A stretch of DNA of 64,000 nucleotides from Isoetes taiwanensis (taxonomy: Eukaryota > Streptophyta > Lycopodiopsida > Isoetales > Isoetaceae): assembly GCA_021234155.1 (NCBI GenBank), contig JAJEKV010000083.1:4629250-4693249 (forward strand), in the 5' to 3' direction. Positions 1-64,000 of this stretch are shown here, one piece after another. The translations under genes were made by a program, and so were the position numbers. Every line of letters begins with the position of its first letter. Within the stretch, counting starts at the first letter, position 1. The notes under the pieces are model-generated. The model saw only the letters and a program-made list of their open reading frames with translations. It was not told the origin of the DNA and did no database searches.

Positions 1-310
1 CAATTCCAAAGTACCACCCATGAGGACCTTATTCACACCTACTACCAATTCCAAGCATCACCCAGGAGCTTACTCATACCTACTGTCAATTCCAAAGTAT
101 CATACATGAGGAGTTGACTCATATCTACTATCAATTTCAAAGTATCACTAATGTGGAGCTTATATATACCTACTATCAACACTACTATCACTTCCAAATT
201 ATCACCTATTGGGAGCTTAGTTACACCTACCGCCAATTCCAAAGCACCCGTGAGAAGCTTACTCATACCTGTTACCATTTCCAAAGTATAGCATGTTTTG
301 AAAATGTTCT
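1..310 (+). repeat. Degenerate 45-bp tandem repeat, block A (forward)
   Basis: About six to seven diverged copies of a unit of roughly 45 bp are visible. Each contains a version of CAATTCCAAAGTATCACCC, then ATGAGGAGCTTACTCATACC, then TACTAC. Because 45 is a multiple of three, the minus strand stays open for 80 codons (42-284) and shows a 15-residue period. I read that as a by-product of the repeat, not a gene. Confidence 0.8.
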
Positions 311-317
311 ATTATTG

Positions 318-460
318 TAAAAAAAAACTTTCTACTTTTGGATTGACTTGCTTACCCATTAGCATCTAAGCATGTAGAAATTTGTAGAACATTCTATTTT
401 GTCTCTTTGTAGTTTTTCAAAAAAACTTTCTATTTTTAGACTGAGGTGTTAGAGTGGGCT
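318..460 (+). repeat. Second repeat family (AACTTTCTA...GACTGAGGTG), isolated copies
   Basis: The stretch contains AAAAAAACTTTCTA followed by a GATTGA/GACTGAGGTG motif and 'gtagaacattcta'. The same modules recur several times at about 1640-2175, so this is an outlying piece of that second family between blocks of the 45-bp family. Confidence 0.6.
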
Positions 461-544
461 CTTTTCTTCTGCACTGATTCCTTGGCCTCGGCCGGCCTCA
501 GTATAGAGAGATGACGTATAGTACATTGCTTTTTTTAGTTATTC

Positions 545-830
545 AATAGTCATTCCTCGTGGGTGATACTTTAGAATCGATAGTACGTGTTGATAGTAGG
601 TATAAGTAAGCTCCTCATAGGTGATGCCTTAGAATTGATAGTAGGTGTGAGTAAGCTCCTCATGGGTGATGCTTTGGAATTGATAGTAGGTGATAATAAG
701 CTCCTCATAGATTGACCAATGAATGTTGAGTAACATGGGTGTGAATGTAGTAAGGGTCCTCATGGGTGATAGTTTGGAGTTCATAGTAGGTGTCAGTAAG
801 CCCCTCATTGGTGTTCATTGACACGTGATT
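545..830 (-). repeat. 45-bp tandem repeat, block B (inverted)
   Basis: The unit of block A appears here as its reverse complement, with repeated 'gtaagctcctcat.ggtgatgctttggaattgatagtaggtg'-type text, about five copies. Blocks A and B therefore form a large imperfect inverted repeat around the spacer at about 310-545. Confidence 0.75.
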
Positions 831-884
831 AACCCAAAATATTGGCAATGATAATGTATATCTGTATGCATGGGCATGCATTTG

Positions 885-958
885 TCCAAGTCGAGGTCGA
901 GACCTCAGCCGAAGGCCGAGGCTGAGACATGGAGTTTGGCACTATCTCTCGACTTGGA
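885..958. other. Nested inverted repeat (hairpin or cruciform candidate)
   Basis: TCCAAGTCGAG at 885-895 is exactly complementary to CTCGACTTGGA at 948-958. Inside lies a second short stem (CTCAGCC / GGCTGAG). No gene is nearby and the function is unknown. Confidence 0.7.
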
Positions 959-1089
959 GACATGCACACCGTGTATGCACCCATATATTATTTTGTCACT
1001 TTTTATTCATGGAGGATGCAGTAGGTGAGCCCTTCTTTCTTGCACTAATTCCTCGGCCTCAGGCCCTTGACTTGGAGTTTGACACTAAA

Positions 1090-1640
1090 TTCAAAAGTAT
1101 CACACGTGTTAACATACACCCATGAGGACCTTTATCACATCTGATACCAATTCTAAAGTATCACACATGAGGATCTTACTCATACCTACTGCCATTTCCA
1201 AAGTATGTCACATGAGAAGCTGTGACTCACAGTATATCACAATCACCCATGTGGCTCAACATCCATATTCATGTTACTCAACATCCATTTGTAATCTATG
1301 AGGGGTTTACTACCACCTAGCGTCGCCTATTAGGAAGCGTATTCACGCCTACTACCCATACCTACTACCTACTACCATGCAAGCACCCATGAAGAGCTTA
1401 CTCATACCTACTACCATGCACACCCATAGATGCATGTTAGTCAACACCTAAATGTTCATACTCATGTTCCTCAATATTCAGTAGTCAATCTGTGAGGAGT
1501 TTATTACCACCTATTCAAGTCCAAAGCATCACCCATGAGGAGCTTACAACCCCCTGCTACCGATTTCAAAGAATCAACCATGAGGAGCTTACCCACACGT
1601 ACTACCATTTTTAAAGTGTCTCCTATTTTAAGAACTTTTT
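1090..1640 (+). repeat. 45-bp tandem repeat, block C (forward)
   Basis: Forward copies resume here ('caccatgaggagcttac' and 'cctactaccatttccaaag'), more diverged and mixed with unrelated bases. Orientation is the same as block A and opposite to block B. Confidence 0.7.
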
Positions 1641-2175
1641 TATTCTTGGTTGAGCATTTGAGCATATAGAACATTCTAGAATATTCTTGGCTCTTTGCAA
1701 TTTCTCAAAAAAACTTTAGACTGAGGTGCTAAAGCATCACCACGAAAAGGTTACCCACGCCTACTACCATTTTCAAAATATTGCCTATTTCGAAAACTCT
1801 CTACCCTTGACGAAGCATATAGAACATTCTAAAACATTCTCTTTTGGCTCTTTGCAATTTTTCAAAATCTCGTTTTAGACAGAGGTGCTCAACCATGAAC
1901 GTCTAGAACATTCTATTTTTAGTTTTTCAAAGTTTCAACAAAAGATAGACTGAGGTGCTTACTCATGAGTTAGAACATTATATTTGACCGTTGAGAAGTT
2001 TCAAAAAACTTTCTATTTTTTGACTAAGGTGCTTACCCGAATATCTAAAATATTTCAGATTCTATTTTGACTCTTTGCAATGTTTCAAATAAACTTTCTA
2101 GTTTTAAATTGAGGTGCTTAGCCATGAGCATCAGCATCTAGATCATTCCAGAGCATTCTAGAAGATTCTAGAACT
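1640..2175 (+). repeat. Second tandem repeat family, about 90-120 bp unit
   Basis: Four to five diverged copies carry 'gaacattcta', 'ctctttgcaattttcaaaaaa', 'ctttctattttagactgaggtgct' and 'acccatgagcatct'. The unit length varies by indels. It ends with a run of 'tctagaa'-type repeats near 2140-2190. Confidence 0.7.
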
Positions 2176-2333
2176 ATCTAGATTATTCTTGGATTGATTA
2201 GGTCTTACCTTAACTATATTGTGAACTTCTAATTATTTTAATAAATCAATGCTTGGCCTAGTAGTAGGCATGGGAGTTTTGGGGGTAAAGTTTTCAAAGC
2301 CCTCCCAGGAAGGAGAACACGAAGGGTTGAGAT

Positions 2334-2349
2334 GGCGCCATATGGCGCC
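2334..2349. other. 16-bp perfect palindrome GGCGCCATATGGCGCC
   Basis: This self-complementary 16-mer is strikingly GC-rich in AT-rich surroundings, about 110 bp upstream of the Myb-like ORF. It could be a protein-binding site of the transposon or chance; no function can be assigned. Confidence 0.6.
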
Positions 2350-2462
2350 TCCTTCACTGTCGATGGAGGTGTACTTACTCATTCAATTACATATATACGC
2401 TCTATTTTTAGTTCTTCTAATATCGCCCACGAGGAACACACTAACACCTCAATAAGCTTCAA

Positions 2463-3263
2463 ATGGGTAACTTCAGGCGCAAGAATTATGCTGCAATAGC
2501 TTTGCAGTTGAATGAGACCATTAGCACCAGATACACTGGTAAGCAAGTGAAGAACAAGGTGGAATGTCTCGTGAAGAAATATAAAAAAGAGAAGGAAAAA
2601 GAATCTAGGACTGGCTCCACTCCAAGCAAGTGGGAATTCTTTGAGCAATTTGATGCTGTCCTTGGCGAATCATCAAAGGTAGTTGGTCTACCGGGTGGAT
2701 CAACGGAGACTGAGTTCAGGAGTGGCACCAAACGAAAAGCGGACGATATGAATCCTAAGGTGGCACAGGGTATTGCCAAAACCAAGAAATTTTCTCGTCC
2801 CATTTCTGTTGCTAATTCTCAGGCTCCAGTGCCTGAGTATGTCGTGGTACAACCACAAACATCCAGATCAACCCCTGTTTATGTAGATGATTGCGAGGAG
2901 CATGATGATGAAGAACCAGGCATTGAGGTAGACTCTCCTTCTGCGAAGCAACCTGTCAGCAAGCCTCTTGGCAAGGAGCAGAAGAGAAGTGCATCTAGTC
3001 TTCGTGGAAAGAAGACGAAGGCTAGGCGCCACGAAGAGGGCACCAAGGCAGCTGCCACCATCTTGGCTCAAGCCATGAAAGATGTCACTAATGTCCATAA
3101 GGAATTGAAGTTGATGGAACTTGCGCAGCGGACAGAGGCTGAGGATAGACGAGCAGAGGCACGTAGAGAATCTAAGGCTCGAAGGGAGGAAGCTATTAGA
3201 CGAAGAGAATTGTTAGAACTTGAGGCGTCCAAACGGAAGGAGGAACTTCAGTTGCAACTATAG
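2463..3263 (+). CDS. Myb/SANT (trihelix)-like DNA-binding protein of a Harbinger element
   Basis: This 266-residue ORF begins with a partial Myb/SANT-like domain (residues about 1-65): GNFRRKNYAAIA, then RYTGKQVKNKV, and later KWEFFEQFDAVLG. That order matches the trihelix partner protein of PIF/Harbinger transposons, which binds element ends and helps the transposase reach the nucleus. The middle (about 75-190) is acidic and basic low complexity. The C-terminal 70 residues are a charged, probably coiled-coil segment rich in Arg, Glu and Lys. The domain seems to start inside the first helix, so the true start may be an upstream exon; the ATG at 2463 is just the first in frame. A stop (TAG) follows LQLQL, although the downstream bases still look helical and Gln-rich, so the end may be premature. 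It is convergent with the transposase. Confidence 0.7.
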   Translation: MGNFRRKNYAAIALQLNETISTRYTGKQVKNKVECLVKKYKKEKEKESRTGSTPSKWEFFEQFDAVLGESSKVVGLPGGSTETEFRSGTKRKADDMNPKVAQGIAKTKKFSRPISVANSQAPVPEYVVVQPQTSRSTPVYVDDCEEHDDEEPGIEVDSPSAKQPVSKPLGKEQKRSASSLRGKKTKARRHEEGTKAAATILAQAMKDVTNVHKELKLMELAQRTEAEDRRAEARRESKARREEAIRRRELLELEASKRKEELQLQL

Positions 3264-3617
3264 CAATTAAAGATGAAGCTTCAGATTCAATTGCATGGTC
3301 GGAGCAGCAATTCTGAGATGGCAAGCACTACCCCATCCTCCAACATGGTCAACGCTTTCTTTAGTGGTGGATCAAGTTCCTTGAGCGATTTATTTGATGT
3401 ATAAGTTATGCTCTTAGATTAAATTGTCATGTTTGGATTGAAGTTTGTTTTATGTAGTAGAAGTCATGGAATCAATATGATAGCTTCTATGGTTTTCCAA
3501 TATTTGTATTTAACTCATGTTAGACATACAATCTAAGAATGATAAAATGAGACATGCAGTATTATGAATTCAAAAATACACATATGGTTCACATAAATTC
3601 AATACAAACACACATGT

Positions 3618-4552
3618 TTAAATCAGATTCTGAGCTTGCATATGATTGAAAACAGTGTCCCTCAGCAGTTTTCCGTCTCTTCTTCGCGCCGTATCCAAAA
3701 CCACACATGTATCAAAGTATTCATCCTCATTTTCAATTTGTAACATGTTCTGAAGAACACAACAAGCAATAACTACCTTAGGCGCATGAGGCATTTTAAT
3801 TGGCATGTTGCATAAGATGTTCCAGCGACCCTTCAGTAGAGCAAAGCAATTCTTTTTCACTACCCTAGTTGTGACAAGTGTTTGGAGAATGGAATAGCAT
3901 CTGCAGGATCACTAAGTCTTTTCTTCTTGATCACTATCATATACTCTGATGCAGGATATCCGAAATCTGTAATTAAATAGGGTTGCACTCTTCTATCATG
4001 CAACACTCTTGAAGGTCCGCATAAAATATGCCTTCTTGACAACTTGCCAAATAATGATGATTTATAAAAATGATTTGTGTCATGCGCACCACCGGGAGCA
4101 TCACAGCAGACGTCCCAAAATATTAGTGAAGGATCACGCATGGCGACTTGCGCATAAATGTAGAAAAAATAATGTCTACTCCAATAATCTGCTGGTCCCC
4201 ATTTCCTTATTGGTGCTTTTTTGAAGGGAATGTGAGTGCCATCAATTGCACTAGCAATCTGTGGCATACCTGAAATGGATTCAAAATCATTTATAATGTT
4301 CTGCAGTCTATTCCCAAATGGAGTCCTAATGAAATCATGCCTAAGTTTCTCTGATAGTATATTGACAACAATTTTGGTATACTTATGCACTGTACTTGCT
4401 CCCATCCCATAAATTTCTGCGCAAATGAAACCCTTCTCGTTATGGGCCAATTGAAAAATTACAGCTGCTAGAGCCTTTACTTTTTCAATAGGTTCACGGA
4501 CCACGATAGATAGATCAGCCTGTATAATATGTGGCAGTACTAGTCTAAGCAA
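3618..4552 (-). pseudogene. PIF/Harbinger transposase (DDE_Tnp_4), frameshifted
   Basis: Two overlapping minus-strand frames (4552-3860 and 3860-3618) make one transposase split by a single frameshift near 3872. Recognisable landmarks in order are a helical N-terminal part (GMGASTVHKYTK), the first catalytic Asp in ASAIDGTHIPF, the second in WDVCCDAPGGAHDTNHF, DFGYPASEYM, then CFALLKGRWNIL and APKVVIACCVLQNM near the C-terminus. The family position usually written VVERAFG reads VVKKNCFA here, so the third acidic residue may be replaced by Lys; this depends on the alignment. The enzyme would cut and paste the element. With the frameshift it is unlikely to be active. It shares the element with the Myb-like ORF at 2463-3263. 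Confidence 0.85.
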
Positions 4553-4637
4553 CTTCTCAAAATTATCTGGATTCGCTTAGAAAAATTCACGAAGTTATGC
4601 TCACCACCCCAACCGCAGTGGAGCCAAAGATTATTAC

Positions 4638-4832
4638 TTAAATCTGCCCAAAAGATATCTGTCTTGGGTATATCCACCATATTCTACGTTTCCGGAGCTG
4701 CTCATTGATCAACAACAGCATAAACATAACACACATTTGCATCAACATGTCAATTAGCTCCTCCAAACCTGTGTTCAGATTGTCGATTTCAAGATCGCTG
4801 TCACTCCATAGCTCCTCATCATACCCTTCCAT
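4638..4832 (-). CDS. Probable N-terminal exon of the Harbinger transposase
   Basis: This 64-residue ORF starts MEGYDEELWSDSDLEID and lies just upstream of the transposase body on the same strand. An acidic N-terminus followed by a hydrophobic helix (LMQMCVMFMLLLINEQL) and a basic stretch is common at the start of HARBI1-like proteins. Either a small intron or an indel must separate it from the body at 4552. It could also be a chance ORF. Confidence 0.45.
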   Translation of the reverse strand: MEGYDEELWSDSDLEIDNLNTGLEELIDMLMQMCVMFMLLLINEQLRKRRIWWIYPRQISFGQI

Positions 4833-5640
4833 ATTTGTGAAAATCTGTACAATGAGAAATTGAACATGCAGAGAAAATTTAAAATAGAAACTATGAATCT
4901 TGAAATTCTAGATTGAATTGGAAGACAAAGAATCGATAGTTTACAGTGATTGGCAAGAGCTTTATGAAATTAATTCTGATCTAAACTAGTCTGTAAACAG
5001 ACATGAATTCGAAAATGGAATGCTTGGATGATAGAAAAGTACCTGATGCCACTGTTGAAGGTCGAAGTGATGCCGCTGTTGTTCAATCGGCGCCTGCAAC
5101 TTGCGCTGTGGCCGCTGCTGCACGAAGTTTTGAAGTCCTCATGTGAATGAGCTGGCCGCCTACAACGTCTAAAAGCATGTTGAAAGGGGGAACATGTATG
5201 ATGTTTTCCACATGGAATGTCTAGAGCAAGGATGTGTAGAAGTGCAGAGAATAACGAAGATCAGATTCACTTGAAACAATATCTCAATACATGCTTTCTG
5301 CATAAGCTTTGCAATGCTAGTACTTTAGAAAAGGTCAAAACAACATAATACAAAAGCCAAACTAATCCCAGGTTTGTCCATGGTCCACAGCATGAAGAAG
5401 CATAGAACAACTGCATACATTCGTACTAGTCCACTCTGCCTCAGAATTAAAATAGACGGATAGGATCATGAGGAGTGTGAAAATATGGTATGTAAATGTT
5501 GTCACTAGGAGTCATTGAAGATGGATGCCACACTTTGGATCTGCCCGGCGTTTGCGACCATTCAAGCATGGCACTTTTGACCTGATTACAGCTAATCATC
5601 CACTACATTTGCTCTTGTAGACTTCTATAATAATGGCATT
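4833..5640. other. No recognisable gene
   Basis: AT-rich DNA follows the transposon, with one GC-richer patch near 5040-5160. It may include the eroded end of the Harbinger element. Nothing else is supported. Confidence 0.5.
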
Positions 5641-5649
5641 ATCATCCAT

Positions 5650-6115
5650 TATCCTGGAGGTTCTCGACAAGGGAGATGAAATAGGACCTGCATCATCATA
5701 TTGATATGTACAAATCTATAAATGAACGGTTTTTTAGCGAACCTATTCCTAGTAAGGTTTCTCCCTCGAAAACCCTTCAGGACAGGATTTTTTAATCCTA
5801 GGCAATAATGGTTTTGTTGTGTTCTTTCTAGTATTGAGTTCTGTAGACATTTTGGTCTCTCTATCAATTCAACTCAAATTCAAACCTTCAAATTATGTAT
5901 AGATCGTTTGATACTGATATGTAGCATACGGCTTGGTCCTGAGAAAGGATATCTCTAGTATCTCAATAGGTCCAGTTCCAACAGTTTAAATGTAGGAAAG
6001 AATAGACCATTATTTTTCAATCAATCGTAAATATCAATCTCCAGTCATTAGCAAAAGGTTGCATTTACTGTCCCGTGGATGTAAAAATTCTTATCTTATC
6101 TTATCTTTATAGTAT
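5650..6115 (+). repeat. Old LINE 3' ends (plus strand) with pentanucleotide tail
   Basis: The stretch at about 5740-5800 ('taaggttt.tccctcgaaaacccttc', then 'ttttttaatcct') matches the reverse complement of about 15625-15690, the 3' region of the LINE at 15.5-17.2 kb. At 6070-6115 'ccgtggatgtaaaaat' is followed by repeats of CTTAT, mirroring that LINE's end, where 'ccgtggacgctaaaaat' is followed by repeats of TTCTA. These are two short 3' remnants of one LINE lineage. Confidence 0.55.
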
Positions 6116-6119
6116 TTTA

Positions 6120-8660
6120 TTATTTTATCTAAAAAATAGTTTATAAAATATAAAGTTTGTTGTCCAACCCATTCAACCTAAAAGTTCCTTTGGATGTTTC
6201 TAAAAGACAATATTTTAAATATATATACTTCTTTCACGATTTATAGAGAACTAACTCAAGCTCTTAAATGATAATAAAGAACGCTTAATGTTCAAAAAAT
6301 CTGGGTTTTATAATGTTGTATAACATTCTAACATTAAAATATTGACTTTTCTTTATTTTTAACTTTGACAAATACCATGTTACATATGAGTCTAGATTAC
6401 TAACATAAGTTTAATTTAATATGCGTATTTATAGGTATCTAGTGAAACAAAACCTCTGGTATTCTGTTACCTTCTTATGTGAAGAATAATCTTCTAAGAT
6501 CTGAGGAGATATGTAAGGAATATATCTTGCCAATATATAGCAACCTTATAATACTGTAATGGCATGGTTCCTTATCTCCTCCCTCTTCTCTACACAAGTT
6601 TTTGTCAATGCATGTGTTAATCAAAGCCATATTTCCATGAGTTTTTTTTTTTTAATTTCTGTAATAACATTGTGAAAGCAGGTCAAATGCATGTAGTGCT
6701 ATCTTATTGCTATTGTTTTTCGCTTCTAGAAAAGCTTAGACCACTTCCACATGAAACATGAAGTTGAGAACTGAAACATATTTGTTTTCACGAATGATGA
6801 ACCATATTGCCTCAAATCCATATTGAAAGCCTGGTGGTTGACCTGATAATTCATTCAACGAAAGCTGTAATTACTTGCCATCCTTTCAAAGATGTAATGT
6901 ATACTACACTTTCCCTTTACAAACTATAAAATTGCAAATCTTACTTGCTTAATATTTGCATCTGGACATAATTCTAAGATGTTATGTACGAGCTGCAAAG
7001 GATAATTGATAAGTTAGCTTTATATGATAATGATAGCTCGCAAATTTGCAATAATGCTAGGGCTATCTTTTTAATGGTAAGAAGAGACATAGTGGTGTCT
7101 TAATGAAAGATTTTGCATATTCCAAAAATGCAGGCCAAATGTTGAATATATGGTTCTTGTTCTTTATTATCATATAAATAGCAATATTCAACACAATACA
7201 TTGGCATCCTCATCTCCTTGAAAGTTTTTCCGTGCATTAAAAATAACTAAAACTCACTATCTGTCGCAACGATTTTAGTTCTAAGCACTCATGATATAAT
7301 AATATTGTCAATATCACAAGCTTTAATTGTATATGTGATATTTGTTGATATGTTTGGTGTAGATCCAGCATCCGCATGTAACGAAAAAAGCCTACCCACT
7401 TTGATAATTGTATTTGCACATTAAGAAAGTGGAATATCTAATGAAATATTGGGTATGTAATAGTTCCCAGATAAAGGATTCTTTAGCAAACTGTAGTCAT
7501 TATAAAAAATAATAGACCATCATATGCAACTTGGTTACCACAATGTAGTATATTTTCTCATGCATTCAATATTCCGATTGGTACGATGCGTACATGTTAG
7601 CAACTATGAAAATCCATCTAGACAATTATGTAGAAGACACACATCTCTATTACAAGTGAATATTGCAGATATAATAGCACAACATATACATATTAGCATC
7701 TAGATAAGATGACGAGCATTTAATATAGGGAGTACTTCCCTGTTGCTAATGACTTCCTCTAATTTTTAAAACTCTTACGCTTCTTTCAAAAGTGAGTTTT
7801 AATTTATTTACTTCAATAGCCTAATAAATCTCTTTTAAGCTTTCCTCTGGGTTACTATTCTCCGTCCTATGTTGGTTATGAAGTTATATTCTGTGATTTT
7901 TTCCTTGACTTTTTACACTATGAAGATCTATATTAAGCATGATAATGGCATACGACAACATTGCCATGTCTTTTTGCAAAATTTCTATATTTGGTCAAAT
8001 ATTTTTATAACATTCTCAATTATTATTTGTATATTATATTGTTTAAATTGCTATTTTATAGATTAATAATATAGAAATTGTTATTAAAATTGATTTATAA
8101 TCTAATGTTTTCTTATTTGTCACATTATTTTTCAAAATCCTCAAATATTGTTTTAAAACATGAATTTTAAGAATTGTTTTATTATATCCTGATATATTAT
8201 TTTATCATGATATGCGATAAGATTTTGTAAATTGCCAAATCTTCATAATAGTAGTAAGTTATATTTATCAAACTACCAGAATTCTTTTACAATTATCTTT
8301 TGTGAAATTTAAATTTATTAGATCACTAGAAATTGAAAATTTAAATTTCCTCAAACGTTTTATTTGAAAATCTAGTTTTAAATAGGGTCAAGTGAGAAAT
8401 AGTTTAGAAGATCAATGTTATGCTCTAACAATCTGACAATCACCATTTACTTTGTTGAGATAGTCATGAATTAATTAGCTGTTAATATTACAAAACAATT
8501 CTAAACAAGAGAAGGAATGCAAATCTTTTAAAGGAATTAACCATCCTGAGGAAACAGCAGGGAGTCTTACAACAAAAGTTCAAACAAGGACTAAACCATA
8601 TTTGACCTATTTTTTATGGCTTATAAGAGAATAAAAAATCTATGAAGGCGGAAACATTGA
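6120..8660. other. AT-rich intergenic DNA, no gene seen
   Basis: Very AT-rich with only short chance ORFs. About 6280-6435 is similar to about 10118-10262 (shared 'ataacattc', 'taaagttattg'-like and 'taagtttaa' blocks), indicating an old dispersed repeat. Confidence 0.5.
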
Positions 8661-10640
8661 TCTCTTGTGTTTCTCTCTCATCAAGCTCATCATCCATTCA
8701 TTATTTATAGCAGACAGCAAGCCTGCTGCTCTACCTTTGATGTGGAATTTAGCTTTAACAGATCTATCAAGTTACAATTGGAGGTTTTTTTTTTTTCCTT
8801 GTTTATATTTTTCTTTGCCAAAGGTAAACATAGTATCACATTTCAGTTTTCAAAAATTGATGTGTGCAATGCCTCGTTTTCAAATACTAATATATGCAAG
8901 CTGGGACTATGACATGCAATAATAAATACATAATTTTGGTCTATTCATGCATTTCCAATCAATTGTCCATTATGTTCCTTGGATACCTTAGCATTCGAGA
9001 GAGTTCATATGAGTCTTGACAATTTTGACAACATGATTGATACTTTAATGCAATTTTCAGGATTCTCAGGCTTCAAAAAATATGTTTCTTGTTGAAGTTT
9101 AGTATGCAGAGATTATAGTGATCCTCAATGTTGGGTTGAGCATGTTCATACTTGAAACACATGCTAATGGTTGGAATTGTCCAGTTTAACAGGACTCTTA
9201 AAAAAGGGTCGATGCCGAGAGAAATTTTTTTTTTTTTTTTCAGAAGATGTTTGTCCATCAAAGTGTCGCTTCATTTTTACGACATGGCAAAGGGACTAAA
9301 AGATGCGTGGGACTTCTTAAATGAAACCACTGAAATTCACATTCAAATTTTGTCTGAATATGCAAAAACATTTGACTTCCATAATATGAGTTTAGAAGCA
9401 TCATTAAGATGTTTCTTATGACTATTTTTGGTTGGCATATTTACTCTTCTTGATGATCTTCTTGAAACTTCAATAAACACTTCAATAGACTATCCTAGGA
9501 TAGATTTCACCCTCCAACTTGCAATTCGCCTTTTATATGAAATTAATATTTTATTTTTAGAATAGCTTAATGGACTATTGAGCTCTAAAAGCATATGGCT
9601 GAACATGCTAGATCGTATAGAGTCATATATGGATATGCTAATAGGAGGCAAGAAGATTGTACCTGAATCTTTTGACAGGTATTTTGAGAAATTTATCAAT
9701 CTTAAAGGTGTTTTCAGAAAGCAAGTCAAATGACATCGTATATATTCCTTGTCCAATTCAAATTTAAAATTTTGCATAAAGCTTACCTAAAGTTCCTGAA
9801 GATGAAAGTGTTGTACAACTTCTAAAATTCTTGGGGATAATCCTCAAAGTTATAACCAATACAATTATTGTGTCAGTCTGCCACTTTTTTTCTCCTCTAT
9901 ATCTAATCAATTTTATTCATCATTTAATGCAGATTTTAGACTTATAAAAACATCATATAAATTAGCAATGGGTAGAAGCATTTTTTTTGCTTAATATCCA
10001 ACTAAGTTCAATCTATAAGTTCCTTTAAAAATATCTTTAAAGATTAAAAAAAAAAACACATATTTCAAATGCATAATAGAATTATTCAAATTTAATTATA
10101 AATGATAATTGATAAAGCCAACACTTTAAAAATCAGGATTTCATAACATTCCAACAATAAAGTTATTGCAAATTTTTAAAATTTTGATAAGTGTCATGAT
10201 GCATATTAGTTTATATTACATATACATAAATTAAGTTTAAAATATGTATGTATAATTTAATAATTTTGTTTTTTATCCAACATTGTTCATTAAATTCTCA
10301 AATATTGTTTGTATTTACATATTTGCTGAATTGCTATTATTTATTTATATACTATTTGTCATGGTATGCGCTACGAGTTTTATAATCCAATAACAAGAAA
10401 CAAACGTCGGGCTGAGCACAATGTAAAGTAGATGGATTTTATTGTACCCATAGCAAAAACTCGAGCAAATTCTAAAGATGAGTAATCAAAATACTGGAGA
10501 AGGAAAGAAACGACCACGACCACCATAAGTTACTCATAAATCAATAGGCTCATCATCATTATTTTCATTGATTTCTTATATAGAATACCAAGCACTCTAA
10601 AAACTATGTCCTCCCAAGCATGAAAGAGAAATGAAATGAA
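8660..10640. other. Intergenic DNA, no gene seen; second copy of a dispersed AT-rich repeat
   Basis: Short ORFs at 8665-8922 and 9152-9421 have no recognised domain. About 10118-10262 is a diverged copy of about 6280-6435, and the downstream 'catggtatgcgctacgag' resembles 'catgatatgcgataag' near 8207, so the similarity extends over a longer, gapped unit. Confidence 0.45.
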
Positions 10641-10735
10641 ATGTATTACGTTTGTGGAGGCCTCTTAGGCCTATAGATGGCAAAATTATATATCATTATA
10701 AAACAGTTGATGAGTTTCAGTTTCCTCATCTAATT

Positions 10736-10738
<3 letters not shown>

Positions 10739-10812
<74 letters not shown>
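10739..10812. repeat. (CACTCT)n microsatellite, about 12 copies
   Basis: The run is nearly perfect. It stays open in several frames and would read as His-Ser on one strand and Glu-Ser on the other. Those ORFs are products of the repeat, not genes. Confidence 0.95.
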
Positions 10813-11290
10813 TCATCGTTTACATCTAATAGAATGTTTTCATTATGTATATTGGTTTCCCTACAAATCAACACTTCTATCATAACGGAGCCTATTTTGC
10901 CACCTGGAAGTGAAAAAAACGTTGTGAGATCATTTGCTTCAATTTCAAAGCGGTCTCTTCTCCCAGATTTTAGGACATTTCAATAAGATATGCTTTGAAT
11001 CGCATATGAACAGGGACTATTCCTAGAGCAATTAGAGAATGAAAAATGTGTGGAAGTGGTGATGTAGAAGATGAAGGGCATGTCTTGTTGAAATGGCCTG
11101 TTCAATTTTAAAGCATGTCTTCTCCCCCAGTTTTCTAAGTTTACACGATCATGCCTCTGTATTTAAACTCATGTTCTTGTTTGAGTGCCCCAACTGTTAT
11201 GAGTTTTGTCTTTTCAAGATTTATTTCCATGCCATTCACTTCACAAAAGTTGATCAGTGAGTTCAGGTAAAGTTGATCAGTGCTTCACGT

Positions 11291-12556
11291 CTATATACTA
11301 TCCACATGCTCATAGATATCCCAAGATAGAGGCATAGATAACTGTACTAAAACCCTCGAATATAATATACAGACTGCATCTTGTAAGTCTTTAGGCACAT
11401 GTAGTTCATCCATCATTTTCCATATCCTCTTCCTAGGCACTTTATCAAATGCCTTTTTGAAATCGACAAATGAAATATAGATAGGTTTTTTGGTACCTTT
11501 GACAGAGTCCTCGATGGTTTTTAACATCATCAGATGGTCTAGAGTGGATCTATTTAGTTGGAAACCAGCCTATGTCTCAGCCTTACATCCTTTGCCTCTG
11601 CCAATCTACTCATTTTCCTCACCAAAATTCTAGCAAACAGTTTGGAAGAAAGCTACTCACCATGACTGTTCTATAATTGTTAACATCCATTCTCGCATCA
11701 CCCTTATGAATTGGGACAACTCTATTACACTCTTTGAAGAACCTCTCAGCTAAAACATCATTAATGATTTTGGCAACCATATTATGCATCGACTTGCCTG
11801 CCCACTTCAAACGTTCAGCACACAACCCCCGTACATCTTTGATCTTTACATTTCCAAGTGGCTTATGCCTTTAGCCATCTGTTCTTCTGTGAGCACCAAC
11901 TTTGATTGCTTTTTTTATTTCATCCGGAATGTTCTCATCGTAATATAGTTTTTTAACTTGCTCCTATAAATCACTTGCGGTCAATGAAACCTCTTACTTA
12001 TTAATGCCTTTCAGCCTATTCCAGAAACGTTTTGGCTCCTCAAGATATTGATTTACTAGTGTTGCTTGTTGGTCTCTTATGAACCTCCTTCTTTTCTATC
12101 TAACCTATTTTTGATACTCTTTTCTGCGCTGGTCCCCTCTGCTGTTTCTAAACATTTTCTTTGTAATAGTCTACACTCACCATCAAACCAAGAGTTGCAT
12201 TTCATACATTTTTGTATATGGTGAGATGCAAAACATTTCGTCGATACCATAGCCAAGATTCCGTATATTGCTGCACTAATTTCATTTGCTTCATCTGACA
12301 ACTCTGCATCTGTTACCAATTCTTCCACCATTTGCTTATAGCATTTTGCTTTTTTTGGATTTAATCCCCCACTCATGGTGCTGCGTGAAGCCTGTATTAT
12401 GTTGCACATTGTGATAGGTATTTTAATAACAAGGAGAAGATGATCTGACTCTAATTTCTCATCGATGACCAGAACTCTAGAATATGATAGGCATCGATCC
12501 GAGCCATCGGATCGGCATTCTGGGAAGGGACGAGCAGCTATATATGGACTATTCAT
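11291..12556 (-). pseudogene. Decayed non-LTR retrotransposon, endonuclease end to RT domain
   Basis: Three minus-strand blocks in order belong to one LINE. The first (about 12556-12077) carries the end of an endonuclease-like domain (LESDHLLLVIKI). The second (11825-11619) has an RT-entry region with WAGKSMHNMVAKIINDVL, VVPIHKGDARMDVNNYRTV. The third (11530-11291) has the RT core IYISFVDFKKAFDKVPRKRIW. The FVDFKKAFDKVPR motif and the short spacing suggest an RTE- or CR1-like lineage, not the L1 type found elsewhere in the window. Frames change between blocks and the YADD box is not visible, so this copy is dead and truncated. Confidence 0.75.
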
Positions 12557-12639
12557 TCTTGTGGTTGGTTATCGGCGTGTTCTCACAGCAGCGTCTCTTC
12601 CTTGCCCATTGCTTTCCGTGGCTCTATCCATCCTCTTTT

Positions 12640-12755
12640 CTTCCCTTCGAGATTGCTCTTCCTCTTTTCTTCCTCTTTAGATTGCTCTTCCTCTTTTCTT
12701 CCCTTTTAGTTGCTCTTCCTCTTTCCTTCCCTTTTTCATTGCTCTTCCTCATGGT
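12640..12755 (+). repeat. Pyrimidine-rich tandem repeat, about 37-bp unit, 3-4 copies
   Basis: The unit is 'ttgctcttcctcttttcttcc' plus a variable 'ctttag/cttttag' spacer. It is purely C/T-rich over about 110 bases. ORFs across it are Leu/Phe-rich artefacts. Confidence 0.8.
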
Positions 12756-12802
12756 TTCTTGAAAGTAAAATTTTGCTTTGCATGCTACGAGGAGGATTCA
12801 CA

Positions 12803-13432
12803 AATTGAGGCGTGATTTATTCTTCCTTAACACAATTACTTCGTGAACGTTGGCTGATTTGTGCATGTCAATTGAAAGAGTAGCTTTTCTCGCATGCATC
12901 TCTAGTCCAAATTGCTTTTTTTGGATGGAACCCCTCGATTGCTTTTCGTATTTTTCACAGATAGCAGACGATTGATTTCCTCACAGGGACACCAATGGTT
13001 TGAAGGCGGCCCTGGTATCTTTCTTTGTGGTATTTTGTTATGCAGGGCGGATTTGTCAGAATCGAATCAATTCATAGAGACTTGGAAAGCTCAGGCATCT
13101 TGGAAGTATTCATCTTGCTTTGCCAGTTTTCTATGCATTTTGCAGGCATGATTCATTCTTCCTTAGCACAATTGCCTCGTGCATGCTGGCTGATTTATGC
13201 ACGTCAATTGAAGGAGTAGCTTTTCTCGCATGCATCTCTGGTCTAGATTGCTTTTTCGGATGGAATCTCTCGATTGCTTTTCGTATTTTGCACAGATAAC
13301 AATGATTTCCTCACAATGACACCAACGGTTTGAAGGTGGCTCTGGTATCTCTCTTTGTGGTATTTCGTTGCATGCAGAGCGGATTCGTCAGAATAGAATC
13401 AATTCATAGAGACTTGGGCAACTCAGCTTCCT
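12803..13432 (+). repeat. Tandem duplication, unit about 330 bp
   Basis: Two diverged copies lie side by side. 'tagcttttctcgcatgcatctct' occurs at about 12891 and 13217, and 'gaatcaattcatagagacttgg' at about 13064 and 13396. The offset is 326-332 bp. No coding potential is shared, and ORFs over it are not conserved between copies. Confidence 0.85.
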
Positions 13433-13439
13433 CTGACAA

Positions 13440-14715
13440 ATCATCTCATCTCGGCATACTCCATCAATTTTAACTATTCTTAACCTGGCCATGCATGCTG
13501 CTCCACTTTCTCCAGGTGTACTATGCGCTCTCTTCTACTGTTCGGATTTTGCACAGACAAGTTTAGTTGCCCTTTTTCCATTTTACACATTTATAGCAAT
13601 TCCATTTTACATAATAACAAATGTAAAAATATAGTGTTGTTGTTAAGGTATAGAGTGGTCACCTTGTGGATGAGGGTTCAAGCCATGGTATTGTCAATCC
13701 TTTTTTTTAGCTTTAATTGGTTAAGTTTAATGTTGCCTATCTTCTAGACATCGTACAGACTTCGCTTTAGCGGGCCTCATCTCATCCACTTATGTTTTTA
13801 TCCTCTCATAATAGATAGTTTTAACTGGGCTTCTCTTGCCAACTTATATTTTTATCCTCTCATATTAGATCAAGCTTGACCGCTACCAATTCAATGAGTC
13901 GTTGTTTTTAACCCAGTCATTTGTGCTTGCCCTCTTTATCCATTTTGGCCATGCCTTTGACCTCAACCTCGACTTTAAATTCGATCTCCACTCAGTCCCC
14001 CTAATACTATTATTTTCTTTTCATTTTTTGGAGTTAAATTTTTGTATTTTCTTGGGCATTTCCTTCCTTGTTGCATGGCACATATTGTCGTGCTTCAAAA
14101 ATTGATTTGTATGATTTTTTTGTGCATTATTATGGTGGACCATCATTGTGCACATAGAAGATAAAATGTTGTTGCTAGATCAATGGCATTTTTTATTTTG
14201 GGACTTGTATTGTGATTAGAGCACTCTATTCTTCTTATATAGACTCGTCTGTCTTTTCTTAGAGGTCTTATATTTTTTCATCTTCTAGTTAGAAAATGAG
14301 CTCGAGGTGATATATTATTTTCATTTGGTTGGCTTTGTTAATATTTCCACTAACACTTCCCTTGGTCTATTGCCATTAACTTAGGGATGGAATCTTTGCA
14401 ACCTCAAACTCCACCGTTGTAGTTTTGCCACTGTGTTCTTCAATGCACTTATATCTAGAATGAGTTGCTTCCCAGGGGTTCATTTTTGCCATGCAGCAAC
14501 AATACCTTACCGCTCCTTATCTTAAACATTAGTTTGTCAACACGCCATATATCTACCTATAACCAGCTATCATTTCCTTAACTAACACTTATTCATTTGT
14601 AAATATTAATTTGGACTTTTTCTTTCACCGAGTCCTTTTGGTTGGCTTATTCAATTTTGTCTAGATACATGCATGTGGGTATCTTTCTAAATTTTTCGAA
14701 CATTTTTTATTCTAT
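13440..14715. other. No recognisable gene
   Basis: T-rich DNA with short hydrophobic chance ORFs only. No motif, repeat or RNA gene was recognised. Confidence 0.45.
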
Positions 14716-14718
14716 TGA

Positions 14719-15000
14719 CCCCCTTTGGTTTGGGTGTATATTCACACGGGGGATGGCTCCGGGCATCGAGAGCTGTCAGATGGGCATATTTGCCCTTTAT
14801 TTCTCGATCTAGACCGTAGATAACGATCCTCGTTTGTGGGGTATGCTTGTACAAGTTTTGGCATACTGTATATTGAGGTTTGCAAAATACTATAAGGTTT
14901 GAAACAATATACTGAATGGTGTTGATTTTATACGTATTATATCATTTTAGCCCTGCCCTACATCACCCCCCGTGTGAATATGCACCCAAACCAAAGGGGG
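14719..15000. mobile_element. 282-bp MITE with about 37-bp terminal inverted repeats
   Basis: The left end begins CCCCCTTTGGTTTGGGTG and continues TATATTCACACGGGGG. The right end is its near-perfect reverse complement (about 14962-15000) with one substitution and an extra base or two. No ORF is inside. The flanks ('ctattga' and 'tttgaga') do not give a clear target duplication, so the superfamily is not assigned. Confidence 0.85.
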
Positions 15001-15505
15001 TTTGAGAGGGATTTTAATTTGAACGTGTTGGATGTAATGGTTTGTGTTCATTAATGTTAATGGTAGTTATGTGTTGGTTATTATATTAAAAAAAAAAAAA
15101 TTTGAGCCCTTCGGGCCCTAAGAAAATCAAACATAGTTAAACTTAGATGAACAAAGTAGATACATGCTCAATAAGGCCATGTACAATAAAAGTGCGGATT
15201 TGAGTCATTGAGGCATTAATAGAACTTATAAACTATATAAATGGAAGGCTATGAAGCAAGAAGTAAAGCAAGAAACGATGACATAAGGTTTGCAAGATGA
15301 CAGCAAGAAACGACCACATATAGTTCTTATGAACCTGTGGAAACACACATCATTGCAGATTAAGCTAAAAAATTTTACTGGTTCCATCCTGAGCATATGT
15401 TGTAAACTATCATTCCCTGAAATTATAAAATTATATCACGTCCAAACAGTTTCTCAAATAATCTCTTTGCACGTTTTGGACTTCCACAGTTAACATAGAC
15501 CATGA

Positions 15506-15559
15506 TAGAATAGAATAGAATAGAATAGAATAGAATAGAATAGAATAGAATAGAATAGA
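15506..15559 (-). repeat. (TAGAA)n pentanucleotide run, LINE 3' tail
   Basis: Almost eleven perfect copies lie exactly at the 3' end (minus strand) of the LINE at 15.5-17.2 kb. On that strand the tail reads (TTCTA)n after the GTGGACGCTAAAAAT element. A microsatellite tail instead of poly(A) is known in several LINE clades. Confidence 0.85.
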
Positions 15560-16190
15560 TTTTTAGCGTCCACGGAGACCAATTGGCCTATGGGACCCAA
15601 ACAAAAAAGAGAGCAGCAAGTGTATTACTGACAGGATTAAAAAACCCACGCCCCGAAGGGTTTTCGAGGGAAAACCTTAGCGAATAAGTATCTTGTACGC
15701 ACGCCATACAATTGTATAGGAGCCAATACCGGGTCCTCGTGAGGGCACAAATGAGTCCGTACATCCATAACCTCCGGAAGGTATGACCCCAACAAACCCA
15801 TTCTTTGTCAGTAGCCAATAAAGCGCAACGGGGTGGCCAGCACTAGTAATCGAACATAAACCTTCTGATATGGGCAAAATCTTTGCAGACACGGAGAGCA
15901 TGACATTCATCCTCAATAGTACGGTGGCAACACTCGGCAAAAGCCTTTGCTCGTGGTTTCAGGAGCCCAACGCCCTGTTTCAATGCGGGAGGCTAAGTCG
16001 GCTTCTTCATGGGCAGCCGGGTATACAAGTGCGGTGTGGGCCTCTTGAGCCTAGGATTGACTTGCCGCTAATAGTGTGCCCGGCTTAACGTCGTCGGCCG
16101 AGCATCCGCATCCCGAGCTTGCGAAGGAAAGTAGCATCTAGGTACAAATTTTTAAGTGCCTTGGCGATCTTTCTTTATCCCACGGACGAT

Positions 16191-17159
16191 CTATTTACTC
16201 GGCACACCCCAAATAGGAGAACCGCCGAGCTTGCTTGTCTTTCCAAATAGATATTCAAGGCGTTGGGGACCCATCACCGTGGCCAAAACAAGGTGGGGCA
16301 AGTGTGTATCAGCCATAGCGACCACCTTTTGGAAGTAAACGATATGGCGTTCCAATGCAGCCCATTGAAGGGGTAGAAAGACTGTCTCCTGGAGTAGGAT
16401 CTGGTATGGAACTGTGGACTTCACCCCCAGGGCCCGTGCCAAGAAGGCCTTCTGCACCTGCTCGAGGTCATTCCAGGTGTTGAGGGATATCACCGGACCC
16501 CACACTTCTGCCCCATACAAAAGGACCGGCTCGATCAAGGCCCGAAACAAGTGTGACTGGTGGCCCCAGACATACAACTCTATCTTGTGGCTGTTGTTCT
16601 GCATGGCATATAGTGCTTTCCAACCCACCGTGACCCGCAACCTGATGGCAGCATCCCAATGGGTGGTAGTTGAGAACTCGATCCCCAAGTACTTGTAGGT
16701 CGGAGCCACCTCTACCTCCCTCCCCCGTAAGTGAATGAGGGAAGCCTTGTCAGACGGGATGATGCAACTAGCAAGCACCCTAGTTTTGGGCCAAAGTTAA
16801 CTCGCATGCCGCTGAATTGGCAAAAGTGTCAAGAGCATCCAGTGACGCTTGCATGTCCTCGAGTATAGGCCGGAGGTTGACATCGTCGATATATATGAGT
16901 CGCCGGATTGTGTATGCATGAGATGTTCTTGCACTCTATGCTCGAGAGCCAATCTTCCGCCTTGATCAATGTATACGCCAAAGAGTGTGGGGAGAGGGGG
17001 GCAACCCCGACGACCCAATGCTACCGACATCGGGTCAGTCTTGACGATGTCATGCCGCATATAGCCTATATACCGTGATTCGCAAGTCAAGGGGGTCCCC
17101 ACCGTCCGCGAATGGTCCCATAGCTTGTCACAAGCAATCGTGTCAAAAGCTTTTTGCAA
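16191..17159 (-). pseudogene. LINE reverse transcriptase, C-terminal half (frameshifted)
   Basis: The first block (17159-16797) holds QKAFDTIACDKLWDHSR, an RT motif A equivalent, then GCPPLPTLFGVYID, the motif B equivalent (usual GCPLSPTLF). The second block (16778-16191) holds the typical post-RT region: VEVAPTYKYLGIEF, ALIEPVLLYGAEVWGP and AFLARALGVKSTVPYQILL. The YADD region between them is degraded. The order and the YKYLGI / YGAEVWG motifs are common to many LINE ORF2 proteins outside the plant L1 group. It cannot make a full enzyme. Confidence 0.8.
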
Positions 17160-17169
17160 AATCTACGAA

Positions 17170-20100
17170 ACAACAAAGATAAAATTTCCACGGGCGATTC
17201 CTGCTATCCTCAATCAATGTGGGCAGAGTGAAGATATGATCAATGGTGGAGAATTTCCTAACACTACAGTTGAATCGAATGCACCATGAAAAATACTGGC
17301 ATGAATAACCTTACCTGCTATTAGTGCTGTTGGATTCGCACAAGCACTTAGAATGCTTTCGGAGGTGCTCCAGAAGCCAAAGGTGCTACCAAAAATGCAC
17401 GAAAGGAAGAAACAAGTTGATATGCAGGTTTAAGGTGAAAAGGACCTGGCACAAAAGCAAATCTAGTATGTTGCTTGGAATAATGGCATTCAGTTGGACC
17501 TGAAAATAAAAATCGTGCTTTCTCTGCACTATAACTTACTAGTAACAGTGCCCAGCGTTGCTGGGCATATGTCAAGGACTTGTAAGGGATGTTGAAAAGA
17601 ATAATGAGACACCCTAACGGATTGGTCTTAACTCAGTATTCCTTCCTTAATCAATAAGAATTTCCAACACTTACTTGAAATTCTGAAATAATTTTATAAA
17701 ATATAGCGTACTGTAAGGCTCTTTCCTTTTGCTCCATGTTGAAGTAAAGTATCCTCTTTGCACTTAGAAGATCAAGGTGGAGAGATACACTATTGTTGTT
17801 GTTGTTGTCATTGTTGTGCAGAGCATATCCCCCGAGCATATCACCCCTTGCTTATGACAAAGGCATCTTGTTGTCTGAACATGAACCTGTCCCTAATACG
17901 GTAGCCAATGGTATTTGAACCTCTGCCAAGGTTTTGATTCACGACACATGTGCACTCACACACAAACATAATAATGTTACTAAAAACCAAGACCAGCATC
18001 ATTAAATAGGAAAGCATGGAATTATGGGCATAAGCTAAAAACCTGTAAATGATAAGCCAACAATGTTATCAAGGTTCAATTAGTTATTTGCTTCTATGCC
18101 TCTATTTTTATCATAGACAATAGCAACATTTTGTTGTGCTTAAGTCCCAACCATACTATTATAGTGATGTTACTATTTTCGTTTATTTGAGTCTATTTGG
18201 CAACTTACAATCATGCCTTGGGTTAACATGAGAATGTTGCATAAGAGCATGTGTTTGTTTTTTCTTTAAATCTAACAATAGACTATTGATTCAAGAAAAT
18301 TCTAACATGTAAATTCAACCATGGGGCATCAACTACCTATAATATAGAATTGCATCATCTAAGGGCAACATGCCTTCAAATGTATGCTTCAATTCCTAAA
18401 GGCAAATGCTTCAATTTTTAAGGGCAAGTGTTCAAAGTTCTATACTATTTCAGATGAACGATAGAGCTAACTTGTTTGTATTTTATTGCTAATCAATCAA
18501 CGGTCTTGTTAATATTCATCTACATTTGTGGTAACAAAGATTTGTTCTATATTGTAGTTGCTCTACAATATAGAGCAACTACTATACTATGTCCATAGAC
18601 ATGCATGGCCCTTCTCAACTTGTTGTCTTGCTATGCTTAGCTTGTGACAAAAAGCCCATTTATATTGAGTAGCTTTGATGGTACACAACTTAATTATGGT
18701 CTTACAATGAGACATCATAAATTCAGTAATCTAAAGCGTGAGATCTCTCACAGAAAAAAAAAAATCAAGTACCCAAGATCTGAAAAAATGGCGCACTGTT
18801 TCAATGCAGGTCTGACTGAACATGTGTTCTCCTTATATAACTTAAAGAGGCTAGAATCCATAAATTTATAAATTTCGCGATCAAATGCTTCTTCTGACAG
18901 TCAGTTGTTCATCATGTTGCAATTATCGATGGCAGTCATTGGTTCTCTTCTCGGTTCTGCTTGGACCGAGAAGAACATGGAATGAGAAACACAAATATGT
19001 GAAGAAATAAAAGAAACCATAACCATTTGCCTAGTGATAGATTACAGAATTTCAATGCAAAAGCACAAAACCGACCTGGAATGTAAAAGTTTGTAAAAAC
19101 ACGGGCTATATGAATATATGTTAATTGTCATAACCCAGCTTGTTCCTCCTGATTACACGCAAAGGCGTTATATTACTTGAGTTTAGAATCTCACATCTTG
19201 AATCCCGCAAATAGCCTGTGAAACTAATGGAACTCTGGTTAAACCTCTGATTCTAGATGATGCATGTCTGTCGGGATGGATGCTTACTGGTCGCTTGGTG
19301 CTTAATAGCCTCCTGCTGACAGTGTCCAGAAATGCAGCCTTGTAAAGCTCATCTCCTAACTATTTGGAACCATTCTCCATATTCTAGCCTATAGATTAAT
19401 TCCTCATCATGGTTTTTCGAGTTCAAGCTACGGTGGAATAAACTTTGAAAACAAAGTTTCAAAATGTCCTTTGGGAAGCAGTGGTGTTGGGACGAATGAA
19501 TCAAGAGTAGGAGGATGTTCTGGCACTGCTATGGGCCAGATTCTTATGGGGAGGGTGCAAGTAGTGGAAGCCGCCATAGCTGCTTCATGCACAGGAAGAA
19601 AGATGGTATCAAATCTCAACCGCAAGGATAATTTTCATCCTATATGTTCAACACTCTACCTGCATAGCATGTAAACTAATCTCTGTGCATGACGGTTCGT
19701 TGCAGATTTGTCTGTTGAAGCCCTGGCCTTTGCTATTTGAGGAATGTATTGCCCAGGCAAAATCTGCTATAAATCCTCCTTTAGCCTCTAAAAGTGCATT
19801 TCAATCCACCCTTGTACACGTTCAATTGCAGATTACAATCTGGTCGTCGGATCAGTGTCAAAACAAATAGGAAAACTCAGATTTGCCTTGTAGCCTACTT
19901 TGAAGACATCTGCTTGAACTGCACCATTTTGTTTTACCTAGGCTGTGTCTGAAGTGAAGGAGCAACCACTGTGCCAACTAAAATCCTCCAGATCTTCTAT
20001 CAGATCATACTCCAATAGGCTGTTTACATTGCTGCAAGAATGACACAAATGTTTAGAAAGAAATCACATATTTTCTAGACAGAAAATGTACTTAGTTAAC

Positions 20101-20400
20101 ATACAAACAACTTAAACATTAATATACAAAAGTATCTTGTTCTACTGCTTTAAGAGCAAATAAATCCATGCCCCACCAATAACAACTTAAACAACTGAAA
20201 TCGACAAACAAAGAGAAAAGCAAACAACCATGCTCCACAAACAACTTAAACATTAATGTACAAACGTACATATTTACGACTTGCAGTTCCCTGAGCGCTC
20301 CAACCAGCAGCCATTTTCACACCAATTTCACAACTTTTCACCATTTGTTGCTAAAAATTAAGGCTTTGGTGAGGGCCTGGCTATCATTATCGATTAAGAA
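17170..20400. other. No recognisable gene
   Basis: Mixed-composition DNA with many short unrelated ORFs on both strands. A short hairpin ('cttctcggt' / 'accgagaag') lies near 18954-18977. I see no conserved domain, RNA gene or transposon terminus. Confidence 0.45.
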
Positions 20401-23400
20401 TAGATGGCCGCAACCCGAAACTTGTATCACTGTTTGCAGAGAGATCTGAACCTCTCTTTCTACTTAATATGGAATCTAGCTGATAACATCCAAAATCCAA
20501 AAAATCCATGCCGGGCCGCAAGCAAATTGTCACACAATGTTTGGAAAATTCCTGCTAAAGTAATAAATATCACAGGATTTGTATCTAGCACATGAGCGGA
20601 TCCTCTTTTGTCATCATATAAGTTGAGAGAAAATCTAAGCTAAGAGAAAACTATAGGCCAAAGATTGATAGATGTTGCTTGCCTTTATGAAGAAGGAACT
20701 CTATATTTATTCTTCTACCGTAAGAGGAATGATCTGATTCCCTCTCAGTTTTCAAATGATGAAGTAAATAGAGCCATCATTGTTATCTTTTCTTTCCAAT
20801 ATCTTAAAATAACATAGAGCTTAAACTTCTGGCCATCTCGTACAGTCTACAAACACAAAAGGCAGTTAGAAACAATATAACCTATGATGGGATCCAATCT
20901 AAATCATTCCAAATATACTAAATAGCTAGGATGCATGTTCTTGTCCACCTGAGACAATCTTGGCGCTTTAAGGGGAACTTTGATCTGCTGTGAAGGAGAT
21001 GCTTCTGTGAAGACTCTTCTATGATAACCTTTTTTTCTAAACCTGCAAAAATTATTCTGCAAAATCATCCTGCAAGCTTGAAACCTGCTAAAACCATCTA
21101 CGCAAACTTGAAGATGCATAATATTTACCAGAGCCCGAAAGTAAATAATAGATGTTTAACAAAACATAATCATTTGCAGTTAAATCCCGATCCTATATTA
21201 TAATGTTTCACAGAAGCATCTGCTGGGTTATAGGTTATAATGTTTGCATTTGAGTCTTCACAGAAGCATTTGTCTATATGTATTCGGTTGCCAAATCGTC
21301 TGTTTTCCTTAGGCTTAAGTTGTTTCCCTCTGCTCCTTTCAATGCCAAAACAATACAACCCTCAATCTGTCCCATGTATATTCCGAGGTATCTTACGTAT
21401 GGCCTCTCGAGCTGCAGCATCGGATCAGATAATGAACCGGATTTTTGTTATTTTAGATACGTTAGGTTATTTTGGCGTGTTTGGACAAAGTTAGGCCGTC
21501 CATATTATGCTGTGAAATCTAGCCCGTTCGATCTAGGGCTGGATTCAACACACGAAAACATTATAATATAGGATAGGATGCTCCTATGCCAAGTTGCCTT
21601 CTGCACGCAGCCACTATGAGTAAACGATGGTTTTCAAACCTGAATCAACCAAATCATATGGCAATAAATAAATCTTATGGCTTCATGCTTTTCTGTATCT
21701 TATTGCAATCCTGGTCTGCAAACTCCATCTGAAAAGGGCATGGCATGGTCGATCCTGACCTTCCCAATACAAACGTGAAGCTGTGAAAGTCTGTTGCAGC
21801 AGGCCGATCCAAATGCACGAAGCCCATCTGTGCACGGAATCAAAAAATTGCAGAAAAGGGAAAGTTCAGATTCTTCAAGCTTCGGATTTTTAATACTCAA
21901 GCAGCAAATCCACATGATTAGAGGATGACCTTCCATGGGCTTACAACAACGGCGAGGCCTACGCTCACGTACCCTAAAAAAAGGAATTCGACCCTTGAAT
22001 GCAGAGAGCATAAGCATCTGCTTATATTAAAAGAAAAAACAAGGGGCTAAACCATTGGAATACGTCATTAATAACTAAAATTGTGTATCCGCGCTCTAGA
22101 TGTACCGATTAGTAGGCCTCGTGCAATACGCCCATCAAATCATAGGAAAAATTGTACAAAAATTCAAAAGAAACCTCTGTTATCATGCTACATATTTACT
22201 TCCATGTATTCAAGGGTTTTTGACAAATAATGTAGATATATTTTACAGTTGCCTTTACAAGATACATTGTCTAAGGTTACATTCCACACAATTTATTTTT
22301 GCTCGTTCTATTTTTCAACTAGCATTGGGATGCTATTTTGCAATAGTTATTTCTTGGATCACTTCATTCATCACCTTGAGGATTTATAGTTTGGGGATTT
22401 TGTGGCATGTCTAAATGGTGAATCCATATGATTTCCAACAGGTATTTTTGGCTCATATAATTTTGGGACCTTGCGCGAGGTTGGTTTCTTGTTGCATTTG
22501 TTTCATTGGCTTGCATTCCTCTTTCTCGTATGTGTGCTTGCGCTTTTAAAACACGTTACTTTGTTGTCCTTTTTTGGAGACATTGCTCTGAGATCTGGCC
22601 TTATGTTGGTGATTGTCCTTCATCATGTAACATTGAAACTTATCGAAGTTGTGTTCTATGTTCTTGGCAGTGGATGACATGTTATGTTGTTAGGTGGGTT
22701 TTTTCATTTTTCAGACTCAACACATCTTTTCTTGCGTATATAACACCAATTTTACGTATTTGGGTGATTCTTTACTTACGTTCCACTTTGTTCTATTCGC
22801 TACTCTTTCCATGCATAGCTTTACTTATACTATGTCACTTTACATAGTCATGTTGTTGTCATTTAATTTCACATGTCCATTATCTCTTTGGCTTTATTAT
22901 TGCAGGCCATCTGTACGGCACTAGCTTTACTACCGATACATCATTTTACGTAGTCATTATGTTTCACTTGTCCTTTTCTTTTCTCATTCTACCATGTGGC
23001 TCACCTCCTGGCACTCAACCATTGTTGACCTTCGCTTTCTCCTTTCCCTTGGCTATAACCTCACCTTGATTTCGGCCTCACATTTGACCTAAACTGCATC
23101 ACCCTATTACTTTTCTTCAGACTTAAGCCTCCTTTTTTTTTTGATCCACGATGTGATCTAAATTTAACCTCCCGTCTTGACCTTCCTCTTCATTTATGCT
23201 GACATGTCTGCCACTTCTGCCTCAACCTCTTCCCTTATTTTTTAACTGTACTATTCATATTGCGGCATCTACTCATGGCTCTAAGCCCCTGGACTTATTT
23301 TCCTTATGACATCTCATTTAACACTGTCGTTTCTCTTTTATTCCTCATTTCCATATTGTTTTCAAAATGCATTGCATTGCATTATTTGTCGCAACCACGT

Positions 23401-24600
23401 CCTATTTGGCCACTTGTAGTTTGGCGTCGCGTTCTTGAAATTGTTCTTTACATTTTTAGGTTTTTTTGGCACTATCATTATATTTCATTTGCATATTTGC
23501 TATTTAGCTTTATCTGGATATGCCAAATATTGCGTTTGGCACTCCATTGCAATTTTCGACATGGGTTTCTATTGGATTATTTTTATTTTTGATGCTTATC
23601 TTTATCTAGATGTGGAGTATACTGAGTTGTGGCGCATGAGGTATTGTATTGAGTGCATTCCTATTTTGTGCATTGTGCTAGCCTTGCCTGATTCTAATTG
23701 TCTCGGGGAGTCAATTTCTAGCTGGATATTGGGACTTTTTGCACGTATATCATGCTTTTCGAGAGTTAGTCTTGCCGCATTCATCTAGCTATTTTTGTGA
23801 TTTCTTATTCGAAGTATTTAGAATATACGTTTTTTTGTGTTGATTTTGGTCATGGAAATTTTTATCCACTATTTTCTGTTTATTGCCTCCGCGGACGATA
23901 AAATGACCTTCCTTCCTTCCTTCCTTCTATATTTCCACGTATTTTACCTATCTTGAATTCCATTTTCTGCATCTGTACTTCCACTTGTATTTGAATTTTG
24001 TCATTACATATCAGATGATCTAGGTTCGTTTTTGGATTGCATGCTTCTTTTACATATTTTCTCGAGGTTGGCAGTCGTGGCTTTATGTTTTGTATTTGGG
24101 CCAAATCTCCAGGGATACATGTCTCAAGTTGTCCATTGTTGCACCTCAGTTTGTTTTTGAATTTATCTTTTATGTGTTTACATCTTGGTGTGCATACTCA
24201 TCATACATCATTTGAGTTTAAACGCATCATTTGAGCTTAAATGCATCATTTGAGCTTTAGGTACTTGCTTTAACTTTATACTGTACATATTTTTCGTATG
24301 AAAGTGAGCTTGATATTTGACAGTTGTTTACTCTACCCTCTTATGAAATTCTCACAATATAAGTGATACTGCTCCACACCATGTGTTCAAGCCAAACGAC
24401 ATAATTCCAGCTCATTTATAAGAAAACAAAACAGAGAGTAGAGGAGCAGAACCAAAGGACAATTAGCCAAGTTCATGGATAAGAGCCTAAGCTAATAGAA
24501 GATGTCATGGGGTATCTTTAATGCTATCCCTTTTCACAGTGCTTGCATTCAGTAAATACTTAAATATATTCATGGAAAATTGCTCCCCAATTTTATTGAA
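20400..24600. other. No recognisable gene; T-rich plus strand
   Basis: Between about 22100 and 24240 the plus strand is strongly T-rich, which produces long hydrophobic chance ORFs (for example 22506-22847 and 23435-23788) that could be mistaken for membrane proteins. There is a short (TTCC)n run near 23908-23926. Nothing else is supported. Confidence 0.45.
24201..24262 (+). repeat. Tandem repeat, about 20-bp unit, three copies
   Basis: Three consecutive copies of CATCATTTGAG(C/T)TTAAA(C/T)G, the last ending in 'tttagg'. Confidence 0.85.
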
Positions 24601-24615
24601 TGATATAATGATTTA

Positions 24616-25125
24616 GGGTACATTCGCACCAGCGGTTAAGTTAAGTTAAGTTAAAATATGGTTTTTAACTAAATTTACATTCGCGCCACTAGTTAAGTTA
24701 GCATATAGTTAAGAAATATAGTTAAGAATTTAGTTAACTTTTTTAACCAAAAACACTAACTAAACTTGACTTCGCACCTTGTTCAGTTAAGTTAGCAAAA
24801 TTAACTAAAAGTTAACTAAATTAAAAATTAGCACTAAAAGTTAGATGACCTCATAGAGGTCACTTTAAGTTTAGTTAAATGTGCTTATTATTTTTTATGC
24901 CTTTGGCTAACTTAACTAGACATGTTTGAAAGCATTTTGTTAGCTAGTTAAGTTATTTTTTAACCAAATTTTTTAACTAAACGAGTGCGAAATGGTTTTC
25001 TGTTAAGTTAGCCTAATTAAATTTTTTAACTAGCCTTGGTGTGAAGGCAATTACCCGGTTAGTGTTAACTTAACTTAATGGTAAATGTTAACTTAACAAA
25101 CTTAACCATGGGTGCGAATAGACCC
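24616..25125. mobile_element. Tourist-like (PIF/Harbinger) MITE, 510 bp, TTA target duplication
   Basis: The ends begin GGGTACATTCGCACC on the left and, as reverse complement, GGGTCTATTCGCACC on the right, followed on both sides by GGTTAAG. TTA flanks both ends (24613-24615 and 25126-25128). A TTA/TAA duplication with G-rich ends is the hallmark of Tourist elements. Inside, a TTCGCACC...GTTAAGTTA motif recurs twice more per half in mirror orientation, and the centre has a short palindrome ('gacctc'/'gaggtc'). There is no ORF, so it depends on a transposase elsewhere. Confidence 0.9.
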
Positions 25126-25602
25126 TTAGTCTATCAACAAAAGTCAGCTTAGAATCCTATGTAACAACATAAGACATGGGCCACTTTAGAGGATAGCATG
25201 TCTCTCTACTTTATTAATAGAGTATCATAATGTCTTATCATAAAAGAATTTATCTCTGCCCATGCAGTCTAGCGTAAATCCCTGTTTACAACCAAATATT
25301 ACTATTAATACAAGAAATACTCTCCATTCAACTCATAAACCCAAACCTGATTAGCTTGAATGGGATTTACACCTCTGTATCTTAACAATCAGCATATTCT
25401 CTTTGGTTTACTCCCTCCATGTTGCCCAACAATCCCTCAAATCAAAAGAAAAAAATCAAGAAAATAATGCGAAGCCCTCATTTGAAAGTATCAACAGTAA
25501 CATGGCATCCAGAAACCCTAGGGACATATAACATATGACTCAAGCAAAAAGGAAAATTTTTTAAAATAAGCAACCCTAAAAAAATTTACGTTCTAAACCA
25601 TT

Positions 25603-25616
25603 GCAAAAATGGGGTT
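25603..25616. repeat. Target-site duplication of L1-A, left copy
   Basis: GCAAAAATGGGGTT, identical to 32267-32280, just outside the poly(A)/poly(T) end of L1-A. Confidence 0.9.
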
Positions 25617-25618
25617 CC

Positions 25619-25639
25619 TTTTTTTTTTTTTTTTTTTTT
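25619..25639 (-). other. Poly(A) tail of L1-A
   Basis: Twenty-one consecutive T on the plus strand, preceded on the element strand by TTCAAT; the tail marks the 3' end and hence the orientation. Confidence 0.9.
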
Positions 25640-25853
25640 ATTGAAGGCTATATTTATATTAATAAGTTATACATAGAGGTACATATGTATATATGAGTAC
25701 AAAAAATCAACTTTTTTATCCTGGGAAGTGATTAACCCATTGATCAAGCTTTTAGATTCTGGAAAAGATCTAAGGCTAAAATACTGCATTCAGTGTCATA
25801 TGAGACTTAAAACTGAGAATATCTAGAATAAAGTTTTGTCAAAAAGTCTGGTT

Positions 25854-26190
25854 TCAGTTTCCTGGATTAGCAGATCCTGATGCTTCTCCAACTTTCCTTT
25901 TGTCCTTTCGACCCATTCCTTTAGTAGCAGAGATGAATGAACAGAACGGGCATCTGCATAGTTGACATTTAGATGGATTGAAACGACCTGATTGGTCTAT
26001 TGCTTCACAAATAAGTGCTCTTCTGGCATCCAGGCTTTGGAAGCACGAACAGTCACAATGACAGTGGTCACCATGGTAATCTGTTGGGATGGCTCCAAAT
26101 TGGTCCAGCCACATGGCATTTACTCTGAGATTGATCCGACTCCAGTTTAGCTTCTTCTGTGCAATAAGAATGTTACCTATGAATCAAAGA
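25854..26190 (-). CDS. Cys-rich C-terminal reading frame of L1-A
   Basis: This minus-strand frame (in-frame ATG at 26114, open upstream to about 26170) reads QKKLNWSRINLRVNAMWLDQF, which resembles the extreme end of plant L1 ORF2. It then continues into a Cys/His cluster (HCHCDCSC) and a second one about 40 residues on (CQLCRCPFC), ending basic. It is separated from the main ORF2 by a frameshift near 26290 and stops around 26200. Immediately upstream lies a pyrimidine-rich tract ending in CATAG that looks like a 3' splice site. It may be an ORF2 tail with a zinc-binding end, or non-element sequence carried along. Function is unknown. Confidence 0.4.
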
Positions 26191-26288
26191 AACAAAAAAA
26201 CAGTTAGTGAATTGAGAAAATCTCTCTTATCCAAGAGATATCATATTTCATTTGCTTGATCACTGCAATTGGCCAGATAATCTCTTGG

Positions 26289-29200
26289 TCAAAGATGATT
26301 GAGTTCCTTGCTTTCCATATCCTTCAGAGTAGAGAGAATCTGAACTAGAGGGGTAGAGGACAGGTGGGGAATTTGGAATTCCTCAGCAGCCAGCTCAAGA
26401 ACCCACTCAGCCCATAAACAATTCTTGAACAAGTGACTTTCATCTTTAGCTTCCTGTAAACATCTCTCACATAGGTTAGAGGCAGCCATGTTCAATCTAA
26501 ATCTTTTAGCATTGGTAGCTAAAGCCTTATGCCAAAGTTGCCACATAAAGGCCTTAATTTTGGGGTTAATAGGAGAGTTCCACATGAATTTTAGATTTGC
26601 CATACATCTCTCCTCAGTGATATCCCATTTGGTATGAATAGAGATGGTGTAGCTCCTTGTCAAAAATCTGTATGCATTTTTGACCCTGTAACCTGAGTTA
26701 CCATGAACATGCCATTGGGTTTCTTGGTTGTGCCATTCTCCTTCATCAAGGCAACTTCTTATGGCCTGGTAGAGTCTCTCATGATCTTCACCCATATCTG
26801 CAAGAACTGAATTTTGAAATTTTATAAATCCCACATCATTAAACAGATGATAAATGTGAGTGATGCCTCTTTCTGACCATTTTTTGCACTGAATAGGGAA
26901 GTGCATAGCCAAGCGTATGTCAGGGTTATTTAAAATAAGAGAGGGGTTCCAAAAGATTGTTTGGTCTTTAGAAAGGCCCTCCTTCCAAGAATACATCCTG
27001 CATACTGCCTTCCAGGCTCTAATCCATTTTTTAATGATTCCAGGAGTATTATTGGGCACCTTAAACTCAAAGAATAAACTGTCAGGGAGATGCATGTTCA
27101 CATTTCTCCACCCAAAGGGTTTACACTTGGCAAGGTAATGATTAATTAGCTCAGACACAGGATGGTTAATCTCATTGTGGCCAGCTCTATAAATGTATTT
27201 GGCTGCCAGGGCCAGCCCTTGTTTCTCAATATCCAGAACTCCAAGACCACCATGCTTCCTTTTCTTCATACACTCTTTCATGGAAACTGGAACCCAGGTT
27301 CTATTACTGCCCCCACTAGCAATAAATCTACCCAAAATGCCTTGGAGCTTAGATGTGACCCTTTTAGGAGCTAAAAGGATAGAAGACTGGTAGACATGAG
27401 AAGAAGAGATGACCGAGTTGGCTAAGATAGCTCTTCCATTTTTGGACAGATATTTACTGTTTAAAAGATCAGCCTTTCTATGGAACTTCTCAATAATGTC
27501 CCCCCAAAGATCACTAGCATTAGTCCTTAGGGCAAAAGGAATACCCAAGATTTTGGACTTAGTAATTGGAGAGAGATACTCACAGCCAAGGGTTTGAGCA
27601 GTCTGCTGCCCCTTTACCTGATTTCTTGCTATGAGCTTGGACTTGAGAGGGTTGATCTTACATCCCGAGCAGTTGCCGAAGTCTTGGAGAACAGTTTGAG
27701 TGTTTGTGATGGAGTTCTCTTTCATAGTGATAAAAAGAAAGGTGTCATCTGCAAAGTGAGCATTAAGGAAAAAGCATGCATCTTGATTACCAGGGAGTTT
27801 AAGTCCCACAATTCTCTTCTCCTGGTCAGCTTTTTTGAAAGCATAATTCAAGGCTTCCATAATTATAAGAAAAAGAAAAGGGGCAAGAGGACAACCTTGT
27901 TTTACACCTCTCTTTATCTCAAAGAAAGGGCTGCATTCCCTATTGATCAGAACCGAGGATCTTGAATTATAAAGGATGGCTTGAAAAATACTTATCACTT
28001 CTTGGGAGAACCCCATCTTTTGACAACATTTGAAGAGGAAGTTCCAGCTGACCATGTCAAAAGCCTTGGTGATATCCAGCTTGAGCAAGGCAATGTCCTG
28101 TTTAGTTTCTTTAGCCCAATGCATGCCAATGATAGCAGTGGCCACATTATCTAAAATGGACCTATCCTTTAGGTAAGCACTTTGAGTGTTGGAGATAGTA
28201 AGATCCAGAATAGGTTTCAGTCTAGATGCTATGGTAGCAGAGATGATTTTATAAATAACATTGGTGAGGGATATAGGTCTGAAATCAGAGAAAGTTTCAG
28301 GCTCGTCAATTTTGGGAATCAAGGAAATAAAGCTGGTATTGATTCTGCAGTCCAGATTCCTAAGAAGTAAGAACTCATTGCACACATTAGTAATATCATT
28401 TCCAATAATATTCCAAGTTTTTTTAAGAAATTCCACTGGGAGGCCATCAGGACCCGGAGTCTTACCATTTTCCATACCTGATACGTTTGCCCATAATTCT
28501 TCAATGGTAAAAGGAGCATTCACGCTTTCATTCTGCTCATCTTGGATAGATCTTTGAATCTGAATGAAGTTGTCAATATCCTCATTTATGGCAGTAGGAG
28601 AGGATCCCATTATTCTCATAAAGTGATCTGTAGCAGCCTGTTTCAGATCTTTGTCCTCAGAGATGGGATTGCCATTACACTATAGATCTGATTTCTCTTA
28701 GTTCTTCCTTTGGCCTTGATGAAAAAATACTTGGAGTTACTCCTCTCATCGTCCTTAAGTTCCCTGATTTTTGCTTTTAGCTGCCAACCTTTAGCAATTT
28801 TGAGTTCTTCTCTTTCAACTTGAATTTTTACATTCTCTTGCTGATCCAAGGGGGTTTGCTGGAGTTGAATTCTCAAATCCATAAGGTGCTGCTTTTCTTG
28901 ATTATAAATTTGCTTGCCCCAGACTTTGAGCCAGTTTTTTATATTTTTGGCAACTTTCACCCACCATTCCATCCATCCAAACTGATTTCTAGGTTTAGGA
29001 GTATTCCTATAAACCTGTTCAAACTCATGAATAAAAGTGGGCTGGTCAAGAAGAGAGACATTTAGCTTGAAGTATGATTTTATCTTTGCATTTGAAGTGT
29101 CCCCTCTTATTTCCAGCAACTGGGGAAAGTGATCAGAGATAGTATAGCCATTTAAATTTGAAACCCTGTCACATTGGTTCCAAAGATTCTCACTGACATA

Positions 29201-29875
29201 GAAACGGTCATGAATGCAGTGAATAGGGTCATCAATTCTCTGATTAAACCAGCTGAAAGTATTCGGTTGGGTTCTAACCAGTTTAAGATCATGCATGGAG
29301 ATAAGGTGCCCCCAAGAGTTCTGCTCTTGATTGAGGAGAGGTCTAAAATTAGTACTCCTCATAAAATCATGAGTGACCATGTTAAAGTCACCAGCAAGAA
29401 TGCAGTTATCATAAGGGATGTTAGCTAAGCTATTTCTAATTATATTCCACGTAGGACTTCTCTCACCAGGTTGATTATGAGCATAAATGTTAACAAAAGC
29501 AAACCTTTTGGTTCCGAGATCTCCATGGAGAATTTGCCATCTCCCACAATTGCCATGCATCATCTGAATGTTGGATATATTTAAACTGTTTTTCCAAGCT
29601 ATAGAGATACCTGCAGAACTATTATTTGCCCTAATAGCCCAGAGTCTAAAACTAGGAGGAAGGGTGTTAGCAATAAGTCTCTCAAAATCATCATCATGAA
29701 GCTTATGTTCCTGGAAAAAAATCATATCAGCATTAATGGAGGAAATACAAACCTTGAGCCTATCTCGTTTGACATTCGAATTAATACCTTGGAGATTCCA
29801 AGATACACATCTAAGGTTAATATCCATAAAAATCAGTTTTTTTTTGGACCCTTGAACTTCTCCTTGAGATTTCAA
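26289..29875 (-). pseudogene. L1-A ORF2: endonuclease and reverse transcriptase, one internal frameshift
   Basis: The first part (29875-28643; likely true start at 29827) is an AP-type endonuclease: CVSWNLQGINS, FFQEHKL, LAGDFNMV and SDHFPQL are its catalytic-loop landmarks. The second (28619-26289) is the RT: GPDGLPVEF, LISLIPKIDEP, QSAYLKDRS, LKLDITKAFDMVSW (motif A), GVKQGCPLAPFLF (motif B), and FADDTFLF in place of YADD (motif C). It ends in a zf-RVT-like region (CERCLQEAKDESHLFKNC). The two frames join around 28675-28680, where a 1-2 base indel shifts the phase. A further shift lies near 26290. The protein would nick target DNA and copy its own RNA there. Apart from these lesions the domain set is complete. 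Confidence 0.93.
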
Positions 29876-31788
29876 AGGTTTGTTTTTTATTTCTCTTTTT
29901 TCTATTGGATGTGATCAGTTCCCAGGAGCCTTTTTCATCTTCTTTGTCTAAATCCCTTTCAATCACCTGCTCTAGGAAATGCTGTTCAGAATGGTCACTG
30001 TCATAAACATAGTGAATTTCTTCCAAGGCTTCTCCTGTTATAGCTAAAGCTTTATCTTCCTTAATCTCTTCAATCTCCTCAATGATCACATTATTAGCCC
30101 TATCTTCAATATTATCCATATTACTAGCACAGCAGATCATAAGAGGGATGATATTTCTGGGATTATCATTCTTTTGTTTGCTAGTTTCCCCATTTTTGCA
30201 TAGATCTTTCTCTCCATCTTTCTTCTTTGTTATTGGGCTTTTTCTCAACCCAAACCTTTTAGGTCAGGGGTACATTGGGGCCTTTCCTTTATCGTGGGTT
30301 TCTTCCTTATATTCCTTCATGACAGAATTTTGAGTACTTGATGACAACATCTAGAAAGATGTCTTCATCAATCCGTGCCAATGAATTTCTCCCAAATCAG
30401 TTCAATTTCTTTCACGCGTATAGAGGGGAAGTCGGTTTGAGGAATTGAGATATCTATAACTTCCCCGCATAGACCACCTATTGTCAGAAGATGATTATGA
30501 GTCCGTAAATTAGGGGCGATTTTGGGTGAGACCCCCAAGTGGTAGTGGCAACACCAGAAAAATTGCCTGGGATATATAGAGGATTCCAATCCATGATGTA
30601 TACCGAGCAGTTAGCTATGGAAGAAATTTTTCTAGTGAGCATGATCTTTCTGTGATTACTATCTCTGCATAAGATTTGGTATGTTTTAGAGTCCATTTTA
30701 AGGATAGAAAGAATAGGGATATTAATGGCTCTGTTAAACCAATGCTTAACCTCACTTATGTTAGGACATTTAGCAGGAAAATGAACCATAATCCCATTAG
30801 CAGAGTATTTAACTTTAGCCTCATTATCCTTAATAGCAAAAAGATCAACCTGAGACCCCTTAGTGTAAGTGTCCCTTTCCTGTTTTTTATTACTTTTTCC
30901 CCCCCAATCAGAATTTAAAAGAACATTTTTGAATGAAGGGGACGTACCATTTAGTTTGTCATACTTGCCCATAGTTGGGATCTTTGACTGAAGCTTGGAA
31001 TCTGAGATCTTGGTTGACTGTTTGTCCAAGTTAAGGCTGACTACCTTTTTGCAATTGGGACAAGGGCATTCTCCTGCATCTCGGGGGTTGAAGTAGCCAT
31101 TGCTGTCACTGATCATGCACTTTTTGGTTGGTTCAAGTTTGTGCATAACTGTATCATAATCTACTTTCACGTTCTTTAGTTCCTCTGCGGCTATCAAGGA
31201 CAGATCCTCTTTGAATTTTTCCTTGAATTCAATTATCTTGTGGTCATCTGCACTCTCCCATACTCGAACCAATCGGAAGGTAGCTTTGGATTTCCATTCC
31301 ATGAGTTCTAGGTCCTCTGCTAGGTCCTTTGTCGTCTGGAGAAGGTCGGTCATCGATTTCTTGAAAATTTGGTTCTTGAGGCTACAACAATCTTCCTTGG
31401 AGTGCCCAGATTTGACTCGGATCATCTGGTAGAGCAGTAGGTCAAGGTCTTAGAGCCTATTTATCATATTCCAGACCAGATCCCTGTCATTGGCTTTCCC
31501 CTCGGCGTATTGTCTCTCCAGTCTGGTAATTTCTTGTTGGCAGGCAAGAATCTGACCCTCTTTCTTGATACCCATACATTCAATGGCTGCATTTTGCTGA
31601 TCTCGGATGATGTCAAATGTTGCTGTGAGTTCCCTCATCTTTTTCCATGCCAGGTCGTTTTTCTCTTCCAGTTTCAAGATCAGCTTCCAATCCCTACTCT
31701 CCTGTATAAGAGATGTATTATCCTCCGGTTCATAGTCGGATCTATTACCAGAGGTTTTCCCTTTGTATGCTAGCTGCTTAGATCTCAT
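29817..31788 (-). pseudogene. L1-A ORF1 (gag-like, DUF4283-type), broken
   Basis: The N-terminal block (31788-31450, 112 aa) is charged and coiled-coil-like. A single in-frame TAA at 31450-31452 separates it from the next block (31425-30484), which is in the same frame. That block has a small Cys cluster (ECPCPNCKK) and a region like the plant L1 RNA-binding fold (SANGIMVHFPAKCP, VYIMDWNPLYIPGNF). Frameshifts near 30530 and 30370 move the frame into 30589-30368 and then 30248-29817, an acidic then basic tail. ORF1 protein normally coats the L1 RNA. Its final TAA overlaps the ORF2 ATG in an 11-base overlap at 29817-29827. Confidence 0.8.
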
Positions 31789-32266
31789 TTTGGAGGAGCA
31801 GGATGTTTATTTCTGGACCCAAAGACAATTCTCAAGCGTGATTCCGAAAATTTGACAAATGAAAGCTTAAGGACTGGGGCTCTCGCTTCAAGAACTAAGA
31901 TTCTATCTCAAGGGTTGTGAGTTCTAAGAACTGCTTTCAAGACACCCTCGGAGGAGTTGATGTTCGGATCAAATTTCTTCCCTCACCAGAAACTTAAAGG
32001 ATGCACAGGGATATCTCCACAGCGTTTTTCGCGAAAATTAAAAAAACCTAAAGAAAGCCTATCACTAGCTGCTGTAGAAATCCAAATTTTGATGATTAGC
32101 CTAGCTTGGGGTACAAAGTTTGATGCAGGGACTAGATTCTGGAGAATAGCAGAGGTAAGATCCTCTGCCTCATCCATCGAATCCGTCCCGTTTCCCGAGG
32201 CGCCAACAGGTTCGCCCAAGGTAGCGCCAGGTCACCATCCCCTACATTCACCTTTTCTACCTGATC

Positions 32267-32280
32267 GCAAAAATGGGGTT
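32267..32280. repeat. Target-site duplication of L1-A, right copy
   Basis: GCAAAAATGGGGTT, identical to 25603-25616, adjoining the 5' end of L1-A. Confidence 0.9.
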
Positions 32281-32485
32281 TCATTAAAGCTGAGATATAT
32301 AATTGTCATTGAAGATTTCAATGATAACATTATTTACTTTTGAATGATGAAGTCGTTGTGATCAAGTGGAAGACCTTATCACTCCCCATCAACGTAGCAT
32401 GAAGCCAAAACAGTTCTTTCCACATGATCTTATATGAGTGCATCACTATCACAATGCATTAGCAAAGAGGCAACACCTAGCATGG

Positions 32486-32517
32486 AGGGGAAGGGGTGGG
32501 GTGGGTGGGGCTGGGGG
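32486..32517 (+). other. G-run cluster with G-quadruplex potential
   Basis: Six runs of three to five G with 1-2 base loops occur in about 32 bases of otherwise AT-rich DNA. The motif satisfies the simple four-run quadruplex rule. No promoter or gene is recognised beside it. Confidence 0.6.
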
Positions 32518-32769
32518 TTTGAGTATACACTGATACATCCACCGGATTGTGCATAGGAGTCCACCTGATTGTGGGCAACAGGGTCGACGGGGATGTGCAA
32601 GTTGGGGACTTGTTTGGTGGCAATCCTTATAAGCAATCATTGTAGTGTCTTTAAAATGAGCATATAGCTATATGGTCTTAATAATTTTTACTCCCGGCCA
32701 TTGAATAGGGCTACTCAAATGGCCTAATATTTTTGCTCCTAGTTATCAGATGAAGGTCGCAAATCCATA

Positions 32770-33378
32770 GACATGTCAATCATTTATGGATATTAAAGAC
32801 ATGCGAGAAGAAGAACAATCTATGACATGTGGTTAATGTGCTTGTCCATAAGTTTAACCCTAGAATATCAAATCAGTGTCCAGTATACAAGCGTGGATCT
32901 GAGACCATTGAGCATTGCTTTTTCATGTGTGAACACCTTAGACAGGTATGGAACTGGTTGTTTTCCCTTTTTCAGGTTTCACTAACAAGTCAACAACTGC
33001 TTTTGGCAATTTACCCAAGTACCTAGACAGAGTTACAAGACCAGGCTTTTCATCTAGCAGCAGGATGGTTGCTTTGGACTATCTGGAAAAGACGAAGATT
33101 GGTAATCTTTAAAGGTCTGGATGTGGCAGATAATCGTGTTCTCCAAGAAGCTCAAGGTTACATTGTAAAGTCGTATCATTGTTCTTCACTTGCCCCTCAC
33201 AAGAGGCGATTGATTTTTTGAGGAGTTTTGGATGTGCACTCTTATGCTTAGGCAGGTTGCTTCACTCGGTGGGTCTCCGCTTATCCGCTGAGATTTTATT
33301 CCTGTCTCTGCATTTATACTTGTATTTGACTCTTTGATTGAATAAAGTCTGACGTCCTTCAACAAAAAAATACAAAAA
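32770..33378 (+). mobile_element. L1 3' fragment (zf-RVT region), plus strand
   Basis: At 32829-33026 a reading frame has ISNQCPVYKRGSETIEHCFFMCEHLRQVWNWLF, the CxxC...HxxxxC region at the end of plant L1 ORF2. It continues out of frame with LLWTIWKRRR-like text and ends with TTTGATTGAATAAAGT and an A-rich tail near 33364. It is a 5'-truncated, frameshifted insertion in the opposite direction to L1-A. Confidence 0.8.
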
Positions 33379-33387
33379 TGGACTACG

Positions 33388-33710
33388 TTAAATGGCCACA
33401 AAGGGCAACTTCATACCTGGTGATGCACAATCATCTTTCAACAAACTGAACAATAGCTTAGAAGCTAAGACCTTACCCTGTAAAGAAAGATCCAACATAC
33501 CAAGTCCTCCTTGTTGTTTAAATAACATACATTTCTTCCACGCCACCTTCACAGTGCCTCCTTGATCGGTACACCAGACAAAATCTCTTACAATCTTTTT
33601 TATCGTTGTAAACTTAGAAGCTGCATTGGAAAGTTCCCTTTTACATTTTTCCTTAATGTTCTTCTTTATGACCATATTGCCTTGGAATATGTTGGTCTAC
33701 ATAAGGCCTT
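33388..33710 (-). mobile_element. L1 fragment, post-RT segment, minus strand
   Basis: The frame 33675-33388 reads TTIKKIVRDFVWCTDQGG, VAWKKCMLFKQQGGLGMLDL, then NKVLASKLLF-like text, which is the segment between the RT core and zf-RVT in plant L1s. Neither a tail nor a 5' part is visible. It abuts the plus-strand L1 fragment almost directly, so the two are head to head remnants of separate insertions or of a rearrangement. Confidence 0.75.
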
Positions 33711-33719
33711 TGAAAATGG

Positions 33720-36190
33720 CACAAAAATTGATTATAAGAACTTAGACTTTGAAAGTTTTCACACACTAGTGTACAATTTATCTGGAATATGCTCGACGGA
33801 AAAAAAAAAAAGAAAAAAAAGAAAACATGAATAACAAGCAATGGTCTTACTAAGGCTTTGTGCATTAAAATTGAGAATGGTGAGAGGGCGACCATTGCCT
33901 TTGAATATGTTGAAAATAAAATTATGGAACCAGAATTCTAAGTGGTTTTATACATTATCGTGGCCTTGGCAATTGAAACCGCATCTTTAATTTGAAAGTG
34001 TGACCAATGTTTGCATGCGGTATAGTGTCACATTTTCTATGGTGTTTCTTAAAGGACTTTCCTGCAAAATACCTGAAAATTTTTCATATTAATATGCCCA
34101 AGGTGCAATTTGGATGCAATGTGGGCAAATTGGAAAATATTAAAAGTTAAGGTTAAGGTTCTGATTCTGCCTGTTACAGCCGGAAACCTACTCAGGTTCT
34201 CTAGCATGGCGATAGAAACCCTTTATGGGTATGCTGTTATGGATAATATTTCTCCATTCAGCTCTTTATGTAAGATCCGAAACTAGGTTTCAAGGCAATG
34301 GCGGAAGCTTTGATGAAGAAAAAACATTTCAGATAAGCTAGAAGCAATCGAAAATATGCTGATGGTAGAAGCAGTCGAAATATATGCTGATGATATGTGA
34401 ATTAACTGATTAGAGTGATATTAGAGCAGATCAATCTCTCTTATTCTATTCTATTCTTATTTAAAAACAATTCAATTCTAGTGCCATTATATTTGAGACT
34501 ATTTGTGGCCCATTATTTAAAAACAATTCAATTCTAGTGCCATTATATTTGAGACTATTTGTGGCCCAAAATTAGATTATGGTAAAACATTGGAATAGGC
34601 TTTCTCTGGAAATCGATTTAGGGCTTCTTTAAAATCGATTTAGGTCGAGAGCCAAGTCGCCATCAGAGTCGCCAGACAAAATGCTTCGATCTACCCGATG
34701 CTTCGATCTACCGAGGGTTCGCCTCCAAGCATGTTAGGCTTCCACCAGACCAGAATTCAATGCCAAAGATTCAATGGCAAATACACGAGATTACTCAAAA
34801 TCATTTTAGGGCTATCTAATGGAAGTACCGGCATTGCCTGGCATGGGCGAAAGCCATGTGGCAACCTGGAATGATTTTTGCTATGATATTAACAGCCGGT
34901 GCTGCCTCTCGAGCATCTCTATGAAACTCCCAAGATCGGGATGCGGTAGAATGGGCCTCGATTCATGTTTTTCGGATCTGCTATAACCTATTGCTTGGGT
35001 TGGAGACATCCGATACAAATGCAGTGATCTCACCGGAAATATTGTGGAAGATATGATTCAAACTTCCCCGGCAAAGCACAAATCCAGCTCATTCAATATA
35101 AACAAAGGTTTGTCATTCGATAATTTCATTTTTGCATGCTTGGATGTACTTGAATGATGCATCTATTCATGTCACAATGTTTTTATTTGTTATTCGGATT
35201 TTCAAGAGCCAAGATATCTGATGGCAAATGACTTTGATTCAGAAAAGATACAGTAAAACATATGCACAGTTACCTTTTGTTTGCATGGAAATTTTTTCTA
35301 GAAAAATATACAAGAGGCTACGGATTTCTAATGGCCCTCTGGCCCCTTTACATGACTGGCATAACTGAAACAGAGTTTTGTCTTAAATGGCATTTGCAAA
35401 TGCAGTGAGCAGTTGCCATGAAATATGGAGCTTGAGTTGCCTTGAAGCATGGAGCTTGAGCACGTTAAAAGACCAGGTTAGCAAGATAAGCTTTGAGCAG
35501 GTTAGCAAAGTCCATTTGGTAATAAATATGTTCTAAGATACATGTAAATAAATGATTATACAAGTGGGTTGATGCAGGGTAAAGTGGGTCATTGTAGTTG
35601 TCCCCTTTGTCCCCCCTAGAATAGTTTGAAATGTAGGTCAAGTCCCCCCAAGAAGAGTTTGAAATATAGGTCAAGAAGTGGTTAGACGTAGGCATTAATA
35701 CTAAAAAAACTACCAAATTGCATTAATTAGGAAATTTGTTCTATTAGCTAGTTACAGAGCAAGAATCGTGGTAATTACTATTTCTGGTGTATGGAGGGAA
35801 ATGCAAAATTGGGAGCACGGCAGGATCAGGTTGCTCGATCCAATTGCATTACCTGATCAATTGCATGTTTCCTAACATTGCATGACCTGATGAATTGTGA
35901 ATCCTTCCTAACATTTGGCATTGGCAGATAATTTAAATTGAATGTGTTTTTCTTGAAGAAATGGAATCGAATCGGGGGATTGAACTATTGGAATCGGATT
36001 CGGGTCCGGACTAGCAAAGACAAGGCAAAAATTTCAGGAAGGAGGAAGAAAAGAACAAGAGAAGAGGAAACCGAGAGGAAAAGACGCCAACGCCGGAAAA
36101 AAAAAAAAAAAATGAAGATGCATTGGTTTCTCGATGTAATGCATGTTTTGGAGTAGAAAGAAGCATAGCCACGCCAGAGGAGAGTGGGTG
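33720..36190. other. No recognisable gene; one short tandem duplication
   Basis: Mixed AT-rich DNA. Around 34441-34456 three TTCTA units recall the pentanucleotide LINE tails elsewhere. The poly-purine stretch at 36030-36115 gives a Lys/Arg/Glu-rich chance ORF. No gene is supported. Confidence 0.45.
34459..34571 (+). repeat. 56-bp perfect or near-perfect tandem duplication
   Basis: The unit starting TTTAAAAACAATTC and ending TTTGTGGCCCA occurs twice in succession with an offset of 56 bp and no visible differences apart from the junction base, so it is probably recent. Confidence 0.9.
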
Positions 36191-36196
36191 TGAATC

Positions 36197-36715
36197 GTGG
36201 AATCATTCTTGAAGCAGCCTAAGCATATGAGTGTGCAAATGAAAAAAGGGATTCTAAATTACTTTATTCAGCATAAGGCATTGGATGGAATTGTGGGAGA
36301 TGATCTCAGGGACTTAAAAGCAAAGAACCAAATGATAAGTAACATCAGGGAGTCTATTAAGACCGTGAAACAGTCTACAAATTTGGATTGTTTGGCTGCC
36401 AAAAAGAGTTGTTTGGCTATGGCAGTTGGTGGAGAAAATGAGAATTTGAGTAACAGAAAAATTGGAAAGCTACTTGATGTTCATCCAAGAAATATTTCAG
36501 CTGCTAAGAAAAACAGGGAAGAAATTGATTGCAATGGAGGAAAGTGGGTGTATTATAAAAGATCTAAAGGTGTGACTCTATCTCAAATTCAATTATTACA
36601 CTTGTACAAACATTTTGGACCTCAAACACTAGAGTTTCTCCAAATACTAAGGATGTAAAATTTAGAAGACTAGAACGAAATATTAGAGAGGAGCATGCAG
36701 CACATTATCTGGAAC
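36197..36715 (+). pseudogene. Fragment of an uncharacterised plant protein family, frameshifted
   Basis: The first frame (36197-36658, no credible ATG at its start) contains NLSNRKIGKLLDVHPRNISAAKKNR and later KWVYYKRSKG. Near 36622 the frame shifts, and the next frame reads TRVSPNTKDVKFRRLERN and then EEHAAHYLEQSQ before a possible splice donor (CAG/GTTGAT, about 36723). From memory this layout (RNI-type helix-turn-helix, W.NYRR.KR, VSPN.KDV, EEHA.HYL) occurs in large uncharacterised families of bryophytes, lycophytes and ferns, possibly transposon-derived. I cannot name a function. The frameshift makes this copy a likely pseudogene. Confidence 0.5.
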
Positions 36716-36719
36716 AATC

Positions 36720-38250
36720 TCAGGTTGATATCTCTTCTTATCTCTTCCTTTGAGATTTTTATAGTTGAGGTTTTCAATAACAGTTTGCTATAGTAGTTGG
36801 AGTAAAAGTTTATATCAGGTATCCTTTATTATAAAGTTTTAGTGTATGTCGTGCATAAAACCCTAAAATTTTCGACGGCCCAGATTTCACTTAAAATTTT
36901 GGATAGTGCATCACGCCCTAAATCGGAGGGCTCAGATTTTTCAGGCCGAGATCAGACGGTATTCTATTGAACGCGAGAGCCTTACTCTGCCTGTTGTAGA
37001 ACAGGAAGGAGCGCACCCCGATTGCAATCTCGAGAAGCATGAAGCTTTCAGCTATGGTGGCAGCCGGATGTGGCCTGCCCTACGACTTCTTTCCTTTTCT
37101 CTACAATGCCGCCTTGCATCCCTTCTCTGATTTCAGAATCGGACGATGCGTGCCCGAAGGAGCGAAGCCCATGTTGCATCACTGACAATCTAACTCAAAA
37201 AGGGCATAAGAATGTTGCAGCGGATTATATACACTGAAGCAGAGGGTTTCGAGGCTTCTTGCTAACTGGGGTTGAGCTAGAAATACTTATCCACACTCTA
37301 TCCTGCGCAAAGTTCTCATCTTTCATCTCCTTTCTAAATTGTTTTGTATATACGCTTGAAAAAATCTCAACTCCTCCGTGTTTTTTTCCTTCCGACATAA
37401 ATGAGCTTTTGGAAGATCGGGGAATACAATGTGAGCAACTAAAGAGAATCCAAGTCCGTGCTTTTTCACAAGGTCTTTGGAATCATTATCCACCATTGGC
37501 ATTGATCCAAACTCGAGCCTTTGTGCCAAAGATTGACTATGACATCTACCCGCAAGATGCCAACGTTGGAATATAGGTTGAATTATCTACTCGAAGTTTA
37601 AAGCTTCCACAAAAAGATGTATAATCCATAATCCGGTGGTGCCAGCCATGTATTCTGTGTGTAAAGAATTGATAACCTTGGAGGAAAAAAGATTCAAAGT
37701 TTCTCGCCTTTCATCTCCTTTCAAAATTCATTTCCAGGTACACGTTTGCAACAAGGTTCCCTTCTATTTGCAAAGGTCAGCTTGGAGGAGAGGATCAAAA
37801 CAGAGGAAATATGCCTTGGTTGGATTTGATCAAGAAAAGCTAGACCAAAATAAGAGTGTAGTTTTATAGAGTGTAGTTTGTCCATGAAAAACTAAACTTT
37901 GACAAGGTTATGAAGGCGCCTTTAACATGCATAAAATTCTGCACACAGAAATTTGTGACTTTCTCACGATGACAGCAGCATTATTATTGTAGGATAAAGT
38001 CGATGAAAGGTCCCCGCACCACATACGAACATTGTTGCCATGATTGCGGCGGGGATGGGCTTAATTCACTGATAACGAACCAAAGCTAAGGGGATGCAAA
38101 ATGTACTCGAGCCTAAACTTTATCTTTGAACACCTCCACATAAAAGTATTCTCAGAGCAAAAATGCAGGGGTTTGTGGAAGGATGATGTATTGTTTGTGA
38201 AGTACGCAAACATGACAGATTACATTATTCATGTCCATGTCGGTTGAGTC
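36720..38250. other. No recognisable gene
   Basis: GC-richer than its surroundings in places. 'tttcatctcctttc.aaatt' occurs near 37323 and again near 37711, suggesting a small diverged duplication. ORFs at 36906-37130 and 37259-37576 have no recognised domain. Confidence 0.45.
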
Positions 38251-38256
38251 GTTTTG

Positions 38257-38645
38257 TCAGATAGTCCGGTACTCCTCACCGATGATGAGAAACCGCCATC
38301 CACACCAAGCATCCGCCATAGCTCCAATCTCTTTCAAACGTTGAACAACATGTGACATTGGGGGCCTCTCTTCAACATCTTCATTGATGCAAGCAAAGGC
38401 AATGCTAGCAATCCCCATTGCTCCTGCAGCTGAAAATTTGCACCTCATCACGGGGTCGATGATTTCTTTTCTTGAAGTTGGCCAGATTGAAACAATGGCC
38501 TCACAGCATTTGCCAAGTTAGTTGTTCCATGTCGTGATGCATCCGCATGAAGGGGCTTCTGCCCAGTATCTCTAGCAGAAGCATTCCAAATGCATACACA
38601 TCACTCTTCTGTGTCAGATGACCTACTGCTGTGTATTCTGCAGAG
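38257..38645 (-). pseudogene. Receptor-like protein kinase, C-terminal kinase lobe (pseudogene)
   Basis: The minus strand encodes EYTAVGHLTQKSDVYAFGMLLLEIL, which is kinase subdomains VIII-IX (usual DPEY..G.LT.KSDVYSFGV). A shifted frame then gives KPLHADASRHGTTNLANAV. After a second shift comes EIIDPVMRCKF, then MGIASIAFACINEDVEERPPMSHVVQRL, subdomains X-XI. Frameshifts lie near 38565 and 38468. A 3' splice-site-like CTGCAG precedes the first block at about 38645, so it may begin at an exon boundary. The rest of the kinase is absent; gypsy sequence takes over directly upstream. It is a plant RLK/Pelle-type remnant without activity. Confidence 0.85.
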
Positions 38646-38661
38646 GAGGTAACAGGCCAGA

Positions 38662-39104
38662 CTAAGCAGTAAAGAAAATTGCTGAGGTGTAGTCACGGAC
38701 CTCGCGGAGAAATTGATGTCGACGGGATTGCCGCTTGGCAGGAGAGAGCGTCGCGTCTTCGGGTGGAAGAGCACCTCTGAGGAGGTACTGCTGAAAATCA
38801 TGGAACCAATGTGGTGTTGCCGTGACTAAAAAGAGTTGAGCGTCAGGAAAGGCGTCTGAGACTCCAATTGAGGGATCATCTGTGTGGATGCGTGAAAGAT
38901 AATCCGGGACCACATGAGATTTGCCGGCCTTGTGAACAATTTCAAAAGGGGCAAATTCTTGGAGAAGAAGGCCCCAACGAGCAATGCGGCCCGTGGGCGT
39001 GGTTTGTTGATCAAATAAAGGAGTGCTTGGTGGTCCACAAAGAACTTGATTTGACTGCCCAAAAGGTAGTGACGGAAGCGTTGGACACAGAAAATGAGAC
39101 CCAA
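38662..39104 (-). pseudogene. Gypsy RNase H and integrase linker
   Basis: The frame 39104-38826 shows QRFRHYLLGSQIKFFVDHQALLYLINK, the RNase H region that follows a gypsy RT (usual V..WRHYL.G..F.V.TDH..L.YL). The overlapping frame 38913-38662 carries VPDYLSRIHTDDPSIGVSD, the end of RNase H, and then the linker that normally leads to the HHCC zinc finger of integrase. That finger is not present. The two frames are offset, so there is a frameshift near 38900. Confidence 0.85.
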
Positions 39105-39181
39105 AGCTTCACGCTCTGTGGTAGAATAGTTGCGCTCAGCAGAATTGAGTTTCCTGGCGGGGTGTCGATTTGGTTTGTCGA

Positions 39182-40066
39182 TTAATGCGCATCATATTCT
39201 TGAGAAAGAACAGCTCCAATAGCAAAACGCCGGACATCGACATGAACATGAAAGGGCTTGTCCCATTGAGGAGGAACAAGAACCGGGGCTCGAGTAAGCA
39301 AAAGCTTCAATTGTTGAAAGCAAAGATCCGCTCGGGAATTCCAAGCCCGTGGATTCATCACCGTGAGTTTATGAATGGGATCCGCAATGGTCATGCGAGT
39401 CCGTGGAATGAAGGTGGAGTAATAATTGACCTTACCCAGGAAAGAGCGTGTCTCCTTGATATTGGCTGGTGCTTGAGCCTTGAGCACACAACTGGTTTTG
39501 GCGAGATCCTGTGGGTGATACCGCTTTCTTCCGACAACGGGCCTAACAGAACACCAGAGGTGACGCAAAAGGTGCATTTCTCAGGATTGAGACTAATGCA
39601 GGACTCATCACATTTCTAGAAGACGAGTTCCAATTTATCCAAATGGTCAGCCATGGAACTGTAGGCAGAGAAGTCATCTTGAAAAATTTGTAAGAAGGGA
39701 TTTTCCTTCATGAAATCTTGAAAAACTGAGAGCATGATGCGTTGAAACGTTGATGGAGAATTTGATAATCCAAAAGGAACCACCTTGTAGGCAAAAGTGC
39801 CCCAACGGGGTGGTGAAAGTGGTCTTGAGTTGATCAGATTCTTTGATTGATATCTGATTGTAGCCAGAAAAATCATCCATGAAGGAGTACATCTCATGGC
39901 CAGCGACCTCTTCCAGAACCTGGTCTGTGAAGGGAAGTGGAAAATGATCCCGCTCCGTGGCCTGATTGAGTTTTTGGTAGTCCACGCAGACGCGGATCTT
40001 ACCATTGTGTTTGAGTGCAATGACGATGGGGCTCACCCATTCAGAATGTTTGACCTCATAGATCAA
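39182..40066 (-). pseudogene. Gypsy reverse transcriptase, frameshifted
   Basis: The frame 40066-39674 reads SEWVSPIVIALKHNGKIRVCVDYQKLNQAT, then MYSFMDDFSGYNQI, where the first catalytic Asp is in the usual F.D..SGY motif. Parallel frame 40020-39616 continues with TPPRWGTFAYKVVPFGLSN and FQDDFSAYS, the position of the usual YLDD/YIDD box, here with F-Q-D-D. Frame 39577-39182 carries the RT end and connection (IKETRSFLGKVNYYSTFIP and WDKPFHVHVDVRRFAIGAVLSQ). At least two frameshifts break it, so it is inactive. Confidence 0.88.
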
Positions 40067-40879
40067 ACCTGCAGCAAGGAGTTTGTCAATTTCGGCCTTG
40101 ACGCGATCCGCGGTAATTAGGGTTGAGCCGGTGCATCGCTGCTAAACCGGGCGTCGCGTCGATTTGGTAGGAATGGTGCGTTCCCCAAGCTTTTGTTGAT
40201 GCCCCGAAGATCTCTCGTAGCTCCGTGCTTAAAATGTTTGAACTTTTGAAGAGCTTGGCGGCCTGATACGATAAGGGGCCGGAAGATTTGCAGCAATGCG
40301 GACAGGCTGATTGTTGCCCACGTCCACGATCTCGACTTCAAGAGTCTGAATATGAGGTAGCACTTCTGTGTCCTGGACAATATGAGCAGGCGGTTGAAGC
40401 ATAACAGGATGCGTGGCACTCTGCGTGGTGAAAAAGAGAGGTTGCTGAGTTCCATCAAGCAGAGGTTGCTTCATGACAGCGTGGACATCTACAGGACCTC
40501 ATCTGAAAAGTGATCAACCCGTTGAATTCGATTGCAAGGAGCCAGGTAGGGGTCAAGCAAAGCCGCCACAGCCTGGTCCTGATCAAGAGTCATTTCACCC
40601 CAAGGATCAAAGATATTGGGTAGGATGACAGAGGCGCATTCGCGGTGGAGCCTGAACTTGATAGATATTCTGAGCTTCCTCAGAATCTGTGTCGGAGAGA
40701 GAGGGTTCAGCATGTTCAACAGAAATGATCTTGCCTGTTTCCAAGTTCATGGTGGCATTGAGGTGACCATCAGTGATGACTAAGCCCGATCCGCGGGCCC
40801 AAGAATGGATACTCTTGGCCTGGCGGAGAAAAGGTCGGCCAACCAACATTTCATAATCGCCGGGATCTTCCCCAGCCTT

Positions 40880-41632
40880 TCAAACTCCAAATTCCAAAGG
40901 GAATCGGAGGTCACCAATGTTGATGTGAAGAAGAGGCGTGACGCCTTGAGGTCTCGTGATATGGCCATTAGCCAATTTGATGTCATATGGGGCACGATAA
41001 AGTTCTTTGATGCCCATTTGTTTGCGGAGTTTATCCGTAATGAGATTAACTGCGCTACCTCTGTCTATTTGAACATGGTTGACTTGCTGATTACCCACCG
41101 TGGCATGGACCGTGGGTGTAGAGGTAGCAACAGCCCCAACTAAAACAGTCGGGAGTGGTAACTGGTCCTTGAGAGCAGGACAGAGTTTCAAAATGGTTGC
41201 CAAGCTTAAAGGAATTTTGATCTTGGCTAGCTCCTCTTGGAGTTCTAGAGGCACATGAGAAAAAGGATCTGCTGGTTCCACGGGTGCTGGAGTGCGTGGT
41301 AATGAAGCAGCAACTTCTTTGAGTAAGTCAACCTCTGCAGCAATATTGGGATATGTCTGAGAGCGTGGAGGTTGAGATGTGGAAGGTGTATCTTGGCGTT
41401 GTTGAGCTCTGGTGGTGGCATGAACATTTGCCAACGTTCGGCCTTCAGCAGCTTGCATGAGGTTCAAAATGCTTTGGCGAACTTTAGGCATGACATGCGG
41501 CATGAGTTTCTCAAGTCGGTGCAAAGTGAACCTTTTGTCTTCGTCATGAGGAATGGTGTCGACCGCAAAAGCGGGTTGCGTGCCATTAGGGATAATGGTT
41601 AAGGGTGGCGGCCCCGGTTTGGCGGAAACCAA
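40880..41632 (-). pseudogene. Gypsy gag-protease region with aspartic-protease-like domain
   Basis: This 250-residue frame has a Pro-rich N-terminal half, then VNHVQIDRGSAVNLITDKL followed by KLANGHITRPQGV and LGDLRFPLEF-like text. That matches retropepsin-like domains of gypsy elements. The catalytic triplet, normally D-S/T-G, reads D-R-G here, which would be expected to inactivate the enzyme unless the true frame differs. The reading frame continues in shifted form towards 40489, where VGRPFLRQAKSI marks the flap/C-terminal side. Confidence 0.75.
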
Positions 41633-41794
41633 ACCAACCCAATTTGATGGCTGAACCGGAGGATTTAAGGCACGAAAAATCTCTTCCCCGTGCTTGTTGA
41701 TCCAGTGCAGTTGATTTGCGGGAGCTGGTTGATAAGCGTGATTCCGAGGCGCTCTTGGTGGCTTCTTAGAACTGGTCTCGGGCCTTGTTTGCCA

Positions 41795-43326
41795 TTAGCA
41801 ATCGAGTTGGTAAGCCGTGAGGCGGACCGATGTGGTCTGATTGGTGCCGGGGAAAGCCGCACACGAACTTGTGGAAGTTGAGGACACGCCGGGGTGGTAT
41901 GACCCCATTCTTGGCAGGTGGTAACACTGAAGCTTTAGAAGGATCAAAAGGAGGGCGTGTGTTGGGTCCCGTTGTTGCTCTGCTGCTGATAGAGTTGATT
42001 CGGTTGCTTTGAAGTGGTGGGCTGGCGATAGTGCGATTGTTCTTTGAGGTGTTGTTTGCACTTGATAAACGAGTTTGTTGCGGAACGGTGTAGGATGATG
42101 AGTGCGAGTGCACTCTTCCGTGGGCATGATTGCACATGTTGCATCTTTTTGCAATGAGGCGGGCCATGGGTTGAGTTGCACTCATTAGCCAAGTGGCCTT
42201 GGTATTTCTGAGATATGGCACCAGATCGGACTCCGGCTGTGGATTGGCGTGTTGAGGCCGGACAGTAGCCTTTGGAACCATGACCAGTGGAATGAAAGGG
42301 AGCTCTTGAAGAGCCACGCCAATCGGAGGAAACATTGATCGAAAGTGATTGACAAGGTCGATAGCCTGCTCCAAAGTCTTGGGGCCTTGGTATTCATCAT
42401 GAGTCGAATAGGCGGAGGAAGTCCTTGGAGAAACCGGACCAAAAACTGGCTCGTGTTGGGTACTCCTTGAGCTTGCTGGAGCGTAATATGAAGACGATCA
42501 AAAATCCCCAAGGACTCCGTGGGCTCTTGTTGAAGGTCATTGAGTTGTTTGAGATGAAGTTGATCATCATCCGTGGTCCCATAGTGAGAAAAAAGCGGTT
42601 CTCATTTCGACCAATCTTGTTTCAATGGCTTTTGTTGGACATGAGCCATTGATGAGGAGAGCCACCGGGTGGTGGAAAAGATGTGGAATTTCAGTTGAGG
42701 TTGCGCATGACCATTTAGGATAGCTAGAGCCTCAAATTCTTCCATGTGGGCCTCGAGCACTTTGGTCTAAGGGTTTGCCTTCGTGTTGCCAAAGGTGGGA
42801 TAAGTCGGTTTGAGTCACGAGAAGGTAGATGTGAAAGTGCTTGGCTGGACAGAAACGAGATAGTGAGGATATTGAGGTGGGAGTTGGAGGTGGCATGGTG
42901 CCCGAGAAGGACCTTGATGAAGGGGTGACTAGCGGTTGAGGAACCCAAGGTGCCCGAGCATTGGTTTTGAGGTCCGTGGTTGTAAACAGAAGAGCAAAGT
43001 GGGGAAATGTAGGGAAAGGAAATTCTCGGTAGGCTTAAAGAGACGCGTGGATATCCCTCGCCACCCGGGGAGATGATGGTTGTGAAGGAAGAGGCGATGG
43101 CCTGAAGAGTGATGGATGTAGGCATGTTCGGGGTATGAAAGTAAGGTTGAGAAGGTTGAGCCCGATAGGGCTCCCGATAGTGATGAGGTGACGAGGCCGT
43201 GAGCAATGTTTGCACGCTTTGGGGCGGGAACCGGGACGACAGACACGAGGGGTGGTGGCGCCGGACGAGCCCTAGACCGGCGGTGGCCTCCCTCAATGTC
43301 ATAAGCAGATCCATACATGTCGCCAA
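41795..43326 (-). pseudogene. Gypsy gag region, heavily frameshifted
   Basis: Several overlapping minus-strand frames with Pro-, His- and Ser-rich composition lie upstream of the protease. A candidate start is at 43318 (MYGSAYDIEGGHRRSRAR). A Cys/His cluster at about 42130-42190 (CNSTHGPPHCKKMQHVQSC) sits where the gag nucleocapsid zinc knuckle would be, though its spacing is not a clean CCHC. Gag would form the particle that packages the RNA. No frame is intact. Confidence 0.6.
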
Positions 43327-43710
43327 TCAGCTTCCTCGATGATGACGCCCAAGCGGATGCCGCCCCGAAAAAGGAGTTCTTCCGGTGAAGTTTCTACGGT
43401 TTATGGCGACAAAAAGAAAGTAGGATTGAATCGCACCCGGCAGCGGCGACGGTGTTTGGGGTCCGGGTTCGAAACTCTCGAAGACCCTCAGTGGAGGACC
43501 CGTGGATCTAACAGAGAGTCCGGGGACTATGTCACGCGGGATTTGCAAGAAGAGAACAAGAAGAAGAAAACGTAACAAAGAAAAAACGAGAGGAAAATGA
43601 TAAGCTTCCTTGATATCAATGATGAACATACATGAGCTCTAATGAGAGAGAAGATCGAAAAGAGACAAGACTCAAAACTCATCTCGCCTTCATGTGCTAG
43701 CTCTACTCAT

Positions 43711-43723
43711 ATATATAGTACAA
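43711..43723 (-). promoter_or_regulatory. TATA-like box in the probable gypsy 5' LTR
   Basis: On the minus strand the run TACTATATATATGAGTAG lies about 390 bases upstream of the gag start candidate at 43318, where an LTR promoter would be expected. Confidence 0.35.
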
Positions 43724-44339
43724 TGGCCTTGGGCCCAATATAGACACTCGACCGATCTCGGTCGCCGACTCACGGAAGGAGGCCTGATTCTGAGGAATCT
43801 TTGGCGGTGCCTCTTGAAGTGCCTAGAATCACGCCGACGTGGCCGCTGGGCGGTGACGGGCCATCACTTGTCCGAAGCGCCTCTTGATAGGCTTTGACTG
43901 CGTGGTCTGCTGCTTGGTCTTCTGCTGGGCCTTTGATGACTGACCCGTGGCTGACTGTGGATCCTTGAGCTTGACCTGGTCCGTCGTGTGCATGAATAGT
44001 CCTGAACCAGGAGGCACAGGACTAACACTTGGCGCTTCTAAAGTTCCAGCTTGTTCAACTAAATAACTACCTGTTTAAGATTAAAGTCGAGTAAACTTGG
44101 TTATTGAGCAAGCATGAATATGAAAGCCTTTCCAAACCCAAGTTACATATAAGACAGTATACATAAACCAAAACACTGCCAAATTCAGTGTCATATCAAA
44201 TCAGATTACTGCAAAACAGCAAAGTCTTGCATGAACAAAGTCTTGCAACCTAAATCCTTGTCATATTTCAGAGATTACATACCTGATATCAAATAAGAAT
44301 ACCAGATATCAAATACAAGAATCAAAACACAATGATATT

Positions 44340-47300
44340 TTAAACCATTCTTTTTGTCATCAATTCAATTATTGAATCAGAAATATCATCCAACCAATTA
44401 GTAATAGGATGATCTCGAACATAGTCTACAATGTGATTTGAGTCTCTCAAGCCCTCCAACCATGGCTTCAATTGGTTCAATAGAAATGACCTATCCTGCG
44501 CTCGGATGGAAAGAGATTGGTGTGATCATAGTATGAGAGCTATTCTTATACCCTTTATATTGGTGATCATCAATCATCAAGGTATTCGATGTGTTATAAT
44601 ATCCTCCAAGCTCTTTGTCCTTGTATACTTTCTCAACAGATTTCAAGATTATGTTGACTTTCCGATACTTGAAACCTACCTTCATGCACTTATCAACACC
44701 CCATTCAAACACCAACTTCTTCTTCAATTTTGCAGGAAATACCTTCTTTGGTGATTGACTTCAAACTTGCAACATCCAAATCAGACCACATGGCAATGTC
44801 AAAGTGTTCACTGCACCAGCTCAAAAACTCTATTGCATCTGGCCTTAAAATAACGAGCTTGCTCTTTGATAGATGCTGCGGCACTGTTCCTTCTTCGGGA
44901 ATGCAAGTTGGGATCCCTCTCTTTGTCTCATACATTTTACCAAACACTCCATTGAAATCAAATATAATTAGCTTTCTCGACAACCTAATTTTCTTTAAAG
45001 GAGGTGGAGGAGATGATACAGAATCTGTTTCAGCATCTATACTTCCCAGCCTATCACTTCCTGTTTGATGCAAGCATAGAAAAACACATAAGAAAATACA
45101 AGCTTCAAATGCATTTCCCTAATAAATCATAGCATACCTTGCCTTTCAAATGACATATTGTTTGCAATCTTGGTCTTCTTTGGAGTTGCATCTTCATTTC
45201 TATTTGAGGCTGCACAAACTCCACAAAATATCAAAACCATTAGGGACCTCAATGGTTAAATTTCTAACTTGATTGCACTCAATTAAGCATATGTTCCAAA
45301 ATCAATGAAATTTAGCAGTGATTTAGCTAGATTAGCATACCATTGAGCATTACACCATCACACATTGATGAACTTCTCATTTCCAAACGCTTCTGCATTC
45401 TTTGATCATCAAAAGTAGTCCTCTCTATTAATGCACAGCAGGGTGTTTGATTAGATCATGATGAAATTTCAGAATCAAGTTATTAAAACCATATTATTAG
45501 AACTTACCTATTGACAATTCCCGATCTCCAATGGTGGCTTCGTCTGATATGGGAAAGCTCTCTACTACAACTCAAAAACTTGTGTAAATAGATGCAAATA
45601 TAAAGTGTGGACTCTAGCATTGGACTCGAAATACCTTTCTCGTTGTGGGGCAAAACCTCTGCATTGGTTAATTTGCTTATATATCCAAATGATGGAGTAA
45701 TAAACGGACTGTTGGAACACCATAGTACAGTTTACCGCCTACCATTTTCTGTACTATAAAAGATTGCTTGTACATAAAGATACATAACACTTACTTGAGG
45801 CATATAGATCTGTCTCGATTTCTTTCCCCAAGATGTTGCAGCTCTTGAACATGATTAGGGCCATGAATCTTGGTCACATTACAGTCATCTCTAAATCTTA
45901 CTTGCTAAAACCAAACAAGTGTATGCATGCCTTCAAAAAAATTACCTTTTGTTTCCACCGAGAATTTTTACCTCCTCTTCTACATTTTCTTCATTACCTT
46001 TCCCATTAACCTCGTTCTTCTTCATAATGTGGAGATGCTTCCGCAATGTTTAATTTGCTTACATGTCCATTTGATGCAAAGTGAGAACATAGGCTTCAAA
46101 CATCATCTAACACATTAACCAATGGATTAGTACATAAAGTTATCAAGTGCTTTTGTTGTAAATAATGTCGGTTACCATCTGCTTAACATCCCTACTGCAC
46201 ATGTGAGGTAGATCTATCAACACCAAGTGCTCTAACCTGTGTTTCGGACATTGCATGGCCGCAATCAACTTGGCAAAATATATTATACTCATAGATAACG
46301 TTAGTAATGATAGAAGCAATCATGTCAAGTTCAAAGGTCACCATACCTTATCAAGGAAACCAAACATTGTAAGTGATATTTGTGATTGCACTCATAACAA
46401 GATTGGTAAGCGTTTGCCATCAAACAACAAAACTCTTCCACAAAATGGGCAAATGTCCGGATTAGCCTCAATGCATGATTTTGAAGGTAAGTTTGGCAAT
46501 TGGGGATCTAATGATATCCCCCTCTTGGTGTTTGGCAACCCTGATTGCAACCTCTTCAAGCGGGGTTGCAAAAACAGACATTCCTCAAGATCAGTCTTTC
46601 TTGAATTCTCTAAACCTAGAAGCTCATCATTTGAACATAACAAATGAATTAAGCGGACCATCTCTTTGTTCCCTCAAATTTATAACTGCCATAACTCCAA
46701 AGACTAGCTTCTTTTGTCATATCCTTCATCAAAGCAAACCATTTCTGCCTCTCTTCCTCAAAAGCTTTTTTTTTCTCTCTCATTGACTTGCATGCATTAT
46801 TTAGTTCTCTCAGATCCATCAATTGGATAAACTGATCCTTGATTCTATTTTTTTCAACTCAATCTCTGTTGATTCCATCAATTCATGCATAATCCTGTGT
46901 GTACCTATCACATGCAACACACATTTATCAGCATACTTGGATACAAATGATACTAATTCATGACCATACTAAATGTAAGGAAAACGGGTAACTACAATCC
47001 ACAGTACTTACATGAGACAAAGCATATCTCAGGCTACAAACTATGAAACAACATATCTCTCAGCTACAAACTATAGCAACATACTATGAAACAAAGCATA
47101 TCTCAGGCTACAAACTATAAAACATCATATCTCAGGCTACAAACTATGCAAGATACTATGAAACAAATCATATCTCAGGCTACAAACTATAGCAACTATC
47201 TAACTATTTTAACTACAAAACTATAAACTACACTATATAATCTTTCAAGCTACATAATGTAAGACAAAGTACAACTCAACTATACACACAATCGAGCCAC

Positions 47301-48323
47301 AAACCATAATTTAGGCTACAAACCATGAACCATACATAAAACCATAATTTAGGGCTATAACCAACACCTCAAAGAGCATGAAAAAGAACATTAAACTTGG
47401 AATCACCATATCAAACCATAATTTAGAGCTAAAACTAGCAAACATTTCATGCAATCACCACACCAAACCATACACAAACCCGAACAAGCTACAAACAAAA
47501 CTGTATAATTTATGTGGGTTTGTAATCTCACTATTCTCGTGACAATACAAATCACAAACAAATGGGAGCATACAAAATAATCTAAGACCTATTTGCTATC
47601 TAAAATGGTGAATACCTCAGTAACAATAACAAGCAAAGATGCTTGATCAATTTTAAAATTGAATCCAAATTATACACTTTAAGTAATTCATTGTGAAAAA
47701 ATAGAGAAACACTTACTTGAAACCATGTCAATTCCAATTTGGCTATGAATTGCTGCAAGTGTAAGATAATTAGTGGCTGTCTGTATGATCTTAAACAAAC
47801 TCAAGGTAAAAGATGTGAAGAAAGGATTACCACTTTTTTTGTTGCAGACTTTTTTTTCGCATTTAGAAGTGATATTAAGTCGTGGTCCCACTGATAATTG
47901 AGTGCTCGCATGATTCTTCTCTTGTAACCTATTCTCGGAAAAACTGTCCTCCTTACTCTCTAACTTTTGTGACCTTGAATTTTCAGCAGCATGTGCTTGA
48001 AAAGATAACCAATTTATTTGTTTCCCCTTCATCTCTTGAAGAAAATAAGCAACAGCAAAGGTTTGTGGAATTAGACCTCCCTGAGCATGTTGTCTATCAA
48101 CATACACTTTCCTATAAAGATTCATGAACTCATTTCTCTTTGATAATTGGAGGTTCCTCAATTTGTAACAAGACTTAACCTTGTCTCCCCAAAATCGGTT
48201 TATTTCATTATGTTTATCAAACTCCTTTTCCCCCTTATATAGATCTGTATATGACAATCCATCTGAGCTTAGTTCCTTTGAAGCTGTCTTTTCACTACCG
48301 CCCATGATTATTTTCTCCACCAT
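44340..48323 (-). CDS. FCP1/NIF-type (HAD) phosphatase-like gene, multi-exon, possibly damaged
   Basis: A minus-strand gene with small exons bounded by GT and AG. Predicted exons: 48323-47831 (starts MVEKIIMGGSEK), about 47753-47718, one within 46661-46392 (Cys pair CPFC), 45900-45795, 45708-45635, 45561-45508, 45424-45341, 45209-45138 and 45060-44340. The last encodes the phosphatase domain: RKLIIFDFNGVFGK, LRPDAIEFLSWCSEHFDIAMWS, LGGYYNTSNTLMIDDHQYK, then a helical end with stop at 44340. FCP1-like enzymes use D-x-D-x-T/V; here DFNGV has Asn for the second Asp, so catalysis is doubtful. Two apparent frameshifts lie near 44745 and 44491. Exons were judged by eye and may be incomplete. It is the only host-like multi-exon gene here. 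Confidence 0.65.
47010..47230 (+). repeat. Degenerate tandem repeat inside an intron
   Basis: Five to six copies of 'catatctcaggctacaaact' followed by 'atgaaacaa' or 'atagcaac' variants, spaced about 30 or 70 bp. It lies in a long intron of the phosphatase-like gene; no function is evident. Confidence 0.8.
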
Positions 48324-48329
48324 TCACTT

Positions 48330-49840
48330 CTTTGGTCTACAAATCGTTGACCTACAATAATAAGTCTCGATTCCTTTCATGATCTAGAAAAAAACTAAAC
48401 CTGGCTAGGGCATGAACACCTTGCTGCCTTCCTTGAATTAGCCTCTCTCCTGTTATTCTTAACAAGCAACGAGATACTTTCTGTGAGCCGAGAATGTCCG
48501 AAAGCTTTTACATAACAGAATTTGGAGATGTGAACTTGCCTTCCGTCCCTGTTCCATCCCTGATTGAATGAACATGGAAGAGCTTCTCCGGAGGTGAATT
48601 TGCATCGAAACGAAAGTGGGAATTTTGAAAAAATTAAAAAAAATCGTTTCTTCCCACTTTTTCCCACAATTTTCCGTAAAGAATCCATTTTTGGAGGTAT
48701 CCAAAAATGGAATTTCTTTCAAAGCATTAATAGCTCGTATTTCAAATTTTGAGGGCATATTTACTACAATTTTCAACTTCATTTTGTGGTTTCAAAATGC
48801 ACATTTTTGTGCCACCTTATCATGCATCAACCCAAGTTCTATAATTTATGTGTTGCATAAATTTCTCAAATAGGCAGAAATATGTATTCGCTTTTGCCAT
48901 TTAAACGTGTTCAATTTTGGCTGTAATTTTTGCTATGGCACCTATTTAAATTCATTCTACCTAATTCATTGTGCCCTTGGTGCCGTAACTGATATATGCT
49001 GAAGTTAACTTGGCTTGTAGGTCTATATCCCATTGTTTTGCTATAGACCGTGATCTCAAACTGCCAATGGCAATGGCGAATGTTGGGAATTATCTACTGA
49101 ATCTTGAAATGCTGATCTGCAACTAGAGCACATGACGGCCAAGTTTTCTAAGGTTTGATTCACTCGTTTGCATATTTTACATTGATTGGTGCTTACTACA
49201 AATAAGTGATGCACAAACATAACTTGTGTCTATTGTTTTTGAGATATATGCCTATGCTTCCATAGCAAAAGTGCATCTAGAAACTTTACTTTCATGCATT
49301 TGATGCTTGTTTCACCATGGAAAAGAATGCATTTTCTTCTTTTCAAAACATCGTCTAAGGTAATTAAACTGAGTTACTTCTAAGGAGCTGCATATAATAT
49401 ACTCAAAATGAAAAGGTAACTCACCATTTTCTATGTCCAAGTTTTTATTCTTGTCTAGTTATTATTCTAATGGTGAGATGATTGCTTGGTTTTAGGACAC
49501 CAAAGGAGGGATTTAAAAAAGTCATTATTTGAAGACCGCAGCTTGACACGTTCTTTATAGCCTTCGATTTCTTCTTTTTTGATCTTGATATAGTTTTGCT
49601 TCGGAGCTCATGACCTTTATTGGCATTGTAAAGATTGTCAATTCTTGACATGTAAACTATGGTTAGATTTAAATACAAAAATTTTTCTTCTATATACACT
49701 CTTATCTCTTTATAAATCTGTATCTTGTTAAATTCAAGCATCATTATAGTCCAGACAAAATCCAAATAGCTTTTTATAATGACGAAATGATGACAACGAC
49801 GAGAATGTTGATGAAAATGTGTTAAAACACTAATGAAGCA
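48330..49840. other. Upstream region of the phosphatase-like gene; no gene seen
   Basis: Contains ORFs without recognised domains (for example 48459-48782). A short inverted repeat of 'ttttttcccac' and 'gtgggaat' type text lies near 48613-48670. Promoter elements could not be assigned with confidence. Confidence 0.4.
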
Positions 49841-49849
49841 TACGATGGA

Positions 49850-50142
49850 TGTGCTAAACAAACCTGACGAAAAAATTGACATAAACTTTGACGAAAAAAT
49901 TGACATAAACTTTGACGAAAAACCTGACGTAATTTTGACGCATACTATGACGAATATTTCTGACGAAAAATGTGACGAAAATTCTGACAATCTGACGAAA
50001 ATTCTGACGCAAAATCTGACGATTTTTCGTCAGAGAATATATGTCAGAATATGCGTCAGTCATATGGGTCTAAGCAATTGCCTATTCTGTGAAGGGTTTC
50101 TGACGATTTTTCTGACGCAAAACAGGCTTTTTCTTGTAGTGC
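49850..50142 (-). mobile_element. CACTA (En/Spm) element terminus with subterminal repeats
   Basis: The end at 50142, read on the minus strand, is CACTACAAGAAAAAGCC, the standard CACTA terminus. Within the next 290 bases are about a dozen copies of TGACGAAAAA or close variants in both orientations (including a 27-bp unit repeated at 49867-49920), typical of transposase-binding subterminal repeats. The element has entered L1-B, whose reading frame stops exactly at 50143. CAG precedes the terminus and would be the 3-bp duplication. I did not find the other CACTA end, nor a TNP2-like transposase. Confidence 0.8.
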
Positions 50143-52607
50143 TGGAGCCAATAGAACCGAAACCAAATAAATATGCGTATTGTTCAATACTGACTTAGCT
50201 ACTTGAATTCTACCTGCCAAGGATATCTTTGAACCTCTCCACCAAATCAGTTGCCTTTGTAAATTTAAGATAATTTCATCCCATGCTTCATTCATGTCAC
50301 TATCTAGACTAAAGGGGACTCCTAGAAGCTTTGTCTTTGCAGATGGTACAACCATCTTCCAGGCATACTCATATAAAAAATGTGGAACTGCTTCCTTCCC
50401 CACCCATAAAGCACTACACTTAGCCCAATTAAGGAGACAACCAAATGCAATTGAAAATATATCCAAAATCTTTTGATTATCTGCACATTATTCTCTTCAC
50501 CATCCACTAGCAAGAAGGTATCGTCTGCAAACTGATTAACCAAAACCTGTTCACCTTCCATCAATAATAATCCCTTTACCAAACCATCCTTTTCAGCCTC
50601 ATGCAATAATTGCGAAAGTCGTGCCACTATAGTAAACAAAAAAGGGGCTAAAGAGCAACCTTGCCTTATTCCACGTTCAATTGGAAAAAGCACCAATGGT
50701 TCTCCATGATACAGTACTACCCCCTTAGCAGAAATCAACATTTTATGCATCATAGATCGGAAACCAGACCCAAATCCCAATTTCAAAAGCATGGCATCCA
50801 AGAAAGTCCACTTCACACTATCATAAGCTTTAGCAAAATCCAATTTTAAATATAGAAGATTTTGACCTGAACATTGGGCCCAATGAATGAACTCCTTCAT
50901 ATGCTGCCACTATATTATGAAAAATTTGCCGACCTGGAAGAAAGCCTGACTGAGCCGCATCTATTGTCAATCCCAAAACCTGTTTAAGTCTTTGTGCATA
51001 GGCTTTTGCAATAATTTTATAGATAGTAGATAGAAGAGTTATTGGGCACCAATCATGAATGCTCACAGGTTCTTTCACTTTAGGAATAAGAGAAATCAAA
51101 CCCGTATTCAAAATCCTATCAAATTGATGTGAAGTACACAAATCTTTGTATGCCTCCATAATGCTTACTGATGTCCATTCCCAATACCTTTTAAAAAATT
51201 CTACAGGGATACTATCCATACCTTGATATTTATCTGAAGCCAACTCAAATGTTGCTGCTCGCAATTCAGACATGGACAGTGGGGCCTCTAACAATTGAGA
51301 TTCCTCTTGTGAAAGAATTGCATGAACCTTAGAAAGCACAATATCCTGCATTACATCTTCATGAGGCAAGTGTTTAACTTAAAAAAAGTTTCAAAGTATT
51401 GAGTAAGAGACTGCTTAATCTCATTTGGCTCTGTCATTACCCTCCCATCCGGCAGAGATAAAGAGTGCATAGTAGCTGCATACCTCTTCTGCTTTGAAGC
51501 TCTAAAAAACATCTTATTACAACGATCTCCATCTTTCAGCCAGGTTAATCCAGATTTAACTCGTGCTGATTGAATTTGGGCCACTTCAAGACCACGAATA
51601 GCATCAATAACCTGTTGCAATCTAAAAGAGACCGTAACCACTTTCTTAAGCTCCTCTAATTCAACATATAACTTACTTAATGTCTCTTTTTCTTCACGAA
51701 CTCGTTGCGCTCCCCACTGTTTCACAAAAATCTTGACATTTGCCAAAGCCTCAACAATTCTTCGCATACCATGTTGCTGAGATGAAGCCTTTTGCCAAGC
51801 CTCCTGACATCCTGCTTCAAACTCCTCATCAGACAACCATCTAGTATTCAATTTAAACACCGTTTTTCTCTTTTGTCGACTATGAGTAAGTTCACGATTT
51901 TCAAGAATTTGAGGATTATGGTCCGAGACAGCTTGTGCCAAATAATTAAGCCTCCATAACCGTGGACATATATCACAAAGCACACTATTTGCATACATTC
52001 GATCATGACGAGCCTGTGACAATCCTGGGCCAACCCAATTATCAGTCCAAGTAAAAGATGAATCTCCATCAACTTCCATAAACCCATGTTGAAAGAGTAA
52101 CTTCTGCCACTGCTGCCGTTCAAAGCCGCTTACAATCTGTCCACCACCTAATCTGTCTTGTACTGATTCGACCATATTGAAATCCCCTACTAAAAGCCAA
52201 GCCACATTTTCTCCCCATTTTGGTATTTTAATACATAAAGAAGCCCATAAAGTTGCTCTTTTTCTAGGAATATTAGATTATACATTAATGATACCACATT
52301 CTTGAAGTCCTTGCTTCCATTTAATGACTGTCCACCTTCCAAATTTATCTTTTGCCGTAAATGTGACATGAACATCCATACTCCAGGCTATCATTGTACC
52401 ACCCCGAGCCTTGTCTGAAGTACTTATTATAGCAGAAGTTTGCTTCCCAAACAAATTCATCATTGGAACAACCCTGCCTCTATCACTTTTATGCTCTTGA
52501 ATACATAAAATATCTGGATTAATGTGTTTAATTAAATTAGCCAACCTCTGCCATTTTTGAGGAGATGAACGTGCTCCTCTCACATTCCAAGACATGATCT
52601 TAAGCAT
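50143..52607 (-). pseudogene. L1-B ORF2: endonuclease and reverse transcriptase
   Basis: Start MLKIMSWNVRGARSS at 52607 is the endonuclease N-terminus (usual SWNVRG). CIQEHKSD follows. An in-frame TAA at 52278-52280 interrupts before LLVGDFNMVESVQDR and VSDHNPQIL. Frameshifts near 51365, 50880 and 50460 separate the RT blocks: YQGMDSIPVEFFKRYW, LISLIPKVKEP, LPGRQI, LKLDFAKAYDSVKW (motif A), GIRQGCSLAPFLF (motif B), FADDTFLLVDG (motif C), then LLGVPF and GRIQVAKSVL. The frame ends at the CACTA junction. The enzyme family nicks and reverse-transcribes at its target. This copy is dead. Confidence 0.9.
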
Positions 52608-54478
52608 AAGGTATTTTGGATTTCTTCTTCCTCCTCTTTTTTGATGAGGCTTTTCCCACTTTTACCTCAGTTTCCTGTGGCTTATATAATACCAAGGCCT
52701 GGTCCATGTTATGCTCACTAATATCACCAATATCCTTGTGCCTATCTTCCTCCTCAGATGAATCGTCACCAGCCCCTGACTCTATGATATCACCGTTATC
52801 CAGGTTATGCTTCACCCTTGCTTTACTTTTATGCTTTTTAGGACTTCGCCATGCCAACTCATCATTGGGACATTTTACCATCTCTTCATCTGGTGATGAA
52901 TTATGAACATCCTCACCAAACCACCATTGGAACTGCTTCTATATCTTTTCCACATTCTTGCGAACCAGATACCTTCTTTTCATCCAGATTCTCTGGAGCA
53001 ACTTCTGTAGGGTTTGCAGACATATCCATATTTTGTTGTTTATCACCAATGGGATATTCCTTCTGCACATCTACATCCAATATCTTCAAAGAAGGAAACC
53101 AACACTTTAACTCACTGCCATTCAAAAGCTCTAAGTTAAAGCGTGAGAAAAACTCCCCACTCTTCACTATTACCTCCTTAGGAAGACTTTGATCCATTGG
53201 TAATGCTACACAAACACGAGCACCTCTGAGAATTGAATGAGATATATGCTTACCAATATCATTAGCAATAGAGATAAGGAACTTTGGAAGCAATAGATCC
53301 GGTGGCAAACCATGAATTTGAAACCAACAAGGCAACATTGCTTTATAAGGATTATCAGCAGAAAATCCTGATGAATAATGCTGAAAAATGACACATGAAC
53401 CTCCTATTGAGAAAACACCTCTTGAAGTCAATCTATTAACAAAGCGCTTCTTCAAACCCCAAAGAAAAGAAATTATTATGTAACACTTTGAAAGAATTAA
53501 AAGGTGCAATAGACATCCTTCCGAAAGATAGAACCAATCCATCCAAAGAATTTTAGTAGAATTAAAATAATTTCTAGCAAAGTACCCAATTCTGAATGTG
53601 CCACCGGTTTAGCCACACCCTTTCGATGCTCGGGTTGATCCACTTCTATAATCGGTAATACAAACTTTGTTTCCAAAGGCAGAACCATTAATGCCTTGAA
53701 CAAAGTCCTCCACACAAACCGTAATCACGAAAACTCCCCTTTCCTCTCTTTGAACACTTCAAAAAAATCCTGCTTATTACCCTGATCCAAGAAAGTAAGC
53801 GCTTCCTGCACACGTGAACTCTGATAATTATGAGCAAGATCTTTACGCACCCAAGTACGAAAATGAGCATTCCTCAATCTGTTAACTGTGTCATTTGATC
53901 TCCAAGCATTTGGAGGATCTTGGCGAACAGGATTAGACCTCAAATCTGCAAACCCACCATTATTACTTTCGGTAGCTTTAGGTGCCTCAGCATATATTCT
54001 CCACCTGTAAAGCCTCAGCACATGGTAAATCCTCAGAAACATTGGCTAGTACCTCCTTACTTGTTTTGCCCACTATTTTATCATTTGTCATTTTAGTTAC
54101 TTCCTCAGTCACTGTAAACAAAGATTTCAAGGGTTGCAATGCCTTTGCAATTGAAACAGTTGATGTATTTACCTGCTTATGCATCTTTGCTACTTCACAT
54201 GCATGGCTTGAGCCTAAAGGAGTATAAGAGCAAAACTTTTCTGGAAACCCACCAGCCTTCTCCATTTGACTCATAGACCGAAAGTCAGACTTTTGTGCTA
54301 AATCCTTCCACCGAACATTATCCTTGATAAAAGATTCAGACATTGAGACATCTGAAGTGAAAACCCCTTCACCAAAACCTACACCACATCGTTCATGAAA
54401 ACCCTGCCGCAAAGCAGAGCCCCTAAGAAACAGATCCATCCAAGAGAATAGTGCAAGTTGTTCCCGGTTTCTAATCAA
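52600..54478 (-). pseudogene. L1-B ORF1 (DUF4283-type gag-like protein), frameshifted
   Basis: Blocks at 54478-53987, 54042-53725, 53715-53497, 53542-52913 and 52881-52600 follow each other with frameshifts. The block around 53330-53150 has the RNA-binding fold typical of plant L1 ORF1 (MLPCWFQIHGLPPDLLLPKF, then IANDIGKHI). The C-terminal block is acidic then strongly basic (KKRRKKKSKIPYA). The stop TAA at 52600-52602 overlaps the ORF2 ATG by 8 bases (ATGCTTAA). Confidence 0.75.
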
Positions 54479-54984
54479 CCCACGCTACTACCTCCAATCC
54501 TCGAGGATTTCGTGGCAAGATTGTGTAATATGGCCGAAACTGAAAGACTCTTGACTTGCACCAGTAATCTTCTGTAAAAGCATTCATATAATATAGCAAT
54601 GGAAAGGGCTCGAAAAGAGCTTTTCAACGGTGTAAAGAACAATTGACTCTCACCAACGCCAAAGTTATGGCGCCAAAGTTTGCTCTGGCAAGAAAGCACG
54701 CCCCTACCTGCGACTTTTTTTCTGCCCTAGTTGTCGTGCATTCCAACCTAAGACAGTCTTGCAATAAGCATAGACTCCATAGACCTGCTATTTTATCGTC
54801 AAGGTGCCTTTAACCTACCCAATCACCAAAATGAAATAGTTAAAAAGTCCATGTGGCAGACTTAACAAACTCTATTCACACGGGATCCAATTTGGACCAT
54901 ACAAAAAATGGATCAGGCTTCCTGATAGTGGATGCTTAACACAATGTAGTGTGTTTTTTTTTTTCTTTTTCTTTTTTTTTTCTT

Positions 54985-55425
54985 TGTGAGAGTTATAAAA
55001 ATACCCCTATATTTATACAAAATTATGAAAATATCTTGGCATTAAAGGTACTTTTTATGAAAATGGCCGTAAGTTTTTTATGATGATTCAAATGAAAAAA
55101 TGTGTCCTTCAGATAAACTTTAAATGAAGATAATATCTTCCTATAAAAATGAAAATCAACTAAATCAGACTCTGAAATATTAAGTTATGGCCTTCTAAAC
55201 CCTTATAAATTTTTTATGTATTAAAAAGAATATAACTTGTGATCCTAAGCTCTGATTCGTGTGATTTTAGCTTTCGTGGAAAAATAACATTTTCATCTAT
55301 AATGTATCTAAAAAATATAATCTTGTTTGAATCATCACAAAATAGTTTAGGTCACATCTATCAAAAAATACCCTTTCATAATTTTGCATAAATATAAGAG
55401 TATTTTTATAAATTGCCCCTTTTTT
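54985..55425. mobile_element. Foldback/MITE-like element, arms about 90-100 bp
   Basis: The left arm ('agttataaaaatacccctatatttatacaaaattatgaaaa' ... 'gatgattcaaat', from about 54990) is mirrored by the right arm ('ttgaatcatcaca' ... 'cataattttgcataaatataagagtatttttataaattgcccc', ending about 55423). Outer ends next to poly-T make the termini and target duplication uncertain. No ORF. Confidence 0.7.
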
Positions 55426-55429
55426 TCGA

Positions 55430-56511
55430 ACATGTATAATTGAGGTTGTTATTTTTCTATTCTATTTTTTCATAATAGGGAAAGCTTTGGTTGAGGAAAT
55501 TCCACGAGGGAATTTCCTGAGGCGGCCCTCCAGATGCGGCGGTGCCCAAGCGGCGAAGCCGTGGTGCCGCCGTGTCTGGCTATGCCGCCGAGGGAATATT
55601 CCTGGGGAATATTTCGAGCCGAGGAAGTTTCCAGATGTAATCCACATTAGGGTTAGATTATATCTCTGCAAAAATTTCCCCGGCTATGGCGGTTATGGCG
55701 AAGATCATACAGGGTCTTCTCTGTCTCTGTTCTTCTAGCTGCTCCAGTGAAGATCTCCCATACAGTTACCTCTAGGACTTTCTTGAGGGCGAAGATCATC
55801 GGCGCGACGAAGATCAGAGAGATACACAAAAATATGAGGTATTTGCAATTCTCACAGGTCCGCAAAGGGGCACGGCAACTACTGAGCTTCGATTTTCTTC
55901 TTACAGATTCAAGGGCAGTGCCTGGACAGAAATGCATTATCAAGGAAGGGCGGTGCTATGGCCATTGCTTTGCTTGCTACATCTGCAGGAATACTTGAGA
56001 AAAATATCTATGCTTCCTCTGCTCCACCTCTTGGAATGCGATCCTTGCTAATTCCAACAAAATGTGTGTTTGATCTGTTCAGCTAGGGTCTAAAGCACCG
56101 GATCTTGGGCCTGCAGTTTCATGAGCATCTTCTTGCGACAGAGCTTCATACGAAAGGGGCGAAACAGGCACGAAACAGAGGATGCAAACATGGGCAAACA
56201 TTTTTTCAGCTGGCAGAATCATCCCAGGCCATAGCCACGGAGATTGAAGGGTTGGCCCTGCTTGCAATAGATAGGAGGCTAGCCTCGGAAGACTGCTATG
56301 CTCTGCAAGTATGAAGATCATCGGCGGCTATGGCAAAGATCAGAGATGGTTGAAGGAAGTGAGATTAGAGAAGGAAGCTTTGATGCCAAATCCGGCAAAA
56401 GATGCACTAGCAGAGAAAATGGTTCACTTAACGGCGCCGCTGCGGAAATGTCGGAGACAGAGTAATGGGTTTGAAAAGAGACAAAAAAAAACCACACTCT
56501 AATGTGGATTA
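55430..56511. other. GC-richer region without a recognisable gene
   Basis: At 55497-55640 'ggaatttcctgaggcgg' and related G/C-rich text with imperfect inverted symmetry occur. 'gcgaagatcat' recurs at 55697, 55790 and in a variant near 56310. It may be an eroded exon or CpG-rich repeat, but no protein domain is seen. Confidence 0.4.
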
Positions 56512-56519
56512 CTGTGTGG
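56512..56519. repeat. hAT target-site duplication, left copy
   Basis: CTGTGTGG, identical to 56736-56743. Confidence 0.92.
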
Positions 56520-56735
56520 CAGGGTTCGAAATTAGAATTTGCCCTAACCATTAAAAATGCCTGCTTATATTTAAGGCTACCGGAAATACATGAAATTATA
56601 GTGTACTTTCCCGGAAATCCTTAGAAACTTCCCCAAAAATAGCCTGAAAAAACGCCGGGAATTTTTTTTGGCTATCGGAAATTTTTTGGAATGACCGGAT
56701 TTTTAAGGGTCGAACCCCCCCAATTTCGAACCCTG
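56520..56735. mobile_element. hAT-type MITE, 216 bp, perfect 8-bp target duplication
   Basis: The ends are CAGGGTTCGAAATT and its exact reverse complement AATTTCGAACCCTG. They are flanked by a perfect 8-bp duplication CTGTGTGG. Eight-bp duplications and CAGGGTTCGAA-type ends are classic for hAT elements. There is no ORF. The interior has several short GGAAATTT-type repeats. Confidence 0.93.
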
Positions 56736-56743
56736 CTGTGTGG
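56736..56743. repeat. hAT target-site duplication, right copy
   Basis: CTGTGTGG, identical to 56512-56519. Confidence 0.92.
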
Positions 56744-56929
56744 TAACTTCTTCTCTGCGGAATATAAATGAGGGTGGAGAAGGCATGTTTTCGGCGAAAT
56801 AAACGAGATAGATCTTCACCGCATATGCACCACCAGAGCTGGGTACATAACTAATTAGCTGTGCACACATAGGCAAAATGACATGATCAACCAGAAAGAA
56901 AGAAAGAAAGAAAAGAAAAGAAAAAAAAA

Positions 56930-57554
56930 AACCCCAGTCCACACTAGCATAAGCCAAGCCTACTAGCCATGACATCTATTGAGGTCAATCCCTACAATAG
57001 TATTATCGGCCCATACTTAGGAAATTAATCCCTGATGACATAATGTCCTATGAAACAAATACTCAGAAACCATATACAAGCCTTCATAAATTACTTTAGT
57101 ACATATGAAACCTATATTCCATATCACCAGTCCTTACATCATTCCTTATTTACTAAAGTCAAACAAACTGTCAGCCTGTACAGTCATACCATTATTACCA
57201 TATCCTAATAGATATAGTCATTATAGAGATCATGTATCTGTTGTATTTAATATTCATTATCTTATCCTATTAAGCCAAAGCTACAAACATTTATTTTCAT
57301 GAACTCTTCAAAACTCATTCTCACTTTAGGCTTATCAATACCTTCACAAACTAAGGCCTCAACTTTAGCCATCTATTAATTCTCACTAGATCATATATCA
57401 AAAAGAACAACCTTTCAAAATTAATTTTATCAGTCATGCATTATATTTCAACATGTTCAGCATACTCTTCTGTTATTCATACCTCATTCATACATACAAA
57501 AATGAGTATATACATTCCACCAAGTGCTGTCATAGTAGTATTAAAAAATAAGAT
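56930..57554. repeat. Direct repeat flanking the Penelope-like element, left copy
   Basis: From about 56930 to at least 57554 the sequence matches 63376-64000 with only a handful of differences (for example one extra base near 63487 and a few substitutions). The offset is 6445-6446 bp. The match probably continues past 57554 but the partner runs off the window. On the element strand this is the 3' copy. It adjoins an A-rich tract on its outer side (56895-56931). Confidence 0.93.
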
Positions 57555-57559
57555 GAGTA

Positions 57560-59400
57560 TATTCACTCCAAAAATTGTTGCCACAGTAACAGCTGTCATA
57601 CTTTCATAAACAAAATTCCATATAAGCCTTAACCATAAAACTGCCTTGGGTATTGTTATCCTGCTTTCACATTTAGATTATATAAAGGAATGCTTCACAA
57701 AACATTAATTTCATATCATAGATACTGTCTATCAGTCATTAAAGGACCAGTATTAAACCATACTATAAACTGCATATTTAGTTACGAGTTTAGTAGATCT
57801 TCCCATTTCGCTTCTTCATGTATTGGCCAACTTCAGTGCATTCATTTAACTCAGTTTAACCGTAAATATATCATCATTCTTCCATCCACTCCAGAGCTTG
57901 CAAGTAAAAAGACATCAATAAGAGGAGAAACCCGTACCTGCAGCCACAACACAACATTAGCATGATAATGGTAATGAGTGAGGGGCCAAAAGGTACATTA
58001 GGTTTCTCAGCTCATCGCTGGTTACCTATTGATACCTTTTTACCCCTGGCTCATTCATTTCAGGAAGAATTAAACTCTAAAATGTATGCTTATCATAATA
58101 AGACTTCCATATTTAAAGCTTCAAGCTTAAAATAAGACTTCCATATTTAAAGCTTCAAGCTTAAAATTAGTTTCTATGGTGTATTTACACATACCAACAG
58201 CATAGTTCTAGCAAAAAATAGCAGAATCTATTTATTCCAACCTGGTAGTCTTCGTAGTCATACTCAAGATCATCATCTTGCGTGCTCGTGGGGACACCCG
58301 GGGAATCATTTGCACCCCGCTTATTGCCAAGATGTTTGAAGTTTTCCCCGCCTTCTATTACCATGATTTTGGTTACGCATCCAAGGGCGTTTTCGCCTAT
58401 ATTGCCCTTTGCCTTCCATCTCCGATTATCCGGTTCGGTGGTGTTCAAGCGTTACTCAAATTACGCATTAAGCCATTCTTCCCCAAGCACTGAATCACTA
58501 TCAGAGCTCCATGGATTTCGTCGAATCAAATTCCCTCCAAATTACCTCGTCCATCTTTATATGGCTTTTACCTAAACTACCTTAAAGGTCTCTATGGATC
58601 ACGCCTAAATGTGTTCTTATCTTATCATAAATGTAGCACGAATCAACCGCCACGCCACCAAAGTCTTACACAAAATCCTTATGCCTATTTGTAGATTTTT
58701 GGAATGGAATGATTTCTCAAAACGTCCGACCCATATGCCCTCGGTTGGTAAAATCGTTACTGCTGCCAAAGATCTAGTTCGTGGTCTTATCCGATTCTCG
58801 TTTCGGTCCCATCCGTAGCCAAGGTCGAGCTTCATTCGAGCCGCCATCATTGTGCTATCAAAAGCCATTACCCTAAAACCTAAAAGGGTTAAATATCCAA
58901 AGGATATATGGCCTTGGTTAATTTGTATTCTTTATATTCAACCCTAAGTCAAATACCACTTAAACAAATGGTATACTCAGCCAGATATATGTCCAATGTC
59001 ATTTAAATCCTAGGTCAATTAAATTCCATGGTTTTCAACGGACATTTAAAAACCTAGCAACATGTTTCAATTTAATACTACCATCTTATCTTGTAGCTAT
59101 ATCCCCTTCATTGTTCATATGATTATTCAATCATTATATGAAGGTGAAGACCCTTCGTAATCTAAAGCTCCCTGTTCATAACCATGCTACTAACCATGCT
59201 ACTGGTCACAACAAGATCATTATTAAAATAGAAAAAAAATCCTACCACCAACCGTAGGATAAGTTTGGCCCGAATTTTAAAGCAGTAAAAGCAGAGAGGG
59301 TATGGACCCCTGCCATTACAGCCGGGGTCCAACCCTTATCCTATATAATTTAACCCATTTCTGATCCAAGGATACAATTGCAATAGGGACATAAATAAAT
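57560..59400. other. 3' part of the Penelope-like unit, no gene recognised
   Basis: On the element strand (minus) the RT stop is followed by this stretch. ORFs at 58868-58617 and 58448-58185 have no recognised domain, and no GIY-YIG motif was found. The end of the RT ORF reads ACAGGTACATGA, which contains a possible splice donor, so a further exon here cannot be excluded. Confidence 0.4.
58098..58165 (+). repeat. 34-bp tandem duplication
   Basis: AATAAGACTTCCATATTTAA plus AGCTTCAAGCTTAA occurs twice in direct succession, offset 34 bp, inside the Penelope-like unit. Confidence 0.92.
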
Positions 59401-61461
59401 TCATGTACCTGTAAATATCTCCCGTATCAGCACGTTTTTGTCAAAATTCAGACCTGGGAAAGCATTGTTGCTGATATATCTCGTAATCTTTTTAATCATC
59501 CCATTTTCATCGAAGCCATTGGTTCTGAAATTACTGATCAATCCCTTAATGTCAGTAGCAGCAGCTTTAATAGCACAGGTGTTAACATACATGTAAGGAC
59601 ATATCTGTGATATAATCACATTTCTGGCCTGTAGATAGGGCCTACAACTGTCAGCATGCACAAATTTAATAGCCCGGAAGGGTAGCACGTCTCTCTTGTC
59701 GTACCTTGTAGTTCTGTATACTCCATTAGTGCTACTAACAATCTCAATAGCCAGATTAAGGAAATTAGCAGCTACGCCTTGTCGCCTTTCATCCTTATTA
59801 CCATCATCAAAAATTGTCTCTTCCTTGATTCCCAATTGATTCATATCATATATGCAGTATTTGTCTTTGGTTAAGCATCCTGTATTAACCAAAAATTCTC
59901 TAATCGTTGGACAGTTAATCACCATAAGGTCATCAATGTATCTATATGCATACTTGAATGTTTCAATTTCCCTATATCTCCCATTTTCTCCTAATTTCTT
60001 AATGAAGCTGACTTCAAACCAGGCCAGATAGAGATTGCACCAACTAGGGCTACATGAAAGTCCCATGGGTATTCCACTGATTTGCTGCCATATTCTACCA
60101 CCCATAGCAATAAAGCAGTTGGATAGTAGCCAGTGATTAGCCGTGATGAACATCTCTATTTCCATTTTTATCCAACATTTACCCTTAGGTTCCACTTTGG
60201 ACCACTTCATGACAAAATTATCACTGCTCCTTTTAAACCATAATTCATTAAAGTGCTGTCTACTTTTATTCCATTTCCATGCTGCCTTGATCACCAATTC
60301 AATGATATTACATATTCCGTTTTCCCCTTTTAAAGGTATGTTTTCATAACACTTGGTTATGTCTGCAACGAAAATCTCATGTATCTTAGGCGGGAGATTA
60401 ATAACCACATCATAAATGGATTTAACCACCCAACATGTACTTACTCTGCCAGGTAACATCAAATGAATGCTAGCACCAATCATTTTAGCTATGGCAGGCC
60501 AATTATCCAAGATGTTATTAAGTCCAGCAGTAACTATTTGTGAAATCTCGGTGTAAATGGAATTATGGGTATTAGTAATCCATCTGTAATCTTTCTTATG
60601 TGCCTTAAATACTCCCAATAAATAAGGTAGTTTCTCAGATTCAAAACCCCAGTATCCAATAATTTTTTGTATGTCATTTTTGACTGAAATCTGCACTTCC
60701 TCATATGATCTGAATATGCTTTGGAAATCATGGCTGTTTAGTCTTTCCATGGCCTTTTCCCTAATGTGTCTCGGACATATGAAAGATGGGTTATTGGTAG
60801 CTTTGTCTACCCCAGAAATATAGAAGTTACCCACCAGCCATTCGATGTTATTTATGACATTGGTGTCCATTAGAGGAAACTTTTTGGTATTCTCCATCTT
60901 AATTGCAATGCCAATTCTGCATTTAGCAATATCAACCACTCTTTCCTTAAAGACATCCATCTCTCCTTCTGTTATATCAGGGTATGTAAATCTATGTGCC
61001 ACAAAAAAGGCCTCGCAGACATTAGTCATTTCCACAATGAATTCCTTAATTCTTAGAATTCTGTCAGGTATGTGGTTAAGTCCTTTTTTGAATAGACCCC
61101 TAAGCATTTTGCTTTTGATTAGCGTGAGTTTAGTGGTCCGAACATGTCCAATATCCTTATCAATGAAGGCTGCTAAATTAGGATTGCTACACGGGCAAAC
61201 CGGTTCACATTCTTGTGCAAATACACAGAACGGTTTGTAGAAAATATCCCTTAGGTTCTCAATGTATTTCCAACCAAACATAGTATTGTTCATCATATCT
61301 TGTCCCATTTCCCCAAAACACTCAACTGCTACTTTGAGAAAAATCCTGGGTAGACAAATTTGATCCTGAACCCTAGACAGAAATCTGCAATGCACTATTC
61401 TTGCATTGTTCTTAGGTTTTTCATCCACTAGAAAAAACCTTCCCTGGCCATCCTTAACCAT
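59401..61461 (-). CDS. Penelope-like reverse transcriptase (ORF2)
   Basis: An intact 686-residue ORF. Residues 1-240 are N-terminal to the RT core and contain CPCSNPNLAAFIDKDIGHVRTT (about 89-110), then LRGLFKKGLNHIPDR (120-134; compare the ...KGLNF.P motif of Penelope-like proteins) and SGVDKATNNPSFICPRH (216-232). RT motifs follow: LPYLLGVFKAHKKDYRWITN (278-297), motif A FVADITKCYENIPL (Asp 367), motif B ISGIPMGLSCSPSW (461-474), motif C YRYIDDLMVIN (Asp 510-511), then FLNLAIEI (567-574). A thumb-like C-terminus holds RYDKRDVLPFRAIKF. No LTR-type RNase H, integrase or GIY-YIG domain is seen. Both catalytic Asp sites are present, so it could be functional. The ATG at 61461 lies just after a predicted 3' splice site. 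Confidence 0.85.
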   Translation of the reverse strand: MVKDGQGRFFLVDEKPKNNARIVHCRFLSRVQDQICLPRIFLKVAVECFGEMGQDMMNNTMFGWKYIENLRDIFYKPFCVFAQECEPVCPCSNPNLAAFIDKDIGHVRTTKLTLIKSKMLRGLFKKGLNHIPDRILRIKEFIVEMTNVCEAFFVAHRFTYPDITEGEMDVFKERVVDIAKCRIGIAIKMENTKKFPLMDTNVINNIEWLVGNFYISGVDKATNNPSFICPRHIREKAMERLNSHDFQSIFRSYEEVQISVKNDIQKIIGYWGFESEKLPYLLGVFKAHKKDYRWITNTHNSIYTEISQIVTAGLNNILDNWPAIAKMIGASIHLMLPGRVSTCWVVKSIYDVVINLPPKIHEIFVADITKCYENIPLKGENGICNIIELVIKAAWKWNKSRQHFNELWFKRSSDNFVMKWSKVEPKGKCWIKMEIEMFITANHWLLSNCFIAMGGRIWQQISGIPMGLSCSPSWCNLYLAWFEVSFIKKLGENGRYREIETFKYAYRYIDDLMVINCPTIREFLVNTGCLTKDKYCIYDMNQLGIKEETIFDDGNKDERRQGVAANFLNLAIEIVSSTNGVYRTTRYDKRDVLPFRAIKFVHADSCRPYLQARNVIISQICPYMYVNTCAIKAAATDIKGLISNFRTNGFDENGMIKKITRYISNNAFPGLNFDKNVLIREIFTGT

Positions 61462-61473
61462 ATGTTTATTAAT

Positions 61474-61690
61474 CTGCAGTTATAAAAATCAACCATTTAT
61501 TAGTTAACTAACCCTTACAGTAACCAGCAAGTCTGGGTGATCATTTAGCCATCATTAGGCATCAGGATGTAAATTTAATGGGCCGCGTGGCAAGTATTTG
61601 AGCAATAATTTTGAGCTATACACTATAGCCATATTCAGACTCATATATTAAATAATTGCATTTAAACTTTTGTAAAGCATGAAAGCCTAC
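61474..61690 (-). other. Predicted 217-nt intron in the Penelope-like element
   Basis: On the minus strand a donor (AATGAG/GTAGGC) sits 6 bases after the ORF1 stop. An acceptor preceded by pyrimidines (TTTTTATAACTGCAG/ATTAAT) sits 12 bases before the RT ATG. Removing it puts ORF1 and the RT in the same frame. It is a prediction without RNA support. Confidence 0.5.
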
Positions 61691-61696
61691 CTCATT

Positions 61697-62881
61697 TTAA
61701 CTTGATGTATACTTCAGTTCCTCTCCAGCCACACCAGAGTACTTCCTTGTACTGTTACCCAAGTCTTTGGTTGCTGAGTGCCCCACAGGTACTTGTGTCC
61801 CAATGCATTCTATAGATGTACTCTCTGAGCCTCCTGGACTGTCAGTCCCTGGTTTTTTGGTGATCCTTGGTGGCCTGATCACCATGTTAAATTGGTTGCT
61901 GGATGTGGATGTTGTTCTTCCACTAGTCAGTCTGCTACTGCTGCTGCTAGCAGCCACCCTATTATCTTTAATAAAGGAGATAGGTTTGATAGTCTTCTCG
62001 CAGATGTCAATCATCTTGCATCGAGTCAGGTTGATCTTCAGATCAGCCCATGGATCCTCTGCCAGCTTCAATGTCATATGTATCAGACTTTCCCTAATTT
62101 CAAGGTAGGAGATAAAAGCCATGATAGTTGTCTTTAATGGGCCTTTGAGAAAACTCCTAAAACTGACCATTTGTGCAGCAGGAGAAATATCAGGATATAT
62201 ACTGTCCAAGTTGTTGAGCATGTACCAGACAGCATGATCCAACCATGTCATATTGTCACCACATGCATTCTTCTTATTCTTTTTCTTGCCCCTATCATCA
62301 CAAAGACATTTGATGTATGGACACATAGTCCTCCAGAATCTTTTGCAATAAAAGTCATCTCTAACCACATTGGGATATGCCATATGTCCCTTCTGGCTGA
62401 TATACATGTATGGACTTTTGCTACACTTCTTATCAAAGAACCTAGTGTCAATTGAGCATTTAACTTCTTCTTTATTGACAAATTTCTCCATTCTCAATGC
62501 AGCATTACAAGCAGCAGTTACCTGATCTTTGGTAAGTCCACCAAGTAGAATCCATGTCTCTCTGTTGATGGGTGCCAGCGCTCCGAAATTTTTAGTTCTC
62601 CATATAGCTTGGTTGCATAGCACTGCATGATTTTCCACCAACCTCTCTGGAATAATAGGAAAGTTTAAACAGTTGTTGAGTGTAAAATCAAACTCACTAT
62701 TATCCTCCACTGCAGTCTTATTTTTGGCATTTAACTCTGCCTTGTCCTGTTCAGACAGTAATGAATCAAAGGGATCATCTTCATTGTCAGATTCATTGAT
62801 CTGTACACATTCCACAGCTCTCTCCTCTTTCCTAAGATTGTTAGCAATTTCCAGAGCCTTGAGTCCAATCTTATACTTCAT
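61697..62881 (-). CDS. ORF1 of the Penelope-like element, unrecognised protein (main part)
   Basis: A 394-residue frame from ATG 62881. It opens with a short basic helix and an acidic segment (SDNEDDPFDSLLSEQD), then a globular middle (RETWILLGGLTKDQV). A Cys-rich basic region follows (FYCKRFWRTMCPYIKCLCDD, then GKKKNKKNACG). A helical region with WLDHAVWYMLNNLDSIYPD precedes a Ser/Thr-rich, probably disordered tail. I recognise no domain. The Cys-rich basic patch might bind nucleic acid, but that is inference. It is in the same frame as the upstream piece 63229-62906, separated by one TAG, and ends in TAA just before the predicted intron. ORF1-type companions exist in some Penelope-like elements. 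Confidence 0.6.
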   Translation of the reverse strand: MKYKIGLKALEIANNLRKEERAVECVQINESDNEDDPFDSLLSEQDKAELNAKNKTAVEDNSEFDFTLNNCLNFPIIPERLVENHAVLCNQAIWRTKNFGALAPINRETWILLGGLTKDQVTAACNAALRMEKFVNKEEVKCSIDTRFFDKKCSKSPYMYISQKGHMAYPNVVRDDFYCKRFWRTMCPYIKCLCDDRGKKKNKKNACGDNMTWLDHAVWYMLNNLDSIYPDISPAAQMVSFRSFLKGPLKTTIMAFISYLEIRESLIHMTLKLAEDPWADLKINLTRCKMIDICEKTIKPISFIKDNRVAASSSSSRLTSGRTTSTSSNQFNMVIRPPRITKKPGTDSPGGSESTSIECIGTQVPVGHSATKDLGNSTRKYSGVAGEELKYTSS

Positions 62882-62905
62882 TTTGCAATTATCTTCCTCA
62901 AGTGT

Positions 62906-63229
62906 CTACTGATATATCATGTCAGGCAGACTGCTGTACAAGTCATCAATGACTGTTACAATCTTTTCCACTTCCCCACCAGCTTTGTTAATGGCCGGGA
63001 AAGCCGCCATCCATTGATTGAAACCCATATGTAAAATAGCAGAATACATATCAGGTTTTCTCGCCATTTCTTTTTGAATGATATATTCATGTGCCTTAAC
63101 GTCCCTAATGCAGCATAAAAGGCACTGCACTGCATAGCTGGGTATCTCCTTCTTAAAGTATCCATACCCGAGTTGTGACAGTTCATTATTCCATTTTGGT
63201 AGCATCAACTCATGCACTGCTACCCTATC
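62906..63229 (-). CDS. ORF1 of the Penelope-like element, upstream exon (ends in TAG)
   Basis: The open frame (DRVAVHELMLPKWNNEL onward, about 107 residues to DMIYQ) has no ATG of its own at the 5' side. It starts at a good 3' splice site (TACTGTTATTTCAG/GATAGG), so it looks like an internal exon. It ends with TAG at 62906-62908; eight codons later comes the ATG of the 394-residue ORF in the same phase. No domain is recognised. The TAG is either a nonsense mutation (CAG to TAG would fit) or a readthrough codon. Confidence 0.55.
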   Translation of the reverse strand, partial: DRVAVHELMLPKWNNELSQLGYGYFKKEIPSYAVQCLLCCIRDVKAHEYIIQKEMARKPDMYSAILHMGFNQWMAAFPAINKAGGEVEKIVTVIDDLYSSLPDMIYQ

Positions 63230-63375
63230 CTGAAATAACAGTAAGCACACTAATGAGTTTATATGATTATCACATTAGTCCCATCAAAGTATATCTGCTT
63301 ATCATGTCATTCTAAGTACTTGGTTCATAGCCATCAATGACCCTGGTAAAACCAGAGACCCGAAGTTCCTAAAAA

Positions 63376-64000
63376 AACCCAGTCCACACTAGCATAAGCC
63401 AAGCCTACTAGCCATGACATCTATTGAGGTCAATCCCTACAATAGTATTATCGGCCCATACTTAGGAAATTAATCCCTGATGACATTGATGTCCTATGAA
63501 ACAAATGCTCAGAAACCATATACAAGCCTTCATAAATTACTTTAGTACATATGAAACCTATATTCCATATCACCAGTCCTTACATCATTCCTTATTTACT
63601 AAAGTCAAACAAACTGTCAGCCTGTACAGTCATACCATTATTACCATATCCTAATAGATATAGTCATTATAGAGATCATGTATCTGTTGTATTTAATATT
63701 CATTATCTTATCCTATTAAGCCAAAGCTACAAACATTTATTTTCATGAACTCTTCAAAACTCATTCTCACTTTAGGCTTATCAATACCTTCACAAACTAA
63801 GGCCTCAACTTTAGCCATCTATTAATTCTCACTAGATCATATATCAAAAAGAACAGCCTTTCAAAATTAATTTTATCAGTCATGCATTATATTTCAACAT
63901 GTTCAGCATACTCTTCTGTTATTCATACCTCATTCATACATACAAAAATGAGTATATACATTCCACCAAGTGCTGTCATAGTAGTATTAAAAAATAAGAT
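63376..64000. repeat. Direct repeat flanking the Penelope-like element, right copy (runs off window)
   Basis: Partner of 56930-57554. On the element strand it is the 5' copy. It begins after 'aagttcctaaaaaaa', where the left copy is preceded by an A-rich run, so both start at an A stretch followed by CCCAGTCCACACTAGC. Confidence 0.93.

Follow-up and report, generated by a model that had tools for sequence, protein, structure and literature searches.

A probable Penelope-like retroelement with a telomerase-type reverse transcriptase and T-tract ends in the lycophyte Isoetes taiwanensis

Penelope-like elements (PLEs) are reported as patchy in plants (PMC9033089), and an open reading frame (ORF) of this appearance in the lycophyte Isoetes taiwanensis raises the question of what kind of element encodes it and how such an element would move. 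The ORF lies in a stretch of 64,000 nucleotides (contig JAJEKV010000083.1, positions 4,629,250 to 4,693,249), hereafter the window, where a sequence-only reading had described an intact reverse transcriptase (RT) of 686 residues related to PLEs. This 686-aa ORF was found at positions 59401-61461 on the minus strand and it is indeed intact, but its ATG is probably not the start, as an in-frame CAG 3′ splice site sits just upstream. Moreover, this ORF is only one exon, the RT exon, of a larger retroelement of ~8.7 kb, whose parts are the following:

63371..64000, minus strand: 5′ long direct repeat, the part in the window, which continues to G000:C1093:4694905
59240..63370, minus strand: internal region (INT) between the direct repeats
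63311..63370, minus strand: INT 5′ end, AGGAACTTC with a CTGGT/ACCAG hairpin, immediately following the T7 of the repeat
61697..63229, minus strand: ORF1 exon (exon 2, predicted start), with one in-frame stop at 62906-62908 in the window copy
59401..61473, minus strand: RT exon (exon 3), with the 686-aa ORF from the ATG at 61461 and a predicted exon start after the CAG at 61474-61476
59232..59258, minus strand: INT 3′ end motif CCTACGGTTGGTGGTAGGA and T8 at the INT/repeat junction
56926..59239, minus strand: 3′ long direct repeat (pseudo-LTR), which shares 95.2% identity with the 5′ copy
58242..58535, minus strand: copy of the acidic exon 1 in the 3′ repeat (start approximate), which ends CAG/GT in phase 0
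57894..58046, minus strand: structured segment, hairpin AAAAGG..CCUUUU with inner stems, copy of the 3′ repeat
56921..56931, minus strand: T run of 11 at the 3′ insertion end, then pyrimidine-rich target

The exon 1 copy of the 5′ repeat, which lies beyond the window, is expected to be the one in use.

The RT motifs that had first drawn attention to the ORF are invariant or nearly so across 19 aligned copies, of which the other 18 are 51-88% identical to that of the window. They comprise K126-G127-L128..I131-P132, D219-K220-A221.N223-N224..F227.C229 and D588-K589-R590..L593-P594-F595, together with the catalytic residues D367 (in ADITKCYE) and D510-D511 (YIDD). Similar motifs occur in a large invertebrate RT family. 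The Pfam RVT_1 profile was matched by 19/19 members at E ≤ 0.1, the window copy scoring 27.1 bits, just below the gathering cut-off of 29.6. Two whole-genome protein searches revealed at least 105 distinct RT loci in I. taiwanensis, 90 of them with at least 95% of the length and 72 of those without stops; these counts are lower bounds, with ~65 scored of 4,730 candidates in one search and ~65 of 4,887 in the other, and the intact share is biased upward because the scored copies are the best-matching ones. With at least 105 loci in the genome, the family is native to the plant and high-copy, which answers the concern that it could be contaminating animal DNA. In the same assembly, an LFY exon resembles PDB entry 4bhk (the moss Physcomitrium) more than 2vy1 (Arabidopsis), and the rbcL is apparently of the land-plant kind. 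Substitution rates were computed for 8 pairs, in 6 of which dS was saturated or nearly so. The other two are the window copy with its nearest relative, L002 (dN 0.064, dS 0.70, dN/dS ~0.09), and L004-L005 (dN 0.054, dS 0.81). Judged from these substitutions, the RT is under strong purifying selection: a dN/dS of ~0.09 means that the ORF is not due to chance, and such an excess of silent over amino-acid changes indicates that the RT works, or worked until recently. Searches with peptide patterns gave 80 matches in viral contigs and 25 in genome contigs, with none confirmed as a relative in either set, the patterns being so narrow that absence is not implied.

To which class this RT belongs was approached through its predicted fold. 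AlphaFold yielded a model of intermediate quality (pLDDT 62.1, pTM 0.54), and the Foldseek matches 1-11 of this model against the PDB are all telomerase RTs (TERT), including all 7 at E ≤ 1e-3; no non-TERT class was found at E ≤ 0.001. In the VIA comparison TERT ranks first (6zd1; Z 11.3, rmsd 5.3, 275 aligned), followed by the group II intron RT as the next RT class (Z 8.3, rmsd 5.5, 164 aligned), and LINE-1 and R2 reach Z 7.8 and 7.2. Of the human TERT rows, the best (Z 11.1, rmsd 6.8, 352 aligned) covers chain residues 327-1050, an alignment that starts in what we take to be the region of the RNA-binding domain and has the C-terminal part at its other end. In this model the fold of the RT comes closest to that of telomerase RT, and both fold comparisons support the earlier assignment of the enzyme to the telomerase/PLE type and not to L1, copia or gypsy. 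PLEs and TERT are described as being of common ancestry (PMC5718144). At the level of sequence, the TERT of Isoetes served as a control for which a clear link had been expected, and the RT profile gave only a short match at motif B (E 0.0019, probability 14%), the alignment with the TRBD exon of this TERT being at chance level. The window also holds an L1 with RT and endonuclease-like ORFs at 26289-29875, and the hhalign match of the profile to this L1 RT was equally at chance level. The single RT sequence had no match in the PDB, and the sole PDB matches of the RT profile, to family B DNA polymerases, were judged to be chance (E ≥ 0.24). No match at E ≤ 0.001 was obtained among the viral structures of BFVD, and PHROGs and PADLOC offered weak generic RT matches only.

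The anatomy of the element was established with 17 loci (L011-L027), cut out at 8-10 kb. Direct repeats flank the coding region (ORF1 and RT) in 17/17 loci, and the main repeat blocks are 93.9-99.7% identical within an element; L024, which has a nested arrangement, holds an additional repeat block at 90.0% identity. Between L011 and L012, the nearest pair of elements, the repeats are 72-77% identical over aligned blocks of ~1.1 kb. In the six loci with both repeat boundaries within the cut (L011, L012, L018, L019, L020 and L023), the repeat measures ~2.0-2.6 kb and the internal region ~4.1-4.4 kb. The unit can be written as T8, long repeat, T7 and INT, so that elements appear either as repeat-INT-repeat or as head-to-tail arrays; from 5′ to 3′ we find T8, the repeat with the acidic exon 1 and the structured segment, T7, the INT with ORF1 and RT, and a second repeat. 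The INT starts with AGNNACTTC and a small hairpin (6 loci folded), and ends with a CCTACGG-like..GGNGGTAGG motif followed by T6-8, which a loose pattern recovers in 16/17 loci, L023 being a variant. A strict version of this INT-end pattern occurs 238+230 times genome-wide, and 0+0 times for the control. ORF1 has ~510 aa in intact copies. No known domain was found in it by Pfam (10 members) and no PDB match by sequence, and its predicted fold, with a pLDDT of 39, is not usable. Likewise, the Pfam scan, which covered ORF1 and the RT, gave no hit to a protease, an RNase H or an integrase.

The coding parts seem to be joined by splicing. An in-frame CAG precedes the RT exon in 17/17 loci (four codons before residue 1 in 16 of them, two in L021), the reading frame upstream of it is not conserved in these 17 loci, and residue 1 is a Met in only 3/17. 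Exon 1 ends with CAG/GT in phase 0 in 14/17 loci, this end not being found in L020, L022 and L023. The first search for exon 1 required an acidic tail ending in Q and was partly circular; when repeated without the Q requirement, phase 0 was obtained in all 10 loci found, with no CAGGT in another phase (the codons of L025 were displayed in this second search). ORF1 starts after an AG in phase 0 where the start is clear (L015, L016 and L020), which is not the case of L021, and a GT 5′ splice site follows the ORF1 stop within 7 nt in 7/7 copies shown. The simplest reading of these sequence features is a predicted alternative splicing of exon 1 to either ORF1 or the RT exon. Intron 1 also contains a conserved GCTAAT..GGCTGCAG/GTAC, which looks like a splice acceptor immediately followed by a donor.

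Within the repeat, a segment of ~150 nt is ~87-89% identical between the element of the window and L014-L017, the RTs of which are 66-67% identical in the same comparison, and the segment occurs in 32 places in the 17 loci. The putative hairpin formed by this segment has 86.9% of its cells paired (17 rows, one per locus), versus 34-47% when slid. Two measures of covariation exceed the shuffled alignments, namely the cells changed on both sides (19; shuffled mean 6.1, reached by 0/500 shuffles) and the covariation score (0.188 versus 0.126, reached by 0/500), with the caveat that related sequences can exceed shuffles. Two others are not above the shuffles, the count of pairs that vary on both sides (3; shuffled mean 2.5, 246/500) and the further pair types (15; shuffled mean 16.3, 495/500). 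As judged from these alignments, the inner stems of the hairpin have fair support and the outer stems less. An alternative fold that pairs GUACC with a downstream GGUAC is 95.3% paired, mostly by near-invariant pairs, and may represent a switch or a pseudoknot. The core motif of the hairpin is found 1141+1211 times, that is, at 2,352 places of the genome, and 0+0 times for the control.

Such places are often close to each other. Among the first 100 of the 2,352, there are 29 neighbours less than 12 kb apart, 28/29 of them on the same strand, and their spacings are 2.5-3.3 kb in 18 instances, 6.2-7.4 kb in 6 and other values in 5. In L021 the downstream repeat continues into the next internal region, so that this copy belongs to a tandem. 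Another locus, L033, consists of units of ~2,793 bp that stand head to tail and are 97.6-97.7% alike, and which share with the full elements the hairpin, the repeat/INT start and the INT end and have no match to the RT (blastn in both cases). Because this RT-less array keeps these three parts, they are the likely cis signals of the element.

The ends of the insertions are marked by homopolymers. All 11 of the 5′ ends that could be measured in the 17 loci fall in T runs of 10-36 (the run of 10 belonging to L020), and all 8 measurable 3′ ends in T runs of 11-25, whereas the internal INT/repeat junctions show T runs of 6-8 (16 loci). At the 5′ ends of L019 and L026, the sequence before the T run resembles, by eye, the repeat end of another unit, so the long run may there be the sum of two element tracts. 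Of another 20 hairpin loci, 8 had a recognisable repeat end (12 were not scorable): 2 of them continue into the INT with T8, and 6 into flanks with T runs of 19, 21, 14, 12 and 11 and a decayed T6-C-T5. T runs of at least 10 occur only 7 times in the 64-kb window and A runs of that length 6 times, so the long T runs at the ends do not represent background. The 6 loci with both ends measured have no target-site duplication beyond the T's, and tandem TTTAGGG/CCCTAAA (two or more repeats) is seen in 0/17 loci.

Together, the fold, direct repeats, T tracts, splice sites, hairpin and RT-less array lead us to consider it reasonably probable that the ORF encodes the RT of a PLE-like retroelement which is mobile, belongs to the telomerase-RT lineage and inserts at poly(T)/poly(A) by annealing of its ends and without an endonuclease. 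The splicing, template strand and priming of the following scheme are all inferred from sequence. Transcription would start in the repeat, and splicing would join the acidic exon 1 to ORF1, or skip ORF1 and reach the RT exon, both joins being in phase 0, whereas the unspliced RNA would be the template. The RT would hold this RNA by the conserved hairpin, through its TRBD-like N-terminal part. The RNA would have a U tract at its 3′ end, preceded by CUGGG if it stops with the repeat or by the CCUACGG..GGUAGG hairpin if it stops with the INT. This U tract would pair with an A tract made accessible by a nick or break, whose 3′ OH would prime cDNA synthesis; at the other end, the cDNA would finish in A8, copied from T8, and close the junction by pairing with T's that belong to that same tract. 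As no endonuclease was found, the element would use existing nicks and breaks in homopolymer tracts, and use of those in its own tracts would in turn give rise to the head-to-tail arrays.

The T tracts themselves can also be read in the opposite direction. If the element moved as an antisense, poly(A)-ended RNA, the sense T8 at its 5′ end would be copied from an antisense A tail and the primer would be a T run of the genome, with synthesis by the RT of the element or by the host L1 machinery in trans. An antisense RNA ending in A8 fits the T tracts equally well and explains the retention of introns more simply, an antisense template being a solution already discussed for PLEs (PMC3846280); the T runs are most variable at the 5′ end (10-36), as in an RNA tail, and an L1 with RT and endonuclease-like ORFs is at hand in the same window. 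We nevertheless regard this alternative as rather unlikely, since T6-8 is also encoded within the element at the INT/repeat junctions of 16 loci, a foldable and conserved CCTACGG..GGTAGG precedes the T tract on the sense strand, and the strong purifying selection on the RT is not what a pure passenger would show.

With Pfam, the GIY-YIG endonuclease was found in none of the 19 RT and 10 ORF1 members scanned, and no LINE endonuclease (APE or REL) was seen in either protein. Genome-wide there are 121 GIY-YIG matches (150 of 263 candidates scored), none of them within 39 kb of 65 RT loci. A GIY-YIG partner in trans was sought and not found: the four of the 121 that were read (L034-L037) are small ORFs with no RT within 3.4-3.6 kb, and the segment HMM found no hairpin in these loci at E ≤ 10. 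The hammerhead is common in PLEs, if not universal. Rfam revealed none in L011-L017 at the gathering score, and relaxing the threshold to E ≤ 2 (L011) or E ≤ 1 (6 loci) added none; no ribozyme of another kind turned up in the loci scanned either, and weak matches to HgcG, MIR5048, two lncRNAs and snR11 were below the gathering score and were discarded.

Marks of PLEs are described to be a telomerase-type RT, tandem units with pseudo-LTRs and retained introns (PMC11167929, PMC3846280). The Isoetes element has a telomerase/PLE-type RT by fold, pseudo-LTRs from tandem or partial-tandem units, and, by prediction, retained spliceosomal introns. It shows neither the GIY-YIG endonuclease and the hammerhead in the pseudo-LTR of canonical EN(+) PLEs nor the telomeric repeats at the ends of the telomere-associated EN(-) PLEs (Athena/Coprina), and because these three were not found we do not file it in either group. 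As for LINEs, Pfam gave no endonuclease in ORF1 or the RT and the fold score is 7.8 with L1 versus 11.3 with TERT. The best reading is a PLE-like lineage of its own, placed by fold and architecture and compared with PLEs by description.

With Penelope/Poseidon, as described for Poseidon of Anolis (PMC11167929), it shares the telomerase-like RT, the tandem or partial-tandem pseudo-LTRs and the preference for AT-rich targets, but it differs in lacking a detected GIY-YIG (RT and ORF1) or hammerhead, in its repeats of ~2.0-2.6 kb, second ORF and T-tract ends, and in predicted introns that begin inside the repeat. Pseudo-LTRs, retained introns and pseudo-LTR-bounded units mobilised in trans are also described for the bdelloid Penelope families (PMC3846280) and the Terminons (PMC5718144, PMC12477314), the latter with accessory ORFs as well; however, those bdelloid families have short pseudo-LTRs (~200 bp) and an endonuclease, and Terminons are telomeric. 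TERT is the nearest solved fold, but the Isoetes element is mobile and multi-copy, and by sequence it resembles the Isoetes TERT in a single RT motif only.

EN(-) PLEs are reported from another lycophyte, Selaginella moellendorffii (PMC9033089, PMC12477314); if the Isoetes element were a plain member of these, it would not be new. By Pfam the Isoetes element likewise has no endonuclease domain, an RT without an associated endonuclease being shared with Athena, Coprina and the Selaginella elements, and they would have in common the principle of priming on a simple DNA sequence complementary to the 3′ end of the RNA. The Selaginella elements are presumably of the Coprina type. We hold such plain membership to be unlikely: those PLEs are described as telomere-associated, whereas telomere repeats occur in none of the 17 Isoetes loci, and, in a comparison by description only, the Isoetes element targets poly(T)/poly(A) and has T-tract insertion, an ORF1 and repeats of 2 kb or more.

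A true LTR retrotransposon, with tRNA or self priming, strand transfer and an exchanged TERT-type RT, is a very unlikely explanation. The near-identity of the two repeats within an element (93.9-99.7%, against 72-77% between L011 and L012) would also be expected from an LTR mechanism, which counts against our preferred explanation. However, neither ORF1 nor the RT contains a protease, RNase H or integrase according to Pfam, the ends are T tracts instead of the TG..CA of LTRs, with no duplication beyond the T's in 6 loci, and head-to-tail arrays are present. That the family represents host genes that were domesticated, or a virus that became endogenous, is scarcely credible: many ORFs are intact (72 of at least 105 loci) and ORF1 has no known domain, but the units are bounded by repeats, insert at T tracts, form tandem arrays and have RT-less derivatives, and there is no viral structural match at E ≤ 0.001 nor a confirmed relative in viral contigs.

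Returning to a PLE-like retroelement that inserts by end annealing, a bolder possibility, which we advance tentatively, is that it stands for a separate major lineage of telomerase-type retroelements: free of endonuclease and alternatively spliced, with an accessory ORF1 besides its long repeats, inserting into T tracts by annealing at both ends, its repeat RNA held by the RT in the manner of TERT, and with RT-less satellites that spread as tandem arrays. Given the likeness of its RT motifs to those of the invertebrate RT family, this lineage could be ancient and trans-kingdom. We found no paper on Penelope with poly-T insertion, which may have been described under another name, and the word Penelope does not occur in the main text of the I. 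sinensis genome paper (PMC10541799).

If the proposed explanation is true, the known range of telomerase-type retroelements would be extended by a large PLE-like family that keeps many intact copies in a lycophyte, and an endonuclease-free insertion at poly(T), away from telomeres, would link the end priming of telomerase with ordinary retrotransposition. The conserved hairpin and the RT-less arrays render the cis requirements of such a process directly testable. Moreover, the element would give a name to part of the repeats in the genome of I. taiwanensis, the paper on which does not contain the word Penelope in its main text (PMC8566536).

The predicted first intron of the PLE-like element, which follows the acidic exon 1, holds a conserved segment, GCTAAT..GGCTGCAG/GTAC (oriented positions 1508-1661 in the L011 copy, and the equivalent positions of other copies), which from its sequence looks like a splice acceptor with a donor immediately after it. 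At the insertion site of the L012 copy, an inverted repeat, CCACGCCCTAA.. and ..AAGGGCGTGG, lies on both sides of the host T tract.

Other ORFs of note in the window are the following:
2463-3263, SANT/Myb-like ORF accompanying the PIF/Harbinger-like ORF
3860-4552, PIF/Harbinger transposase-like ORF (by eye)
within 26289-29875, minus strand, L1-type LINE, ORF of 776 aa with RT plus zf-RVT
within 26289-29875, minus strand, endonuclease-like ORF of 410 aa upstream of the L1-type RT ORF (by eye)
40880-41632, retropepsin-like ORF (by eye)

The last of these lies inside a GC-rich stretch (40001-44000, GC about 50%), which, judged by eye, is probably a decayed Gypsy element.

Elsewhere in the genome, 28 LFY matches comprise two LFY genes (C907:50543582 and C1059:8323478) as well as numerous LFY-like fragments. 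Of the 263 GIY-YIG candidates, 150 were scored, giving at least 121 matches; many of these are small open frames that resemble each other. In the four loci read, L034-L037, these frames span 118-144 aa, and no RT was found in the stretches read around them; L034 and L036 have in common, by eye, an upstream ORF with GYN...KLMS.(L/M)M.(L/I)YEH. The small GIY-YIG frames of I. taiwanensis are a repeat family of their own.
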